DNA from: an uncultured Schlesneria sp.
GTDB lineage: Bacteria; Planctomycetota; Planctomycetia; Planctomycetales; Planctomycetaceae
Assembly (NCBI GenBank): GCA_903840265.1
Contig: CAIMFH010000161.1
Location: forward strand, 62,001-126,000
Direction of reading: 5' to 3'
DNA length: 64,000 nucleotides
The translations under genes were made by a program, and so were the position numbers. The notes under the pieces are model-generated. The model did not search any database. It worked only from the letters and a program-made list of their open reading frames with translations, and was not told the origin of the DNA. Positions within the stretch are counted from its first letter, which is position 1, and the number at the start of each line of letters is the position of its first letter. Below are positions 1 through 64,000 of this stretch, piece by piece.

Positions 1-3000
1 TTCGGGGCGTTCGAAGCCGAACAGTTCGGACTGAGCGACATCGACGCCAGTGTCGAGCTTGAGCCAGACGAGGCTGGACTGGGTTTTGTTCGAAGCCACG
101 GTAATTCGCTGAGACGCCACCACGAATTGATCGTTGACCTGAAACGCTTCCAACCGGGATTCCAGCGGTCGCGACCAGGCAACCTGACCATCAAGAGCCG
201 ACAGTGCGGTTAGTGCGCTCACGGTATCGACCAGGATCTTGGATCCCTGCATCGCGATGATGCCGCGGAGGTCAGACAGCGAGCGCGTCCAGAGTTGGCG
301 GCCGGTTTCCAGGTCCATGCATGTCACCGTCCGCACGCCGGGGACGGACATGACGACACGGTTGCCTTGGATCAGCGGTGGTGCGACCCGGAAATCGTCC
401 GCCAGATCATCAACCTGCTTGGGAAGCCACAGATGTCGACGCAGCCAGTGGATCTCGCCCGCCCCGTCAAAGCAGGCGGAAATCCCGGCCATTGAGCAGA
501 CGGCCAACCGACCTGACACCGTCAGTTGAGCGGCATTCGAACGTTCACTGGATTCGCGCAATCGGAACAGTGGTTGCGACGAGGTGGCCGCACCGGACTC
601 GATGTCGAACCGCGTTCCTTCGACCTGCACCAGATCATCGTCGACTTTGGCCAGGGTCAGCGCGAACAAACTGCCGTTCCAGAAGACAGGATCCGAGAGT
701 ACCTGCAAGCCGGGTCGCTGTGACCAGACGACGCTGCCATTCTCGGCATTCAAACAGGCGAGTTCGGTCCCCCCTTTGGCCAGTCGTCTCACAAACAAAC
801 GATCGCCAGCGATCAAGGGAGTCATTGGGGTGAATGGCATACCATGCGCTTCACCCTGTTCACTCCCCAGGCCCTGCGCCCACTGCTGCTGTCCACCGGG
901 CAGCGCATAGGCGTTCACTTGGAAGCGATTGCTGACGTAGATTCGCTGGCTGTCCGAGACCGCCGCCAACTGTTTGCCGAAGGGGTCGCCGAAGCGGAAT
1001 TCGTAGCGATCGGGACTGAGTCCCGGCTGGCCATCAAACGTCGCTCGCTGTTCCACACGATAAGCCAGCGGATTCAAGTCGGGGGCGGCGGCGATCGCAG
1101 GATGCTGAAATCGCTTCGCGGCGGATGGCCGAGCGGCCAGTGATTTGACCAAGGCTTCCAATTCAGCAGCAGAGATCTTGGCGCCATTCAGTTCGATGGA
1201 ATTCACAGAGGCGACTGCCGGATCTGCGGACGGTTTTCCGTTGAGAGCCGTCGCCAGTTGCAGACGAGACTGCAGACCTTCGCGTTGTCGAGGGAGGCAG
1301 TGTGCCAGTCCCAGCAGGAAGTGTTCTTCGGCAGAGGGGAACCGGCCAGCGGAAAGATCGCGATCACCCAACCACTGATGAGCTTCGGCGGCGGCTTCGG
1401 TTCCGAAGAATTGCAGGGTGGCCGATTGGACTCCGCGAACGTCTCCGGACTGGACGGCTTGGCGGACGCGGATGACACCCAGCGGCCCAAATTTGTCGGT
1501 CATCAGCCTGGCAAACTCAGGATGAACCTGCATGGCTGAGGCGACCGCCGTGGGGAGCGAAACGAACAATTGGCGATCATCCATGTCGGGCAACAACCCG
1601 GGGCCGTCGCTCACGTTAATGGACATGACCACGCGGCAGGCGTCTTCGTACGTTTGGCCCGTCAACGCGGCCTGCAGTTCGGCGCGGACGTTGTAGGCTT
1701 CTTTATTCCATTGCAAGGCCAGCGGGTGACGCCAACTGCCGGGAATGATCCCCGCCTGGCCGTCATCCAGTTGTGGCGCATTCTCGACCGCGATCGATTT
1801 GACCCAGCGTGCTTGTCGAGCGACGACTTCGGCTCGTTCGACAGGAACCCAATCGGGATGCACGCTGGCATTCCAGAAAAGCGCCGACTGGCCGGTGCGC
1901 ATCGCGTCGGGCCAATCGGTGCGATAGACGGAACGGATCAGATCCTGCGAAACTTGCTTCTCCCACGCAAATCGGAGCTTGCTGTTGGTCCACATCGGCG
2001 AACGGAGAACAGCGGCGCGAATGGTTGCGACAGGATGCAAGCCGCCAGCCGCCGCCAGTTGATTAGCGATGGCATCGTAATGATCGGCGACAACATGAGC
2101 GGAAGCCTCCTCCCACATGTCGCAGACCAAACTGACATCGTCGAGCAGTTGCAGCTTTTGAAGTGTCGCGATGTTGGATTGAATCGCGACCGACAACAGA
2201 CGTTTGACCGCATTCACGCCGAATTCGCGGGGCGGGCCCTGCGTCAGAGACGAGACGGAGCAAGCCGCGATCCACTGCTGGAGATCGACGCCCGGGGGAG
2301 TCGTATCGACGGTTCGGTGCGACCAACGAACGGGATCTTTCCACTCTTCGGCGGTGAACTGCGGCGCGAGCGCAACGAGTTGAGGGTCAGCGAGCGACGT
2401 GATTCCAGAGAGCGAACGGACTTCCAGGCTTGCCAACTTCAAGACTCTGGCCTGAGGCCCCTGAAATCCGAAGAGACCGACACTACCGACCGCGCCGGGC
2501 AGGTCACGCGCAGGATCTTCAGTCAAGTGGCCCCACTGACGACCATCGCCACTGACGAGGACTTGAACGGTCCCTAGGCCCGCCACGATTTTGATCCATT
2601 GGGCGGAGGTGTGATAAGGGGGCGGGAACGAGTTGAAATCGAAGTTGGCTTGATCGCGGACTTCGCCAGGCCGCAGCACCCCGATCGTGGTCCGACCGGT
2701 CGCCGCATCCTTGAAGAAGCCGAGGCGATGAATCGGCCGTCCGTCGAGATCACCCAGAAAGATGCCGGTTCCGGGATCAGCCGAGTCCACTTTGGCAATC
2801 ACTTCGTACAGGCCGCGGCGCGCCAATGGCAGTACGGCAATTCCTGGCTTATCTCGCGAATCGACGCGGAATTCTGCCGAGCCATCGCGAGTGCCGGTGA
2901 TTTCGGCGGGGGCCTCGACGGAGGCCGCCCAAGGTTGATTGGCGGGTGGTCCGCCGACCACGAGCGGATGCGTGTTTTCGGGAACGGTGGGGAGCGGAGC

Positions 3001-4119
3001 AGTGCGATGAATCGAGATGCCGCGTAGTCGGAACTGACCTTCGACAAAGACTTCGTCGGGTCGGCCGGACAAAGGAGCCGTGAGTAGAGGAACTCCCCCC
3101 TTGGCCAGTGTGATACCGCCGTCCTGATAGCGCAGATCAAACGTCCCCGTCCCCGCGCGAACATAAGCGCCGTTGTCCGTGGTCAGCAATCCCCAGCGAA
3201 TCGGTTTAGGGGACGAGTTCTCGCGAACGACTTCGAACGCGGCCCAGGTGTGAGGATCACGCCGAGTATAAAAACGGAGGGCGATCCCACTGGGACCTCG
3301 CCACAGATAGATGGTCAGATCAGTCGCTTCGAACGGCGTCATCCGCAGCAGCGCATCGTCCGGCCAGGGGGATCGAAGCCGTCCAAAACCATGAAACCGG
3401 GCGACTCGACGCTGCTGTTGGCCGTAGACATCCTGTCCCCAGTTCAGCGGTTGCCCGGCGACAGGAGTGAACCAGCGTTTCGCTTCGACTTCGGACAGCT
3501 CATCGTGGCCGGACGCTTTGAAGTCGCGAGTGAACTTGTCGCTGTTGGCCGGCCAAGGGGCGATGTCGCGCGCCAATGTCTTCGACCAAGGCTCGTTGGC
3601 ATCAGGTTGAAGTGGCTCGGTCTTGGCGGGAGTAGGATTTTCGTTTGGTTGTGGCGGGGTGGCCGTCGCTGGACTGCCAGTCCCCATGGCGACCAGTGCG
3701 TCGGCTGGTTCCGCTGACCCGTCTGATTGAGCAGCCGGGTTAGCGTCCGGAATTTGAGTCGGATGGTCTGGCTGGCCATCGGCAAGATCACGCTGAATCG
3801 GCTTTTTGGAGAACCAGAAGAGGCTGCCGATTCCGAACACGAGAAGCAACATCAAGACTGCGGACCACCGCCAGAGTGGCGAACGTCCGTTGGGGGCGCG
3901 GCGACGTTCATCGGCCGCTCGCTTCAGGATCTTATCGATATCCAGATCGATCTGGCCAAAGGCCCCGGTCAATTGCGATTCGAGATGCAGGTGTTCGATC
4001 AGCGCCTGCCGGACTTCCGCCGATTGGGTCCAGCGAGTGCGCAGGGCCGCAAATTCCTCGGGAGTAAACTCGCCCGGAGGTTTTTCCTGCAGCAGTTGAA
4101 TCAGTTCCTGGTCAGTCAT
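1..4119 (-). CDS. Membrane-anchored PQQ-like beta-propeller protein with anti-sigma-like N-terminus (partial)
   Basis: The frame stays open from an ATG at 4119 to the window edge, so at least 1373 residues are present and the C-terminus is missing. Residues 1-83 are charged and helical (starts MTDQELIQLLQ), one membrane helix follows at about 84-103 (WSAVLMLLLVFGIGSLFWF), and the rest should lie outside the cytoplasm. The last 300 or so residues hold PQQ/WD-like propeller repeats with the patterns ENGSVVW, ETGRQLWTR and LDGQVAWSRPL. The middle, with LRGISIHR, resembles planctomycete DUF1583-type domains, but this is only a resemblance. The start lies 15 bases after the stop of the ECF sigma gene, so the two are almost certainly co-transcribed. 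I infer that the cytoplasmic N-terminus may bind that sigma factor and the propeller may sense or scaffold outside. No zinc-binding HxxxCxxC anti-sigma motif is visible. Confidence 0.85.
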   Translation of the reverse strand, partial: MTDQELIQLLQEKPPGEFTPEEFAALRTRWTQSAEVRQALIEHLHLESQLTGAFGQIDLDIDKILKRAADERRRAPNGRSPLWRWSAVLMLLLVFGIGSLFWFSKKPIQRDLADGQPDHPTQIPDANPAAQSDGSAEPADALVAMGTGSPATATPPQPNENPTPAKTEPLQPDANEPWSKTLARDIAPWPANSDKFTRDFKASGHDELSEVEAKRWFTPVAGQPLNWGQDVYGQQQRRVARFHGFGRLRSPWPDDALLRMTPFEATDLTIYLWRGPSGIALRFYTRRDPHTWAAFEVVRENSSPKPIRWGLLTTDNGAYVRAGTGTFDLRYQDGGITLAKGGVPLLTAPLSGRPDEVFVEGQFRLRGISIHRTAPLPTVPENTHPLVVGGPPANQPWAASVEAPAEITGTRDGSAEFRVDSRDKPGIAVLPLARRGLYEVIAKVDSADPGTGIFLGDLDGRPIHRLGFFKDAATGRTTIGVLRPGEVRDQANFDFNSFPPPYHTSAQWIKIVAGLGTVQVLVSGDGRQWGHLTEDPARDLPGAVGSVGLFGFQGPQARVLKLASLEVRSLSGITSLADPQLVALAPQFTAEEWKDPVRWSHRTVDTTPPGVDLQQWIAACSVSSLTQGPPREFGVNAVKRLLSVAIQSNIATLQKLQLLDDVSLVCDMWEEASAHVVADHYDAIANQLAAAGGLHPVATIRAAVLRSPMWTNSKLRFAWEKQVSQDLIRSVYRTDWPDAMRTGQSALFWNASVHPDWVPVERAEVVARQARWVKSIAVENAPQLDDGQAGIIPGSWRHPLALQWNKEAYNVRAELQAALTGQTYEDACRVVMSINVSDGPGLLPDMDDRQLFVSLPTAVASAMQVHPEFARLMTDKFGPLGVIRVRQAVQSGDVRGVQSATLQFFGTEAAAEAHQWLGDRDLSAGRFPSAEEHFLLGLAHCLPRQREGLQSRLQLATALNGKPSADPAVASVNSIELNGAKISAAELEALVKSLAARPSAAKRFQHPAIAAAPDLNPLAYRVEQRATFDGQPGLSPDRYEFRFGDPFGKQLAAVSDSQRIYVSNRFQVNAYALPGGQQQWAQGLGSEQGEAHGMPFTPMTPLIAGDRLFVRRLAKGGTELACLNAENGSVVWSQRPGLQVLSDPVFWNGSLFALTLAKVDDDLVQVEGTRFDIESGAATSSQPLFRLRESSERSNAAQLTVSGRLAVCSMAGISACFDGAGEIHWLRRHLWLPKQVDDLADDFRVAPPLIQGNRVVMSVPGVRTVTCMDLETGRQLWTRSLSDLRGIIAMQGSKILVDTVSALTALSALDGQVAWSRPLESRLEAFQVNDQFVVASQRITVASNKTQSSLVWLKLDTGVDVAQSELFGFERPE

Positions 4120-4134
4120 ATTGCCTGTCAGTCA

Positions 4135-4710
4135 TCAAGTCCGTTGATTATGTTCCGCCTGCTTTTTTCGACGTTCCAAGCAGTCCTTCAGGGCCTGTCG
4201 GGCGCGATGCAGCAACAGCTTGATCGCTCCTTCGCTGCGATGCAGTTGCCGGCCGATCTCCGCAAGCTTACGTTCGCCTCGATACTGCAACTCGATCGCT
4301 TCGCGAGCACCTGGCCCCAGCCCATCCAGGCAGATGGGCAAATGCCGCATCACGTCATCGTCGTCGGTTCCCTGCGCGTCGGGTGGCAGTACCGATTCCA
4401 GTTCCAGACACAGCTCGGTCCAAGCCACTTCCTTCCGCCGCTTCATTCCTTTGATATGTTCCCGCAGCAGGTTACGAGCAATTCCCAACAACCACGGACG
4501 GACGAGGGCATTGGAATCGAATCGAGCCTGCGAGAGGTAGAACCGCAGGAAGACTTCCTGAGTCATGTCGTCCGCGTCGGTCGACTGCAACAAGCGAGCT
4601 CGCAGGTAGCCGAAGACGGCGCGCTGATGGCGTTCGATCACGACGGCAAACGCCGCTCGGTCGCCACGTCGAAGTTGCTCGATCAGCGTCTGGTCGATAG
4701 ACAGCAGCAA
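4135..4710 (-). CDS. ECF-type RNA polymerase sigma factor
   Basis: This is a sigma-70 family factor of the ECF class. Region 2 is clear (RRGDRAAFAVVIERHQ, then DADDMTQEVFLRFY and the RPWLLGIARN stretch), as is region 4 (EAIELQYRGERKLAEIGRQL, then SEGAIKLLLHRARQAL). I chose a TTG start at 4710 because conserved sequence begins right there and the length (191 residues) suits the family. In-frame ATG codons at 4890, 4839 and 4830 would make the protein overlap the upstream hydrolase. The next gene, 15 bases downstream, encodes a membrane protein that may be its regulator. Such sigma-membrane pairs are common in planctomycetes. The start codon is uncertain; the family assignment is not. Confidence 0.88.
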   Translation of the reverse strand: MLLSIDQTLIEQLRRGDRAAFAVVIERHQRAVFGYLRARLLQSTDADDMTQEVFLRFYLSQARFDSNALVRPWLLGIARNLLREHIKGMKRRKEVAWTELCLELESVLPPDAQGTDDDDVMRHLPICLDGLGPGAREAIELQYRGERKLAEIGRQLHRSEGAIKLLLHRARQALKDCLERRKKQAEHNQRT

Positions 4711-4783
4711 AGTCGCGGTCCAAAAAGCAAAAGGCGAGGGATCAGGCGGGAGATCTCGCAGGGTGCAGATGGTACGGCGACAG

Positions 4784-5665
4784 TCACGCCAAATGCAACT
4801 GCGGACTCGATTTGCGCGCCTCGTCGGCATCCACGTCATCCCCACCGACTTCGCTGGCTCGAATGAGAGGCGCAATCGCTTCCGCCACAAACACGCGGTG
4901 AACGCAGCCGAAATGTTCGCCGAGGTTAAACTGTTTGATCATCCGCCAGTGCCAGGGAACCTGAATCAGTCGGCCGGTCGACTCTGCCTCTTGCACCTTG
5001 TCGCTGCGCAGACCGATCGCTCCGGCGGCGGGACCGTGCGGGCCGTCGATCGTCCCCAAGACCGTCGTGCCGAACCACAGGAAAAAGAGATCGAACCAGG
5101 AATAGTAGTTCCAGATGCTGGTCTGCACATTCGCCAGGGCGGGACCAAAATCGACGCGGGGCGACACCGCCGTCGCCAGCATGACGATTCCGGTGACTTT
5201 ACGCCCCGGAGGCAGAGCACCAGCAATCAGTAGCGACATTCCGCCCCCACCAGAATGCCCGACGAGCCAGACCGGGCGACCAGGATACTGATCCTGATAG
5301 GCAATCACTTTATTGGCCAGTTCCAGAGCGACGCGGTTGTTGCGTTTCCAACCGCGCAGATGGAACAGGACGAGGAGCCTGTTCCCCGTGGTCCAGTCGA
5401 CAATCTCCATAGCGCTCCGAACGCCGCCATCGATCAGGCCAGCCAACAGGCCGACGTTCAGAAAGCTGCGGCCTTCGATGCCGGTCAGAACCATGACCAA
5501 GCCATGTTCCAATCGTTCGGGTTCCATCCGTCGGATGAGGCGACCGCGGCAGAACCAACCCAGTGGCGTGACCACGAAGGTCAACCAGCAGAGGATTCCG
5601 CGCCGCCAGCGTGTGCGGGCGGAGGGACACGGATCAGAATCGGATTGTTGGATATCCACAGCCAA
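4784..5665 (-). CDS. Alpha/beta-hydrolase-like protein
   Basis: A 293-residue protein with a nucleophile elbow GHSGGG at about 136-141 (Ser138) after a strand (PVWLV), which is the signature of the alpha/beta-hydrolase fold. An N-terminal hydrophobic stretch (ILCWLTFVVTPLGWF, about 24-38) could be a membrane anchor or signal. A candidate catalytic His is in GEHFGCVHRVF near the C-terminus. The substrate cannot be told; esterase or lipase activity is possible. It ends 73 bases before the ECF sigma gene on the same strand, so it may share that transcript, but nothing in the sequence links the functions. Confidence 0.75.
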   Translation of the reverse strand: MAVDIQQSDSDPCPSARTRWRRGILCWLTFVVTPLGWFCRGRLIRRMEPERLEHGLVMVLTGIEGRSFLNVGLLAGLIDGGVRSAMEIVDWTTGNRLLVLFHLRGWKRNNRVALELANKVIAYQDQYPGRPVWLVGHSGGGGMSLLIAGALPPGRKVTGIVMLATAVSPRVDFGPALANVQTSIWNYYSWFDLFFLWFGTTVLGTIDGPHGPAAGAIGLRSDKVQEAESTGRLIQVPWHWRMIKQFNLGEHFGCVHRVFVAEAIAPLIRASEVGGDDVDADEARKSSPQLHLA

Positions 5666-5758
5666 ACGCTATCGAACCTGGAGACAATGGTCGACCGAAA
5701 TAGTCGATACACTATTGTCGTAGCGGGCTGGGAGCACGAATGCAAATGAGAAGAAAAA

Positions 5759-5786
5759 CGTCATTCCATCCAGCGAGGGAATGACG
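5759..5786 (-). terminator. Rho-independent terminator of the DUF1573 gene
   Basis: A perfect 9-bp inverted repeat (CGTCATTCC / GGAATGACG) with a 10-base loop lies 27 bases after the stop of the gene at 5814. On the minus strand it is followed at once by TTTTTCTTCTC. Stem plus T-tract is the classic intrinsic terminator. Confidence 0.85.
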
Positions 5787-5813
5787 GCCATGAGCTGTTA
5801 CAGCAGAAAATGA

Positions 5814-6611
5814 TCATTTTGCCGGATGAGCGTGTTCGTGATCTTCGTCCGCCGCACCTTCAGCGGGGATCGGTCCCTGCAGCATCATCGGAACGCGAAG
5901 TTCGGGGTAGCCGGGATCCGAGGTCTTGATTCGAATCATGACCTGGTGCTTTCCCGTTGGCAGTGTTCCTGGAACGGTCACCTTGACGGTTTGAGTCCAT
6001 TCACCGGTCGGCGTTAAGGCTCGTTCGCCGATCACAGGTGAAACCAGTTCCGAAGTCGAGGCGACTTCGGTGATTTCGAACGATTTCTTACGACCGTCGG
6101 TGACGGTGAACGTCGCGTCCGTGCTGTCGCTCCCCACAGGGTGATAGACCATCAGGGCCGGTGGCGACACCGTCATCTGGCGCTCGGGGATACTGAGCTT
6201 GAACGTCAACCGAACCTGACGCGGTTCGGGATCAGTATAGGAGACATCAGCGTACAATTCCTTGACCCCCGGTTGTTCTTTCATCGGCTGGATGCGCAGC
6301 ACGATCCGGCCTTCTTCGCCCGGTTCAAAATGCTTTTGATCGAGACGCGAAATTAGGCAACTGCAACTGGGATCGACGGCCGTGATGTCGACAGCCGACT
6401 TGCCGCGGTTCGCAAACACGAATGTGGCTCGGGCTTCTGGTGTGGGCTGAATCGGCCCCAGATCGACAGCGTATTGGCGGAACGCCAAGCCGGGTCGCTC
6501 TGGAACGGTGATCGAGAGTGGAGTCGGAGCCGCTCCTGAATGGACGACGACCGACCAGATAAAGGGAGTCACGGCCATAGCCAGCGCGCCCAGTTTCGCC
6601 GAAATTGCCAT
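5814..6611 (-). CDS. DUF1573 domain-containing secreted protein
   Basis: A 265-residue protein with an N-terminal hydrophobic signal-like stretch (about 5-25). It is followed by a DUF1573-type Ig-like domain: conserved FVFANRGKSAVDI, the CSC motif in DPSCSCL, and the ...EPGEEGRI turn. A second beta-rich domain follows. The C-terminus is acidic and His-rich (DEDHEHAHPAK), which could bind metal. The function is unknown; DUF1573 proteins are common secreted proteins in Planctomycetota and Bacteroidota. It lies 49 bases after the small coiled-coil gene on the same strand and has its own terminator, so the two probably form one transcript. Confidence 0.85.
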   Translation of the reverse strand: MAISAKLGALAMAVTPFIWSVVVHSGAAPTPLSITVPERPGLAFRQYAVDLGPIQPTPEARATFVFANRGKSAVDITAVDPSCSCLISRLDQKHFEPGEEGRIVLRIQPMKEQPGVKELYADVSYTDPEPRQVRLTFKLSIPERQMTVSPPALMVYHPVGSDSTDATFTVTDGRKKSFEITEVASTSELVSPVIGERALTPTGEWTQTVKVTVPGTLPTGKHQVMIRIKTSDPGYPELRVPMMLQGPIPAEGAADEDHEHAHPAK

Positions 6612-6660
6612 GTCGATGCTCCCACACGATGAGTTGATGAATGATGCAAATCGAGCGAGG

Positions 6661-7029
6661 TTATTGACCGATTGCCGTTTTCAGGTCTTCGATTTCCGTA
6701 GATAGGCGAGCGGCGTGAGCCTTCTTTTCCATTAGTTCTTGCTCATTCCGGCGGACGATTTCCTTGATGCACGTATTCAAACGAGCGACTTCTGCTTTCA
6801 GACCGGCTTTTTCCAAGTCGTCGGCCAGCGAACGCAGGTCTTGAAGCGTGCGAGTCACCGAATGCGTCGCCGTGGCAGTGACGACGATGGGATGGTCCGC
6901 AGTCTCTTTCAGCAGCTTGGGAGAGACTCGTTGTCGCGGAATGGCGGGTTCGCTGGCCAGCAGTCCCAATCCGGCAGTTCCCAAAGCGGCGACTAATAAT
7001 AACGCGATTGTCCAAGCCTGACGGGTCAT
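6661..7029 (-). CDS. Small secreted coiled-coil protein, unknown function
   Basis: A 122-residue protein with a signal-type N-terminus (MTRQAWTIALLLVAALGTAG). The C-terminal half is a likely coiled coil (LQDLRSLADDLEKAGLKAE, then a Lys/Glu-rich heptad-like stretch to the end). I chose the ATG at 7029 because GGAAGGAAACC, a strong ribosome binding site, precedes it; an in-frame ATG at 7065 has no such site. I do not recognise a family. It precedes the DUF1573 gene by 49 bases, so both exported proteins may be made together. Confidence 0.7.
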   Translation of the reverse strand: MTRQAWTIALLLVAALGTAGLGLLASEPAIPRQRVSPKLLKETADHPIVVTATATHSVTRTLQDLRSLADDLEKAGLKAEVARLNTCIKEIVRRNEQELMEKKAHAARLSTEIEDLKTAIGQ

Positions 7030-7155
7030 GGTTTCCTTCCGTGGAATTGACCGATTATGAATCAACAGGCTTGTATCAGCACCCAGATTGTGGCGTCAAC
7101 GTGAATTACCTGAATCATTGGTGAGAAACCTGTTTGGCAAGATAGATTAGCTGCC

Positions 7156-7833
7156 TCAGCGGCGCTCGGATTGAAGGTAGCCGATGTTTTGCATGCAGAA
7201 CATCGCGAACATGATTCCGGCAAAATTGTTTCGCGATTGCGTCAAGAAAAATGCCGCAGCCAGTCCGGCGACGACCACTCCGATTGTCGCCGCGGCGCGG
7301 TTGGGATCGCGAAGTCGGCACCACGTCAAAAATGATCGGCACACTTGTCCCCCATCCAAAGGGAGTACCGGCAACAGGTTGACCAGACCCCAGTAGAGAT
7401 TGATGTAAATCAGGCTGCCGATGACCATGCTGACTCGCCGGTCGTGCATCTGGTTTTGCAGCAGTGGCTCGACCAGCAACGTCAGGGCGAACAAGCCAAA
7501 ACCGGCGAATGGCCCTGCCAAGGAGACGGCAATTTCGCGCCAGGGAGTTCGATTGTGGTAGCGCTGCGACATGGCCAGTCCCCCGCCCCAGTAGAGGACG
7601 ATTTCGGATTCCCAACGGAACGCTTCGGCCATCAAAGCATGACCCATTTCGTGGACGAGGATGGAAACGAATAAGCACATCACCCAGAGGAAGACAAAAT
7701 CCAAATGATCGGGATTCCAGCTTAAAGCAGCCCCGGCGATCCAGAAGGAAGGATGGACGCGAATCGGAATGCGAAATGCCTGCAGGCGCACGTCAAAGGG
7801 GGTCGGCTCGGTACCAAACATGGCGAACGGCAT
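7156..7833 (-). CDS. Site-2 protease family (M50) membrane metalloprotease
   Basis: A 225-residue multi-pass membrane protein with the zinc-binding HEMGH motif at about 61-65 (VHEMGHALMAEAFRW). The second M50 motif LLPVLPLDGG, whose Asp160 is the third zinc ligand, is also present. SLAGPFAG is typical of the family. Such proteases cut substrates within the membrane, often anti-sigma factors or signal-peptide remnants. The start is chosen at MPFAMFG because upstream sequence in frame is not family-like; MFG, 12 bases on, is an alternative. It is transcribed away from the retron and separated from it by a long inverted repeat. No regulated partner is evident, although the ECF/membrane-protein pair lies 2.4 kb downstream. 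Confidence 0.88.
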   Translation of the reverse strand: MPFAMFGTEPTPFDVRLQAFRIPIRVHPSFWIAGAALSWNPDHLDFVFLWVMCLFVSILVHEMGHALMAEAFRWESEIVLYWGGGLAMSQRYHNRTPWREIAVSLAGPFAGFGLFALTLLVEPLLQNQMHDRRVSMVIGSLIYINLYWGLVNLLPVLPLDGGQVCRSFLTWCRLRDPNRAAATIGVVVAGLAAAFFLTQSRNNFAGIMFAMFCMQNIGYLQSERR

Positions 7834-7929
7834 CTCCGCGGAGGCAGGCAAATATTCCAGCGGACTGTAGCGTGAAACGAACCGACAAGAAACCCGGTGA
7901 AACTGGATGCCTCGAAAGATGCGATGAGT

Positions 7930-8013
7930 GTGGCACGCCCTGAGTCTTCGAAGGGCGTGGAATTTCGGCTTCATTCATAACCACGCCCTTCGCAAAGCCT
8001 CAGAGTGTGCCAC
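7930..8013. repeat. Long imperfect inverted repeat with GTGGCAC ends
   Basis: The left arm (7930-7960) and right arm (7981-8013) are near-complementary with a 20-base spacer. Both outer ends read GTGGCAC and both inner ends read GAAGGGCGTGG. The left arm can also fold alone (CACGCCCT with AGGGCGTG). It sits between the divergent M50 protease and retron, so it could be a bidirectional terminator or a palindromic repeat element. Similar GTGCCAC palindromes occur at 22863, 35982 and 49954. Confidence 0.7.
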
Positions 8014-8055
8014 CCAAATTGAAAAAACGATCGCCCCCTCAGAAAGGCAATCCCC

Positions 8056-8084
8056 TAGTCACTGTTTGTTCGATCCGCTACCAT
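8056..8084 (+). promoter_or_regulatory. Candidate promoter of the retron RNA
   Basis: TAGTCA (8056-8061) and TACCAT (8079-8084) are each 4/6 matches to the sigma-70 consensus with a 17-base spacer. Transcription would start at about 8090-8091, exactly where the a1 arm of the retron RNA begins. The match is weak; the agreement with the RNA 5' end is what makes it worth listing. Confidence 0.35.
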
Positions 8085-8089
8085 GTCGC

Positions 8090-8269
8090 GGTCGACTCAT
8101 GGGTCGCATAAGACTAATTCTCACGTCCTTCACCGGGCGTGCGGAATGCTGCGGGGCTACCCCGCGGTCGCTCAATTGTTCGAGATTCGTGGTGTGAATT
8201 GTCGTCACGGTCGACACGACCGTGACGACAATTCGCTAGTGGATCGGTTGTGCGGCCCATGAGCCGACT
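8090..8269 (+). ncRNA. Retron msr-msd RNA
   Basis: The layout is that of a retron primer-template RNA. Arm a1 (8091-8107, GTCGACTCATGGGTCGC) pairs with a2 (8252-8268, GCGGCCCATGAGCCGAC): 15 Watson-Crick pairs, one wobble and one mismatch. The helix extends four more pairs inward to 8111/8248. The first G after a1, at 8112, is the likely 2' branching guanosine. Two msr hairpins follow: 8122-8128 with 8135-8141 (6-base loop), and 8151-8156 with 8160-8165 (loop CTA). The msd hairpin is 18 perfect pairs, 8196-8213 with 8217-8234, loop ACA. The reverse transcriptase gene starts 77 bases after a2, the normal order for retrons. The order of parts is seen; the branch site and msDNA ends are inferred from known retrons. 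Confidence 0.85.
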
Positions 8270-8346
8270 TGATGTTTAGTAACCCTGCGGAGTGAGCGAG
8301 ATCTCGCATCTCGGATGGATCGCCAAGTGTCTCAGGATGTCACTTC

Positions 8347-9678
8347 ATGGGGTTATTTTCATGGCTGTTCGGATTGTTCGGTGGACGAAGTGGGCAGACA
8401 TCGGACCGCCAGCCCGATAGCAGTCTGACAACACGTCCGGAACGGATCACGTCGACCGATGCGGTCGGCAAGCCGAATCGACTCCCGCCGAAGATCAGAT
8501 CACGGCCTCGGCTGGTCCCTTCCGCTCAACATGAGGCTTTGCGCAGACGGCAACAGGTCAAGCAGCCTTGCCTCGAAGTGGCCGGAGCCTCCCCCTACCG
8601 ATTCGCTCGCTTCGGATCGCGGACCGGACAGTACCTTGATCTGAGCGACGACGGCGACGAAGCGCTGCTCGGTCAATGCGGGCTGCCGGTCTTTCATACA
8701 CCCGAACAACTCGCCGACTGGCTTGGCCTACCACTGAATAAGGTGGCGTGGCTGGTGCATCGCTTCTCGGCGGGACATGCGGTCTCCCCAGAGAAAGCTC
8801 ACTATCACTATACCTGGCGTCAAAAACGATCGGGCGGATTCCGGCTGATTGAGTCGCCGAAGCAGACCTTGAAACAGGTTCAGGTCAAGATTCTGCGCGA
8901 GATTCTGGATTGCGTGGCGACTCATCCTGCCGCGCACGGGTTTGTCCCCGGGCGTTCGATCGTGACGAACGCGGTTCCGCACGTCGGCCAGGGAATCGTG
9001 GTGAAGTTCGACCTGACAAACTTTTACACGACCGTCGGCTTCTCGCGCGTGGTCGCGATTTTTCGCCGGTTGGGATACTCACGCGAAGCGGCGATCTGGC
9101 TAGGGTTATTGACCACCACGGCGGTCCCCAGCAACCTGCCCTTCGACCGCGCGAAGCTATATGCGGTGCTCCCCTATTTACGGCGCCATTTGCCGCAGGG
9201 GGCTCCGACATCACCCGCGCTGGCAAACCTGTCTGCGTTTCACCTGGATGCCCGGCTGTCGGGAATGGCGAAGTCGTTTGGAGCTCAGTTCACTCGGTAT
9301 GCGGACGACCTGACGATCTCTGGCCCGGTAGAACTATCAGCCGGCCTGCGGACGCTGATTCCGCTGGTCGAGCAAGTCATTCGGCGCGAGCGATTTCAAT
9401 CGAATCGCCAGAAGCGTCAGGTTCTGCGAGCCAATCAGCGGCAATCGATCGCGGGGGTCGTCGTCAACATCAAGACCAACGTCAAACGCGCGGACTTCGA
9501 TCATCTGAAAGCGATCCTGACAAATTGCGTGCGTTTAGGGCCTTCCACGCAGAACCGCCTGGGAGTGGCCGATTTTGCGGCCCATTTGCGTGGTCGGATC
9601 GCACATGTGATACAACTGAATGCCGCTCGCGGTAATCGGCTGCTTGAGATCTACAATGGCATTGATTGGCGACGTTAA
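8347..9678 (+). CDS. Retron-type reverse transcriptase
   Basis: A 443-residue RNA-directed DNA polymerase. RT motifs are in order: GGFRLIESPK (about 163-172), catalytic DLTNFY (Asp222), LPQGAPTSP (282-290), YADD (318-321), and IAGVVVN (368-374) in the place of the retron VTG motif. NAVPH at 208-212 fits the retron NAxxH motif. RT-like sequence begins near residue 112. The first 110 residues are an extension with a hydrophobic amphipathic start (MGLFSWLFGLFGG) and a basic, Pro/Arg-rich linker; long N-terminal extensions also occur in myxobacterial retron RTs. All catalytic Asp residues are intact, so it should be active. AGGATG precedes the ATG by 7 bases. It should use the RNA just upstream as template and primer to make branched msDNA. 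No accessory domain is fused at the C-terminus. Group II intron maturase is excluded because no maturase or endonuclease domain follows. Confidence 0.93.
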   Translation: MGLFSWLFGLFGGRSGQTSDRQPDSSLTTRPERITSTDAVGKPNRLPPKIRSRPRLVPSAQHEALRRRQQVKQPCLEVAGASPYRFARFGSRTGQYLDLSDDGDEALLGQCGLPVFHTPEQLADWLGLPLNKVAWLVHRFSAGHAVSPEKAHYHYTWRQKRSGGFRLIESPKQTLKQVQVKILREILDCVATHPAAHGFVPGRSIVTNAVPHVGQGIVVKFDLTNFYTTVGFSRVVAIFRRLGYSREAAIWLGLLTTTAVPSNLPFDRAKLYAVLPYLRRHLPQGAPTSPALANLSAFHLDARLSGMAKSFGAQFTRYADDLTISGPVELSAGLRTLIPLVEQVIRRERFQSNRQKRQVLRANQRQSIAGVVVNIKTNVKRADFDHLKAILTNCVRLGPSTQNRLGVADFAAHLRGRIAHVIQLNAARGNRLLEIYNGIDWRR

Positions 9679-9717
9679 GTCGCGTCCACGGCAAATTGAA
9701 ACAAGAACGGATTTCCA

Positions 9718-10428
9718 GTGAACGAACTGTTGCAACTTCTGCTGCCGACGCGGCTGTTGCAACCGCTACTGAAACCGCTTGTTCGCTTGTTTCTCGGCCT
9801 GATCGCGATCCCGATTTTCCGGATGTTTGTGCGTCGTGTCGTCAGAGTGAACGACTTGGACGAGGAACTGGAAAAAGATCTGGAGCAATGGTTTCGCGGC
9901 GCCCTGCTGCTGCTGCTGGCGACGCAAAATATGGAGTCGACGATTTTCTTTTGGGTTCGGCCCGAAACTCGTGAGTCTGTATTTTTCATGGGCGGTCGCC
10001 TGCTGTTGGCGATCGGTGTCATCGAAGGGATGCCCGATCAGTCGCTGTTTGCCCTCATCTACCCCGGTCCGCAGCCTCCCAAAATAGAGCGCGGCCGGGT
10101 GGTTTGGAGCTTGATCCGATATCTGCCGTCCCTGGGCAAGGGATTGATCTGCCAGCACCTGAACCGATCGTCTCCGGTGCTGGCGATTCTGGCAGTAATC
10201 TGGCCCGATCAAACCGTGGGCTGGGTTTGCTACGGCGTGGCGATCGGTCAGTACCTGTTGATTGGACTCGTCGCGTCCAAAGATAAGGCACTTGGGGTGC
10301 TGCAGAAATTCGACGAAGCGGTCGCTCGCCAGCGTCATGAAATCGAGAACGAAATCCACATGCTCGCCGAAGCCAGGCAGCAGGCGGCCGTTCGCTTTCG
10401 TGGGCATGATCATCAGAGTGAAATGTAA
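9718..10428 (+). CDS. Multi-pass membrane protein of unknown function, candidate retron accessory protein
   Basis: A 236-residue protein from a GTG start, 39 bases after the reverse transcriptase stop and on the same strand. Hydrophobic helices are likely at about 17-36 (LLKPLVRLFLGLIAIPIF), 61-70, 90-108 and 153-186 (LAILAVIWP, then VGWVCYGVAIGQYLLIGLVA). The C-terminal 45 residues are charged and may form a coiled coil (VLQKFDEAVARQRHEIENEI). I do not recognise a family. Known retrons often carry a toxic effector next to the RT, and some of these are membrane proteins, so this is the natural candidate. Against this, the gene could be an ordinary planctomycete membrane protein that happens to sit between the retron and mutL. 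Confidence 0.7.
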   Translation: MNELLQLLLPTRLLQPLLKPLVRLFLGLIAIPIFRMFVRRVVRVNDLDEELEKDLEQWFRGALLLLLATQNMESTIFFWVRPETRESVFFMGGRLLLAIGVIEGMPDQSLFALIYPGPQPPKIERGRVVWSLIRYLPSLGKGLICQHLNRSSPVLAILAVIWPDQTVGWVCYGVAIGQYLLIGLVASKDKALGVLQKFDEAVARQRHEIENEIHMLAEARQQAAVRFRGHDHQSEM

Positions 10429-10520
10429 CTGGATAGTGAGCCGAGTTTCGGGGATATTGGAGGGACGGCGTTCCTGGCGTCGTGTCCAACTCACTTGTGC
10501 CATTAATTCATTCGTCAGCC

Positions 10521-12521
10521 ATGCCCCGCATTCAGCAACTGTCACCGAGCGTCATCAATAAAATCGCGGCCGGCGAGGTCATCGAGCGTCCCGCCAGCGT
10601 CGTGAAGGAACTGCTTGAGAACAGCCTGGACGCCCTCTCGACGCGGATCGAAGTCGATGTTGTTGCCGGAGGAACGGAGCTGATCCGCATCGTCGACGAC
10701 GGCGAGGGGATTCACCCCGATGACCTGATCCTGACGGTCACCAGCCACGCGACCAGCAAGATTCGCAGTGCTGACGATCTGTTCGACGTGCAGACGATGG
10801 GCTTTCGCGGCGAAGCGATGGCGTCCGTCGCCGAAGTCAGCCGGTTGCGAATCCGGAGTCGGCAAGAGGATCAACCGCACGGCGTCGAGTTGACAGTGGA
10901 CCTCGGTCGCGTCGAGGCCCCTCGATCCTGTGGCTGTCCGTTTGGCACGCAGATCGAGATCCGGAATCTGTTCGAGAACACGCCGGTGCGGCGCAAGTTT
11001 TTGAAGACAATCTCCACCGAGTTCGGTCACATCGCCGAGCAGTTCGCAAAAATTGCGCTGGCGAATCCTCGGCTGCACCTCGTTCTCCGTCACAACGACA
11101 AGATCGTTCACGAATTGCCCGCGACCGATCGGCCTTTGGACCGCATTCGATTGTTTTATGGTGCTGAGGGCGCCGACCAGTTGATCCCGGTCGAATCGAC
11201 GCAGGATGGGACTCGCATCTGGGGCTATGTCGGTCACCCCAACAATTCCAAGTCGTCTCGCAAGCAGCAATACCTGTTTCTGAATGGGCGTTGCATCAAC
11301 GATCGATCGCTGATGCATGCCCTGACCGAATCGTATCGCGGGCTCTTGATGATCGGTCGGCAACCCGTGGCGTTCCTGTTCATCGAACTGCCGCCAGATC
11401 GAGTCGATGTGAACGTGCATCCCACCAAGGTGGAAGTGCGGTTTCGCGATAGCCAGCAGTTGTTCCGGCAGTTGCTGTCGATGATTCGATCGAAGTTCTT
11501 GAGCCTCGATATTCAAAGCCAGCTTCGCCTGCCAGCGGCCGTCGGGGCCGGATCTGGCGGGCTGACAGGGTTTGCCCCGCCTGCGCCAGTTAACCGCCAG
11601 CGCGAGTTGACGTCCGAATTTGGCGACTGGGCCGCACAGCGAATTGGCGGAGCGAGTCCGACCCCTCCGTTCCGGCCCTTCCCTGCTGAATTGCCAAACA
11701 TCGGCGTATCGGCAAATGACCTTGGTAGAGCCCCAAGCGCTGAATCAATGGTCGTGTCAGTACAGCAGCCGATCGACGAACAGCCTGTTAACGAAAATCG
11801 TGCCCTTGGACCTGACGCCGAATTGGCATCGGTCGACAATCCAGAAGCCGGTTCAGCCGATGCGACGCCTGCGGAACATGTTTCCGCAGCGACAACGCTG
11901 CAGGCGGCGTACGACGCCCAACCAATCCAGGCACCGGATTCCAGGGCCATTCAGATTCATGACTGTTATCTGGTCCTCGAAACCCCGGACGGCATGACCG
12001 TCATCGATCAGCACGCCTTGCATGAGCGGATCGTTTACGAGCACCTGCGCTCTCGAGTCCTGGCCGGCGCGGTGGAATCGCAGCGATTACTCGTTCCGCA
12101 ACCGATTGAACTGACCACGACCGAAGCCGCCGCCCTGCTGGAACAATCGGAAGCGTTTGATCGAGCTGGCCTCGGGCTGGAAGACTTCGGGAACGGCACT
12201 GTGCTGGTCACACGGTATCCAGCCATGCTCCGCAAGGTCGATCTAAACGAACTTCTGCGCGAACTGCTTGTCAAACTGGACGGCGGCGGAGCGACCGGGA
12301 TGCAAAGCTCGGCACGTCGCGATATTCTGGATGAACTGCTGCATATGATGAGTTGCAAGGCGGCAGTGAAAGCGGGTCAGCGGCTATCCCAGGAGGAGAT
12401 CGAAAGTCTTCTGCAGCAAAGACATCTGGTGGATGATGCCCACCATTGTCCCCATGGTCGTCCCACAGCCTTGTCACTTAGTCGGATGGAACTGGATCGT
12501 CAGTTCGGTCGGCTTGGTTGA
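10521..12521 (+). CDS. mutL: DNA mismatch repair protein MutL
   Basis: A 666-residue MutL. The GHKL ATPase motifs are clear in the N-terminus: NKIAAGEVIERPASVVKEL with ELLENSLDA, DDGEGI, TSHATSKI, GFRGEAM and FENTPVRRKFL. A low-complexity linker spans about 350-470. The C-terminal dimer and nuclease domain has DQHALHERIVYE at about 496-507, which fits the DQHA(x)2E(x)4E metal site of endonuclease MutLs, plus SCKAAVKAG and CPHGRP near the end. It should therefore nick DNA itself, as expected in bacteria without MutH. The start MPRIQQLSP matches the usual MutL N-terminus; an upstream in-frame start at 10482 adds residues not seen in the family. No mutS is in the window. Confidence 0.97.
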   Translation: MPRIQQLSPSVINKIAAGEVIERPASVVKELLENSLDALSTRIEVDVVAGGTELIRIVDDGEGIHPDDLILTVTSHATSKIRSADDLFDVQTMGFRGEAMASVAEVSRLRIRSRQEDQPHGVELTVDLGRVEAPRSCGCPFGTQIEIRNLFENTPVRRKFLKTISTEFGHIAEQFAKIALANPRLHLVLRHNDKIVHELPATDRPLDRIRLFYGAEGADQLIPVESTQDGTRIWGYVGHPNNSKSSRKQQYLFLNGRCINDRSLMHALTESYRGLLMIGRQPVAFLFIELPPDRVDVNVHPTKVEVRFRDSQQLFRQLLSMIRSKFLSLDIQSQLRLPAAVGAGSGGLTGFAPPAPVNRQRELTSEFGDWAAQRIGGASPTPPFRPFPAELPNIGVSANDLGRAPSAESMVVSVQQPIDEQPVNENRALGPDAELASVDNPEAGSADATPAEHVSAATTLQAAYDAQPIQAPDSRAIQIHDCYLVLETPDGMTVIDQHALHERIVYEHLRSRVLAGAVESQRLLVPQPIELTTTEAAALLEQSEAFDRAGLGLEDFGNGTVLVTRYPAMLRKVDLNELLRELLVKLDGGGATGMQSSARRDILDELLHMMSCKAAVKAGQRLSQEEIESLLQQRHLVDDAHHCPHGRPTALSLSRMELDRQFGRLG

Positions 12522-12622
12522 TGGTGGCTGGTTTGTGAACCGGGTCGATTCTGGAATGCCAAAGCCGTAGAGTTCTCGCCTTAACGTCTTAAATCCTTCC
12601 TCTTTCAATACTCACCGCCACG

Positions 12623-14095
12623 ATGATCTGTGTCTCAATCGCACGCACCCGCCACAAAATGGTGATGGCCGAACATGCTGCCCTGGCCCAACGCGGCGCC
12701 AAGCTCGTCGAACTTCGCGTCGACTGGTTGTCGAAAGCGCCCGATGTGCCACGGCTGTTGAAGGACCGTCCAACCCCCGTCGTGGTGACCTGTCGCCGTC
12801 GTGAAGATGGCGGTAAATGGACCGGGACCGAGGAAGAGCGGCAAACGATCTTACGCACGGCCATCATTTCCGGCGCGGAATACGTCGATATCGAATCCGA
12901 TATTGCCAAATCGATTCCGCGATACGGCAAGACGAAGCGAATCATCAGTCATCACGACTTCGAATCCACACCCGACAATGTCGAAGAGCTGTGGAAGAAG
13001 ATGTCCGAATTGAATGCGGACATCATCAAATTGGTGACGACCGCGCATTCTCCCAGCGACTGTGTACGACTGCTGAAACTGGTCTCCGGAGCCAAGATTC
13101 CGACGATCGCCTTCTGCATGGGTGAGTTCGGCATTCTCAGCCGCGTCTTGTGTGGCAAATATGGTGCTCCCTTCACCTACGCCGCCTTCAGCGCAGAACG
13201 CGAGATCGCGCCCGGCCAGTTGACCTTCCAGCAGATGAATGAGATCTATCACTACGATAACATCAAGAGCGACACGAAGGTGTTCGGTGTCCTCGGCGAT
13301 CCCATCGCACATAGCCTCAGCCCCGTCCTGCACAACTCGGCGATGCAGAAAGTCGGCTTCAACGGCGTGTATGTGCCGATCCGTGTCACGCGCGACCAAC
13401 TCTCGAAAATGCTGGATGATTTCCAGTGGCTGGACGTGCAGGGATACAGCGTCACCATTCCGCACAAAGAAGCAGTGCTGGCCAAGTACCCCAACTGCGA
13501 AGAAATCGTCAAAGAGATTGGGGCAGCCAATACGTTGTATCGCACCCCCGCAGGGTGGAGTTCAGACAACACGGACTATGCCGCAGCACTCGAAAGCCTG
13601 CAACTCGTGCTGACGCCCGGTGAGACTCTGGAAGGGAAGCGGGTGCTGGTTCTCGGAGCGGGCGGTGCCGCACGAGCGATCGCGTTGGGTGTGGCTCGCA
13701 AAGGGGCCGCGGTCACGATTGCCAGCCGAACGGCCGAACGAGCTCGCGTCCTCGCGGAATCGCTGGGCTGTCGCCAGATTACCTGGGAGAACCGCGGGTC
13801 CGAATACGCCGACATTCTGATCAACTGCACTCCCGTGGGGATGCATCCCGACGTGAATCAGTCGCCGTTTCAATCGAACTGGATGCGCGACGACATGATC
13901 GTCTTCGACACGATCTACGCTCCCGAAAACACCCTGTTACTGAAGGAAGCTCGCGAACATCACTGTCGTACCGTTTCGGGAGTGGAAATGTTTGTTCGTC
14001 AGGCCGCTGCTCAATTCACGCGATTCACCGGCGAGCCCGCTCCGATCGAGATGCTCAAGGAGACGTTGCGAACCAGCATTTCGGCCGCGAAGTAG
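12623..14095 (+). CDS. aroDE: Bifunctional type I 3-dehydroquinate dehydratase / shikimate dehydrogenase
   Basis: A 490-residue fusion catalysing two consecutive shikimate-pathway steps: 3-dehydroquinate to 3-dehydroshikimate, then NADPH reduction to shikimate. Residues 1-210 are a class I AroD with VELRVDWL, EYVDIESD, ISHHDF (catalytic His) and DIIKLV (Schiff-base Lys). From about 213 an AroE domain begins: GDPIAHSLSPVLHN, TIPHKEAV (catalytic Lys), DNTDY, and the NADP motif VLGAGGAARAIA. The same domain order is known from plants, chlamydiae and planctomycetes. Shikimate kinase, the next enzyme in the pathway, follows 103 bases downstream, so this is a small aro cluster. Confidence 0.96.
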   Translation: MICVSIARTRHKMVMAEHAALAQRGAKLVELRVDWLSKAPDVPRLLKDRPTPVVVTCRRREDGGKWTGTEEERQTILRTAIISGAEYVDIESDIAKSIPRYGKTKRIISHHDFESTPDNVEELWKKMSELNADIIKLVTTAHSPSDCVRLLKLVSGAKIPTIAFCMGEFGILSRVLCGKYGAPFTYAAFSAEREIAPGQLTFQQMNEIYHYDNIKSDTKVFGVLGDPIAHSLSPVLHNSAMQKVGFNGVYVPIRVTRDQLSKMLDDFQWLDVQGYSVTIPHKEAVLAKYPNCEEIVKEIGAANTLYRTPAGWSSDNTDYAAALESLQLVLTPGETLEGKRVLVLGAGGAARAIALGVARKGAAVTIASRTAERARVLAESLGCRQITWENRGSEYADILINCTPVGMHPDVNQSPFQSNWMRDDMIVFDTIYAPENTLLLKEAREHHCRTVSGVEMFVRQAAAQFTRFTGEPAPIEMLKETLRTSISAAK

Positions 14096-14198
14096 CTGCG
14101 GCCAATAGATTTGATGACAGTCGAATCGAGTTCACCGCATCCTCTATTTTTCCCACCCTGCGTTTGAGTTCGCCTAACTTCGGAATAGCAAGTTTCCA

Positions 14199-14738
14199 AT
14201 GACCCGTGTGCTCTCCCTGATTGGCTATCGAGGAACGGGGAAGAGCACCGTCGGAAAACGGCTGGCCCGGCGTCTGCAGTGGGACTGGATTGACGCCGAT
14301 AACGAAATCGAGCGCCGAGCTGGACGCACGATCAAAGAGATCTTTGCCACCGATGGCGAACCTCTGTTTCGTCAATTGGAGCGAGATGTCATCGCGGAGT
14401 TGCTCCAGCGCGAACATCTGGTCCTCTCGACCGGAGGGGGCGCGATCCTCAATTCGGACACGAGGAATGATCTTCGCGCCGCGGGATCCGTCATCTGGTT
14501 AGTCGCGTCAGTCGACACGATCGCGTCTCGGATTCTGCAAGACGCCACGACATCCTCGCGGCGGCCCAATTTAACGACGGGCGGAATCCAGGAGATTCGC
14601 GAGGTGCTGGCGAAACGTGAACCGCTGTATGCCGAATGCGCGCATGTCACGGTCAATACCGAAGGACTGCGGTTGGGAGAGATCGTCGAGAAGATCGTGG
14701 ATCAACTTCCGGGTGGCCTGCTGCGGGAGGCCCGTTGA
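14199..14738 (+). CDS. aroK: Shikimate kinase
   Basis: A 179-residue P-loop kinase that phosphorylates shikimate with ATP. Walker A is GYRGTGKST at residues 9-17. DADNEIERRAG is the shikimate-binding Asp region, and STGGGAI is the GGG motif. The length matches AroK/AroL. Its stop overlaps the start of the prepilin peptidase gene as TGATG, so the two are translationally coupled although functionally unrelated. It follows the fused aroDE gene. Confidence 0.95.
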   Translation: MTRVLSLIGYRGTGKSTVGKRLARRLQWDWIDADNEIERRAGRTIKEIFATDGEPLFRQLERDVIAELLQREHLVLSTGGGAILNSDTRNDLRAAGSVIWLVASVDTIASRILQDATTSSRRPNLTTGGIQEIREVLAKREPLYAECAHVTVNTEGLRLGEIVEKIVDQLPGGLLREAR

Positions 14739-16039
14739 TGATACCGGGTGATGTCCCTCAATGGGTGGTGCTGGTTTGGCTCTTCACATTCGGTGCTGTC
14801 ATCGGCAGCTTTCTGAATGTCTGCATCTACCGGCTGCCTCAGCATGAGTCCCTGTGGGCTCAGTTGAAGGGCCTGAACTATCCACCGTCGTCCTGTCCCT
14901 ACTGCAAGCATCGTATTCTGGGTCGAGATAACATTCCGATCCTGGGCTGGTTAATCTTACGTGGACGATGTCGATCTTGCCGACACTCAATTCCTGCTCG
15001 ATATGCATTAATCGAACTCGGCAATGGGCTGTTGTGGGTCGCGCTTTACATGGCGATTGTTCCCGCTGGCTTTCATGCGAAAGTCGAACAAAGCTGCCTC
15101 TGGTCCGTGCTATGTCCCCTGGCCAATCCCGGCTGGAGTCACGATCAACTCGTCTTCTTGCTGAACGCTCAATACTTCTACTACCTGATTTTCGCAGAAG
15201 CACTCCTGGTTGCGACGTTCATCGATTTCGACCTCCAGATCATTCCGGATGGCTCCACAGTTCCTGCCATGATCGTGGGTGTTCTGGGATCATTCATCAT
15301 TGGCAACCTGCATCCCTGGCCCGTCTGGTTTCAATCGTCGTCGACCCTGCACACGCTGACGTACGTCTTGCCGACGTGGATGCACTGGATGCTCGTTGGA
15401 CCTGATCGACCGGCGTGGATTGCAGCTCACCCGCACCTCCATGGATTGATTTCCAGTCTCGCCGGGATGTTCGTTGGCGGTGGAATCATCTGGTTGCTGC
15501 GGGTGGTTGGTCAGTGGGCCTGGAAACGCGAAGTGATGGGGTTCGGCGATGTCGTGCTGATGGCAATGATCGGCAGCTTCCTGGGCTGGCAACCGACGCT
15601 CCTGGTCTTTTTCGTCGCCCCTTTCTGTGGACTGCTGGCCACGGTCGCGTCGTTGCGAGTGTTCCGCAGTCGCGAAATCCCGTATGGGCCTTACCTCAGC
15701 TTGGCGGCGCTGCTTGTGCTTTTCTTCTGGCGACCCTACTTTTCACACTTTGAAAGCTGGTTCTCGCTGGGACCGCTGATCATCCTGCAAGCGTTGATGA
15801 TGGTGGCGCTGCTGGCGGTGTCATTGGTGCTGATTCGCGGTATCAAGCGTCTGTTGGGCTATCGCGAGCCCGAAGAAAATGTGTTTGATGATGAATGGCG
15901 ATCAGGCGATCAATTGGCGTTTTACGCAAATAAAGAAAACGATTGTGGCTGCGGCGAACAACGATCCCAAACCTGGCCGGGGACTGCGGCTGGTCGCGGA
16001 TCCAGCTTTTCCGATCAATGGCGTTGCGGTGGACGTTAG
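14738..16039 (+). CDS. Prepilin peptidase (type IV prepilin leader peptidase, A24)
   Basis: A 433-residue multi-pass inner-membrane aspartic protease that removes leader peptides from type IV prepilin-like proteins. It has the N-terminal GSFLNVCIYRLP motif, the two Cys pairs CPYC (53-56) and CRSC (78-81) of the methylase-type domain, and two Asp motifs: FIDFDLQIIPD and GFGDVVLM. The middle is longer than in typical PilD, and the hydrophilic tail of about 60 residues (ENVFDDEWRSGD onward) is extra. Its likely substrates include the DUF1559 proteins with [13 protein letters not shown] leaders, one of which is in this window at 30394-31533. The start overlaps the aroK stop. Confidence 0.93.
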   Translation: MIPGDVPQWVVLVWLFTFGAVIGSFLNVCIYRLPQHESLWAQLKGLNYPPSSCPYCKHRILGRDNIPILGWLILRGRCRSCRHSIPARYALIELGNGLLWVALYMAIVPAGFHAKVEQSCLWSVLCPLANPGWSHDQLVFLLNAQYFYYLIFAEALLVATFIDFDLQIIPDGSTVPAMIVGVLGSFIIGNLHPWPVWFQSSSTLHTLTYVLPTWMHWMLVGPDRPAWIAAHPHLHGLISSLAGMFVGGGIIWLLRVVGQWAWKREVMGFGDVVLMAMIGSFLGWQPTLLVFFVAPFCGLLATVASLRVFRSREIPYGPYLSLAALLVLFFWRPYFSHFESWFSLGPLIILQALMMVALLAVSLVLIRGIKRLLGYREPEENVFDDEWRSGDQLAFYANKENDCGCGEQRSQTWPGTAAGRGSSFSDQWRCGGR

Positions 16040-16072
16040 TGTTGTTATCTCTCTCTCGGTTTGTGATGTACG

Positions 16073-16678
16073 ATGATTGCGATCGTTGACTATGGCATGG
16101 GCAATCTGCGTTCGGTGCAGAAAGCCATCGAAAAGATCGGGCAGTCGGCTCAGATCGTGAACCGCCCCGAACAGGTCCGCGCAGCCAGCCGGCTGATCCT
16201 GCCCGGCGTGGGAGCATTTCGCGACGCAATTCACGAACTGCAGCGACTGGAACTGGTCGATCCCATTCGCGAACACATCCAAAGCGACAAGCCTTTTTTA
16301 GGGATTTGCCTCGGCCTGCAGATGCTGTTCAAAAAGAGTTATGAAGGGGGTGAATGGCCAGGGTTGGGCATCCTGCCGGGCGAAGTCGTACGCTTCCCGC
16401 CTTCGGCCGATTTAAAGGTTCCTCACATGGGCTGGAACACGTTGGAGCCGACAGGTCGGATCCCATTGCTCGATTCGATTCCGGCCGATGCTTCGGTTTA
16501 CTTTGTCCACAGTTATTATGTCGTCCCGAGTCAGCCTGAAGTGATCGCGACCCGAACAACCTACGGCGTGACGTTCACATCGATGGTGGCTCGGGGCAAT
16601 ATGTTTGCAACGCAATTTCACCCCGAAAAAAGCCAAAAAGTGGGCCTGCAGTTGCTCACAAACTTCGCGAAGATTTAG
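16073..16678 (+). CDS. hisH: Imidazole glycerol phosphate synthase glutaminase subunit HisH
   Basis: A 201-residue class I glutamine amidotransferase that feeds ammonia to HisF in histidine synthesis. It has the oxyanion loop LPGVGAF, the nucleophile in GICLGLQML (Cys79), and FHPEKS with catalytic His183 and Glu185. The length is standard. It lies 33 bases after the prepilin peptidase and 118 bases before hisA. hisF is not in the window. Confidence 0.96.
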
Positions 16679-16740
16679 AGAATGTAAGTGCACGATCGTT
16701 TAACCGCGTGGGCACCGCCCCGCGCGTGATGCACGGTAAG

Positions 16741-16784
16741 TTCACTCTCCTCTACTTTCTACTCACACCGATCTACTCTCTCGC
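16741..16784 (+). repeat. 44-base pyrimidine-rich dispersed repeat, copy 1
   Basis: Matches 36074-36117 at 39 of 44 positions without gaps. It is almost all C and T on the plus strand. It ends 12 bases before the hisA ATG, in the 118-base gap after hisH, where no ordinary ribosome binding site is visible. Confidence 0.75.
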
Positions 16785-16796
16785 CCTGGACTATCC

Positions 16797-17537
16797 ATGG
16801 AAATTCTGCCTGCGATCGATTTGCGTGGTGGCCGTTGCGTTCGGCTTCGACAGGGTGACTACGCTCAAGAGACGATTTTCTCCGACGATCCCGCCGAAAT
16901 GGCGCGTCGCTGGGAATCGGAAGGAGCCACGCGATTACATCTGGTCGACCTCGACGGAGCCAAAGCGGGCCGCCCAGTCAACGTGGACTCGATCCGCTCG
17001 ATCGTCAAGGCGATCAAGATTCCCTGCGAGCTGGGGGGGGGTCTGCGCGATGAAGATAGCTTGCGTCTGGTGCTCGAAGAAATCGGTGTCGAACGAGCCA
17101 TCATCGGCACGCAAGCCCTGAAACAACCCGAATGGTTTCAGCAGATGACCAAACGGTTTCCGGGTCGCATGGCCTTGGGACTGGATGCCCGCAACGGCTT
17201 CGTCGCGACCGCCGGTTGGCTGGATGTCTCGCAGACCTCAGCGATCGAACTGGCAAGGCAATTTGTTGGCTTCGATGTCGCGGCCGTTATCTACACGAAC
17301 ATCGCGAATGACGGGATGATGCAGGGCGTCGACGAAGGAACCATCCAGGATATGGTGACTCTGGCTGGACTAGGACTGCCAGTGATCGCTTCCGGTGGCG
17401 TCACAACGCTGAAGGACATCGAGCGACTGACCGCCGTGGCAAAACAAGAGCCACGGCTGATCGGCGCGATCGTCGGTCGCGCCATCTATGAAGGAACGAT
17501 TGCGGTCGCCGATGCTGTCCGGATTGCTTCCGCCTGA
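16797..17537 (+). CDS. hisA: Phosphoribosylformimino-5-aminoimidazole carboxamide ribotide isomerase HisA
   Basis: A 246-residue TIM-barrel isomerase of histidine synthesis. The opening [12 protein letters not shown] carries catalytic Asp8; [24 protein letters not shown] and VIASGGV are the phosphate-binding and core motifs. HisF has different loops, so HisA is preferred. No Shine-Dalgarno sequence is obvious; a pyrimidine-rich repeat lies just upstream. A strong hairpin terminator follows the stop, which ends the run from mutL. Confidence 0.94.
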
Positions 17538-17551
17538 CGCTGGTTTGGCCA

Positions 17552-17584
17552 GATTTTCGGCAACTGAAGCCGTTGCCGAAAATC
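17552..17584. terminator. Intrinsic terminator after hisA
   Basis: A perfect 13-bp inverted repeat (GATTTTCGGCAAC / GTTGCCGAAAATC, loop TGAAGCC) starts 15 bases after the hisA stop. The A/T-rich arm ends mean it could work in both directions. Confidence 0.75.
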
Positions 17585-17783
17585 ATCGTTGTTGCAAAAC
17601 ATCCTCAAACCGATGACCTCATCCCGGCAACATTGCCATACGATCAGGAAAGTCGGTAAGGCGAATCGCAGCTTGCGGATGCCCACGCCGCGAGGGATTC
17701 GAATTTCAGCCAAATCGCGTCCGTTGACCTAGAGTTTCGCGGTCTGCCGTCAAGTTCACGGCGATCGGATTCTCGACCTCGCG

Positions 17784-18755
17784 ATGCGATCAGAAATGTC
17801 AGTCACAACCGTAGTTGAAACCCCTGCGACAGATGGCGCTTCTGTCGTCGCCAGATTGCGGCGGGAGTTTATTGGGGCGATCGGCAGTACCGCCGATTTG
17901 TTCACCAGATTCGTCAGCGAAAACGAATTCGATTTGACCGTGGCCATGCAAGTTGTGGCACAGCAGCGGCGGCATCTGAGCGAAGACTTCGACACGGCGT
18001 TGACGCTCGCACTGCAACCGCTCTACGACGGCTACCCGGTCCGTCACAGCGTGCAGTCCTCGATGTTATCGATGGCCATGGGTATCGACGCCGGGTTCAC
18101 TGACGATGAATTAGAAGCCATCGGCTTGGGCTGCCTGGTCCATGACGCAGGAATGCTGCTCGTGCCAAGTCGACTCTTGGGAGTTGGGCCAATCACCGAG
18201 CGCGATCGTCGCGAACTGATGCGGCACCCACTGGCCGCCGCCGAAGCACTGGCCCGGCTCAAGGAGGCTCCCCCGGCCGCGCGCTACGTCGCCGCTCAGA
18301 TCCATGAACGTCTGGATGGCAGTGGGTATCCCCATGGTGTGAAGGGGTCGGCGATCCATCGACTGGCCCGATATGCCGCAGCATCCGACACGTTCTTGGG
18401 CATGATCGCTCCCCGGCCGCACCGGGAAGCGCATGAACCGTATCGCGCGATGGAAGATATTCTGTTCGCGGCACATCGCGGCCGCTTTGAAGCCGCCGCC
18501 GTTCGAGCGCTGCTGCGAGTCGTCTCGCTCTATCCGATTGGATCGTGCGTCTGGCTGAATGATGGTCGAGTGGGACGCGTCGTTCGCAGCAACCCCGAGA
18601 CCGTCGATCGACCCGTGATTGCCGCGCTGGATCTGGATGTGGACCCACCCGTCCCGCAGATGGTCGACTTGTCGGCACATCCGCAACTCTGTGTGGTTCG
18701 CGTCGGCGAATTGTCCACCGAGAAAGAGCCTTCGCCTGTGATCCGACGACAATAG
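17784..18755 (+). CDS. HD-GYP domain protein, putative cyclic-di-GMP phosphodiesterase
   Basis: A 323-residue protein with an HD-GYP-type core: His88 (RHSVQSS), the metal pair HD at 120-121 (VHDAGM), RHP at 147-149, and IHERLDGSGYP at about 173-183, which fits HHExxDGxGYP with the first His replaced by Ile. About 75 helical residues precede the domain. A C-terminal extension of about 100 residues (VSLYPIGSCVWLNDGRVG, then VDRPVIAALD) is common in HD-GYP proteins. It probably hydrolyses c-di-GMP in the cytoplasm; no membrane segment or receiver domain is present. In-frame ATGs at 17784 and 17796 are both possible starts. It stands alone between two transcription units. Confidence 0.85.
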   Translation: MRSEMSVTTVVETPATDGASVVARLRREFIGAIGSTADLFTRFVSENEFDLTVAMQVVAQQRRHLSEDFDTALTLALQPLYDGYPVRHSVQSSMLSMAMGIDAGFTDDELEAIGLGCLVHDAGMLLVPSRLLGVGPITERDRRELMRHPLAAAEALARLKEAPPAARYVAAQIHERLDGSGYPHGVKGSAIHRLARYAAASDTFLGMIAPRPHREAHEPYRAMEDILFAAHRGRFEAAAVRALLRVVSLYPIGSCVWLNDGRVGRVVRSNPETVDRPVIAALDLDVDPPVPQMVDLSAHPQLCVVRVGELSTEKEPSPVIRRQ

Positions 18756-18959
18756 TCGGACTGCTATTTGCGGCCCTGTTAACGTCTGAGATTTCTGAGC
18801 CGGCTCGCGCATTCAGCCTGCCACTCATTGCCGGCACACGTCGCGCACCACTAACAAATCCAACTTCAGGTGTGCGTTTGCTTCTGCGATCGGATGTGAT
18901 TATTGTGCCGACTCACACAAGTCTGCATATCTGATATCCATCTTGAAGAGTGCTCATCC

Positions 18960-19919
18960 ATGCAGGTCGCGATCACAGATTTCTCGTTTCCCAATTTGGA
19001 AGTCGAACAAGGCATCTTAGCGGCGGCGGGATTTCAGGTGGTCAGCGGGCAGTGCAAAACGCCCGAGACGTTGATTCCGTTCGTTCGAGATGCCGATGCG
19101 GTGATTACGCAATTTGCCCCGATTAAGGCCGATGTCATCGCGGCCATGCAAAAGGCGAAAGTGATCGTGCGGTATGGCATCGGCGTCGACAACGTCGATC
19201 TAGAAGCCGCCCGACAACGAGGGATTCCCGTCTGCAATGTCCCAGACTACTGCATCGATGAAGTCGCCGATCATACCCTGGCATTCATTCTGGGGTCCAC
19301 GCGACAAGTCGTGGCCAACACCAATCATGTGCGAGCCGGCAACTGGGGCCTTCCGTTCGGCCTGGATCAACTAAAGACGCTGCGGGATCAAACGGTCGGC
19401 ATCGTCGGCTTTGGTCGCATTGGCCGTGAAGTGGTTGCTCGCCTGGCCCCGTTCAAATGTCGACGACTGGTCTTCGATCCGGTCGTGCCCGCTGACGCCA
19501 TCCGAGCTGCCGGCTGCGAACCTGCTGACTTGGCGACCATTATCGCCGAATCGGACATCCTCACTCTGCACTGTCCGTCGACAGCCCAGACGCGACGCCT
19601 GGTCAATAAGTCATCCATCGCCCAGATGAAGCGAGGGTCGATCCTGATCAATCTCGCCCGCGGAGATCTCGTCGAGACCGATGCCTTGGTGGAGGCACTC
19701 CAGTCCGGACAATTGGGGGCAGCCGCCATCGATGTCTGTGATCCCGAGCCGATCCCGGCCGGTCATCCGTTGCGCCAACTACCCAATGTGATCGTGGCCT
19801 CGCATATCGCTTCGGCGAGCGTCAAAGCGGTCCGCACGCTGCGAGAAACGGCGGCTGGTCTGGCTGCGAAAGCGCTGAGGGGCGAGAAGCTTCCCAACGT
19901 CGTCAACGGAGTCTCGTAG
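18960..19919 (+). CDS. D-2-hydroxyacid dehydrogenase (phosphoglycerate dehydrogenase-like / C-terminal-binding-protein type)
   Basis: A 319-residue NAD-dependent dehydrogenase of the D-isomer-specific 2-hydroxyacid family. It has RYGIGVDNVDLEAA, the Rossmann motif VGIVGFGRIGREV, catalytic Arg in INLARGDLV, Glu in DVCDPEPIP, and His in VASHIASAS. No ACT domain is present, so it is not a typical SerA. The start MQVAITDF is preferred; an in-frame ATG at 18903 adds a non-family tail. It is the first gene of an evenly spaced cluster (gaps mostly 46-66 bases) that ends in a 2-oxoacid dehydrogenase, so it may oxidise or reduce a hydroxyacid in that route. The substrate cannot be told. Confidence 0.9.
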   Translation: MQVAITDFSFPNLEVEQGILAAAGFQVVSGQCKTPETLIPFVRDADAVITQFAPIKADVIAAMQKAKVIVRYGIGVDNVDLEAARQRGIPVCNVPDYCIDEVADHTLAFILGSTRQVVANTNHVRAGNWGLPFGLDQLKTLRDQTVGIVGFGRIGREVVARLAPFKCRRLVFDPVVPADAIRAAGCEPADLATIIAESDILTLHCPSTAQTRRLVNKSSIAQMKRGSILINLARGDLVETDALVEALQSGQLGAAAIDVCDPEPIPAGHPLRQLPNVIVASHIASASVKAVRTLRETAAGLAAKALRGEKLPNVVNGVS

Positions 19920-19965
19920 TTCAGTCGCTTCGATTCGTTTAGCCAAATTCGCGAAAGCTGCTCCT

Positions 19966-21036
19966 ATGTCTACGCGAGTCTCCGTCGCTGATTTGCAGTC
20001 GTTCTGTGTGGAAGCTCTGCTTCGTGCCGGTGCCAAAGAATCGCACGCCCGGACCGTTGCCGAAGTGCTGGTGATGACAGACACGTGGGGAACGTTTACC
20101 CACGGGACCAAATTACTGCGAGACTACGTCAAACGAGTGAAGTCTGGCGGACTCCGTTCGGACACCGATCCCACTGTCGTGGCCGGTGGTCCGGCGTGGG
20201 CCATTGTCGACGGTGGATCGTGTCTGGCACACGTGACCTCTGTATTCGCGATGCAGCAGGCGATCGAGCGGGCGAAGAAAACGGGGATTGCCTACGTCGG
20301 TGTGCGTAACTCCTGTCATTTCGGAGCCGCCGGGTACTACGCCTGGCTGGCCGCGAAAGAGGGATTGATTGGCGTTTCGATGGCCAACGACATCCCCAGT
20401 GTCGCCGCGCCAGGATCGCGTCGATCTGTCACGGGGAGCAATCCGATTGCCTATGCCGTGCCGACCGGAAGCGGTGATCCGATCTTGCTGGATATGGCCA
20501 GCAGCACGGTTGCTGGGGGTAAGGTGTACGCCGCATACCAGCGTGGCGAACCCATCCCGAACAACTGGATCCTCGACGAAGAGGGGCGTCCCTCAACGGA
20601 TAGCAGCCTGTACCCCGCCAAAGCCGCGCTGCAGCCGTTTGCCAACCACAAAGGTTACGGAATCGCGCTGCTGATCGAAACACTCAGTGGGTTGCTCACC
20701 GGTGCGCAGGTGACTTGGCAGGTCGGAAGCTGGATTTGGGGCGATGCCACCAAGCCAACTGGTCACGGTGCGGCATTCATCGCGATCGACATTGCGACGA
20801 TGGGGCCTCGAGAAGTCTTTGAAGCTCGGATCAATGATTTGATCGGTGAAATCCATGCCGCACCGACAGCGGATGGGGTCGAGCAAGTTCTCGTTCCGCA
20901 CGAGAAAGAATGGAAACGGCGCCGCAAGGCGATGGTCGACGGGATTGATCTTCCGTCCGATGTCGCCGGCAAGCTCGCCGGATTGGCGGATGACGTTGAT
21001 CTGCATCCGGCCTGGCTACCACGCGCAACCCCTTAG
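19966..21036 (+). CDS. Ldh family oxidoreductase (malate/L-lactate/sulfolactate dehydrogenase fold)
   Basis: A 356-residue NAD(P)-dependent dehydrogenase of the LdhA/MDH2 family, which is unrelated to Rossmann lactate dehydrogenases. It has THGTKLLRDYV (normally SHGxxRL), NSCHFGAAGYY (catalytic His), ATP-independent nucleotide-binding segments, and NHKGYGIALLIE. Known members oxidise malate, L-lactate, ureidoglycolate, L-sulfolactate or 2,3-diketogulonate; the substrate here is unknown. It starts 46 bases after the hydroxyacid dehydrogenase. Two dehydrogenases of unlike stereochemistry side by side could allow racemisation through a 2-oxoacid. Confidence 0.92.
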   Translation: MSTRVSVADLQSFCVEALLRAGAKESHARTVAEVLVMTDTWGTFTHGTKLLRDYVKRVKSGGLRSDTDPTVVAGGPAWAIVDGGSCLAHVTSVFAMQQAIERAKKTGIAYVGVRNSCHFGAAGYYAWLAAKEGLIGVSMANDIPSVAAPGSRRSVTGSNPIAYAVPTGSGDPILLDMASSTVAGGKVYAAYQRGEPIPNNWILDEEGRPSTDSSLYPAKAALQPFANHKGYGIALLIETLSGLLTGAQVTWQVGSWIWGDATKPTGHGAAFIAIDIATMGPREVFEARINDLIGEIHAAPTADGVEQVLVPHEKEWKRRRKAMVDGIDLPSDVAGKLAGLADDVDLHPAWLPRATP

Positions 21037-21102
21037 GGTCACTTCGCAGATCCGGCGGTGTCTCGGCGAGTCGTATCAGCAGCACACTTTGAGGCCTCAT
21101 CC

Positions 21103-22821
21103 ATGAAACTGCCAACCATTTCGCTTTTGTTTCGCAGTCACGTGGCCCTGTTCTCGATTTGCTCGATGGCAAACTCGGGATGGGCGCAGCTTCAACCCGA
21201 TCAGGTCAAAGACCTGACACTGCTAATCTCGCCCGACCGCCCTTGCGTCTGGCCGGTCGGCATGACTCAGCATCTGGTCGTCCCCAGCCGGACGTTCGGA
21301 CCGGGGGCCTATCATCGCGACATGATCGTAATCGATGAGCACACCGGAACTCAGTGGGATGCTCCCGCTCACTTCGTTCCACCACCAGATTCGGGACTGG
21401 CCGGCGCGGGTCCGATGGGCTTGATCACCGGCGAGAAAGTTCCGGCCTGGCAATTCTGCGGCGAAGCCTGTGTCATTGATGTTCGCAGTCATATAGACAA
21501 CGCACCAGACGGCGAAAGCTATCTGATCAAGCCGGACCTGGTCTATGCCTGGGAAAAGCAGCATCGCCCTTTGAAGTTCGGCGACGTCGTCTTGTTCCGA
21601 AGCGACTACACCGACAAATACTATCAGCCCTTCCCGGCTGGTGAGCGATTCGTCACCACCGCGCTTCGCAAAGAGACTCCCGGTTGGCCCGCTCCGACTC
21701 CCGAAACGATGGCCTATCTCGGTGAGAAAGGCGTCAAAACATTGGGACTCGACGGAGCCAGTATGGGCCCGCTTCCTAATCTAGCGGTCGCCACGCATCA
21801 GGCTGGTGGTAAGCTGGGAATGATCTGGACCGAATGTTCGACAAATCTGGGTTCGTTGCCGACCACCGGTGCCTTCGCCGCACTCCTCGTCGCCAAACAT
21901 GCGGGTGGATCGGGTGGTGAATGCCGCGAGATTGCGATCACCGAACTGAAGCTGGCGGCTCGTCTCAACGACAGCGCCAAGAATAAGCGTGTCGCGGATC
22001 TGTCGGTGACGCTCGACGAGGAATATCCAATTACATGGCCGGGATACGGCCCCGGTGACGAAGCGACTCGGTATGTCGCCAAGACTCTGAACGCCTTCAG
22101 CAAAGTTCGTGGCCCCTATTTCGCCAAGACTCACATCCTGGACAGCCAGGTCGGGACACACGTCGTCATGCCGAGCTACTCGCTGCCACCCACCGGCTTC
22201 GACAACAGCCACTATTCCGCCGATGTCCAAGCCGTGCTGAAGAAATACGAAGCCAAATATGGAGCCCGCGGCAATAGTTCGATGACTCTGGAGAAGGCTC
22301 CGCTGGATCAAATGGTCGGTGAAGCCCATGTTGTGGATGTGCGAAAACTCATGGGATCGACGAAGTCGTCGGCATGGCCCGCTTCGCCAGTCATCACGGC
22401 CGAGTTCCTCAAGCAACAGGATCAAGCTCGCCCCTTCCGCGCTGGTGAAGTCGTGATCTTCTATTCCGGCTATTCGGACGCTCACTTCAAGCCGCTGCCG
22501 GAAGCTCCCGAGTTGGAAGAAGTGTTTACCGCACCGCTCGCCGGAAAATCAGAAGGTTGGCCAGCACCAGATCCAGAGGCAATCGCATTCCTGGCATCCA
22601 AAGGCATTCGCTGCATTGGAACGGATGGACCGACGCTCGGTGGAGTCGATCGCGAGAATTCACTGATGGTTTCCTGGCTGACTGCTACCAAGGGCATTCT
22701 GCCAGTTGAATTCCTGACCAATGTGGGAGCGATCCACGATAAGCCAGCCTTCTTCTTGTTTGCGCCGATCAAGATTCAAGGATTGCACGGAGGTTATGGG
22801 AGGGCTTTAGCGCTGTACTAG
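21103..22821 (+). CDS. Secreted tandem cyclase-family (kynurenine-formamidase-like) protein
   Basis: A 572-residue protein with a signal peptide (MKLPTISLLF, ending near SGWAQ) and two cyclase-family domains in tandem, at about 35-270 and 290-560. Domain 1 has the metal motif HTGTQWDAPAH at 80-90 with all His and Asp residues. Domain 2 has VGTHVVMPSYSLP at the same place, so most ligands are lost and it is probably not catalytic. Both domains share a GLDGxS / GTDGPT motif near their ends. The family hydrolyses amides or cyclic compounds such as N-formylkynurenine. An exported position suggests action on an external substrate. An in-frame start at 21058 lacks a signal peptide and is rejected. 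Confidence 0.87.
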   Translation: MKLPTISLLFRSHVALFSICSMANSGWAQLQPDQVKDLTLLISPDRPCVWPVGMTQHLVVPSRTFGPGAYHRDMIVIDEHTGTQWDAPAHFVPPPDSGLAGAGPMGLITGEKVPAWQFCGEACVIDVRSHIDNAPDGESYLIKPDLVYAWEKQHRPLKFGDVVLFRSDYTDKYYQPFPAGERFVTTALRKETPGWPAPTPETMAYLGEKGVKTLGLDGASMGPLPNLAVATHQAGGKLGMIWTECSTNLGSLPTTGAFAALLVAKHAGGSGGECREIAITELKLAARLNDSAKNKRVADLSVTLDEEYPITWPGYGPGDEATRYVAKTLNAFSKVRGPYFAKTHILDSQVGTHVVMPSYSLPPTGFDNSHYSADVQAVLKKYEAKYGARGNSSMTLEKAPLDQMVGEAHVVDVRKLMGSTKSSAWPASPVITAEFLKQQDQARPFRAGEVVIFYSGYSDAHFKPLPEAPELEEVFTAPLAGKSEGWPAPDPEAIAFLASKGIRCIGTDGPTLGGVDRENSLMVSWLTATKGILPVEFLTNVGAIHDKPAFFLFAPIKIQGLHGGYGRALALY

Positions 22822-22862
22822 ATGAGGGTGTACGATCCTTCTCCGGCATGAAGCGAGGGTGC

Positions 22863-22892
22863 CACGGTCTTGGAGTCTTCGACATGGCCGTG
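22863..22892. repeat. Short palindromic element with GTGCCAC edge
   Basis: CACGGTC (22863-22869) pairs with GGCCGTG (22886-22892) with one wobble, preceded by GGGTGCCACGG. It lies in the 160-base gap between the cyclase and transporter genes and resembles the elements at 7930, 35982 and 49954. Confidence 0.45.
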
Positions 22893-22981
22893 TCTTCCGA
22901 ACCTGTCATTGCACGATCAATTCGCTTTGCAGCCGGACGACTGAAACGACTCGCTGTTTGACGCTCAACTTCAGGAATTTC

Positions 22982-24559
22982 ATGACCACTTCCTCACCAC
23001 CACAACGCGGTATTCCTCCGTGGGAGATTGCCGACCTGCCGGAGCCCCAACCACTGGGCTTGCGGAATTGGGCCAGCTTTATCGGCCCCGGCATCGTGAT
23101 GATGGGAATCCAGATCGGCGGCGGCGAATGGCTGTTCGGTCCTGCGATCACCGCTCGCTATGGCGGCGGTTTGATGTGGCTCGCGACGGTCGCGATCATC
23201 GCCCAGGTCTTCTACAACATCGAATGTGGCCGGTATGCCCTCTACTGCGGTGAACCGATTTTCACCGGGTTCATGCGGCTACCGCCCAGCCCGCGATTCT
23301 GGATCGGCTTGATGATGCTGATGAATTCGGCGGCCCTGATTCCGGGCTTGTCGTCTCACGGGGCGACCATGATCGCTGCACTCTATCTGGACCGGCCACC
23401 CACGGCGGCAGATAAATGGCTCATCGATCCGCTCGCCTATATCTGTCTGGCGGGCGTCGCCCTGCCGGTGTTGATCGGCGGGAAAGTCTACAACATGCTG
23501 CAGGCGGTGATGACCGCCAAGGTCTTCGTCGTGCTGGGCTTTTGCCTGATCATCGGAGTCACCTGCGTCAGCTACTCAAGCTGGTGGAATGTGTTCAGCG
23601 GATTCGTGAAATTTGGCAATGTGCCAGTCACCGACAGCCAGGGGGGCGAAATCGTCGTCAATGCGGTGGCACATCGCTGGGAAACGGGGGCCTGGCCCGT
23701 GATTTCGGTCGCCAACATCGTGATGCTGGGCGCGTTCGCCGGTTATGCCGGAGGCGGGGGTCTGGCCAATTCCACGTACAGCAATTTTGTGCGCGACAAA
23801 GGCTGGGGAATGGGTCAGCAAGTCGGTGCGATTCCCAGCGTGGTCAGTGGCCATCAGGTCTCGCTTAGCCACGTCGGTAAGGTTTTCGAACTGACTTCCG
23901 ACAATCTGCGTCGCTGGAAAGGCTGGTGGCGATACATCCTGACGGATCAGTTGATTATCTGGGCCCCCGGTTGCTTTATGGGAATGGCCTTGCCCGCGCT
24001 GCTCTCGATGCAATTCGCTCAGTACTCGACGATTACTTCTCCTGAGCAGACACAAGTCGCGCAATCCATTATCACTGCGGACGGCATCCGCAACGCGGCC
24101 TTCTTCTCTCCCAAGATTGCCCAAGTTCTGTGGGTCGTCGCCCTCTTCACCGGCCTGATGGTGATGCTGCCCAGTCAAATGGCGATCGTCGATGACTTTA
24201 GCCGGCGCTGGACCGATACGATCTGGACCGCCAACAGCCGCGTCCGAGATTCCATGCATGCCCATCAGGTGAAGTGGATCTATTACTTCATTCTCAGCAT
24301 GTACATCCTCTGGTCCTTTGTTTGTGCCTACTTATTCCGTGGCGCCCCCAAACTGATGACCGAGATCATCGCAAATCTGAATAACGTCGCGTTGGGAATC
24401 ACGTCGTTCCAATTGCTCTGGGTCAATCACACTTTGCTACCACGTCCGTTGCGGCCGCGGTGGTATAACACGACGGGGGTGATTGCTTGTGGCATGTTCT
24501 ATTTGGGATTGTCAGCATTGGTGTTTGGCTACAAAATCTGGCCGATGTTCGTCAGTTAG
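22982..24559 (+). CDS. Nramp-like integral membrane transporter
   Basis: A 525-residue protein with about 11 membrane helices, of the type annotated in planctomycetes as Nramp family divalent metal transporter. The first helix reads FIGPGIVMMGIQIGGGEWLFG. The Nramp DPGN motif is not there, and the usual MPH motif of helix 6 is replaced by a glycine-rich GAFAGYAGGGGLAN. The metal-coordinating residues are thus missing, and a non-metal substrate is likely. Its place in a catabolic cluster suggests uptake of the organic substrate. I chose MTTSSPPQRG as the start because upstream residues in frame do not look like protein. Confidence 0.82.
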   Translation: MTTSSPPQRGIPPWEIADLPEPQPLGLRNWASFIGPGIVMMGIQIGGGEWLFGPAITARYGGGLMWLATVAIIAQVFYNIECGRYALYCGEPIFTGFMRLPPSPRFWIGLMMLMNSAALIPGLSSHGATMIAALYLDRPPTAADKWLIDPLAYICLAGVALPVLIGGKVYNMLQAVMTAKVFVVLGFCLIIGVTCVSYSSWWNVFSGFVKFGNVPVTDSQGGEIVVNAVAHRWETGAWPVISVANIVMLGAFAGYAGGGGLANSTYSNFVRDKGWGMGQQVGAIPSVVSGHQVSLSHVGKVFELTSDNLRRWKGWWRYILTDQLIIWAPGCFMGMALPALLSMQFAQYSTITSPEQTQVAQSIITADGIRNAAFFSPKIAQVLWVVALFTGLMVMLPSQMAIVDDFSRRWTDTIWTANSRVRDSMHAHQVKWIYYFILSMYILWSFVCAYLFRGAPKLMTEIIANLNNVALGITSFQLLWVNHTLLPRPLRPRWYNTTGVIACGMFYLGLSALVFGYKIWPMFVS

Positions 24560-24614
24560 AAATTTCACTACCGTTATTTGAACAGCTTTCAGATTGGCAC
24601 TGCGGATTACGAAT

Positions 24615-25454
24615 ATGAATCTGTTTGATCTCACTGGAAAAGTCGCTGTCGTCTCCGGCGGAGCTCAAGGCCTGGGGCAGGCGACAGCTCTGGCACTCGC
24701 CCATTCCGGTGCCGATGTCATGTTGATCGATCGCAATCTGGATGGAGCCAATGCTACCGCCGACGACATTCGTCGCCTCGGCCGCAAAGCGTCGACATCA
24801 AACTGCAATGTCTCCGATCCAGACGCGATTGCCGAACTCTTTCTCCAGGTGGATCGCGAATTTGGCCGCGTCGACTTTCTGGGAAACATTGCCGGCGATG
24901 GACATCTCGCCAAACCAGAAGAGCTGGAGATCGCCGATCTGCATCGAGTCTTCCAAAATCTGGTGGTGGGTCGGTTCGCGATGTGTCAGCAGGCAGGACG
25001 ACGCATGCTGGCCCAGGGACGCGGTTCTATCATGAATATCGGATCCCTGGCCAGTTCCACCGCCTTAGGTCGCGGTCACATTGCCTACAGCATGGCGATG
25101 GGGGCGGTCATTCAGATGACACGCGAACTGAGCACCGAATGGAGCCACCGTGGCGTTCGCGTCAATGCCGTCACCCCTGCCCAAGTTGTGAACCCCAGCC
25201 TGGCGGCCCGTATGGAGCAAGACCCGACTCTGGAAGGTCGCTTTCTCAAGGGAATCCCCGCAGGTCGTCTCGGGCAACCGCGCGACATCATGGGATTGGC
25301 CGTCTTGTTAGCATCGGATGCGTCCGAATGGATCACGGGAGCCATCATTCCGATGGACGGAGGAAATCTGGCGATGAACGCCGGAGGAACTCCTGGACAT
25401 GCGCAGGCGACCGTTCAGGAGTTTCGAGCGGAATCGGATCGAAGTAAGAGCTAA
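24615..25454 (+). CDS. SDR family protein lacking the catalytic lysine
   Basis: A 279-residue short-chain dehydrogenase/reductase fold. The cofactor loop is SGGAQGLGQ (14-22), the NNAG position reads GNIAG, Ser144 and Tyr158 of the active site are present, but the YxxxK motif reads YSMAM, so Met162 replaces the Lys. Without that Lys normal proton relay and NAD(P) ribose binding should fail, although some SDR proteins tolerate changes. The C-terminal WITGAIIPMDGG is standard. The start MNLFDLTGK fits the family. It starts 55 bases after the transporter and 56 before the E1 gene. Confidence 0.9.
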   Translation: MNLFDLTGKVAVVSGGAQGLGQATALALAHSGADVMLIDRNLDGANATADDIRRLGRKASTSNCNVSDPDAIAELFLQVDREFGRVDFLGNIAGDGHLAKPEELEIADLHRVFQNLVVGRFAMCQQAGRRMLAQGRGSIMNIGSLASSTALGRGHIAYSMAMGAVIQMTRELSTEWSHRGVRVNAVTPAQVVNPSLAARMEQDPTLEGRFLKGIPAGRLGQPRDIMGLAVLLASDASEWITGAIIPMDGGNLAMNAGGTPGHAQATVQEFRAESDRSKS

Positions 25455-25510
25455 TATCTATCTCTGTTGAAATGCCATCGTTGCCATCAGCGAAGTGCCA
25501 GGAACCAAGC

Positions 25511-27508
25511 ATGTCAGTCGCCGAGTCCTCTCCGCCAAGTACCTCTGTAGCGTTGTCCCTGTATCGCGTCATGCAGATCATTCGTCAGACGGAAGAGGAG
25601 CTGGCGCGTTGCCACCAGCGCGGGCTGATTCACGGGGCGTGTCACACCTACGTCGGCGAAGAAGCCATCGCGACCGGCGTGGCCGCGCATCTGCGACCCG
25701 AAGACGTTGTGTTTAGCACTCACCGCGGACATGGTCACGCGTTGGCGAAAGGCATGCCCCCGCGTGAACTGATGGCGGAACTCTTCGGTCGTGAAACCGG
25801 TTGCTCACGCGGTCGCGGCGGCAGCATGCATTTGTTCTCGCCTGAAATCGGCATGATGGGAACCAGCGGCATCGTCGGCCCCTGTATCCTGCAGGCCTGT
25901 GGCGGCGGATACAGCTTCAAGATTCTGAAGACCGACAACGTCGCCGTCGCTTTCTTCGGGGACGGAGCCACAAACAATGGCGCCTTCCACGAAGGCCTGA
26001 ACATGGCCAGCATCTGGAATCTGCCGGTCCTGTTCATCTGCGAGAACAACCAGTACGCCACCGAAGTCCCGTTCAGCTACGCCGCCGGTAATACCAATGT
26101 CGGCGAGCGCGGCCCGATGTACGGCATGCCCAGCTTCACGCTGGATGGAAATGATGTTCTCGAGATTCATCGCGTCGCCGGTGAGGCTGTTGAACGGGCT
26201 CGTAGCGGCGAAGGCCCGACGCTGATCGAGTGCCGAACCTATCGAACCCGTCCACATGCCGAAGGGATGGGAGATTTTGGCTATCGCACTCGCGAGGATG
26301 TTGATTCCTGGAAGTTGAAATGTCCGCTGGTCCGATTGCGTCAGACCGTGCAGGAAGACGACTCGCCTTCGCTCTCAGCCAAGTTCGACGCCATCGACGC
26401 CGAGATTGCCGGAGTGGTGAAAGAAGCTCGTGAGTTCGCTGAAGCAAGTCCTCCGCCAGCCTCGGAAACCGCTTCGAACCATGTCTACGCCGAGCCTGCT
26501 CGGGCCCCGGCACCTCCTGTTCCACCAGCGACCCGATCCATCACGATGACCCAGGCGACTCAGGAAGCCTTGGCCGAAGAAATGAAGGTCAATCCCACGA
26601 TCTTCGTGATGGGCGAAGGGATCGGAGTCCGCGGCGGCAACTTCAAGACGACGGCGGGCCTCTATGAGCTGTATGGCCCTGAACGGCTGTGCGACACACC
26701 GATCTGCGAACGTGGGTTTGTCGGCTTGGCCTGCGGTGCCGGCATGACGGGGACTCGTCCCGTCATCGACTTCATGTTCGCCGATTTCGTCCTGGATTCC
26801 GTCGGAGAGATCATCAATCAAGTCGCCAAGATGCAATATATGAGCAGCGGGCGGCTGAAGATGCCTGTGCTGCTGCGAGGCTGCATCGGCATCGGACACT
26901 CGGCGGCGACGCATCATTCTGGTAACTACTATGGAATGTATGCGCAGGTTCCCGGTTTGCGCGTGGTCGTCCCTTCGAATGCGGCCGACGCCAAGGGACT
27001 GATGAAGCGAGCGTTGCGGTGCGACGATCCCGTCATGTTTCTCGAGCACCGTGAAATCTTGACGGTGAAGGGACCGGTCCCCGAAGGTGACTACGAAATC
27101 GACTTCGGCAAAGCGGCCATCGCGCGGCCGGGCAAAGATGTCACTGTCGTCGCGCTGGCACGCATGGTTCATCTGACACTTTCCGTTTGCGATGAGCTCG
27201 AAAAAGCGGGGATCTCAGTGGAAGTGGTCGACCCCCGCACGGTTTCGCCGCTGGATGTCGACACGATCTTGAAATCGGTGCAGAAAACGGGGCGACTGCT
27301 GGTCGTCGATGAAGCGTTTGGTCCCTGCAGCATCGCCAGCGAAGTGGCCGCACACGTCGCGGATCGCGGCTTCAACGATCTCGATGCGCCGATCAAGCGA
27401 ATCAATGGTGTCTTTACTCCCACGCCTTACAGCCCGTCGCTGGAAAAGGCCGTGGTACCCAACGCGGAAGATATCGCTCAGGCCATTCGAGATCTGGTGA
27501 ACGAATAA
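25511..27508 (+). CDS. Fused alpha-beta E1 component of a 2-oxoacid dehydrogenase complex
   Basis: A 665-residue protein joining both E1 subunits. The alpha part (about 1-325) has the thiamine-diphosphate motif GDG at 150-152 with NN at 155-156, then ENNQYATEVPF. A Pro/Ala-rich linker at about 315-345 leads to the beta part (from TRSITMTQATQEALAEEM) with FVMGEGIG, CDTPICERGF, and a transketolase C-terminal domain (VVDPRTVSPLD, VDEAFGPC). It should decarboxylate a 2-oxoacid such as pyruvate, acetoin or a branched-chain acid and pass the acyl group to the E2 encoded 55 bases downstream. AGGAACC precedes the chosen ATG. No E3 gene is nearby. The substrate cannot be read from sequence. Confidence 0.92.
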   Translation: MSVAESSPPSTSVALSLYRVMQIIRQTEEELARCHQRGLIHGACHTYVGEEAIATGVAAHLRPEDVVFSTHRGHGHALAKGMPPRELMAELFGRETGCSRGRGGSMHLFSPEIGMMGTSGIVGPCILQACGGGYSFKILKTDNVAVAFFGDGATNNGAFHEGLNMASIWNLPVLFICENNQYATEVPFSYAAGNTNVGERGPMYGMPSFTLDGNDVLEIHRVAGEAVERARSGEGPTLIECRTYRTRPHAEGMGDFGYRTREDVDSWKLKCPLVRLRQTVQEDDSPSLSAKFDAIDAEIAGVVKEAREFAEASPPPASETASNHVYAEPARAPAPPVPPATRSITMTQATQEALAEEMKVNPTIFVMGEGIGVRGGNFKTTAGLYELYGPERLCDTPICERGFVGLACGAGMTGTRPVIDFMFADFVLDSVGEIINQVAKMQYMSSGRLKMPVLLRGCIGIGHSAATHHSGNYYGMYAQVPGLRVVVPSNAADAKGLMKRALRCDDPVMFLEHREILTVKGPVPEGDYEIDFGKAAIARPGKDVTVVALARMVHLTLSVCDELEKAGISVEVVDPRTVSPLDVDTILKSVQKTGRLLVVDEAFGPCSIASEVAAHVADRGFNDLDAPIKRINGVFTPTPYSPSLEKAVVPNAEDIAQAIRDLVNE

Positions 27509-27563
27509 TCGAGTTTGATGAAATCAACGCGGGAACAGGCTTCTGCGACTGGTAGGGAACGGC

Positions 27564-28895
27564 ATGACTTTCGAGATTTCGATCCCACGACTTGGTTGGT
27601 CGATGGAAGAAGGGACTTTCGTCCGCTGGCTCAAGAAAGACGGGGACACGGTCAAACCGGGTGAGCCCCTGTTCGAACTGGAGGGGGAGAAGGCAGCGCA
27701 GGATATTGAAGCCGTCGACGGCGGAGTTCTGCGCATCCCTGCAACGGCTCCCAAGCCGGGGACCGTTGTCGCAGTGGGATCGATCATCGGCTACCTGCTG
27801 GCTGCCGGTGAAAGCGGACCGACCGCTGTGGCCCCTGCATCTGCTTCCCGTTTGGAGGCTGTCGAACCCGTCGTCACCGAGCCCGCTCCGCCTGCCGCAC
27901 CGTCAGTGCGCAGAATGGCGCGAGAACTGGGAGTCAGCTTGGCCAGTTTGGCCGGAAGTGGTCCCGCTGGTCGAATTACAGCGAGTGATCTGAAACCGAA
28001 CGTGATGACCCGTCCCGCAGCACAGGTGGCAACATCGACGGTCGCAAGCCCGCGAGCACGCCGCGTCGCGAAGGAGCTGGGGGTTAGCTGGGATAATATT
28101 GCGGGGACTGGTCGCAATGGTCGTGTTCGCGAGCAAGATGTTCGCAGTGCTTCCGCTAAGACTGCGGCGCGGCAACCGCAAACCCATTCGACAGGGCATT
28201 TGGCTGGAACCGCGATCCCGCTGACGAGACATCGCCGCACGACTGCGGACCGAATGAGTTATAGCAGCCAACACACCGCACCGGTCACACTCACGACGCG
28301 CGTCGACGCGACCAATCTCGTCAGCCTGCGACAACAGTTTAAATCGGCTGGCGGGAATGTGGTCCCATCCTATACCGATATCATTATCAAACTGGTCTCG
28401 ATGGCGCTGGCTGAACACCCTCTGCTGACAGCGCAATGGGTGGGGGAACAGTTGACGATCCCGGCCGTCACAAACATTGGACTTGCCGTCGATACAGAAG
28501 CCGGGTTGCTGGTTCCCGTCATCGGCGATGTCACATCACTTTCCCTTACCGAGGTCACCATTGAATCGACCAGGTTGATCGAATTGGCCAGACAGGGAAA
28601 ACTCAAAGCAGCCGACATGCAGGATGGCGTTTTCACCGTAACGAATCTCGGGGCATTTGGAATTGATGCGTTTACGCCGATTATCAACTCACCCGAGACG
28701 GCCATTCTGGGGCTGGGGCGAATCCGGCGCGAACCATCCGTCGTGGACAATCAAATTGTCCCTCGCGATCAAATGAGCGTGAGCCTGACCTTTGATCACC
28801 GCATCGTCGACGGTGCCCCGGCTGCTCGGTTCCTGCAGACGTTGAGCCAGGCTCTCGAGACGCCAGCGGCATGGCTGCTGCGTGCGACAGTGTGA
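27564..28895 (+). CDS. Dihydrolipoamide acyltransferase (E2)
   Basis: A 443-residue E2 subunit. One lipoyl domain is at 1-77 with Lys43 in EGEKAAQ as the lipoyl site. Two E3-binding domains follow in tandem, at about 112-145 (VRRMARELGVS, SGPAGRI) and 172-205 (ARRVAKELGVS, TGRNGRV); one is usual. The catalytic domain runs from about 215 to the end with DHRIVDG (His412, Asp416) and TNLGAFG. It receives the acyl group from the fused E1 just upstream and hands it to CoA. The doubled peripheral binding domain suggests it can hold both E1 and a shared E3 from elsewhere in the genome. Confidence 0.93.
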   Translation: MTFEISIPRLGWSMEEGTFVRWLKKDGDTVKPGEPLFELEGEKAAQDIEAVDGGVLRIPATAPKPGTVVAVGSIIGYLLAAGESGPTAVAPASASRLEAVEPVVTEPAPPAAPSVRRMARELGVSLASLAGSGPAGRITASDLKPNVMTRPAAQVATSTVASPRARRVAKELGVSWDNIAGTGRNGRVREQDVRSASAKTAARQPQTHSTGHLAGTAIPLTRHRRTTADRMSYSSQHTAPVTLTTRVDATNLVSLRQQFKSAGGNVVPSYTDIIIKLVSMALAEHPLLTAQWVGEQLTIPAVTNIGLAVDTEAGLLVPVIGDVTSLSLTEVTIESTRLIELARQGKLKAADMQDGVFTVTNLGAFGIDAFTPIINSPETAILGLGRIRREPSVVDNQIVPRDQMSVSLTFDHRIVDGAPAARFLQTLSQALETPAAWLLRATV

Positions 28896-28998
28896 ACAGA
28901 GATTGAGGCGTCGAACGCAGTTGTTGGTCGTCGGAAACAGCGGCGCAAAGACTTGCCACCAGAGCTGGTGAATGCCATCTACCGTGGCCTGTCGCTAT

Positions 28999-29056
28999 AG
29001 CCCGAAGAGCGATCCCAAGATCTGCAACAGTTTGGGGAGGCACCTTCGGGCTTTTA
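28999..29056 (+). terminator. Possible terminator after the E2 gene
   Basis: AGCCCGAAG (28999-29007) pairs with CTTCGGGCT (29044-29052), and TCCCAA pairs with TTGGGGA inside it, giving a two-part stem. TTTT follows. It lies between convergent genes, 104 bases after the E2 stop. The loop is large, so confidence is modest. Confidence 0.45.
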
Positions 29057-29081
29057 GCAGCAGCCACTTGCCGTCTGCCCA

Positions 29082-30272
29082 CTATTCGTCGCGAAAAGCA
29101 AATGCATAGATTCGCGTGGGAACGGGCAAAAAGTCGTTGTCACTGGTAATCAGCAGAACGCGCGATCCATCCGCCAAGTTGGGACCGAATGCGATTCCTT
29201 CAATTTTTTCCGGGAATTTCTCACCGGCGAAATTCCAGCGCGGGTCGAGGAGATCAAGAAACGTTTTTTTCGCGACGGGAGTCACTCCCGGAGGGATCGC
29301 GGTTGAGGGGAGCGAGTTGAGATTGCTGATATCGGTCGCGGACCTGATATCGATCTCGACGATTCTTTTGGCGGCGGCTTCGAGGCCCGCCTTGCTGTCT
29401 CGTTCGATCACGAGAAAGCGTCCTGGAGCGAGGTATTCGATCTCGTTGCAGCCATTCGTCGGGGCATCCAGTGGATACAGGTATTCACGGGTCTGACCGG
29501 TCAGGCGATTAATTTCCAGCAGCCGACAGTTCGTTCCGACGCGTTTGTTCATCTCATCCAGCGCCCCGTCCTGGATCAGGGGGCTTTGCAGCAACACAAA
29601 GACTTGATCCCCTTTTGGCGAAACGGCCAGGCATTCAAAGCCGCGATTGGGCTGCCTGCCCTGCAAGTTCGTTGGTGGCAATTCTGCGGCAGGGTCTGCA
29701 GAAGAATGACTCGGAGTGAAGCGAGCTGGAATCGGAATCTGTCCCACCTGCCGACCGTCCGTCGTGAATTCCAAAATGGCGGGTCCGTATTCGTCTGAAA
29801 TCAGAAGACGCCCATTAGGAATAGCTCGAATGGCTTCGGGATCGAGCCTGATCCCCCGCGGATCTTTCGCGTCTGGCAACGCACCAAGCGATCCAATCAA
29901 CGGCAGGCCGTCGCGTGTCGAAAGCAGTTGCGTTCTGACCAACTCGATGTTGATTTTCGGAGAGGCGGTTTCGTTGACAACAATGTCCATGACATGATAC
30001 CGGCAGCGATAGGCCGTCTTCCCATCGGCAGGCCCGCGATCGGAAACAACGGCATACTGATGACCGCGACCAAGCCAGGCGATTCCTGAGCCATAGCCAC
30101 CCCATTGGTTTGCCGGAATGCCCCCTTCGAGGGTGCCTGCTTCGCCGGAAAGGTCGGGCAACGCGGCCGCGATCTCAATTTCCCCAATCAGTCGGGGCTC
30201 GCCGGCAACTGCAATGCGTGCTGCGAGCGACAGGCCCAGGACAAATGCCAGTGAAAATGGCCGGAGACGCAT
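29082..30272 (-). CDS. Secreted esterase-like (phytase family fold) protein
   Basis: A 396-residue protein with a signal peptide (MRLRPFSLAFVLGLSLAARIAVAGE). The body matches the 'esterase-like activity of phytase' family: YGSGIAWLGRGHQYAVVSDRG, DPEAIRAIPNGRLLISDEYGPAILEF, RGFECLAVSPKGD, EIEYLAPGRFLVIERDS and KIEGIAFG. These are blades of a propeller likely to bind calcium. The substrate is unknown. The ATG at 30272 begins the signal peptide; frame-open sequence up to 30422 crosses the terminator hairpin and is rejected. Confidence 0.85.
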   Translation of the reverse strand: MRLRPFSLAFVLGLSLAARIAVAGEPRLIGEIEIAAALPDLSGEAGTLEGGIPANQWGGYGSGIAWLGRGHQYAVVSDRGPADGKTAYRCRYHVMDIVVNETASPKINIELVRTQLLSTRDGLPLIGSLGALPDAKDPRGIRLDPEAIRAIPNGRLLISDEYGPAILEFTTDGRQVGQIPIPARFTPSHSSADPAAELPPTNLQGRQPNRGFECLAVSPKGDQVFVLLQSPLIQDGALDEMNKRVGTNCRLLEINRLTGQTREYLYPLDAPTNGCNEIEYLAPGRFLVIERDSKAGLEAAAKRIVEIDIRSATDISNLNSLPSTAIPPGVTPVAKKTFLDLLDPRWNFAGEKFPEKIEGIAFGPNLADGSRVLLITSDNDFLPVPTRIYAFAFRDE

Positions 30273-30309
30273 GGAAGCTCCATGGGAAAGAGAACTGATA
30301 CAAAAACTC

Positions 30310-30345
30310 GATCCTTGGCGAGATGGTGTGAGTTCGCCAAGGATC
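30310..30345 (-). terminator. Hairpin terminator after the DUF1559 gene
   Basis: A perfect 12-bp inverted repeat (GATCCTTGGCGA / TCGCCAAGGATC, 12-base loop) lies 48 bases after the stop of the DUF1559 gene and 37 bases before the start of the next gene on the same strand. TTTTTG follows the stem on the minus strand. Confidence 0.75.
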
Positions 30346-30393
30346 AAGAGGTATTTGCCAAATCGGAGCCCTCGGCAAAATTGCGCGCCCTTG

Positions 30394-31533
30394 TCAATCA
30401 ATGCTGATAACTTCACCGCCACCGCGTGTCACCATCGCCACGAGTACGTTCATATCGATGTTCTGAGACACGAACTTCACGTGCCCATCAGCAAAAACGA
30501 TGTTCGCACCACCCGTATGAAAACTGTAAACATCACCTTGCTGGTTGTTACAGTTCATCATACAGGAACCACTACCGAAGGAACTCTTGCCATCCGCGGA
30601 GGTCCCTGTGACTGTAATACGATTATCGGCGTCGGCCCAGATGGCTCCCGTCTGGATTGCCACGGTAGGATCTGCAACGTGGGCCGAATAATACTGCATC
30701 ATTTTCCCGGCTCGCTCGGAATAGAGAGTCGTATTGCTCATCCCGTCCGTGACCGCACCAAGCGATGTCAATCCGTTTTGAGCCGTCGCCCCCTTGCTGC
30801 CGGTTCCTGCAAAGGGAACACTGATAAGTGTATTAGTAAATGCGATCTCCGCTCCGGCGGCATTTTTGGTTGTCTTGATTTGTCCCATGCCTGCATAGTC
30901 ACCCACCCATCCGCTGGGAGTCGTCTTAGTTGTTGCGTAAAGTGTGGCACCCAAAGTGTTCGTCGTTGTCGACCCGGTTGCTGGGGGAGCGAATGCCGCA
31001 TTGGAGTTTGCGGGAGTGATATAATTGGCCGCATTCGTGGGATACGTTACGACACCGGGCGTCGGCGTCGACGGACACTGCATTATGGAGAATCGCAGGT
31101 TTAAGGCACCAACATTCGATGGATCAGACCAATCCTTGTTGAAGCAGTAGACGGAAGCAACGGCAGTCTGGTCCAAAAAAGGAAGAATCGGAACCATCCC
31201 GCTGCATCGCCCCTGCGTTCCACCAACAACTCCCGGCGTGGGGGCATCAGGACCGTTGGGGTCAAAAGGAATATACGGAAACTGGCTATTGTTCTTTGTG
31301 ATGGCGTTGTACGGCATGGCCTTATAAGTCGATTCGAAATTGAGGGCTGCCAGTCCTAATTGTTTCATATTATTCTGACATTGCGTCCGTCTGGCGGCCT
31401 CGCGTGCCTGCTGAACTGCGGGCAGCAGCAACGAGATTAGCACGGCGATGATCGCAATCACCACAAGCAGTTCAATCAGCGTAAACCCATCGCGCCGCCT
31501 TTGGTGTAGCTCTCGCTTTTGACGATAAATCAT
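30394..31533 (-). CDS. DUF1559 domain-containing prepilin-like protein
   Basis: A 379-residue protein with a type IV prepilin leader ([21 protein letters not shown]): cleavage is expected after the Gly, leaving an N-terminal Phe and a hydrophobic helix. [18 protein letters not shown] follows, the hallmark of planctomycete DUF1559 proteins, then a large beta-rich domain ending in [20 protein letters not shown], the family's C-terminal motif. Such proteins occur in dozens of copies per planctomycete genome and are probably pseudopilins processed by a peptidase such as the one at 14738. AGAGGG precedes the ATG at 31533. It is a single-gene unit with a terminator behind it. Confidence 0.93.
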
Positions 31534-31839
31534 GGACAATCCCTCTTGCTTTGAAGAAAAAGTATAATGGAGCTGCCCAGGCAAGCAGCGCGACTTAGAT
31601 GAGGTGAAACCCTCCTTGGAACGTCTTTTGGCTTGAGCAATCACAGGCCCGACTCCTTGAACAATTTGAAAGAACAAAAGGGGCTGAATTCCAGCAGCCC
31701 GGTACAGGTGGCCGATACTGCAAAACAATTGTTCACGAGATGTGAGTCAATTGTTAAGAACAGATAAAGATTCAATTTGTGTTCGGTTTTCATCGCGAGT
31801 TCAGAAAATGCCTCCGCAGAACACCAGTGATCGATCCCC
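31534..31839. other. Intergenic region between divergent DUF1559 and apbE-like genes
   Basis: The 306 bases between divergent starts should hold both promoters. It is A/T-richer than the genes around it (for example near 31725-31790). I see no gene, strong palindrome or RNA in it. Confidence 0.5.
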
Positions 31840-32919
31840 ATGAGCAATTCACCCTTTCACAGTCGCCGCGATTTTCTGTCGGGGCAGTCAGCTCGATCAG
31901 AGATCCAAAGATTGGGTCAGAATTTGGCGGACCGAGCAGCGGCACCCGCAACTCCCAGTCGCGGTCCCACGCTCCTGTTGCGTACCGTCGCGATGGCCTG
32001 TGACTTCGACATCATGCTGAATCCCGACGGTGCGGGAGCCCAACTGGAAGCCGCCTCCGATGCACTCGAACTGGTCCATCAACTTGAACAACTGATGAGC
32101 GTCTACCGGGACGATGCGACACTGTCGCAAGTGAACCGCACCGCTTCGGTGAGTGCCGTCCCGGTCGAAGATGATCTCTGGAAGTTGTTGCAGCGAGCCA
32201 AACAAATCAGCGAGCAGACCGCGGGGGGATTCGATCCCACTGCCGGAGCCCTGCTCTCCTTATGGCGACGTGCTCGCCGGGCCGACACGATCCCGTCTGC
32301 AACCGAGATCGCGACCACGATCGAAAGCGTCGGCGCGCATCACCTATTGCTGGATGAAGCCGCTTCCACCGTGGCCTTCGACCGCCAGGGGGTCGAGTTG
32401 AATCTGGGGGCCATTGGAAAAGGATATGCCGTCGACCGGGCGGGCGAACTGCTGCTGGAACGAGGTGTCAAGAACGGGCTGGTCCATGGGGGCCGCAGCA
32501 GCATTCGGGCACACGGGTGTCATGCCGGTCACGACGGCTGGCCCGTGGGACTCCAAAATCCGCTCCTTCCAGACAAGCCTTTCGCCACGTTGCTACTGCG
32601 AGATCAGGCGCTCGGAACGAGCGGCACCGCCGTCCAATGGTTTCGCCACCAAGGGAAGCGCTACGGACATATTCTCGATCCGCGAACGGGTTGGCCGGTC
32701 GAATCGATGATGTCGGTCAGCGTGATTGCGCCCGATGCGGCGCTGGCCGACGCACTGTCGACGGCTTTTTTTGTGCTCGGGGTCGAAAAAGCCCTGGCTT
32801 GCTGTGATAATTTCCCGATGGTCGGTGCCATCTTTTTCCCGCCTCCCAAACAGGGCCGAAACTTGGAACCCCTGTTCCACAATGTTTCGCCGGAGCGGGT
32901 CTTTTTCCACGGAAATTGA
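31840..32919 (+). CDS. FAD:protein FMN transferase (ApbE family)
   Basis: A 359-residue ApbE-family protein that attaches FMN to Thr or Ser of target flavoproteins. AMACDFDIML and the GGFDPTAGAL segment, LNLGAIGKGYAVDRA (the DxGxxxKGxxxD-like motif), GGRSSIRA and GTSGTAVQWF, HILDPRTGWPV fit the family; Asp/Thr metal ligands lie in DALSTAFFVLG. The N-terminus HSRRDFLSG looks like a twin-arginine export signal, but it lacks a clear hydrophobic stretch. The downstream gene 85 bases on encodes a DoxX-like membrane protein. Confidence 0.9.
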   Translation: MSNSPFHSRRDFLSGQSARSEIQRLGQNLADRAAAPATPSRGPTLLLRTVAMACDFDIMLNPDGAGAQLEAASDALELVHQLEQLMSVYRDDATLSQVNRTASVSAVPVEDDLWKLLQRAKQISEQTAGGFDPTAGALLSLWRRARRADTIPSATEIATTIESVGAHHLLLDEAASTVAFDRQGVELNLGAIGKGYAVDRAGELLLERGVKNGLVHGGRSSIRAHGCHAGHDGWPVGLQNPLLPDKPFATLLLRDQALGTSGTAVQWFRHQGKRYGHILDPRTGWPVESMMSVSVIAPDAALADALSTAFFVLGVEKALACCDNFPMVGAIFFPPPKQGRNLEPLFHNVSPERVFFHGN

Positions 32920-33004
32920 CGGCGTCGCCTGCGTTTCGGTTTGCGCGAACCGGCAACGCGATCAGGTCCATTGCCGAATTGCTCTTGGTGGGAAAGGCTG
33001 ACGA

Positions 33005-34303
33005 GTGCCAGGTGATCTTCGCAAAGTTTCGCTGCTCGCCGTGATCTTCTTGGTGTTGCTGCGAATTTCCATCGGCTGGCATTTGATGTACGAAGGCCTG
33101 TGGAAACTGGGGACGCAACGCACCTCGACCCCGTGGACCGCCGAAGGGTATCTCAAGAATTCCACCGGGCCGCTGCGACCCAGCTTCCGGGCGATGACCG
33201 GCGATCCCGACGATCTGAAGTGGCTCGACTACGACTTCATGTCGCAAAAATGGCAGGCTTGGCGTCAGCGCTTCGTCACCCAGTATCAACTGAACGACGA
33301 GCAAAAAGAGACTTTCCGAGTCCTGACGGAGGGCCCCGACTCTTTCGAAGTCGACCTCAAGCAGTTACCACCGGGACTGGACCTGGCCAAGGTCAGCGGA
33401 GTCAACAAAGAGGCGATCCGCTTCGATGCAGAGTCATCTCAACTCATCGTGGACGGCAAAAAACACCTGCTCCCCTCAGAACAGGATCGGCTGGCCACCG
33501 CCGTCAAAAATATCGCCGAAGCGAAGCCGGAAGCCAAAAAGGTCTGTGATCAGTTCCTCGCCGCGCTAGCCCGCGTTTACAAGCAATCATCCCGGTTGTC
33601 CTACAACGAGAAGCTGGAAGCATTGCTCAAGCAAGATCCGGACCGCATGGGCGTGATCATCCAGGTCAAAGGGGCCACGATGCCCACCGAAGCCGCCGCA
33701 AAAACCGAAACGGCAGAAGAAGATCGCGAAGAAGGCCAAATCGCGCTGGTCGTGCAGGTGGGCGAAGTTCAGATCTACAAGAATCTGCTCGAGCGATTCC
33801 AAGCGAACTACGGCAAGGCTCGCACGAAATTCGAATGGGATCACGTCGAACGTCAATGGAAAGAACTACAGGACAAGCGACGCGATGTCGTGGGCCCCGT
33901 GCAAGCCCTCGAGAAAGAAATGCAAACCCGTGCTGAAGAGTTGCTCACCGCCAAACAACTGGCAATCGGACCACTTCCGCCAGAACCTTCCCCCATGCAG
34001 CAGATCAATTGGCGTACAATGTGGGGACTGACGATCATCGGCCTGCTGTTGATTCTGGGTTTGTTCACCAGATTATCGGCAGTGGGTGGCGCAGTCTTGT
34101 TGTTCATGTTCTACATGGCCATGCCACCCTGGCCCGGAGTTCAGGAAATCCCCAGCATCGAACACAACGTCATCGTCAACAAAGTCTTCGTCGAAATGGT
34201 CGCGCTGTTGGCTATCGCCGCGCTGCCCAGCGGTAAATGGTTCGGTGCCGACTCCATCATCTCGGGTTTATTTGGCAGACTGTTCAAGCGATCACGTGAC
34301 TAG
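33005..34303 (+). CDS. DoxX-like membrane protein with a large soluble insertion
   Basis: A 432-residue protein from a GTG start. Its first helix ([26 protein letters not shown] in part) and the last three ([55 protein letters not shown]) together make a four-helix DoxX-type bundle. Between helix 1 and 2 lie about 300 hydrophilic residues with long helical stretches ([20 protein letters not shown], and [18 protein letters not shown]), probably coiled coil and outside the membrane. I know of this layout as a planctomycete variant but cannot give a function. A Gfo/Idh/MocA gene follows after 74 bases. Confidence 0.75.
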
Positions 34304-34377
34304 AATTCACAAGACGACTTACCAGCGAATTTGATCAACATTCAAACTTTCATCCTCACTCCCCCAAGGAGCGTGCC

Positions 34378-35958
34378 ATGCAACTGACTCCAGAACAAGA
34401 ACAACTCGGCAAAGAGAACTTCAACGAGGCGGTGGCGTTTTCTCGCCGCGCGTTCCTCGTCAGCGCGGCAGCAGCCGTTCCCACGCTGGGTGCAGCCTAC
34501 TTCGGCTATGCCGCCCTGCAGGGCTCTCCGGTGAAAGTCGGCTTCATCGGCAGCGGCGACGAAGGGTCGGTGCTGCTCACCCAGCATCCGCCAGACTACA
34601 TGAACATTGTTGCAGTCGCCGATCTGCGAGCCAAGAACCGCGTCCGGGCCCTCAACGGCGACGGCGACGACGTTCGCTGGGGCCTGATCCGCAAGCTGGG
34701 CCGCGAAACAGCGATGAAGATCAAGCTGTACGCCGACCACAAAGAGCTGCTCGCAGCTCATCCCGAGATCGAAGCGGTCGTCATCGCCGTCCCTCTCGTG
34801 CAGCACGCACAAGTTGCGATCGACTGTCTCAAAGCCGGCAAGCACGTGCTGACCGAAAAGCTGATGGCCCACTCGGTCATGCAATGCAAAGAGATGATCC
34901 GCGTCGCCCGGCAAGAGAAAAAGCTGTTAGCCGTCGGTCACCAGCGTCATTACAACGTTCTGTACGACAACGCCAATGCCCTGATTCGCGCCGGCCTTCT
35001 GGGCGACTTGAAGTTCATTCGTGCCCAATGGCATCGCAACAACAGTTTCCCCGGATCCGATAGCTGGCGACCGGGGGGATATACCGAACAATCGTTCGAT
35101 CGCAAGTTCAAGGATGATATCGCCGAACTCAGTGACCGCGCGAAGGCCGCAAACCTTTCACTGGACGAGTTTCTGGCGAAGGATTTCGGCTATCCCTCCA
35201 TGCAGCGTCTGGTCAACTGGCGTCTGTACAACAACACAGGCGGCGGATTGATGGCCGAACTCGGCAGCCATCAACTCGATGCGGCGAGCATCTTCCTGAA
35301 CAAAGTGAAGCCAATCGCCTGCATGGGATACGGCGGCAAGAACTTCTACCACGTCAAGGGAATCGGTTCGCCAGACCAGCAGTCTGACGATCGAGATATC
35401 GATGATCACGTCTACATGACCTTCGAATTCCCCGGCCAGCACTACGAAGAAGACAAGAACGATGTCTGCATCGTGACGTATTCCTCGATCAGCACCAACC
35501 GCAGCGAACCGTATGGCGAAACCGTCTTCGGCAGCCGCGGCACACTGATCATGAAGATGGAACAGGACGCGATTCTGTACAAGGAAGCCAGCGGCTCGTC
35601 CAAAGGGGGCATCGATCAGCGTCTGTACGTGATCAACGGTAGTGATGGCCAACCGGTCCTCAGCGCCAGTGCCAGCCTGGGCCCCACCAAGGCCGCTTCG
35701 GTCGCCGATATCGGCAAGGTCAGCCGCGGCTACACCGAAGAAATGGAACACTTCGCGTACTGCATCCGCACCAACAATTTCGGCTCGATCAAGGACGGCG
35801 GACTGCGGTGCCCCGGCGAGCAAGGAATGAAAGACGCCATCATGGCCCTGACCTCCAATCTGGCCATGAAGCACAAGAAACGAATCGTCTTCAAGGAAGA
35901 ATGGTTCGATCCCGAAAACGACGCCGTCCCCGAAACCGATCCAGAAATCATCGGCTAG
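34378..35958 (+). CDS. Exported Gfo/Idh/MocA family oxidoreductase
   Basis: A 526-residue NAD(P)-dependent sugar or cyclitol oxidoreductase. Residues 22-45 ([20 protein letters not shown]) are a Tat-type signal. The Rossmann motif [10 protein letters not shown] starts near 53. [11 protein letters not shown] is at the EKP position, with Leu in place of Pro. A C-terminal alpha/beta domain carries [15 protein letters not shown] with the likely catalytic His. Planctomycetes encode many such exported paralogues that probably act on external carbohydrates. It may be co-transcribed with the DoxX-like gene upstream. Its substrate is unknown. Codon use is strongly biased to C-ending codons, suggesting high expression. 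Confidence 0.92.
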
Positions 35959-35981
35959 TGAAACGTAACGAGTGGGATTTC

Positions 35982-36036
35982 CACGCCTCCAATCACAAGA
36001 GGCGTGCCACTGGTTGGCCGCTTCGGACAACCAGTG
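35982..36036. repeat. Two back-to-back perfect hairpins with GTGCCAC junction
   Basis: CACGCCTC (35982-35989) pairs with GAGGCGTG (35999-36006), and one base later CACTGGTTG (36008-36016) pairs with CAACCAGTG (36028-36036). The junction reads GTGCCAC. The first is 23 bases after the Gfo/Idh/MocA stop and may end its transcript. The pair resembles the elements at 7930 and 49954. Confidence 0.65.
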
Positions 36037-36073
36037 CAAATGCGAAGTGACGGGGGTGGGTGGCAGAGTGCTT

Positions 36074-36117
36074 TTCACTCCTCTCTACTTTCCACTCACT
36101 CCGATCCACTCTCTCGC
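36074..36117 (+). repeat. 44-base pyrimidine-rich dispersed repeat, copy 2
   Basis: 39 of 44 positions match copy 1 at 16741-16784. It ends 36 bases before the ATG of a 36-residue membrane peptide. Both copies lie upstream of a start codon. Confidence 0.75.
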
Positions 36118-36153
36118 GGCACGCGCCGGTGATCTTTTCCAAAGGCAGCATCA

Positions 36154-36264
36154 ATGGCTCGTTGGCCGGACGAACGCAAAGCGAACGTGATCGCCATCGC
36201 CCTCGTGTTCGCACTCTTCCCGCTCTTGTGCTGGCTCTCGTGGCGCTGGCTGACCGAACAATAG
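36154..36264 (+). CDS. Small single-span membrane peptide (36 residues), hypothetical
   Basis: ATG to TAG encodes 36 residues: a charged start (MARWPDERKA), one hydrophobic helix (VIAIALVFALFPLLCWLS) and WRWLTEQ. The positive-inside charge pattern and a full-length helix are what a real small membrane protein shows. AAAGGCAGC just before the ATG is a weak ribosome binding site. It lies alone in a 460-base gap, after the pyrimidine-rich repeat. No family is recognised; chance cannot be excluded. Confidence 0.45.
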   Translation: MARWPDERKANVIAIALVFALFPLLCWLSWRWLTEQ

Positions 36265-36384
36265 AGCGAACAAGTGCCGAAATGCCTCGACGTAATCGCG
36301 TCCCCAGTTAAGCACTTCTGTCATCCCTGCCGGCACTTAAACCATCGGAATTGCCCGCCGGCACGAAAAACTCAACTTCGGCGC

Positions 36385-36413
36385 TTGACGCGACGATAGT
36401 TCACATGTAAACT
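36385..36413 (+). promoter_or_regulatory. Promoter and overlapping operator of the MarR operon
   Basis: TTGACG (36385-36390) and TAAACT (36408-36413) are separated by 17 bases. Transcription would begin near 36420, which is the A of the marR-type ATG, so the mRNA may be leaderless. A 16-base near-palindrome, AGTTCACATGTAAACT (36398-36413), covers the -10 box and has the size of a MarR-dimer site. Together they suggest autorepression. Confidence 0.6.
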
Positions 36414-36419
36414 AATCGC

Positions 36420-36902
36420 ATGGCGACAAACAAGCTACAAAACGAACTGAAGAAGAAGCGGCCGTTCGAATCGCCGGAACAAGAAGCGGCACTCAATATT
36501 GTGCGGACGAACGATCAACTGCAGAACCGTTTTTTACGCTTGTTTCGCGAATACGGAGTCACCCCTTCGCAGTATAACATCCTGCGGATCTTGCGCGGCG
36601 AAGGGAAACCAATGCCCAGCCTGGAGATTGGTGAACGAATGATTCAAGTGGTGCCGGCCATGACGGGGCTGATCGATCGACTCGAAAAGCAAAGTCTGGT
36701 GCAGCGTGAGCGATGCCTGGAAGATCGCCGCGTCATTTTCATCGTGTTAACAGAACAAGGTGAGCAACTGCTGGCGAAGCTCGACGAGCCGGTTGTCGAA
36801 CTGCATCGAGCCCTGCTGGGACATTTGTCGAAGAGTGAACTGGCTGAACTGAGCCGATTACTGGAGAAAGCGCGACAGAAGATTCAACTCGACGGCGAGT
36901 GA
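36420..36902 (+). CDS. MarR family transcriptional regulator
   Basis: A 160-residue winged-helix regulator: GVTPSQYNILRILRG, the recognition region SLEIGERMIQVVPAMTGLIDRLEKQSLVQR, and the wing CLEDRRVIFIVLTEQG, followed by a C-terminal dimer helix. It is followed by pirin and DoxX genes on the same strand. Known MarR regulators such as MhqR control DoxX-type and dioxygenase genes in quinone or electrophile stress, and this set looks alike. The promoter ends so close to the ATG that translation may be leaderless. Confidence 0.93.
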   Translation: MATNKLQNELKKKRPFESPEQEAALNIVRTNDQLQNRFLRLFREYGVTPSQYNILRILRGEGKPMPSLEIGERMIQVVPAMTGLIDRLEKQSLVQRERCLEDRRVIFIVLTEQGEQLLAKLDEPVVELHRALLGHLSKSELAELSRLLEKARQKIQLDGE

Positions 36903-36976
36903 TCCAAGTCCTCTTTTTTTGCCCAGATACATGATATGTCATTAGTTGTTGTGTCGCGTTATTGGAAAGGGAAATC

Positions 36977-37675
36977 ATGATCCAAGTTCGTAAAGCCACC
37001 GATCGAGGTCACGCCAATCATGGCTGGCTGAATACCTATCACACGTTCTCGTTTTCGACGTACCAGGATCCGCAGCACACTCGCTTTCGTTCGCTGCGAG
37101 TCATGAACGAAGACTGGGTTGCGGCGGGCCAGGGGTTCGGTACGCACCCTCACAATGACATGGAAATCGTGACGTACGTCTTGGAAGGGGCTCTGGAACA
37201 TCAGGATTCCATGGGGCATGGCGAAGTTCTTCGTCCGGGCGAATTCCAGCGGATGACGGCCGGGACCGGGATTACGCATAGCGAATTCAATCCGTCGAAG
37301 ACCGAGCCAACGCATCTGTATCAGATCTGGTTGTTCCCGGAACAGAAGGGGATCACGCCCAGCTACGAACAGAAGCGGTTTGACGAAGCAGGCAGGTTGA
37401 ATCAACTGCAACTCGTGGCTTCGCGAGATGCGGCGAACGGTTCGTTGCTGATCCACCAGGATGCAAAGATCTACTTGTCGCAGATTGAGACCGGTAAAGG
37501 AGTGGCGTTGGAACTGAAGGCCAAACGTTATGCCTGGCTGCAGGTACTGCGTGGCAGCGTGACTTTGAATGGAGAGTCTCTCCAGACAAGTGACGGGGCT
37601 GCGGTGAGCGAAGAGACCCAATTGAAAATTCAAGCGACGACCGATGCCGAGATCATGTTGTTTGATCTCGCTTAA
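36977..37675 (+). CDS. Pirin family protein (YhhW type)
   Basis: A 232-residue bicupin. The N-terminal metal site is complete: HPHNDME (two His) and THSEFN (His and Glu). The family motif GTGITHSE is present. Bacterial YhhW acts as a quercetin 2,3-dioxygenase; the natural substrate is unknown. GGAAAGGGAAATC gives a strong ribosome binding site for the ATG at 36977. It lies 74 bases after the MarR gene and 36 bases before doxX, so the three form one operon likely used against aromatic electrophiles. Confidence 0.93.
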   Translation: MIQVRKATDRGHANHGWLNTYHTFSFSTYQDPQHTRFRSLRVMNEDWVAAGQGFGTHPHNDMEIVTYVLEGALEHQDSMGHGEVLRPGEFQRMTAGTGITHSEFNPSKTEPTHLYQIWLFPEQKGITPSYEQKRFDEAGRLNQLQLVASRDAANGSLLIHQDAKIYLSQIETGKGVALELKAKRYAWLQVLRGSVTLNGESLQTSDGAAVSEETQLKIQATTDAEIMLFDLA

Positions 37676-37711
37676 CCTATGTCCGAATCCGTGAAGTTAG
37701 AAGGAATGACC

Positions 37712-38143
37712 ATGAACACATTTGCCCAAGGCGTCACCTCACTGGGTGGCCGAATCATGATTGCCACGATCTTTTTGCTAAGTGCGATTGGAAACAAGAT
37801 TCCCCAGTTCAACGCGCTGTCCGGATACATGGCCAGTGAAGGCGTTCCGGCTCCGCAGTTGATGCTGGTGGGGGCCATCGTGTTTCTCATCGTCGGCAGC
37901 ATCTCGCTCGTACTCGGCTTTAAGGCACGCGTCGGGGCGGTCTTGCTGCTGGTGTTCCTCGTCCTGGCAACATACTACTTCCATGACTTCTGGAATTTTT
38001 CAGGAGCAGATCGGCAGAACCAGATGATCCAATTCATGAAGAACTTGTCGATGATGGGAACCATGGCGTTCGTGGTCGCGAACGGACCGGGCGCATACAG
38101 CCTGGATCGACGCCTGGCGACAGTCAAGCAACAGAGTTCTTGA
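37712..38143 (+). CDS. DoxX family membrane protein
   Basis: A 143-residue protein with four membrane helices (GRIMIATIFLLSAIGNKI, LMLVGAIVFLIVGSISLVLG, AVLLLVFLVLATYYFHDFW, and MMGTMAFVVANGPG). It fits DoxX/MhqP-like proteins. GAAGGAATG lies just ahead of the chosen ATG, in contrast to an in-frame ATG at 37679 that touches the pirin stop. Third gene of the MarR-pirin-DoxX operon; a hairpin terminator follows. Confidence 0.9.
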   Translation: MNTFAQGVTSLGGRIMIATIFLLSAIGNKIPQFNALSGYMASEGVPAPQLMLVGAIVFLIVGSISLVLGFKARVGAVLLLVFLVLATYYFHDFWNFSGADRQNQMIQFMKNLSMMGTMAFVVANGPGAYSLDRRLATVKQQSS

Positions 38144-38183
38144 TGCACGGGCATCGAGTGTCGAGTGTTGAAATTGAGGCGAC

Positions 38184-38208
38184 GGCAACCAATCGCTCAT
38201 TGGTTGCC
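38184..38208 (+). terminator. Hairpin terminator of the MarR-pirin-DoxX operon
   Basis: A perfect 10-bp inverted repeat (GGCAACCAAT / ATTGGTTGCC, loop CGCTC) 40 bases after the doxX stop. The T-tract behind it is weak (ATCACTTTG). Confidence 0.65.
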
Positions 38209-38284
38209 ATCACTTTGATGTCGGTGATTGCATTCCGCTTTACATGAAACAATCTTCACGATTACAGTAAATCGGAGGAGGTAT

Positions 38285-38446
38285 TTGGCTCGTTCCCGCT
38301 TTGTTGAAGATTTAGTTGTAGAACAGGCCGGACGCGGCGTCAGCCGATACGTCATCCTTGGTCTGACGAACATCCCATTGCTGGCGGTCGCAATTCGGCA
38401 AGTAGGGTGTGTGAAGCGTTCGGAACACGTCATAATTGCTATTTGA
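38285..38446 (+). CDS. Hypothetical 53-residue ORF with a strong ribosome binding site
   Basis: The TTG at 38285 is preceded by GGAGGAGG with a spacing of about 5 bases, the best ribosome binding site in this region. The ORF encodes 53 residues, with VILGLTNIPLLAVAIRQVG in the middle. No family is recognised. It may be a real small gene or the head of a broken one; the 347-base gap holds nothing else but the terminator. Confidence 0.3.
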   Translation: MARSRFVEDLVVEQAGRGVSRYVILGLTNIPLLAVAIRQVGCVKRSEHVIIAI

Positions 38447-38490
38447 CGCCACGAATAAAAACGTCGATCCGTCCCCCCGTTGGAGCTGTT

Positions 38491-38913
38491 GTGTCGGTTC
38501 ATCGCATTCGCTTAATTGGTCCTTGGGAATTCGCCTGGCGCACCTCGACTGGCGATGGTGCAGAGTTGGATGGTAAGGCTGCAAGCGGGACCATCAAAAT
38601 GCCCTGTGATTGGCAGTCGATTTTCGGCTCGCGGGGAGGGAAAGTCGCATTTTCTCGACGCTTTCACCGTCCCACCAACTTGGAACCCCATGAACGAGTC
38701 CTGATTGTCCTGACGGGTGTCGGTGGGAGTGGAACAATTCGACTGAACGGGGATTCTCTGTTAGAATTCAGTGACGCTGATTCTGTGGAAGCCGATGTCA
38801 CAAATAAGCTCGAAGCCTTCAATCTCTTGGAAATCGAAGTCGAACACCAACCGATTGCGGGAAAGCTTGGGGGCCTGCACTCGCCCGTTGTTTTGGAAAT
38901 TCGACAATCCTGA
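38491..38913 (+). CDS. Beta-sandwich (galactose-binding-like) hypothetical protein
   Basis: From a GTG start this encodes 140 residues with the pattern of a jelly-roll sugar-binding domain as in the N-terminus of GH2 glycosidases: RLIGPWEFAW, KMPCDWQSIFG, FSRRFHRP, VLIVLTGVGGSGTIRLNGD, and NLLEIEVEHQP. There is no signal peptide and no catalytic domain. It lies 66 bases before the DUF1549/DUF1553 gene, so it may be co-transcribed. The start is uncertain; frame-open sequence reaches 38407. Confidence 0.65.
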   Translation: MSVHRIRLIGPWEFAWRTSTGDGAELDGKAASGTIKMPCDWQSIFGSRGGKVAFSRRFHRPTNLEPHERVLIVLTGVGGSGTIRLNGDSLLEFSDADSVEADVTNKLEAFNLLEIEVEHQPIAGKLGGLHSPVVLEIRQS

Positions 38914-38979
38914 ATCAGCCGGTGCGACCATCAGCTGACGTCATCTATTCTTCAAGTCTCACCGCACAGAGTTCCACCA

Positions 38980-41900
38980 ATGACGTGTTGCCGGATCCTG
39001 CTCACTGTTCTCGTCGTCATTGGACTAAATCGCTCCCTTGCCTCTGGCGCGGACCGCATCGAGTTCAATCGCGATATCCGGCCAATCCTGTCTGACAACT
39101 GTTTTGCGTGTCACGGCCCGGATGAAAAGACGCGGCAGGGAGGACTGCGGCTCGATCTGGCTGAGCAATCGCGACTCAAGCTGGCGTCAAACAAGTCCGC
39201 GATCGTTCCTGGAAATGTGGCCGACAGCGAGTTGGTGCGTCGCATCCTGGCCACCGATCCCAGCGAACAAATGCCGCCATCAGATAGCGGCAAGCACCTC
39301 ACAGCCACTCAGATTGACCTGCTGAAGAAATGGATTGCTCAAGGAGCCGAGTACCAGGCGCATTGGTCGTTTGAACCACTCGCCCGCCCCATGGTTCCTC
39401 CACCTGGTGCGAACCGGCACCTTAGACGTAATGCCATCGACAACTTTGTCCAAGAGAGACTGTTGCAGGAGCATCTGCATCCATCGCCCGAAGTCGATCG
39501 CGAACGTCTGTTGCGCCGCGTCTCATTCGACTTGGCGGGGACACCCCCTTCACTCGAAGAGATCGACGACTTTCTCGCCGATTCCGCTCCGGATGCCTAC
39601 GAGAAGGTTGTCGATCGACTGCTGGCATCACCCCGCTACGGCGAACGAATGGCCCTCGACTGGCTCGACGCAGCCCGTTATGCCGATACGCACGGCTTTA
39701 ATAATGACACGACACGCTACATGTGGCGCTGGCGCGACTGGACCATCAACGCCTTCAATTCCGGAATGCCATTCGATCAGTTTGTCACCGAACAACTCGC
39801 CGGAGATTTGCTGCCTGAGCCGACTGTGGAACAGCGGATCGCCACGGGATTCAACCGCAATCACGTGATTAACTCGGAAGGGGGAATCATCCCCGAAGAG
39901 TACCGCGTCGAGTACGTCGCGGACCGAGTCCACACGACGGCGACAATCTTAATGGGGGTATCGCTCAGTTGTGCCCGCTGCCACGATCACAAGTTTGACC
40001 CCTTCACGCAGCGCGAGTACTACGAGTTCTTCGCCTTCTTCAACAACTTGAACGAGCAAGGCGAAGCAGGCCGGGTCGGCAATGCGGAGCCGACGATCAA
40101 AGCACCGACTGCCGACCAGACTACTCGTCAAATCGCGCTCTCCAAGCAATTGAAATCTCTCGACGAGACTCTCCAACAACGGCTGGCGACCGCCACGCTG
40201 TCGGCCTCGCAGTGGGAGCCAAAACTTCGCGAATTGTACAGCAGCTCTGCATTGGCCCCAGTACCGATCCTGCACTGGCCGCTGGATGAAGCGGCGGGCA
40301 GCGATGTCGCGGAGCAAGTGGATCGAATGCGAAAAGGGCAGGTTGTCGGTCGTGCCGACTGGACGACAGGCAAGTTTGGTGGCGCGATCAAGCTCGACGG
40401 CAATTCGCATATCGAAGTGGGTGATCTGGCCAACTTCGACCGGACGGATCGCTTTTCCTACGGGGCTTGGGTCAACGTCGCCAGCAAGGACGCCGCGACA
40501 ATCATCTCCCGGATGGACGATGCCGACTCGCATCGCGGCTTCGACTTGCTTCTGGTTGGTGGCAAGCTCACCGCGCATTTGGTGCATCAGTGGCCTGACA
40601 ATGCCTTGCACGTCGTGACGAAGGCCGAGGTGCCTATCAATGAATGGAAGCATGTCTTCGCCACCTACGACGGCTCTTCGCAAGGGGAAGGCTTCAAACT
40701 CTACGTTGATGGCAAGCTGCAGGAAGTCGAAATCACCAACAAACACCTCAGCGAGACCACTCACACGACCAAGCCGTTGCGAATCGGGCGGCGAACATCG
40801 GGGGCTCCTTGCCGCGGTCTGATCGATGACGTGCGAATCTTCGATCGCGAGCTCTCCGCGGACGAAGTCGCGGCGGTCGCCGGAACGGATGGAGTTCGAG
40901 ATCTGCTGGCGATCGATCGTGACAAGCGGACCGCCGACCAGGAGACGTTGCTCGCAAAAGCTTATCTGGGCCGGTTCGATCAAGAGTATCAGGCCTGGAC
41001 GGCCAAGCGAACGGACACAGACCGTCAGCAGGCCGAACTCGACAAGCTGGTTTCCACTGCCATGGTGATGCTCGAAATGCCTCAACCGCGGAAAGCATTC
41101 GTGCTCAAGCGAGGCCAGTACGATCAGCCCGCGGATGAGGTTCAGCCAGGCACTCCGGCCAGCTTGCCGCCGTTTCCTACGGAGGCACCACGGAATCGTC
41201 TCGGGTTGTCGCGTTGGCTGCTGGCGTCCAACAATCCGCTCACCAGTCGAGTGGCCGTGAATCGTGCCTGGAATCTGTTTTTCGGTGCGGGACTGGTCGA
41301 GACGGTCGAAGATTTCGGGTCGCAAGGTCAGTGGCCCACACATTTGGATCTGTTGAACTGGTTGGCCGTGGAGTTCATGGAAACGGGATCCCCCCAGGTA
41401 CGCTTTGCGGGGTCCAGCCTCACATTTGATTCGTCGCGTTGGGATGTCAAACGCCTGCATCGACTGATGGTCACGTCGGCGACCTACCGGCAATCCTCGA
41501 ATGTCTCGGCGGACCTGCTTGAACGTGATCCGCTCAATAAGTTGCTGGCCCGTGGACCGCGATTCCGCTTGCAGGCCGAAGTGATCCGTGACAGCGCTCT
41601 GGCGACCGCCGGCCTGCTGTGCGATCACGTCGGCGGACCCAGTGTGTCCCCCTATCAGCCGGCCGGGTTGTGGGATGATGTCGCGGTCGGTGCGGATTAT
41701 GAAGGGACTGTCTACCGGCAGGACAAGGGCGAAGGATTGTATCGTCGCAGCATGTACACCTTCTGGAAGCGAACCTGCCCGCCGCCGGGCCTGAATACGT
41801 TTGATGCCCCCGAGCGTGAAGTCTGCACGGCGAGGCGGTCGCGAACGAATACACCGCTGCAGGCATTGGTCCTGATGAATGACCCCACCTATCTGGAGGC

Positions 41901-42198
41901 GGCCCGCAAGCTGGCCGAGAAAACGATGCGGCTCGGCGGGGCCAACGCCGAATCGCGAGCGATTTATGCGTTTCGTTCAGCGCTGTCGCGTTCCCCCACG
42001 CAGGCGGAAAAAGACTTGATTGTAAGGCTCTATTGTCAGCGTCTGGAGAAATTGCAGAACGATCCTGCGGCGGCAAAGGCATTGCTTGCCGTCGGCGACT
42101 CAGCACGCGATGAATCACTTCCCGTGGCAGAGTTCGCGGCGTGGACTAGCGTGATGAGTGTGATACTTAATCTGGACGAGTTGATCACCAAGGGATAG
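38980..42198 (+). CDS. DUF1549/DUF1553 protein with N-terminal cytochrome-c-like and LamG-like domains
   Basis: A 1072-residue exported planctomycete protein. Order: signal peptide (1-24); a planctomycete-type cytochrome c domain with CFACH at 41-45 and QMPP near 108; DUF1549 (about 160-365, [15 protein letters not shown] to [27 protein letters not shown]); a LamG/jelly-roll domain (about 425-620, [11 protein letters not shown] to [17 protein letters not shown]); and DUF1553 (about 735-1020, [24 protein letters not shown] to [12 protein letters not shown]). A second CxxCH (CARCH) lies in DUF1549. Such proteins are numerous in planctomycetes and thought to act on polysaccharides in the periplasm; their reaction is unknown. 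The usual DUF1501 partner is absent; a gamma-carbonic anhydrase gene follows after 10 bases. Confidence 0.93.
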
Positions 42199-42208
42199 CA
42201 GGTACGCG

Positions 42209-42877
42209 ATGACTGACGGTAACAGTGAGTCGGTGGATCAAGATTCCGTCGCCCGCGAAATAAAGCGGACTTGGCCGCTGATCAATGAGACCTTGCCCGA
42301 ACCACCTGCGGTTCCCTACCCGGACGAACACTGGGACTGGCGAGCGATCAACAGCCGTCCTTTGGTCGATCCAACCGCCTGGGTCGCTCCGGGAGCAATC
42401 CTGTTGGGTCGCGTCAAACTGAAAGCTCGCAGTTCGGTTTGGTACGGCTGCGTGCTGCGCGGCGATCAGGAATGGATCGAGGTCGGCGAGGAATCGAACG
42501 TCCAGGACGGCTCGATCCTGCATGTCGACGATGGTTACCCCTGCATCATCGGCGACCGAGTCACGTTGGGTCACAAAGCGATTGTTCATGGATCGGTCGT
42601 CGGGGACGGAGCGTTGATCGGGATTGCGGCCACCGTTCTGAGTCGGTGCGTCATCGGAGAAGGGGCCTTGATCGCGGGAGGTGCCCTGGTGATGGAAGGG
42701 ACAATTGTCCCGCCCCATACGTTGTGGGCCGGTTGCCCGGCTCGTCAGATCAAAGAGTTGAGCGAATCCCAGCGGGCGCGACTGGCCGCAACGTATCGCC
42801 ACTACGTCAATAACTCCGCTGGATACGCCGCAAAAATGTCGCATTCCGCTTCCGATCACATTCAGACGTCGCATTGA
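42209..42877 (+). CDS. Gamma-carbonic anhydrase family protein
   Basis: A 222-residue left-handed beta-helix protein of the gamma-class carbonic anhydrase type. Hexapeptide repeats run from about 60 to 175. The zinc His residues fall in SILHVDD, VTLGHKAIVHGS. RSSVWYGCVLRGDQEWIEVGEESNVQDGS is the typical family opening. A Trp/Pro-rich N-terminal extension of about 45 residues is unusual. It starts 10 bases after the DUF1549/DUF1553 gene, so the two are co-transcribed. Catalytic activity is likely but not certain; some family members are inactive. Confidence 0.93.
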   Translation: MTDGNSESVDQDSVAREIKRTWPLINETLPEPPAVPYPDEHWDWRAINSRPLVDPTAWVAPGAILLGRVKLKARSSVWYGCVLRGDQEWIEVGEESNVQDGSILHVDDGYPCIIGDRVTLGHKAIVHGSVVGDGALIGIAATVLSRCVIGEGALIAGGALVMEGTIVPPHTLWAGCPARQIKELSESQRARLAATYRHYVNNSAGYAAKMSHSASDHIQTSH

Positions 42878-42957
42878 TCTTCACCAATTTCGCGTGACGG
42901 GCTAAATTCCAAGGATACCGGAGTAGACCGGTTTCAGTTCCAGGGAAGGAGCCTGCG

Positions 42958-44247
42958 ATGCGCATTGCGATTTTTGAAGATGAATCAGCGACGAATTTTG
43001 CACCGATCGCATTGCTACGCCCCGTGTTTGAACTGCTTTGCGGTCATTTCAGTGCTCGCGAACGCTCGTTGGAGTTCTTGCCGGTTTCGGACTGGGCTGC
43101 GTTCGTTCGACCAGAACTGGCTGATGTTTATCGTGAAGAACACCCCGGCTGCCGCGTGAATAACTCGGATTGGCTGCAAGCAGGGTCGACTCTGTTGATC
43201 AATGGCCGCTGGTTGGCGGATCCTGCCACCTATGCCACGATTCGGCCCGATTCCGTAGGAATCATTGATGGAACAGTGGCTTACCTGACATTGGATCCGC
43301 TGGAAGCGGCGTTGCTTTCCGGCGACAACTGGGATGACGCCCTGCCCCAAATCGCCCGCACGCGCACTCCCGTGAACGCGCCCGGCAAGCTGGCTCGCTA
43401 TCCTTGGGACTTGATCCATCACAATCCTGATCAGTTGCGAGCCGACTTCGCGGCACGAGATCTTGGCCTCTCCCAAGCTGAAGATCAGGGGCAACATGTC
43501 GCGATTCTCGGTCCCGCCGACCAGATCTTCATTGATCCTTCTGCCAGCATCGATCCGTTCGTCGTGATTGATGCCCGCAAGGGCCCGGTCTCGATCGAAG
43601 CAGGGGCGATGATTCAGGCGTTCACTCGCCTGGAAGGGCCCTGTCAGGTCGGGGCGAAATCTCAACTGTTTCGTGCCAATGTTCGTGAAGGGACGTCAAT
43701 CGGTCCTGTCTGCCGAGTCGGTGGTGAAATCGAAGGGGCGATCCTGCATGGCTACGTCAATAAGTACCACGACGGATTTCTCGGGCACAGCTATGTCTGC
43801 CCATGGGTGAACCTGGGAGCCCTGACGACCAACAGTGATCTGAAGAATGATTATTCAACCGTTCGCGTTCCCCTGTCGGGCGATTCAATTGAGTCCGGCG
43901 AAATCAAGGTTGGCTGCTTCATCGGCGATCACACCAAGACTGCGATTGGTAGCCTGTTTAACACCGGATCGTCCATCGGGATCATGTCTCTCATCCTGCC
44001 CGATGGTGAGTTGTTGCCGAAGCATGTGCCATCGTTCTCGCGCATCTGGCATGGAGAACTGATTGACGGTCTGCCGCTCGAAAAAGGATTGGCAACCGCT
44101 CGTGCCGCGATGGAACGTCGCAGCAAACGGTTGACCTCTGCTCAAGAGATCCTGCTGCGTCGCGTCCATGCGATGACTCAGGCCGAACGTGATCGAGCCA
44201 TCGGACGCTTTGCTGAGAAGGCGACAGCCAGCGTCGTCAAAGCGTGA
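42958..44247 (+). CDS. Putative sugar nucleotidyltransferase, alternative GlmU type
   Basis: A 429-residue two-domain protein. The N-terminal part (MRIAIFEDESATNFAPIALLRPVFELL) resembles the alternative bacterial GlmU family rather than classic GlmU, since no LAAGxGTRM motif is present. The C-terminal part (about 185-390) is a left-handed beta-helix acyltransferase: ASIDPFVVIDARKGPVSIEAGAMIQ, EGAILHGYVNKYHDGFLGHSYVCPWVNLGALTTNSDLKNDY, and TAIGSLFNTG. It probably makes UDP-N-acetylglucosamine or a related nucleotide sugar for cell-envelope use. GGAAGGAG precedes the ATG. It is 80 bases after the carbonic anhydrase gene. Confidence 0.85.
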   Translation: MRIAIFEDESATNFAPIALLRPVFELLCGHFSARERSLEFLPVSDWAAFVRPELADVYREEHPGCRVNNSDWLQAGSTLLINGRWLADPATYATIRPDSVGIIDGTVAYLTLDPLEAALLSGDNWDDALPQIARTRTPVNAPGKLARYPWDLIHHNPDQLRADFAARDLGLSQAEDQGQHVAILGPADQIFIDPSASIDPFVVIDARKGPVSIEAGAMIQAFTRLEGPCQVGAKSQLFRANVREGTSIGPVCRVGGEIEGAILHGYVNKYHDGFLGHSYVCPWVNLGALTTNSDLKNDYSTVRVPLSGDSIESGEIKVGCFIGDHTKTAIGSLFNTGSSIGIMSLILPDGELLPKHVPSFSRIWHGELIDGLPLEKGLATARAAMERRSKRLTSAQEILLRRVHAMTQAERDRAIGRFAEKATASVVKA

Positions 44248-44364
44248 TCGCAAGTTAGCTAATCTCGCCAAGAAATTGGGGCACTTGCACTCGTATCAGG
44301 TTGTCAAAGAACAGTTGTCCGCTTCACCACGATCGCATTTCGTGTGCTCGACCATGAAAAGACT

Positions 44365-44414
44365 AACGGCCACACGCATCGATCGCTGTTTTGCAATCGA
44401 CAGGTGTGGCCGTT
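44365..44414. terminator. Stem-loop between convergent genes
   Basis: AACGGCCACAC (44365-44375) pairs perfectly with GTGTGGCCGTT (44404-44414), 28-base loop. It lies in the 347-base gap between the GlmU-like gene and scpA, which converge, and may stop transcription from both sides. No gene is seen in this gap. Confidence 0.5.
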
Positions 44415-44543
44415 GGTTACGGTCCACTGAATACGACTGTGTAGATCGTCTGGATCCTCGCCGTTGCGGGAATGAGGCGTTGATCTCCGCAGCCAATATC
44501 CTCGATTCGGGGTGACTCGATCCAGACCCTAATTGAGCTATTT

Positions 44544-44568
44544 GATCGCTATTTCGGAAATAGCGGTC
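44544..44568 (-). terminator. Palindrome after scpA
   Basis: CGCTATTTC (44547-44555) and GAAATAGCG (44557-44565) are perfect arms about one base, extended by three more pairs including a wobble. It lies 26 bases after the scpA stop. With so small a centre the RNA loop would open by 2-3 pairs. It could also be a protein-binding site. Confidence 0.5.
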
Positions 44569-44594
44569 CGCAACGAAGTGGCGGAGATGCTCTG

Positions 44595-45386
44595 TCAGGC
44601 CGATGTCAGCGGTGCGGGTTCTGTGGCAGGGGCAGTTGCTGCGATTTCGGGTTCGCCTGCTACTGGCGGCAGAACATAGATCTCGCCGAATTCGGAGATC
44701 TGGTCGGCTCGGAAGCCGTGATGACGTAGTAGTTCCAACACGGCCAGGAAGATGCCGATGATCTTGCTGCGCAGGTTGGTTCCTTCGAAGAATTCTGAGA
44801 ATGGGATGCGACCCGTTTCGCGAACTCGCGCACCGATGCGATCGATATACGTTGAGATCGGCGTGTCGTCGTAGCGGATGCTGGACGATTGCTCGACGAC
44901 CTTCTTCTGCAGAACTCGGGAGAGAGCACTGACAAGATCCCACAATTCGACTTCCTTGATCGGATCCTCGGCGTGGTCTTTGCCAGCGCTCGGCCGATCA
45001 TCACTGAGACGTGGATAGCGTTCCTGCCACTCCGCCGCCCGCTGTTCCATCGCCAGGGCGGCATCCTTATACCGCTTGTACTCCATCAGTTGCTGAATCA
45101 ATTCGCTCGACGGATCGTCGTTGATGGGGATCTCGTCCGAGACTTCCTCTTCGGCTCTCGGCAAAACCTGCCGACTTTTGATCTCGACCAGCGTGCTGGC
45201 CATGACGATGAAGTCGCCGACCAGATCCAGATCGAGAAATTCCAGGACTTCCAGAAACTGCAGGAACTGATGCGTCATGCGGGCAATTGGTAGCTCGGCA
45301 ACGTCAACTTCGTTCCGCCGCACGAGATACAGCAGTAGATCGAGCGGTCCGGAGAAGAGATCGAGCTGTACGCGATAGTCTGCCAT
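44595..45386 (-). CDS. scpA: Segregation and condensation protein A
   Basis: A 263-residue ScpA, the kleisin that bridges SMC heads and binds ScpB in chromosome condensation. The N-terminal domain is clear (YRVQLDLFSGPLDLLLYLVRRNEVDVAELPIA, FLDLDLVGDFIVMASTLVEIKSRQVLP) and so is the C-terminal winged-helix domain (SEFFEGTNLRSKIIGIFLAVLELLRHHGFRADQ). An acidic linker lies between. A Pro/Ala/Thr-rich tail of 20 residues ends it. scpB and smc are not in the window. Confidence 0.95.
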   Translation of the reverse strand: MADYRVQLDLFSGPLDLLLYLVRRNEVDVAELPIARMTHQFLQFLEVLEFLDLDLVGDFIVMASTLVEIKSRQVLPRAEEEVSDEIPINDDPSSELIQQLMEYKRYKDAALAMEQRAAEWQERYPRLSDDRPSAGKDHAEDPIKEVELWDLVSALSRVLQKKVVEQSSSIRYDDTPISTYIDRIGARVRETGRIPFSEFFEGTNLRSKIIGIFLAVLELLRHHGFRADQISEFGEIYVLPPVAGEPEIAATAPATEPAPLTSA

Positions 45387-45604
45387 GCGGCGTCATTTCG
45401 TTGGCTATTTGAATCCCGCTCTCGCACTGGAAGCAGATTCTGTTGCCTCCCCACAACCCTCCTTATCGTCACAATTTGCCGGGTAGTTCACTTCCAGACG
45501 GAAACGGCCACAAGCCGGTTGCCGCCCAACAATCCAAGCTCCTCAGATTCTGGGGGTTCGGGCAAGGCCCTCCACCCCAGCCGCCCCAATTGACAAAGCA
45601 CTCG

Positions 45605-47233
45605 TCACTCTGGAGCCGGCGCCTCTTCCACGGGCTTTCGCGAGAGACGCAGAGTCTCGGGGTCAAACCAAGCTTGCCCGCGTGTGGTCCGCAACTCGGC
45701 GACCAACTCGACCTCGCGCAGCTCTTCGTCGACAGAGAATTCGAACTCCAGCGGCTTCCACTTCGAGGTTCCCGAGAGGCAATTGGTGCGGTTCGCGCCA
45801 GAAACCCGCAGACCGGCACCGACTCCCTTTTCATCTTCAATCTTGGCGACTTTTTTCGTTTTCACATTGGCATGAAAAACGTAATTTCCTTTTCCCAGCA
45901 GGACTCGGCGGCGCCATGATGCGACGCACTGCCCGCTGGGCCCGCAGAGAATTGAATAGGCCATCTTGCCCTTCCCGGAATCCACTTCTTCGACAGCAGC
46001 GTCTTCGCTTTCCGAAGCTGTGTTCCATCCGTCCAGATGCATCACGCCGTTTTCATCAAACTCTGGTGGCTTGGGGTCTTCCTGCTCGCTCTGTTGTTTC
46101 AGGCTTTCTGCTCTGGCAGCCAAGCGGTCTTTGAATTCTCTGACTCGTTCGGCGTGATCCAGTGCCAATTGAGGATCGATCGCCTTCAGGACCGGTCGCA
46201 ATCTCCGTTGGAGAAAGTCGACACGACCCTGCAACTTGGTTGGCGGGTCGAACAACGGCAGCAGTTCCTTCAAACGATTTCGATAACGTGCCCGCCACTC
46301 TGGATTCTGCATGACTGTCGAAGAAACGATCGGCCCTGGCATGTCTAAGACTGATGCGTTTGGATCGCCGAACATTTGATCCATTCCATGCGGCAGGAAA
46401 TAGGCTTTGCTGTCGGTGGGATTGAAATAAATGCGGTAGTTATTCTTGTTCCAGGTGTAGCCGTCCCAATGGCCGGTCATCAGTTCCAATGCCATGAACG
46501 AGATGAAGGCGTCGACGTTCAACGTCTGGTCGATTCGCTTCCAGCGTTCTTCAATAACGGGTTCCTGGCAGGCTTCCTGCAATGCTCTCAGGTCACTGCG
46601 ATCATCGGGATTTGGCCCGGAGTCTTTTTCCAGATCGGCATCGATGTCCTGGACAAAGCCACCGTCGTACAGACTCCCGTCGGTATTCTCAAAGTGACGC
46701 TGCAAGAAGGTCTTGTCGAAGCCTTCCTTTAAGACGTACAGGCCGACATCGCGATCATTCAGCCAGACGCGTGCGTGAGTCACTCGTGTGGCAGGGACAC
46801 CAGCACTCCGGCAGATCTCTTCGCACAACCATTCCTGTACATAAGTTTCATCCTGCACGGAGTTGTTCAGATGAAACTTATCCAAGCCATGAAATGTCTG
46901 GCCTTTGCGGAACTTGTTTGAATTCAAGGTGAGGGCCGGGCGGTCGTCCCATTCGCGGAAGCTACCGGCAGCCCCCTTCAGCTTGATCGCCATGTCCTGG
47001 TAGGTCGTCTTGCGATTTTCGACGACCGTGCAGCGGACGTAAGTTCGATCGTTGGCTTTCAGTTTCTCCAACTCGGCTTCAGAAACCTGAATTCGAAGCT
47101 GGGGGATGGCTCCCCCTTTGAAGAAGGCATCTCTGGCGTCGGGTTTGCGAGCAACCTTGTCGGCCACGGGGGCCGCATCTTGAACAAGAAACAATCCGGC
47201 GAACATGACGAGGCAAGAAACGAAACCGTTCAT
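45605..47233 (-). CDS. CotH kinase family protein, exported
   Basis: A 542-residue protein with a signal peptide (about 1-20). The CotH kinase-like domain spans about 40-370: RTYVRCTVVENRKTTYQDMAIKLKG, KFHLNNSVQDETYVQEWLCEEICRSAGVP, RVWLNDRDVGLYVLKEGFDKTFL, and GHWDGYTWNKNNYRIYFNP, DQMFGD with the likely metal Asp. A C-terminal beta-sandwich domain (about 425-535) looks like a carbohydrate-binding module. AGGGAG is placed correctly for the ATG at 47233. It lies near a DUF4956 gene; these two often sit with a VTC-type polyphosphate polymerase gene, which is missing here. Confidence 0.9.
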   Translation of the reverse strand: MNGFVSCLVMFAGLFLVQDAAPVADKVARKPDARDAFFKGGAIPQLRIQVSEAELEKLKANDRTYVRCTVVENRKTTYQDMAIKLKGAAGSFREWDDRPALTLNSNKFRKGQTFHGLDKFHLNNSVQDETYVQEWLCEEICRSAGVPATRVTHARVWLNDRDVGLYVLKEGFDKTFLQRHFENTDGSLYDGGFVQDIDADLEKDSGPNPDDRSDLRALQEACQEPVIEERWKRIDQTLNVDAFISFMALELMTGHWDGYTWNKNNYRIYFNPTDSKAYFLPHGMDQMFGDPNASVLDMPGPIVSSTVMQNPEWRARYRNRLKELLPLFDPPTKLQGRVDFLQRRLRPVLKAIDPQLALDHAERVREFKDRLAARAESLKQQSEQEDPKPPEFDENGVMHLDGWNTASESEDAAVEEVDSGKGKMAYSILCGPSGQCVASWRRRVLLGKGNYVFHANVKTKKVAKIEDEKGVGAGLRVSGANRTNCLSGTSKWKPLEFEFSVDEELREVELVAELRTTRGQAWFDPETLRLSRKPVEEAPAPE

Positions 47234-47393
47234 CGTCACTCCCTAGTGCGGTAGCACTTTCGTGTCGCGTTGAAACATCGGATAGACTCAGCAGTTTTCT
47301 GCTCGCGGGACGCCACAGTTAGGTGAGACCCACTCAAACACGCTTGATCGATTGCCGGTCAGAGCCTTGATGTCCAGTACGACGGCAATCTGA

Positions 47394-48062
47394 TCATTTC
47401 AGTTCTACGTTCTGAACCCCGTCCAGTTGAGCAAGCGATCGGACAAACTGTAATAGCGAATCGGCTCGAATTAATCGGACCGCGTAGATCAGATCAATCG
47501 CCGCCCCTTGCTTGGCCGTTGAAATTGCGGTTAACCGATGTGAGACCAAATGCTGTTTGAAGATGGCAGACAACAGTGTTTCGGAATCGAGTCCACCTTC
47601 CACTCGAATTTCGAGCCGTCGGTCCACGTTGGGAGGTTGCAGGCTGGTGCCCAGAAAACTGAGGAAGGTGGAAGTTAACGCCACAACGGGAATGCCGATC
47701 AGATAGACTTCGACAATCCCCGCTCCAACGGCCATCCCGACGACGACCGCGAAGATGACGAAGGCGGTGTCTCGAGTATCATCAACCACGGTTCGAAATC
47801 GCACGATCGACAAGGCACCGACCAGCCCGAACGCGCGCGCCACGCTATTTCCGATAACCATTGTCGTCATCGCGACCAGAATCGTCAGCATTACCATCGT
47901 GACAATGAATGGAAACGAATCTCCAATTTGCTTGCGATAGGACGCCTGATAAATGCAGGCCACGACCAGGCCCATCAGCGCCGCGATAATCAGGCGAGCG
48001 GCAATGACCTGCGGAGAAATATCAGAACCCGTCGAAGCGACTTCGCGCAACCAATCCGGCAT
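47394..48062 (-). CDS. DUF4956 domain-containing membrane protein
   Basis: A 222-residue protein with four membrane helices in its first 135 residues (VIAARLIIAALMGLVVACIY, FIVTMVMLTILVAMTTMVIG, AFVIFAVVVGMAVGAGIVEV, and VVALTSTFLSFLG) and a soluble ACT-like C-terminal domain. GLVGALSIVRFRTVVDDTRD is the DUF4956 signature. The role is unknown. It is upstream of the CotH gene on the same strand, 160 bases apart. Confidence 0.9.
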   Translation of the reverse strand: MPDWLREVASTGSDISPQVIAARLIIAALMGLVVACIYQASYRKQIGDSFPFIVTMVMLTILVAMTTMVIGNSVARAFGLVGALSIVRFRTVVDDTRDTAFVIFAVVVGMAVGAGIVEVYLIGIPVVALTSTFLSFLGTSLQPPNVDRRLEIRVEGGLDSETLLSAIFKQHLVSHRLTAISTAKQGAAIDLIYAVRLIRADSLLQFVRSLAQLDGVQNVELK

Positions 48063-48973
48063 AAAAACTTTCGAGAGAACGGGTGTTTGGGGTTATCGAT
48101 CAACTGAAGGGGATTGATTGATCGGGCTGAAGGGACTGCAGCATTGAACTTCGCAGGGTTCCCCCGCGTCAAGGGCTGAATAGACGATGGTCAGAACCTT
48201 AACAATAAACTGATGAACGAGTGAGACTTTTCTGATTGCCATAACCATTGTTTATTTGTTGCTGGTTGAAGGTTGGCTCCCCTTTCTGGTTGCGGAGGAA
48301 GACTTCATCTCAGGTATCTGATGGTCATGATCTTGGTGGTTTGTTCACTCCATCGAAGGGAAGCCGGCTGAAGCCCGGCAGAGAAGAGTTGCACTGACTA
48401 TTAGCCTGGCTTGTCCGACACAACCTCGTGACAAGACTGTGCACGGTGCAGTAGGTCGCTGTTGGGCCACGCCCTTCCCAAAGCGTCGGCGCGCGCCCCC
48501 CAGTCCGTCGGCTCTTTCTGTTGGACTTCTGGTTCGAGATCGGTTGGGATAGACACGAAGCGGAGCTTCGAAGACTTGCGTTCCCAAGCTGGAGCTTGGG
48601 AACGAGAGTGAACCGAGTTTGATGAAGAGGAAGCCGACTGAAGCCCATCCCACGAAGAAGTGTGGTACCTCAGGAGAGAGCGTCAGTCCGTTGATCGTTC
48701 GTCTGCATCAGATCGTGGGGAACGTCAAAGTGGATCTTGAGGAGAACCCCCGGTTAGTGTCGGAGGGACACTACGACCTAGTTCGCGACCACCCGCGATC
48801 GACACGGCCACACAGATCGAGCGAATTAAGGCCAAAGCGAAGGTGATCGCTGAAAGATGCGATCTCGTCCGGGCGGTGAGGGGGCTATTCTGGCCTCTGA
48901 TTTGACATGTGTTGGTATTTTGATTTGAATTGCCGATCCAGTCAGCCTTCATGCACATTTCAGGAACGACCCC
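48063..48973. other. Gene-poor, apparently decayed region
   Basis: No gene is supported in these 911 bases. There are two copies of a 17-base motif, GAAGCCGGCTGAAGCCC (near 48360) and GAAGCCGACTGAAGCCC (near 48630), a perfect palindrome at 48579-48604, and a small hairpin CGAAGC-GGA-GCTTCG just before it. Short coding-like remnants (for example around 48790-48890, with QIERIKAKAKVIAERCDLV) break off at both ends. Confidence 0.5.
48579..48604. repeat. Palindromic repeat CGTTCCCAAGCT-GG-AGCTTGGGAACG
   Basis: Two perfect 12-base arms around a GG centre. A near-identical palindrome is, to my knowledge, a common dispersed repeat in several bacterial phyla. It lies in a decayed region with no nearby transposase. 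Confidence 0.7.
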
Positions 48974-49833
48974 ATGCCCCGCTGTCCAAGCTGCGACGAA
49001 CGAGTTTCGGCAAACGAAACCGAATGTCCTCACTGTGGAGAGAGCTTGGATGATGGTGCTCCAAGCAAGGGGAGTTCGAAGAAGCGCAAAGTCAAATCCA
49101 AGAATTCAAACAGTTCCGTAATCGTCATCGTGTTGGTCGCCGTGTTCGGAATGATGTTCGTTTGCGGGGGCAGACTGGTCGCGCTGCTGCTGCCAGCAGT
49201 TCAGCAAGCGCGCGAGGCGGCTCGCCGTACGCAGTGCAAGAACAATCTGAAGCAGATTGGGCTGGCGCTGCACAACTATCATGACACCTATATGCTGTTC
49301 CCGGCGGCGCATCTGAATGACCAGCAGGGAAATGCAAAGTGAGCTGGCGCGTGTCAATCCTGCCCTATATGGACGAAGCGTCACGCTTCAACAGATACAA
49401 CTTCAGCGATACCTGGGATGGTGCTTCGAATGCCGCCTTGTTGGCACCAGCGCCGCGGACTTATCTCTGTCCGTCGTACAACTCGGCGCCGGGTTCGACC
49501 AATACGTGTTACGCGACGATCGCTGGCGATCACACCGTCCTGGGCGCAGGGAAATGCGTCCCCATTCGCGAAATCACGGACGGAACATCAAATACGTTGA
49601 TGGTGGTGGAAGCTTGTAGCCTGAATATCCCCTGGATGAAGCCCGCGGATATCGATGAGAATTCCGTTGGCGCGATTGGCAACCCCAATGGAATCAGCAG
49701 CAAACATACCGGGGGGGCTCATGTGTTGCTCTCTGACGGCTCTGTTCGCTTCCTGTCCGTGAATGTCAGCCCGCAAATCGTGGATGCGCTGGTGACTCGG
49801 GATGGTGGGGAGCAGATCGGTGGGGATTTTTAG
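48974..49833 (+). pseudogene. Zinc-ribbon DUF1559 gene with a frameshift
   Basis: The first ORF (48974-49342, 122 residues) has an N-terminal zinc ribbon (CPSC...CPHC), a basic linker, a membrane helix ([18 protein letters not shown]) and [18 protein letters not shown], the DUF1559 start. It ends in TGA. The rest of the domain continues in another frame from the overlapping GTG at 49339 (SWRVSILPYMDEASRFNRY, then HVLLSDGSVRFLSVNVSPQIVDALVTR) to 49833. In related proteins these parts form one chain, so a one-base change or a -1 frameshift at GTGA is needed for the full product. Unlike the gene at 30394 it has no prepilin leader. It may be a pseudogene, a sequencing error, or two coupled ORFs. 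Confidence 0.8.
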
Positions 49834-49953
49834 TGCCGCCTCGGATCTGAAATGACAGATTGGTGGCGTCTTTATCATAGCTAATAGCGGGTGGTGAAGC
49901 CGATTATCTCATAGGGTTTTTTCGCGATCGGAGCGTCATCACCGACGCGAAGA

Positions 49954-49981
49954 CACTGGTAGCCCAGAGCGGCGACCAGTG
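49954..49981. repeat. Palindromic element with GTGGCACCC edge
   Basis: CACTGGT (49954-49960) pairs with ACCAGTG (49975-49981), followed by GCACCC. It shares the CACTGGT arms and GTGGCAC edge with the element at 36008. It lies between the convergent DUF1559 and TolC-family genes. Confidence 0.55.
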
Positions 49982-50024
49982 GCACCCGAAGACGGCATGC
50001 ACCCTGCCTAGTCGACCTCACTGA

Positions 50025-51305
50025 TCAGGGGAACTCTTCGATCTGGGCGAGGCCGGCCATGTCGGCGGCGGCACCCCAGCGAGTTTCCAAGGCATCGATG
50101 AAGCCCAGGTTGGATTCGACCAGAATTCGTTGAGCCTGCAGCAGACGCAGGAAGTCGAACTGGCCTTGAGAGAAGCCTTCCTGGATGATTTTCACGCCTT
50201 CGCGGGCTTTGGGCACGATTTTTCGTTCGAAGCGTTGAGCCTGCTGATCGGAGATGCGGTAACGTCCGCCGGCGTCAGCCATCTGCTTCGAAATTGTGTT
50301 CTGGATCACATCGACATCGGCGTGAGCCTTCGTCAGGTTCGCGTACGCGCTGCTGATGTTACCTTGGTTCTGATTCCATAATGGGACAGGGAGAGAGAGT
50401 GTTAGCAGGCCCATGTTATGCAGTGCGGGTTCAATCTGACGTTGATATCCAGCGTAAACAGTGACGTTGGGGAACGGCTCCACTTCCGCTCGGCGAATCA
50501 GGTACTTCGATCTCTCGATTTCCAACTGGGCGATCTGGACGCTGGCGTTGAACGGGACATAGCCGTCGAGCAGAACCTGCTGAGCGATGTGATCCAGCGA
50601 CTCCAGAAGATTGCCGTTGATTCTGCCAATATCCATATCGCGGATGCCGATGATGGCAGCCAGTTGGCGCCGCGTGGCTTTCATCTTGGCTTCTGAGTTC
50701 TCGACGGCGACTTCCGCCTTTTCCACTTCAATTTCGAAGAGCAGCGTATCGGTTCGAGTCCCTTCGCCAGCCTGCTGCAGACGTTCGGCAGCTTGCATTG
50801 ATTTGGTTGCGATCTCGACCAACCTGATCAGCACTTCGTTACGTCGCTGGGCGGCCAGCGCCATCATGTAACCTTGTCGAACGTTGGTCAGCAGTTGAAA
50901 ACGCGTCAGGACGAATTCCTGCTCCGTCTGCAATGCTGCTTGCGTTGCCGCTGCCCGGTCTAGCTGTAACTTGTGCTTGGTGACGATTTCCTGGCTCAAC
51001 GCGGCATAGTATTGGCTCTGGTTACCGACAATCTGGTTGGCCCCGCCGATCAGGGAGGGGTTCGGATACAGGCCGACCTGAACGGCATTCCCGCGGGCTG
51101 CTTCCACCGCGGCAGCCGCCTGTCGCAGCGTGGGACTGTTGGACTCCGCCAGCATGATCAATTCTTCAAGGGTAATGCCACCCTTCACCGAGGCCTCTGT
51201 CGGGGCGTCTGGGCTTGGAAGAGGGGGCCCATCAGCAGCAAATCCGTCCGTGCCGATGAAGCCACTCAACAGCACGGTGAGGCAAAGGAGCCATCGCCTG
51301 ATCAT
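50025..51305 (-). CDS. TolC family outer-membrane efflux protein
   Basis: A 426-residue protein with a signal peptide (MIRRWLLCLTVLLSGFIGTDGFA). It has two repeats of the outer-membrane efflux fold: ITLEELIMLAESNSPTLRQAAAAVEAARGNAVQVGLYPNPSL, then long coiled-coil helices, and a second half with IERSKYLIRRAEVEPFPNVTVYAGYQ and SLPVPLWNQNQGNI. It resembles CusC/CzcC-type channels. No membrane fusion protein or RND pump gene is in the window, so they may lie elsewhere. Confidence 0.92.
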   Translation of the reverse strand: MIRRWLLCLTVLLSGFIGTDGFAADGPPLPSPDAPTEASVKGGITLEELIMLAESNSPTLRQAAAAVEAARGNAVQVGLYPNPSLIGGANQIVGNQSQYYAALSQEIVTKHKLQLDRAAATQAALQTEQEFVLTRFQLLTNVRQGYMMALAAQRRNEVLIRLVEIATKSMQAAERLQQAGEGTRTDTLLFEIEVEKAEVAVENSEAKMKATRRQLAAIIGIRDMDIGRINGNLLESLDHIAQQVLLDGYVPFNASVQIAQLEIERSKYLIRRAEVEPFPNVTVYAGYQRQIEPALHNMGLLTLSLPVPLWNQNQGNISSAYANLTKAHADVDVIQNTISKQMADAGGRYRISDQQAQRFERKIVPKAREGVKIIQEGFSQGQFDFLRLLQAQRILVESNLGFIDALETRWGAAADMAGLAQIEEFP

Positions 51306-51916
51306 ATTGTCACCACCTTCCGTGATTCGCTTTCGCCTACCGACGCCAGTCCATGCGTCGGATTATTACCCGCGTCTTCGTTCACATCGGCCAACTCGGA
51401 ATGCGATGCATAAACGATCTGTCCGTCAAGTCACACCACTCACAACTCGGACCATACGCGCGACCCGTGGTTTCGTTCAATCCGGCTTAATCGGAACCGT
51501 AAGGTGGCCAGTTTCCGAAGAATGCTTGCTGGAAGGGAGTTACATCAAAGCGACAGCCAACTCCAGCGAAGATCGTAATGTTCGGGATCCTTAACAGCCG
51601 CGAATCGCAGCGTGCGGACAGATTGGAAAACTTTCGCTGACCGTTCCACCTTACCGGAAGGGATGCCAAAGCGGCTCAGACATCTTCGGCGCTGTTATCC
51701 TTGAGCGCCAGAACAATTGGCCTTAAGCTTTGCGGCGCTGGCAGAAGTCAAAACCCAGCGCTGGCAAGATGAATCAAAAAGAATCAATGATAAGTCACAT
51801 GGCAGTGCGGATCACCGGCGATTCGGATGTGTGCCAAGTTAAGTTGTTGAACTGAAGTTTTTTGAATCAGCGCGGTCGGGCGGCCGCCGTATCTGGAAAG
51901 AATTCGAGGAAGAGTT
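51306..51916. other. Intergenic region between divergent TolC and transketolase genes
   Basis: These 611 bases should carry promoters for both genes. I found no convincing gene, long palindrome or RNA structure in it; the few open frames lack ribosome binding sites and family-like sequence. Confidence 0.45.
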
Positions 51917-53995
51917 ATGTCGAATCCTGTGGGCTCGATCGAGAGTCTGGCGATCAACACAATTCGTACGTTGAGCATGGATGCTGTCCAGGCGGCGGAC
52001 TCGGGACATCCCGGTTCCCCGATGGGCATCGCTCCCACCGCCTATGTGCTCTGGCAGAAATATCTGCGATATGACCCCAGCGATCCGACCTGGACCAATC
52101 GCGACCGATTCGTGCTGTCGGCCGGCCATGCGTCGATGCTGCTGTATTCACTGCTGCATCTGACGGAGACGAAGGCCGTCAGTGACGAATACAAGATCCT
52201 GGATAGTGCCGCGGTGCCGCTCGAAGACATCAAGCGGTTTCGACAGCTCGACAGCAAGTGTCCGGGGCATCCGGAATACCGCTGGACCAGCGGGATTGAA
52301 ACGACCACCGGACCTCTCGGCCAGGGCTTGGCCAACAGTGTCGGGATGGCGATCGCTCGAGAGTGGCTGGCCTCCAACTATAATCGTCCTGGTCACGATG
52401 TCATCGACTATGACATCTATGCGATCTGTGGCGATGGCTGCCTGATGGAAGGGATCTCTGCTGAGTCCGCATCGTTGGCAGGTCACTTGAAGCTGCGACA
52501 CTTGTGCTGGATTTACGACAGCAACCGGATCACGATCGAAGGGGGAACGGATCTGGCATTCAGCGAAGACGTGGGCACGCGCTTTACCGGCTATGGCTGG
52601 AATGTGCTGCGAGTCAGCGATGCAAACGATTTGAATCAGTTGGATCAAGCGTTTGCTCAATTCAAGAAGAAGTCTGTCGATCGCCCCACGCTGATCATTG
52701 TCGAAAGCCATATCGCGTGGGGTTCGCCGAATAAGCAGGACACCGCCGGAGCTCATGGCGAGCCGTTGGGTGTTGAAGAAATCAAGCTGACCAAGCGTGG
52801 CTACGGTTGGCCAGAAGACGCGAAATTCCTCGTTCCAGACGGCGTGTACGAGCACTTTGCCGGTGGGATTGGCAAACGAGGAAAGGATTCGCATCAAAGC
52901 TGGACGACAGAGTTCGGCAAGTACAAGGCCGAGTTCCCGGCGGAAGCGAAGCAGATCGAACTGATGCAGCGTCGCGAGTTGCCTGAAGGCTGGGATAAGA
53001 ACCTGCCCGTCTACCCTGCGGATCCCAAGGGGAAGGCAACGCGTGAGACTGGCGGTCAAGTGCTGAATGTTCTCGCCCAGAATGTGCCATGGCTGGTCGG
53101 CGGTTCTGCGGACTTGGCTCCATCGAACAAGACGCGACTGACTTTTGCCGGTGCCGGAGACATGCAGGCCCAGACCTTTGGTGGTCGCAACATGCACTTC
53201 GGTGTTCGCGAACATGCGATGGGTGCCATTCTGAACGGGATGTCCGTTTCCAAGATCCGATCGTACGGCGGTACTTTCCTGGTCTTCAGTGACTACATGC
53301 GACCGGCCATTCGGCTGGCCGCGATCATGGAACTGCCCGTCATCTATGTGTTCACGCATGACTCGATCGGGGTCGGCGAAGACGGTCCGACTCATCAGCC
53401 GGTTGAGCATTTGACAGCGCTGCGAGCGATTCCAGGTCTGGTCACACTGCGACCCGCCGACGGAAACGAAGTGGTGGAAGCATGGAAGTTTGCCATGCAG
53501 CAGAAGCGAGAACCTGTCGCCATGATCCTGACGCGCCAAGCGCTGCCAACGGTCGATCGGCAGAAGTATGGCGCGGCAGATGGTCTAACACGCGGGGCTT
53601 ATGTTCTGTCCGACGCTCCGAACGGAAAGCCGGACGTGCTGCTGATGGCTTCGGGCAGCGAAGTGTCACTGATCCTTCAAGCTCAGGAACAACTGGCCGC
53701 GAGCGGGATTCAAGCTCGGGTGATCAGCGTACCTTCGTTCGAAATCTTCGAACACTACTGCAAGAAGCATCCGGAGTACCGCGAGACCGTGATGCCGCTG
53801 TCGGTGACAGCTCGTGTTTCTGTGGAAATGGGGATTACCTTTGGTTGGGAACGTTACGTGGGCCTGACGGGAGCTTCGATCGGGATGCATTCGTTTGGTG
53901 CGTCCGCTCCACTGAAAGACCTGCTGAAGAAATTTGGGTTCACTGTCGAAGCCGTGGTGGATGCTGCCAAGCAACAGGTTAAGAAAAGCGTCTGA
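51917..53995 (+). CDS. tkt: Transketolase
   Basis: A 692-residue thiamine-diphosphate enzyme that moves two-carbon units between sugar phosphates in the pentose phosphate pathway. It has ADSGHPGSPMG, SAGHASMLLYSLLHL, GDGCLMEG at 162-169, and in the pyrimidine domain HFGVREHAMGAI and THDSIGVGEDGPTHQPVEHL. The transketolase signature is intact. AGGAAGAG precedes the ATG. A strong terminator follows, so it is a single-gene unit. Confidence 0.97.
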   Translation: MSNPVGSIESLAINTIRTLSMDAVQAADSGHPGSPMGIAPTAYVLWQKYLRYDPSDPTWTNRDRFVLSAGHASMLLYSLLHLTETKAVSDEYKILDSAAVPLEDIKRFRQLDSKCPGHPEYRWTSGIETTTGPLGQGLANSVGMAIAREWLASNYNRPGHDVIDYDIYAICGDGCLMEGISAESASLAGHLKLRHLCWIYDSNRITIEGGTDLAFSEDVGTRFTGYGWNVLRVSDANDLNQLDQAFAQFKKKSVDRPTLIIVESHIAWGSPNKQDTAGAHGEPLGVEEIKLTKRGYGWPEDAKFLVPDGVYEHFAGGIGKRGKDSHQSWTTEFGKYKAEFPAEAKQIELMQRRELPEGWDKNLPVYPADPKGKATRETGGQVLNVLAQNVPWLVGGSADLAPSNKTRLTFAGAGDMQAQTFGGRNMHFGVREHAMGAILNGMSVSKIRSYGGTFLVFSDYMRPAIRLAAIMELPVIYVFTHDSIGVGEDGPTHQPVEHLTALRAIPGLVTLRPADGNEVVEAWKFAMQQKREPVAMILTRQALPTVDRQKYGAADGLTRGAYVLSDAPNGKPDVLLMASGSEVSLILQAQEQLAASGIQARVISVPSFEIFEHYCKKHPEYRETVMPLSVTARVSVEMGITFGWERYVGLTGASIGMHSFGASAPLKDLLKKFGFTVEAVVDAAKQQVKKSV

Positions 53996-54028
53996 TCCGC
54001 TGATTGATCGGGACGAATGCTGATTTGG

Positions 54029-54072
54029 AAGAAGGGGAGTTGGGACATTGCGTTCCAGCTCCCTTCTTTTTT
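54029..54072 (+). terminator. Strong intrinsic terminator after transketolase
   Basis: AAGAAGGGGAGTTGGGAC pairs with GTTCCAGCTCCCTTCTT, with one bulge and wobbles, closing a 5-base loop. Six T residues complete it. It begins 33 bases after the stop. Confidence 0.85.
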
Positions 54073-54174
54073 GAGACCAGAGTATCTCCTGACTTGCATT
54101 GGCGATGCCGCATCGGCGACGATTGTTTGGTAGCTGGGTCTTGAGTAAACGCCATTGTTTCATGGGGAGGTCTC

Positions 54175-55272
54175 ATGCTTTCGAGAACTGCCAGTCTGTG
54201 GTTGCGGACCATGGTGTTCGCTGTTGGCGTGACGCTTAGTTGTCGTTCATTGCAAGCTGCAGGGAGGGTGACGACGGTCGCAGTGCCTGGCGGCGGCAAG
54301 CCGATGGCGGCCAAGACCGATGGCAAGGGGACGATCCATCTGGTATTCGACACGGCGGAGGGACCGCAGTACGTTCGCTCGACCGACGATGGGAAGACTC
54401 TGGGTCGCCCGATCCCGCTGGTCGACGCGGCGTCGCGAAAACCTGGTTTGGAGTTTATCACTTGGGACATGGCCGTTTCTGCCAATGGAGCCGTCCATGT
54501 CGTCCTGGGGACGAATGCCTGGAAATTGAAACTCCCCAAGGACGAATGGGGCTACCTGTATACGCGTCTGATGCCGGGCGAGACAGAGTTCGAGGCAATC
54601 AGGAATCTGAATCGCAAGCCAAGCGAAGGGTTCTCATTGGCTGTTGGCGATGACGGAGCCGTGGCGGCAGTCTGGATGGCTGACAAGCTGTTTGCGAATG
54701 TCTCCAGTGACGGGGGCAAAACGTTCGGACCAACGATGGAGATTGATCCGAAGTTGGATCCCTGCAACTGCTGCACAACCAGCGCGGCCTATGCCGCCGA
54801 TGGCCGAGTGGCGGTGCTGTATCGCGAGGAATCGAACAACGAGCGCGATATGTATCTGGGGTTCTGGGATCCTAGGACCAACAAAGCGACGAAGACTCGG
54901 ATCAGTGCCACCCCTTGGAAAATCGATTCCTGTCCGATGACGTACTATTCGCTGGTGCGCAGCGGTGACGGATTTGTGGCGGCGTGGCCAACAAAGGGTG
55001 AGATCTACTTTGCCAGATTGAATGCCGACGGTTCGCTGCAAGCACCCCAAGAAGTGAAAACGGCGGGACTGTGTGGAATGCGCACCGGGATTGTTGGCTT
55101 GCCGATCGCTGGTGGGCGGACGTTAATCAGTTGGAAAAAGGACAACAAAGTCGGCTGGCAGTTGTATGACCCACGCGGCAAAACGGATGGATTGCCGCGC
55201 TATGCCGACAGCATCGGGAGCGGAGTGGCGGTGACAACGACAAAGAGTGGTGATGTCGTGCTGTTTCGCTGA
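54175..55272 (+). CDS. Exported sialidase-like (Asp-box) protein
   Basis: A 365-residue protein with a signal peptide (about 1-30). The sequence is a likely six-bladed propeller with Asp-box-like turns: STDDGKTLGRPI near 82 and SSDGGKTFGPTM near 180. DPCNCCTTSAAYAADGRVAVLYRE and NNERDMYLGFWD are distinctive. The substrate is unknown; catalytic residues of true sialidases are not obvious, so a binding or general glycosidase role is equally possible. GGGGAGG precedes the ATG. It is alone between the transketolase terminator and the convergent response regulator. Confidence 0.75.
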   Translation: MLSRTASLWLRTMVFAVGVTLSCRSLQAAGRVTTVAVPGGGKPMAAKTDGKGTIHLVFDTAEGPQYVRSTDDGKTLGRPIPLVDAASRKPGLEFITWDMAVSANGAVHVVLGTNAWKLKLPKDEWGYLYTRLMPGETEFEAIRNLNRKPSEGFSLAVGDDGAVAAVWMADKLFANVSSDGGKTFGPTMEIDPKLDPCNCCTTSAAYAADGRVAVLYREESNNERDMYLGFWDPRTNKATKTRISATPWKIDSCPMTYYSLVRSGDGFVAAWPTKGEIYFARLNADGSLQAPQEVKTAGLCGMRTGIVGLPIAGGRTLISWKKDNKVGWQLYDPRGKTDGLPRYADSIGSGVAVTTTKSGDVVLFR

Positions 55273-55368
55273 GTATTCGTATCGATGTTAACGGGTGACA
55301 TCAGAACGGCCACACCGCAGACGGCGAGTCCGTGACACCGAGTCAAATCCAAAACTACCGACAACCGG

Positions 55369-55836
55369 TCACTCGTCGTCATCGTCCGTCTTGGTTGCTC
55401 GTTTGCGGACCGCTTTTTTCAGAGGCGCCGGTTTACCTTCGTCGGGCTTCGTCGCAAAAATGCGGCGGACGGATTCCAGCAGGACTTCCATCGGGAATGG
55501 TTTGCGCAGGTAGTCGGCGACGCCCAGCATTTCTGCATAGGCCTTGTGTCGACCACCTTCGTTCGCGGTGATCATGATTACCGGCGGAGGGGTGTCCAGC
55601 GTCTTCAGAAATTCCAGCACCGGGAAGCCACCCAATCGAGGCATCATCATGTCGGTGATGACCAGATCCGGCTTCAGTGAATTGATCTGCCGCTGGCCTT
55701 CGGCACCGTTCGGTGCCAGAAAAACGCGGTATCCGTTGTTTTGCAGGACGCCGTGCAGCATCGATGCGATTTCGCGATCATCGTCGATAATTAAAATGGT
55801 CTTTTCGACGCTGTCGGCATGTTCAGTGGGTGGCAT
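55369..55836 (-). CDS. Single-domain response regulator
   Basis: A 155-residue protein made of one CheY-like receiver: acidic pocket DDD (18-20), phosphoacceptor Asp62 in [12 protein letters not shown], Thr in MITANEGG, and Lys112 in YLRKPF. The basic tail ([16 protein letters not shown]) is short and has no output domain. It may pass phosphate on or bind a partner protein. No histidine kinase is near. Confidence 0.93.
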
Positions 55837-56034
55837 TGGGGCCTCGGCAGATCCAAGAATCGTTGAGCAGCAGTCTGCAATCGTAGGTCAGACCTGTGCC
55901 AGTGGCAAGGACGACAAGGTTACATCTTGACCAATCACCATTAGCATTGCATGAACGTACCGTGACGTACGCTCAAACAGCCCCTCAATTGAGAGGCACT
56001 TCAGAAATCCGAAGCAACAAACGCGTTGCCATTC

Positions 56035-56060
56035 CCGTCGCCGAAAGTAATCGGCGACGG
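56035..56060 (-). terminator. Hairpin after the large CxxCH gene
   Basis: A perfect 10-bp inverted repeat (CCGTCGCCGA / TCGGCGACGG, loop AAGTAA) starts 17 bases after the stop of the gene at 56078. No T-tract follows on the minus strand. Confidence 0.55.
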
Positions 56061-56077
56061 AACAGGTTGTGTCGCCG

Positions 56078-59000
56078 TTATTTCTTGGCCTTCTTAAGCG
56101 TGCTGAGGTAATCCACGATATCGGCCATCTCTTCTGGAGACAACAACTTTGCCAAATCGGCGGGCATCAGCGAGATCTTGTTCTTCACGCGTTCTTCGAT
56201 GTCCTTCTTGTCGAACGCACGAACTAACGCGTCGTTGCCTCGCAGAGTGACCTTGTTATCGTCCTCATTGACGACGATGCCCGTGACCGTTGTTCCATTG
56301 GTCAGAGCCATCGTCCAAGACTCGTAGTTGTGGCTGATGCCGGCACTGGGGAACACGATCGATTCGAACATGGCTTGACGCGCTAGTTTGGCTCCAATTT
56401 CGGAAAGATTGGGGCCGACTTCCTTGCCTTCACCGTTGACGACGTGACAAGTATTGCACTTGCCCGTGGTGGCGAAGAGCTTGGCACCTTGACCCGGATT
56501 GCCTTTTAGCTTGGCAAGTTCGCTGAGCGGTGGCAGGGGCCTATCGTTCTTGCCAGCGGGAGCAGGAAACATCGCGAGCAATTTCGTGCGTTGAGCGTCA
56601 TCCAGCGGTGCTGACTGCAAAGCTGCTGATAGAGCGGGGGCAAATGAATCATCCAGTTGCTTGGATTCGGCCAGCTTGAGAACTTCCGTCGCACCGGCTT
56701 TGGTCAGCGTGGCACCTTTAATGGCTTGGCGGCGAAGTTCACCCGCGGCCTTTTCATCTTTCACGACTGGCAACAATAGAGCAGCCACCTGGCCATCGCC
56801 CGAGTTACTGAGCGCAGTGGCCATTCCCAATGCCAGGCGTCCCTTCTCTTGAGTCGATTTCAGCAGGGCTTCGACTGTGGTCAACTGGTGCTTGGCGAGC
56901 AAGACGCGAACAGCGTCCAGTCCGACTTGATCGTCCGGGTGCGACGCGGCGAGTGCCGCCAGTTCCGGATAATGGTCCGCAACGCTGAACTTATCGACGA
57001 GGACGACGAACTGAGGAGTCCCCTTCAGCCCAGTGAGGACTCGATTCAAAGCGGCCAACTGTTCTGGATTTTTCGTGACATCGAAGCCCTTCAGTCGTCC
57101 GATCGCTTCGGTGTTGATGAACTTCGTTTTGGCCTCATCGCCAAACTTGCCAAACGCCAGCAGGACGAGAGCATCTTCCTTTTCAGGACCGGTCAGGAAA
57201 TCAAAGGACCGCAGATAGCGCGGGGCCGTCTCGGCGGTGATCGCATCGGAATGCAGGATTGCCGCTAACAGGGCTGGCGTTTGCTTCGAACGTGATCGCC
57301 AGACGATGTCTCGTTTGGCTGGATCCAACCAAGGGTCGGTGGTACTTGCGGAACTGGGTTTCAGTTCCTGCCACGCCTTGATGCAAGCATCCCAATTGTT
57401 GTAAGCACCAATCCCCAACGCTTCCAGGTACCAGCGATCGTTGCCCTCGTATTGTTTTGCCAGAGTCGCCCAGAATTCGGGTTGCTTGGCCGAGGCATAC
57501 TGGTTCAACGCGATCGCACAGTCACGGCGAACTTCTGCGGCGGGATCGTTAACCAATGTTTGCAGCACGGCCGTGAGCTCCATTTTGCCTCGCAGTTCGC
57601 GAGCCAAACGAAGTCCCGCAATCCGAATATCGGGATCTTTATCGATGATCGCCTTGGCAACGGCATGTGCTTCTTTGCCTTCGATCTTTCCGAGCAGCCA
57701 CATCGCGCGGGCTCGGACTCGTGGATTGGCGTCGGTTTCGAAGATTTTGGTGAGGGCAGGCTCGGCCTTCGCACCCAAAGCGTGAAGTGCCGTCCAGGCG
57801 AGATAGCGAGCCGCTTCATTCGGGCTCTTCAAGGCGGCGATCGCGCCCTCAACGGTACTGACATCGACCTTTGGTGACTTGTACGGTGAATTTGGCGGAG
57901 CGAGTCGGAAGAGGCGACCGCGATCGGCATCGCCCATGCGATGGCCGCCGACGCCAGGATCGTACCAGTCGGCGACGATCAATGATCCATCGGGAGCGAC
58001 GCACACGTCGGAGGGACGGAACCAGTTGTCACGGGCTCCTAAAAGCACATTGACGGTTTCGGCCGAGTAACCAGCTCCGTCTTTCTTTGCCGGATAAGCA
58101 CGAACAACATTGGGGCCAGCGTCGCAATGAATGATCTGATTGTGGAAGACTTTGGGGAGCAGATCACCTTCATAGACACAAATACCCGTCGGTGAGCCGG
58201 CACCGGTCTGCAGCAGGTTTGGGACAACGCCGGGATCGTTCAGGTGCCAGTGCCGAAGGGGGATTTCAGTCTCCCAGTTCGTGCGGGGAGAATTCCAGGC
58301 GGCACCGGTCATCTCGTCCCGGTAACCGAAGTTGCCAAATTCCATGACGTAGTTGATGCGAACGCCTCTGTTGCCGTCGTCGTCGTTGTCGGACTGCCAG
58401 AGCGTCCCGAAGCTGTCGACGGCGACTTCCCAGTTGTTGCGGAAGTCCCAGCCGAGGGTCTCGAACTCGCTGCCGTCCATGTTGCAACGGAAGACCATCC
58501 CTTCCTGATAAGGCTTGCGATGATCGTGAACTTCGCGACCGGACAAGTCGACGATCTGCTTGCCGTCTTTGTCTTTGATCCGACGGCCGCTGTTACCGAA
58601 ATTGAAATAGAGTTTGCCGTCGGGTCCGAAATGGAAGGCGTGAATACCGTGGTCGTGCTGAGCCCCTTCGATACCGGTGAAGAGCAGTTCCTTGCGGTCT
58701 GATTTCAGATCGCCGTCGTCGTCATGCAGAAAGAAAACGCTATCGCCGCACGAGACGATGATCTTCGTCCCCTTGCCCGATGGAGTCGGCAAGACGCAAA
58801 TGCCGTGCGCGGAATCGACATCGTGGCCTTGATGAAAGACCGTTTGCTTATCGGCGATACCGTCGCTGTTGGTATCTTCCAGAATCAGAATGCGATCGCC
58901 TTCTTTGCGTTCGCCGTTGCGATGCCGATAGTTGACGACTTCGCAAACCCAGATCCGGCCGAGGTGATCGATGTCGATGCTGGTTGGATTGAGCATCGGC

Positions 59001-59626
59001 GGGTTCGAGGCTTCACTGGCGAAAAGTGAGGCTTCCAATCCGTCGGCAATATCCAATCCCAGGATCGCATCCTTGGGTTCGCGACTTCCGGCACCGTTGG
59101 GAGCGGAGGCCACTTGCAGTGGAGGCTTCTGAAGGTAGACCAGGAACTGAACGCTGCTGCTATTCCCCTGCTTTGCTCCGCCATTGTCGATGCCGCCAAC
59201 AGCCTTGAATCGAGTGGTTCCGGCGGGCAGGTCATACGCAATTACCGAGTTGGCATGTGTTCCAATTCCATATTCGACCGGCTTGCCAGCGATGATCAGC
59301 TTGTCGCCACCGACGTTGACGTTCAGTCCGACCTTGCCCCATTCCGCTGCAGCCGACTTCCATTTCAACTCGGTCAACTTCTTCTCGCCGTCTGCACTGA
59401 TCAGCCGTGGTTCTGCCCAATCGGCCCAATCGCAGGCAAACCCATCGCCGCCATCGCGGACCACGAGGTAGAGTTCTTTCGCCCCCGTCACGTCAACGTC
59501 GATGTCGACCGACATTCCCGGCGTCGACGTGTTGACCGTTTTCGATTGGAATTTTGGCTCTTGCGCCAGGGCCATGCTGGCGAGGGCACAATAGGCGGCG
59601 AAAGGAACAACATGTCGGCGAATCAT
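56078..59626 (-). CDS. PVC-type haem-binding CxxCH protein with NPCBM and HEAT-like repeats
   Basis: A 1182-residue exported protein. Order: signal peptide (1-21); an NPCBM/NEW2-type carbohydrate-binding domain (about 30-165: ELYLVVRDGGDGFACDWADWAEPRL, GIGTHANSVIAYDLP); a membrane-bound-dehydrogenase-type propeller (about 185-600, DGLEASLFASEASNPPMLNPTSIDIDHLGRIWVCEVVNYRHR, to VADWYDPGVGGHRMGDADRGR); HEAT-like helices (about 615-1000, AARYLAWTALHALG); and a C-terminal cytochrome c with CNTCH near 1056 and MPAD near 1155 as the haem ligand region. It is typical of planctomycetes and verrucomicrobia and probably oxidises sugars in the periplasm, passing electrons to haem c. A terminator separates it from the ThuA gene upstream. 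Confidence 0.94.
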   Translation of the reverse strand: MIRRHVVPFAAYCALASMALAQEPKFQSKTVNTSTPGMSVDIDVDVTGAKELYLVVRDGGDGFACDWADWAEPRLISADGEKKLTELKWKSAAAEWGKVGLNVNVGGDKLIIAGKPVEYGIGTHANSVIAYDLPAGTTRFKAVGGIDNGGAKQGNSSSVQFLVYLQKPPLQVASAPNGAGSREPKDAILGLDIADGLEASLFASEASNPPMLNPTSIDIDHLGRIWVCEVVNYRHRNGERKEGDRILILEDTNSDGIADKQTVFHQGHDVDSAHGICVLPTPSGKGTKIIVSCGDSVFFLHDDDGDLKSDRKELLFTGIEGAQHDHGIHAFHFGPDGKLYFNFGNSGRRIKDKDGKQIVDLSGREVHDHRKPYQEGMVFRCNMDGSEFETLGWDFRNNWEVAVDSFGTLWQSDNDDDGNRGVRINYVMEFGNFGYRDEMTGAAWNSPRTNWETEIPLRHWHLNDPGVVPNLLQTGAGSPTGICVYEGDLLPKVFHNQIIHCDAGPNVVRAYPAKKDGAGYSAETVNVLLGARDNWFRPSDVCVAPDGSLIVADWYDPGVGGHRMGDADRGRLFRLAPPNSPYKSPKVDVSTVEGAIAALKSPNEAARYLAWTALHALGAKAEPALTKIFETDANPRVRARAMWLLGKIEGKEAHAVAKAIIDKDPDIRIAGLRLARELRGKMELTAVLQTLVNDPAAEVRRDCAIALNQYASAKQPEFWATLAKQYEGNDRWYLEALGIGAYNNWDACIKAWQELKPSSASTTDPWLDPAKRDIVWRSRSKQTPALLAAILHSDAITAETAPRYLRSFDFLTGPEKEDALVLLAFGKFGDEAKTKFINTEAIGRLKGFDVTKNPEQLAALNRVLTGLKGTPQFVVLVDKFSVADHYPELAALAASHPDDQVGLDAVRVLLAKHQLTTVEALLKSTQEKGRLALGMATALSNSGDGQVAALLLPVVKDEKAAGELRRQAIKGATLTKAGATEVLKLAESKQLDDSFAPALSAALQSAPLDDAQRTKLLAMFPAPAGKNDRPLPPLSELAKLKGNPGQGAKLFATTGKCNTCHVVNGEGKEVGPNLSEIGAKLARQAMFESIVFPSAGISHNYESWTMALTNGTTVTGIVVNEDDNKVTLRGNDALVRAFDKKDIEERVKNKISLMPADLAKLLSPEEMADIVDYLSTLKKAKK

Positions 59627-59684
59627 TGCAGAAAGCTCCCGCGGGGCTGGTGACTTAGCGTGGGTAAAGCCATCAAAAAGTAGA

Positions 59685-59707
59685 ACCCGGTCACTGGGTG
59701 ACCGGGT
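59685..59707 (-). terminator. Intrinsic terminator of the ThuA/DUF1080 gene
   Basis: A perfect 10-bp inverted repeat (ACCCGGTCAC / GTGACCGGGT, loop TGG) begins 20 bases after the stop. On the minus strand TCTACTTTTTG follows. Confidence 0.8.
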
Positions 59708-59727
59708 CGCGTCGTGAGATCACGAGA

Positions 59728-61323
59728 TTATTGCTTGTTGTACTCGTCGAGGATCGCCTGCCAGCGAGCCTTGTTGAAGTCGGCCGGAATCGGCTCGTCA
59801 TGATTCTGCAGCAGATCGTCGACCGTGACGGTTCCGGCTGGGACGCCGTCGCTAGGGACATCGGCTCCGGCGGTCCAGACAATCGCGTTCAGGATCAGCT
59901 TGCGGAACTGATTGTTGCCCCAGTTCACGTGGTTGTGACCGCCGGTGCAGCCAAATCCGCGACCACCGTCGTCGCGCTGAGTTGCCCAGGCCATGTGCTG
60001 CGGTTCTTTGTTCTTGATCGCGGTGCGAACGGCTGGGTTTCCGCTGTGTGGGCCATCGCCACGGGAAAGAGTCTCTTCGGTTGGCAGGTCGGTCAGAATC
60101 GGCTTGACCCCTTCCATTTTGTCGCGAAATCGCATGTGGTAGTACCATTCGTCGTTGGTCGCGAATGGCTTCACGCCGTGAGTGATGGCGTGATCGGGAA
60201 ACTTCGAGTAGTGAGCGGTCCAGTGCGGATTGACCGACCAATCCGGCTCAAAATATCCACCGGTCCAGTCAAGAAACTTTGCCCCGGCTGGACCCTTGGT
60301 CGTTTCAACGCCGTAGTGGATGCAGACAATCCCGGTTCCCTTCGAAGTTAACGCGTTCAACTGGTCGAGGTGGGTGTTAAAGGGATGACCGCCCCCGCCA
60401 TCGGAGTAAATCAAGATCGTGTTGGCAGAGGCCAGCTTCTCGTCGCTGGGCCAGCCCGCTTTTTGGAGCGAGTGGACTTCGGCTTCGACGGGCAGTCCGC
60501 TCGCATTCAGCAGGTTGGCCAGCAATGAGCAGCCGGACAGGTGGTCGTGTGCGCCAAAGCCGTGGCTGGGATTGCCGGCCAGCAACAGGATCTTCTTCTT
60601 CCCCGTGCTGCTGGTTGACGACGCTTCTGGTTTCAGTTGCTTGAGCTTGATATTGCGAAACTGAACCTTCATCGGTGGGCCCGCGTGCAACTGCAGGGCG
60701 AGCACACCCTTGGCACGGCGATCGGCCTTGTCTTCGTCCGTGACGATCGACGTGGTCACACCGTTGATCTTGTGGGTGAACGTGAATCCCTTGGCCGTGA
60801 TGTGATACTCGTTCCAGTCTTCCTTCTTGATCTTCGTTTGGATCTCGTTCGTGTTGCCGATTTCCTTCACGACCTTGGGCTTATGGTCGTCGCCGATGAC
60901 GGTTTCCTGGCCGCGCAAAGCCAGAATGCCGCGGAATCGCTCGCCGTAGTTGATTCCCGAATAAGTATCCCCAGCTTCGAAGTCGGCCTGATAGCCGCCG
61001 ATGACCCACTTTTCGTTGGGGACTTCAAAGCTGCGATACTGAATGCCCGAGTTGCCCCCAATGATCTTGTATTCAAGCTTCAGTTCGAAGTCGGCGGTTT
61101 CGCCGCCGCGCCAGATGATGAATGTATTTCCCTTAGTGGGCTTGTCGGCCGTGGTCTGGCCGGTGATGGTTCCGTCTTCGACCTTCCAGAATTCAGGGTT
61201 CCCGTCCCATTTTTCCAAGGTCTTGCCGTCGAAAATCGATTCCCAGCCGTCCTGGGCGAAGGCCCCTGTGCTAAGGACAGCCAAGGCCATCAGCCACGCG
61301 GCTATCCCTGTTCCGTATCGCAT
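59728..61323 (-). CDS. DUF1080 (3-keto-disaccharide hydrolase) and ThuA fusion, exported
   Basis: A 531-residue protein with a signal peptide (MRYGTGIAAWLMALAVLSTGAFA). Residues about 25-230 are a DUF1080 jelly-roll domain: WESIFDGKTLEKWDGNPEFWKVEDGTITGQ, ADFELKLEYKIIGGNSGIQYRS, and GVLALQLHAGPPMKVQFRNIKLK. Residues about 240-485 are a ThuA (trehalose-utilisation) domain: KILLLAGNPSHGFGAHDH and FGCTGGHNHVNWGNN. DUF1080 proteins cleave 3-keto-glycosides, which fits ThuA's role with 3-keto-trehalose. AGGAGC precedes the ATG. It neighbours the CxxCH protein, and the two could act in one sugar-oxidation route. Confidence 0.92.
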   Translation of the reverse strand: MRYGTGIAAWLMALAVLSTGAFAQDGWESIFDGKTLEKWDGNPEFWKVEDGTITGQTTADKPTKGNTFIIWRGGETADFELKLEYKIIGGNSGIQYRSFEVPNEKWVIGGYQADFEAGDTYSGINYGERFRGILALRGQETVIGDDHKPKVVKEIGNTNEIQTKIKKEDWNEYHITAKGFTFTHKINGVTTSIVTDEDKADRRAKGVLALQLHAGPPMKVQFRNIKLKQLKPEASSTSSTGKKKILLLAGNPSHGFGAHDHLSGCSLLANLLNASGLPVEAEVHSLQKAGWPSDEKLASANTILIYSDGGGGHPFNTHLDQLNALTSKGTGIVCIHYGVETTKGPAGAKFLDWTGGYFEPDWSVNPHWTAHYSKFPDHAITHGVKPFATNDEWYYHMRFRDKMEGVKPILTDLPTEETLSRGDGPHSGNPAVRTAIKNKEPQHMAWATQRDDGGRGFGCTGGHNHVNWGNNQFRKLILNAIVWTAGADVPSDGVPAGTVTVDDLLQNHDEPIPADFNKARWQAILDEYNKQ

Positions 61324-61680
61324 GTTTTGCTCCTGTTGAATCTCGTTGCTGATCGTCGATGCGCCGTTTCGAAATGAACTGTGTCGCACGCGCGCTATTG
61401 GAACATATTAACGACTACCTTCGCAACGCTGGCGTCGCGCTTTGGAGTGCTCCAGCTCGACGGAGGTTTGGATTCAGTCAACAGAGGGTCAAATCAGAAA
61501 AAAGAAGAACTCGAATCACGGAGTCACGGAGAACACAGAGGAAGTGACAGCCGTGTGCTGACTGGCGCGAATGGGCTGTTCCTTATGTCTGTCGTCTGCT
61601 CGATTTGGTCCTGCCTTAATTTGAATTGGAACGAAAGCGGTGTCGAGCCACCGCACTCCAAAGTTTTGCTGACATCCGCA
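61324..61680. other. Intergenic region with a CACGGAG-type repeat
   Basis: No gene is supported in these 357 bases. From about 61514 to 61541 there is a tandem CACGGAG motif followed by AACACAGAGG, a kind of sequence I have seen dispersed in many bacterial genomes. The promoter of the ThuA/DUF1080 gene should lie at the left end. Confidence 0.45.
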
Positions 61681-62043
61681 TCAAGAATCTCGATGGACGG
61701 TTTCCATTGAAAATGCGGGGAGGCAGATGGCGACGTAGTCGGCTCCTTCGGAACCGGGAGTGCTGTAGCGGACCCATTCGCCGGCGTGTGTGATGATGGC
61801 TTGTCCAGCCGGGACGTCGATCACTCCGTCCTTGTGTTCGACCCGTAAGAGTCCCTTTAACACCAGTGTGTATTCGTCGAATTCAGGCGTCTGTCCGGGC
61901 TCGACCCAGCCGGAGGGGCTCGACATGTGAGCGACGCTGACGACATCGGTTTTTGAATTCACGCGACCGATGTATTCGCGAATCAGCTTGGGCTTGTTTC
62001 CGGCGGCGGTGATCTGAGTCGGTGCGGCGATCAATGTGGGCAT
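61681..62043 (-). CDS. Cupin domain-containing protein
   Basis: A 120-residue single cupin barrel. The first cupin motif appears as EFDEYTLVLKGLLRVEHKDG and the second as VPAGQAIITHAGEWVRYS. The usual GxHxH of motif 1 is lost; one His remains in motif 2, so metal binding may be weak. The ATG at 62043 is preceded by AGGATC; upstream in-frame ATG at 62082 touches the previous gene's stop. It follows the CocE/NonD gene by 40 bases on the same strand. Confidence 0.85.
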   Translation of the reverse strand: MPTLIAAPTQITAAGNKPKLIREYIGRVNSKTDVVSVAHMSSPSGWVEPGQTPEFDEYTLVLKGLLRVEHKDGVIDVPAGQAIITHAGEWVRYSTPGSEGADYVAICLPAFSMETVHRDS

Positions 62044-62083
62044 CGTGGATCCTGAGATTTTGTGAGCGGCAATCGATCGCAAC

Positions 62084-63769
62084 TTACTTGGTGGTATCCG
62101 TGGTCGTCGTCACCACGGGGACCAAGACTCGCGAGGCGTTCTGATGGTTGAGATAGATTGTATTCCGGGCGACCACTGTGCTTTCCGGGAAATCGATTGT
62201 CAGCGGCTCGCCCGTATTCGGGTTGGGTTCGTAGAATGGGGCACCGGTGCTGGCGATGGCGATGGTGATGCGAATCCGATGTCCGCGATTGAAGTTCTGA
62301 CTCAGCCAGCCGACATCGAACGCGACTTTGCAGACTTCGTTGGGCTTCATGAAGACTTCGCGTTCGAATCCTTCTCGATAACGCGCCCGGCGGATGTAGT
62401 CCATGATCAAGATCGAGCGACCATCCGGATAGACATCGCTGACACGGACGATGAAGTCGGTATCGCGGGCATCGGACGAGACGTACAGTTCGGCCTGCAC
62501 TTTGCCCGTCCACTCGACAGGCTCGCTAAGAACATCGGTCGTGAACGTCCGCACTTCAGGATGAGACTCATAATCTCGCGCATCTTTGGCGCCGGGGAAG
62601 GCGATCGTTGGGATGGGGGCCGGGCGTTGCGGGTCCGCCAGCCAGGTGACCGCGTCATCGGGGGACTCGGACGGTTTCGATCGCAGGGATTTATCGGCGT
62701 GCAGGTAGTAGGGAGTCGGCTTGGCAGCGATCGGCCAGTCCGTGGCGGTTCGCCAGACATTTCCCGGCGCGTCGGATTCGCCGATCGCTCCCATGACATA
62801 GTAGCGTACTGTCGGCTCGTTGGTGACACCGTTATCGACGTCCTTCAGGTAGTGGTCAAACCAGCGCAGCATGTGGGCGTCCATCGCGAACTTGGCGTTC
62901 TCGGGATACTCCATCTCGTTCGCTTTGTTGGTTTCCTTGAAGCGCCCGTGCAGCCAAGGACCGATCAACAATTGTTGCGTCCCGATCGAATTGGGACCGC
63001 CGCGATGCTGGCGACCGACATAACTGTCGACAGAGCCGACGCACATGAAGTCGTACCAGCTACCGACGGTAAAGCACGGAACATTCATCTTGTCGAAGTA
63101 ACGCGTGCAGTCTTCGGCGGCCCAATAGCTGTCATTCGTGGGATGCTGAAACCACTCGGCCAGGAGTTCGCGGTTGTGTTCGGGAACGCGTGCAACTTTA
63201 TCCATCGATTTGAATCGTTCGGGGCGTGTAATGCCGCCGATGCGGTAGCCTTCGTGATACAGACTGAGTCCCGTGTCGATCATGTATTGAGCGACCAGAT
63301 GCGGCGGTTGCGTCACGGCCAGGAAATTCTGCGCGAAGCCAGCTTGAGAGCTGCCGAACGTGCCGACTTTGCCCGTCGACCAGGGTTGCTTGGCGAGCCA
63401 TTCGACCAGGTCGTATCCGTCCTGCTGCTCGCCCCACGCGAGATGCCGGTATCCTCACCAGATTCCTTCGGACTGCTGCGATCCGCGGAAATTGGCCAGG
63501 ACGGTCACATAGCCACCTCGAGCCAACTTGGCGAACGACTTTTGGGTACCGGGATCATTGCCGTTGGCATAGCGCTGCTCCAACAACACGGGCCAGGGGC
63601 CGCTGCCCGGAGGTGTGTAGATGAACGCGGACAGCTTGACGCCATCGCGCATCGGAATCATTTCGTGCGTCTCGGTCACGCCCCCCATGTCGACGGGTTC
63701 AGCCCCCAGCGCGAAGACGCTTGACGTCAGAACGAGCAACCCGACGATCCACGTCTTGTTCGAACTCAT
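62084..63769 (-). pseudogene. CocE/NonD family hydrolase interrupted by one in-frame TGA
   Basis: The frame from the ATG at 63769 (AAAGGATC site, signal peptide MSSNKTWIVGLLVLTSSVFALGA) to the stop at 62084 encodes about 560 residues, with a single TGA at 63455-63457 after SQQSEGIW. Reading through gives GYRHLAWGEQQDGYD, then FGSSQAGF with the nucleophile Ser, the LLIGPWLHGRFKE segment, and a C-terminal jelly-roll typical of X-Pro dipeptidyl-peptidase/CocE esterases (VRVSDVYPDGRSILI, RGHRIRITIA). No frame change is involved. The N-terminal piece alone lacks the nucleophile, and any restart after the TGA (for example GTG at 63316) lacks it too, so no active enzyme is made unless TGA is read through. 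It is a recent nonsense mutation or a sequencing error. Confidence 0.88.
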
Positions 63770-63909
63770 AGTGATCCTTTGAGATATTCTGGCCGACATT
63801 CCTCGCATCAGACAGCGCAGATCGTAATCATGGAATGGTGATGAAGAAACTCCACAGCAATAGTCTATTCATCACACGGCCCACATTCGCGGAGAGGAAG
63901 TGGCAATTG

Positions 63910-64000
63910 ATGACCAAGGTCTTGTTCAAAGTCGCGTGCTTCCTGTTGATCCTGCAGCAAGCCGGGGCCGGCGCGAAAGCGGACGATGCTCTTCAATACG
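63910..64000 (+). CDS. Start of an exported protein (partial)
   Basis: From the ATG at 63910 the frame is open to the window edge and begins with a signal-like sequence (MTKVLFKVACFLLILQQAG, then AGAKADDALQY). GAGAGGAAGTGG lies a little upstream. The frame also extends to ATGs at 63841 and 63835. Only about 30 residues are visible, so no function can be named. It is divergent from the CocE/NonD gene. Confidence 0.5.
   Translation, partial: MTKVLFKVACFLLILQQAGAGAKADDALQY

What the first reader, a model, noticed from the sequence alone, without database searches (positions are those of the whole stretch)
8090..9678. A complete retron: structured msr-msd RNA plus reverse transcriptase
Seen: arms at 8091-8107 and 8252-8268 pair over 17 positions (15 Watson-Crick, one wobble, one mismatch) and extend inward by four pairs. 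Two short hairpins and an 18-bp perfect hairpin lie between them, and 77 bases downstream begins an RT with NAVPH (NAxxH), YADD and IAGVVVN (VTG-like). Known: retrons have the order a1-msr-msd-a2-RT and act in phage defence. Inferred: G8112 is the branch point and a short hairpin msDNA of roughly 50-60 bases is made. Planctomycete retrons are little studied.
Basis: partly seen in the sequence, partly recalled or inferred. Interest (0 to 1): 0.92.

Follow-up and report, generated by a model that had tools for sequence, protein, structure and literature searches.

The report
Core-genome retron with membrane-anchored reverse transcriptase
A planctomycete carries what looks like a genuine retron, a small element that copies part of an RNA into DNA; most of its relatives inherit it much like an ordinary gene, its enzyme is probably tied to the cell membrane and it has no obvious partner gene, so what such retrons do for their hosts becomes testable.

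Summary
In detail: a1/a2 helix, hairpins and RT lie where stated; the RNA folds 7.8 sd better than shuffles. By sequence it is a genuine retron: in 68 homologous RNAs, 26 of 33 pairs change on both sides and stay paired, and solved retron RTs are the best structural matches. (2) The RT lacks its relatives' N-terminal domain and begins with an amphipathic helix, or a TM-like segment in three genomes of two genera: probably membrane-tethered. (3) In three genomes of one genus the RNA lies on another contig than the RT. (4) No retron-specific neighbour was found in 66 loci, so the phage-defence inference is weaker than assumed. Verdict: new variant of a known kind; msDNA, membrane binding and function are unproven.

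The parts
8091..8111 (+). a1: 5' arm of the outer helix (21 positions: 18 Watson-Crick, 2 wobble, 1 mismatch with a2)
   Evidence: covariation in 68 homologues
8112..8112 (+). putative branching guanosine that primes cDNA synthesis through its 2'-OH
   Evidence: G after a1 in 78 of 81 loci without imposing it; chemistry inferred from known retrons
8117..8147 (+). msr hairpin 1 (variable; nearly absent in some genera)
   Evidence: fold; alignment
8148..8168 (+). msr hairpin 2, GGGG-NUA-CCCC core, the most conserved internal element
   Evidence: 98.9% of cells paired
8184..8245 (+). msd template: long hairpin, inner stem 8194-8213/8217-8236; sequence diverges quickly while pairing is largely kept
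   Evidence: 82.8% of cells paired in the alignable seven pairs
8248..8268 (+). a2: 3' arm of the outer helix
8347..9678 (+). retron reverse transcriptase, 443 aa (P0001)
8350..8379 (+). codons 2-11: N-terminal amphipathic helix GLFSWLFGLF, putative membrane anchor
   Evidence: helix 2-11 in the model, pLDDT about 70
8380..8523 (+). codons 12-59: linker, largely disordered
   Evidence: pLDDT under 50 over most of 13-38; median linker charge +7 in 84 homologues, lowest -7
8968..8982 (+). NAVPH (retron NAxxH motif)
   Evidence: A209 and H212 invariant in 60 proteins
9298..9309 (+). YADD catalytic motif
   Evidence: YADD in 89 of 89 homologues
9448..9468 (+). IAGVVVN (retron VTG-like motif)
   Evidence: a VTG-like match in 84 of 89 homologues
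7156..7974 (-). context: M50 peptidase gene, left border of the presumed ancestral insertion site
9718..10428 (+). context: family-restricted hydrophobic protein 'F', right border; not retron-specific
   Evidence: no Pfam match
10482..12521 (+). context: mutL

Best explanation
This is a two-component retron (structured RNA plus RT) that entered an ancestor of a large part of the family Planctomycetaceae between an M50-protease gene and gene F beside mutL, and has since been inherited mainly vertically. The RT uses the a1/a2-closed RNA, primes from the 2'-OH of G8112 and copies the msd hairpin into a short hairpin msDNA (inferred from homology; not shown). Its N-terminal amphipathic helix and linker probably tether the RT-RNA-msDNA complex to the cytoplasmic membrane (inferred from a conserved pattern and from TM-like replacements in two genera). 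RNA and RT are the selected unit: they co-occur, are found together at several other sites, and in one genus persist unlinked. The most likely role is a resident membrane-associated msDNA complex acting either as a sensor that restrains an unlinked effector (about 40%) or in a housekeeping function on DNA or at the membrane (about 35%). Likelihoods: retron identity about 0.97, mainly vertical inheritance about 0.85, membrane tether about 0.72, no dedicated effector in cis about 0.85.
Against: No msDNA, expression or phenotype data. Losses (9 T1-less genomes inside the 48-genome clade of the mutL tree) show it is dispensable; at least one transfer (G043); deep forks of the RT tree are weak and deep congruence only moderate. 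Start codons were partly chosen by a hydrophobic pattern, which favours amphipathicity; such a helix could bind a protein instead. The 68 RNAs were picked by pairing score and with AA/GA before and G after a1 required, so the invariance of these columns is imposed and raw pairing of the outer helix is inflated; the slide control, the internal helices, the unconstrained count and the genome-wide search do not share that fault. The three trans cases are from draft assemblies; in G097 the sure distance is only about 8 kb. An unlinked effector was not looked for systematically.
Confidence: 0.7

Rival explanations
1. A standard defence retron whose effector is encoded next door: the hydrophobic protein F (9718-10428), acting like the two-TM effector of type IV retrons (recalled), released when phage perturbs the msDNA complex.
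For: F is the commonest neighbour, in 26 of 66 RT loci and co-directional in all 26; F is hydrophobic (KD19 up to 1.93); the RT is probably membrane-tethered.
Against: F is in 49 of 51 sampled genomes of the family, including T1-less ones, where it can lie beside M50 and mutL; F was not found near the RT in the other 40 of 66 loci, some of which are cut short by contig ends.
Confidence: 0.1
2. A defence retron with an unlinked effector: RT-RNA-msDNA at the membrane restrains a toxin encoded elsewhere.
For: Papers describe defence retrons as RT plus RNA plus effector (passages); in three genomes even the RNA is unlinked, so linkage is not required in this group.
Against: No partner gene identified; no known defence family among the named neighbours.
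Confidence: 0.4
3. A domesticated housekeeping element: msDNA serves DNA repair, regulation or membrane-associated DNA handling, a possibility also left open by vertically inherited myxobacterial retrons.
For: Family-wide, mostly vertical, housekeeping neighbours; review passages on vertical myxobacterial retrons and on MutS titration by overproduced mismatched msDNA.
Against: Losses in several lineages; mutL is near the RT in only 7 of 66 loci, so that link is probably accidental; the msd stem in the window is perfectly paired, unlike the msDNAs said to titrate MutS.
Confidence: 0.35
4. The RNA is only a cis-acting leader or a relic, not a retron RNA.
For: It lies 23-441 bases upstream of the RT start in 79 of 81 loci measured; the other two are negative values, at least one through a misplaced start.
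Against: Retron-type anatomy, covariation, co-occurrence, and unlinked persistence in genus g4.
Confidence: 0.03

Closest known systems
Myxobacterial retrons Mx162 / Sa163 (review PMC6868368: passages and section 9 seen)
   Same: Chromosomal, very common in the clade (msDNA in 27 of 28 strains, as quoted there), inferred vertical inheritance, RT with N-terminal extension.
   Different: RT kinship and N-terminus could not be compared (no myxobacterial sequence was available here). Membrane helix and trans RNA are not mentioned in the passages seen.
PADLOC RT_other / RT_outgroup retron RTs (here 'T2': planctomycete paralogues and a Burkholderia arboris plasmid RT)
   Same: Sister clade; best PADLOC profile of the window RT (402.8 bits); related RNA found by model R1 (E under 1e-3) in 12 of 16 T2 loci L116-L131 and in L138.
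   Different: Three T2 RTs scanned match RT_other from profile position 60-71 (L116, L122, L126); the window RT only from position 142, with helix and linker in place of the N-terminal region.
Type XIII retron RTs (PADLOC RT_XIII; here 'T3')
   Same: Next clade out.
   Different: T3 representative L132 scores 533.5 bits on RT_XIII, the window RT 335.2.
Retron-Eco1 (Ec86; type II-A recalled)
   Different: In E. coli BL21(DE3) the annotated effector gene lies just upstream and phage genes lie on both sides; neither is seen here.
Retron-Nex1 (Ne160)
   Same: msr-msd copies without an RT within a kilobase (review section 9): precedent for unlinked RNA.
   Different: There repeats are duplicated; here a single unlinked RNA coexists with its cognate RT in three genomes of one genus.
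Retron-Bth1 (PMC12548924, one passage seen)
   Same: Described as having no obvious effector.
   Different: Extrachromosomal, RT interrupted by a group II intron; not a vertically inherited group.

Membership tests
Retron | RT belongs to the retron RT clade / fold | tested here: met
   Tree; retron profiles best; solved retron RTs are the best structural matches
Retron | Inverted repeats a1/a2 closing a structured msr-msd RNA | tested here: met
Retron | Conserved guanosine next to a1 as branch point | tested here: met
   G in 78 of 81 loci without imposing it; its use as primer is not testable here
Retron | NAxxH and VTG-type motifs in the RT | tested here: met
Window NAVPH, IAGVVVN; A209/H212 invariant in 60; VTG-like in 84 of 89.
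Retron | RNA encoded directly upstream of the RT | tested here: met
   Window: 78 bases. Family: same contig in 88 of 95; 3 unlinked, 3 at contig ends, 1 unresolved
Retron | Production of branched msDNA | not testable with these tools
   Needs nucleic acid from cells
Tripartite defence retron | Effector gene or fused effector domain | tested here: inconclusive
   No retron-specific neighbour family in 66 loci, no known effector domain in the RT; unlinked effector not excluded
Tripartite defence retron | Anti-phage activity | not testable with these tools
   No phage data
Type XIII retron | RT_XIII is the best profile | tested here: not met
   335.2 bits against 402.8 for RT_other
PADLOC RT_other / outgroup retron | Best profile match, including the N-terminal region | tested here: inconclusive
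   Best match, but only from profile position 142 of 481; the N-terminal part is not matched
Myxobacterial-type retron | Mostly vertical inheritance | tested here: met
   with one transfer and several losses
Myxobacterial-type retron | RT groups with Mx162/Mx65 RTs | not tested
   No myxobacterial sequence was available here

The most novel reading that the evidence does not exclude
A self-contained, membrane-acting retron: the N-terminal amphipathic (or transmembrane) helix of the RT is itself the effector, held inactive by the RNA-msDNA and released when the msDNA is disturbed, so that one protein and one RNA, which may even be encoded apart, form a complete membrane-targeting sensor-killer or signalling device fixed in the core genome of much of a bacterial family.
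Probability: 0.12. Interest if true: 0.88.

Novelty: new variant of a known kind. Interest (0 to 1): 0.67.

Why it matters
Retrons are mostly described as sporadic, horizontally moving defence systems. Here one behaves nearly like a core gene in much of a bacterial family, carries a putative membrane anchor not seen in its sister clade, has no retron-specific gene beside it, and in one genus has its RNA gene unlinked. Together with the myxobacterial retrons this reopens the question of what effectorless, vertically inherited retrons are for, in a family with cultured members. The trans arrangement suggests that selection maintains RNA-RT pairing without linkage, and the 68-sequence covariance model can find such RNAs independently of the RT; no Rfam family matches it at its gathering score.

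Tried and rejected
F as dedicated effector: not the main reading, because F is family-wide and also found without the RT. mutL linkage as function (msDNA titrating mismatch repair): weak, mutL is near the RT in 7 of 66 loci. Rfam: no match at gathering cut-off; the permissive search gave two microRNA models (E 0.015 and 0.054) and a snoRNA (E 4.3), all far below their cut-offs. Sigma-70-type promoter scan: 0 sites, uninformative for planctomycetes. Viral contigs: 393 relatives, the 80 listed at most 38% identical, though each of 89 T1 proteins carries at least one of the two search peptides. Plasmids: best 46%; phages: best row 35%. RNA for the second RT of the same genome (L116): not found with R1, not pursued. 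RNAs dropped before the alignment: of 90 T1 loci, 84 gave a candidate; 14 near-duplicates and two wrong picks (L061, L091) were removed, leaving 68; R1 later found the RNA in L061, L091, L054 and L081; L078's RNA lies on another contig at a contig end; L082, L083 and L090 are the trans cases. R1 also gives weak reverse-strand echoes of its own hits. Foldseek 'pdb' search did not run because the machine was busy; VIA-align was used, which only re-ranks Foldseek's matches. Literature: the library is partial. Searches (retron + planctomycetes, 7 papers; retron + planctomycetota, 1 paper) listed nothing that describes this element as far as titles and abstract starts show; in PMC8867640 the word Planctomycetes is only in the reference list; (four terms including 'amphipathic helix') found no paper; two searches were badly posed (they did not require 'retron'). 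Two key papers (Mestre 2020; Rice and Lampson 1995) are not held, so I cannot say that this group is absent from print.

Full report
Observation. The a1/a2 helix spans 8091-8111 with 8248-8268: 18 Watson-Crick pairs, two wobbles, one mismatch. The fold is 7.8 sd below shuffles. The ORF 8347-9678 is an RT (Pfam RVT_1, 66.3 bits); PADLOC's best profiles are RT_other (402.8), RT_outgroup (383.8) and RT_XIII (335.2).

Homologues. I call T1 the clade of this RT. In the host genus, 14 of 15 genomes have a T1 RT at 61% identity or more (the fifteenth, 89% complete, has only a 41% fragment). In 150 genomes of the family, 138 have some relative at E 1e-3; 97 have T1 (96 at E 1e-85 or better, plus G054 in two pieces of 62% and 56% identity; read, counted). 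In a class sample of 248 genomes, 180 of them from other families, the best listed matches outside the family are 48% identical; those I put in a tree fall into a sister clade, T2, or a further one, T3. T3's representative is best matched by the type XIII profile.

RNA. Scanning about 1.1 kb upstream of the RT core in 90 T1 loci gave a candidate in 84; two were wrong picks and 14 near-duplicates, leaving 68 aligned RNAs. Consensus folding gives 33 pairs in three helices, 26 with compensatory changes. On this alignment, which was not fitted to the structure, 93.2% of cells pair; covariation score 0.441 against 0.182 in shuffles and at most 0.104 in slid controls. The candidates were chosen by pairing score and with AA or GA before and G after a1 required, so raw pairing of the outer helix and the invariance of those columns are partly imposed. 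Without that requirement, the best inverted repeat is the retron's in 81 of 90 loci by a rough filter, and the next base is G in 78 and A in 3. The GGGG-NUA-CCCC hairpin is nearly invariant; the msd stem varies freely but mostly stays paired. No Rfam family reaches its cut-off.

Co-occurrence. A covariance model (R1) searched over the same 150 genomes matches 97 at E 1e-3. Two of those (G127, G129) are weak (29.8 and 44.6 bits) and lie upstream of T2 RTs; the other 95 are all T1 genomes. So 95 of 97 T1 genomes and 0 of 53 others have a strong match (Fisher p 1e-38, not corrected for relatedness; many of these RNAs trained the model). The two T1 genomes without the RNA (G033, G116) have only part of the RT matched.

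RNA in trans. RNA and RT share a contig in 88 of 95. Three split cases (G062, G067, G096) sit at contig ends, as an assembly break would give; G058 is unresolved. The remaining three, all of genus g4 (G017, G072, G097), have the RNA on a contig where the surrounding 5.8-10.3 kb holds no RT, in the same context in all three (DNA alignments), while the RT lies elsewhere beside F. From contig lengths RNA and RT are at least about 96 kb apart in G072, 23 kb in G017 and 8 kb in G097. These RNAs did not train the model and score 103-110 bits. A review describes one precedent of msr-msd copies without a nearby RT, Retron-Nex1.

Inheritance. Distant genera keep the order M50 - RNA - RT - F - mutL. In 20 loci from genomes without T1, 11 show M50 and F as neighbours without an RT between, as expected of the empty site; the other nine lack one or both genes in the stretch. 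A mutL tree of 59 genomes (40 with T1, 19 without, the latter chosen on purpose) puts 10 of the 19 in one deep clade with a single T1 genome, G043, whose RT groups with another genus (transfer); the other clade has 39 with and 9 without. RT and mutL distances correlate (r 0.80; 0.83 without G043; 0.46 with one row per group; Mantel p 0.001 each), but the deep forks of the RT tree are weakly supported. My reading: one acquisition, mainly vertical descent, several losses, several moves to sites shared within genera (g5, g56), at least one transfer.

No effector in cis. Among 545 ORFs around 66 T1 loci (some cut by contig ends), the commonest families other than the RT are F (26 loci) and M50 (15), then families in at most 8 loci. 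F was found in 49 of 51 genomes of the family and 0 of 147 others, also without the RT. Named neighbours in the window are mutL, a dehydroquinase-shikimate dehydrogenase gene, shikimate kinase, a prepilin peptidase, a glutamine amidotransferase and an HD-domain gene; four of the other proteins scanned have no Pfam match. Nothing here looks like a defence island.

Reading. Retron identity is as firm as sequence can make it. That the complex sits at the membrane is likely; that msDNA is made is inferred; the function is open. I give a sensor with an unlinked effector slightly more weight than a housekeeping role, because the retrons with a known function are of the first kind, while the distribution argues for the second. 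After checking I lowered the membrane tether from 0.75 to 0.72, because the TM-like replacements stand for two genera, not three lineages.

Comparison. It is built like a retron and meets the sequence-level definition. It is nearest to PADLOC RT_other/outgroup but does not match their N-terminal region; it resembles myxobacterial retrons in inheritance (review passages), though kinship with them was not tested. Hence 'new variant of a known kind'.

Noticed in passing
L116:4835-6286 (same genome as the window, G000 contig C19): A second retron-type RT (484 aa, T2 clade, 42-44% identical to the window RT; RT_other 489.9 bits) followed by a response-regulator gene; no RNA found with model R1.
   Followed up: partly
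L211:5123-5290, L212:4869-5039, L213:4756-4925: Retron RNA on a different contig from its RT in three genomes of one genus, in a shared context next to a sulfotransferase-like and a transporter-like gene (names by eye, no family search).
   Followed up: yes
L114:3932-4082 and 4251-4401: Two tandem copies of the retron RNA upstream of one RT; the a1/a2 arms and hairpin are nearly the same while the msd stem differs.
   Followed up: partly
L138:4523-4688 and 4710-6266: Burkholderia arboris plasmid with a T2 RT (46% identical) and an R1 match (26.6 bits); the closest relative found in the plasmid and phage collections.
   Followed up: partly
L022, L025-L030 and one place without a locus (genome G014): Eight copies of a group II intron-like RT (475-aa frame, nearly equal scores) in one genome of the host genus; L022 groups with a plasmid group II intron RT in the tree. 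Possibly an expanding intron family.
   Followed up: no
L104 (genome G043): T1 retron in a genome of the otherwise T1-less clade of the mutL tree; its RT groups with another genus, so probably a horizontal transfer.
   Followed up: partly
window 7928-8016: A long imperfect inverted repeat (GTGTGGCACGCCCTGAG... / ...CTCAGAGTGTGCCACC, seen by eye) between the M50 gene and the retron RNA; could be a terminator or small repeat element.
   Followed up: no
L118:3001-3759: Protein with a weak restriction-endonuclease-fold toxin domain match (Tox-REase-2, below Pfam's cut-off) near a T2 retron RT.
   Followed up: no
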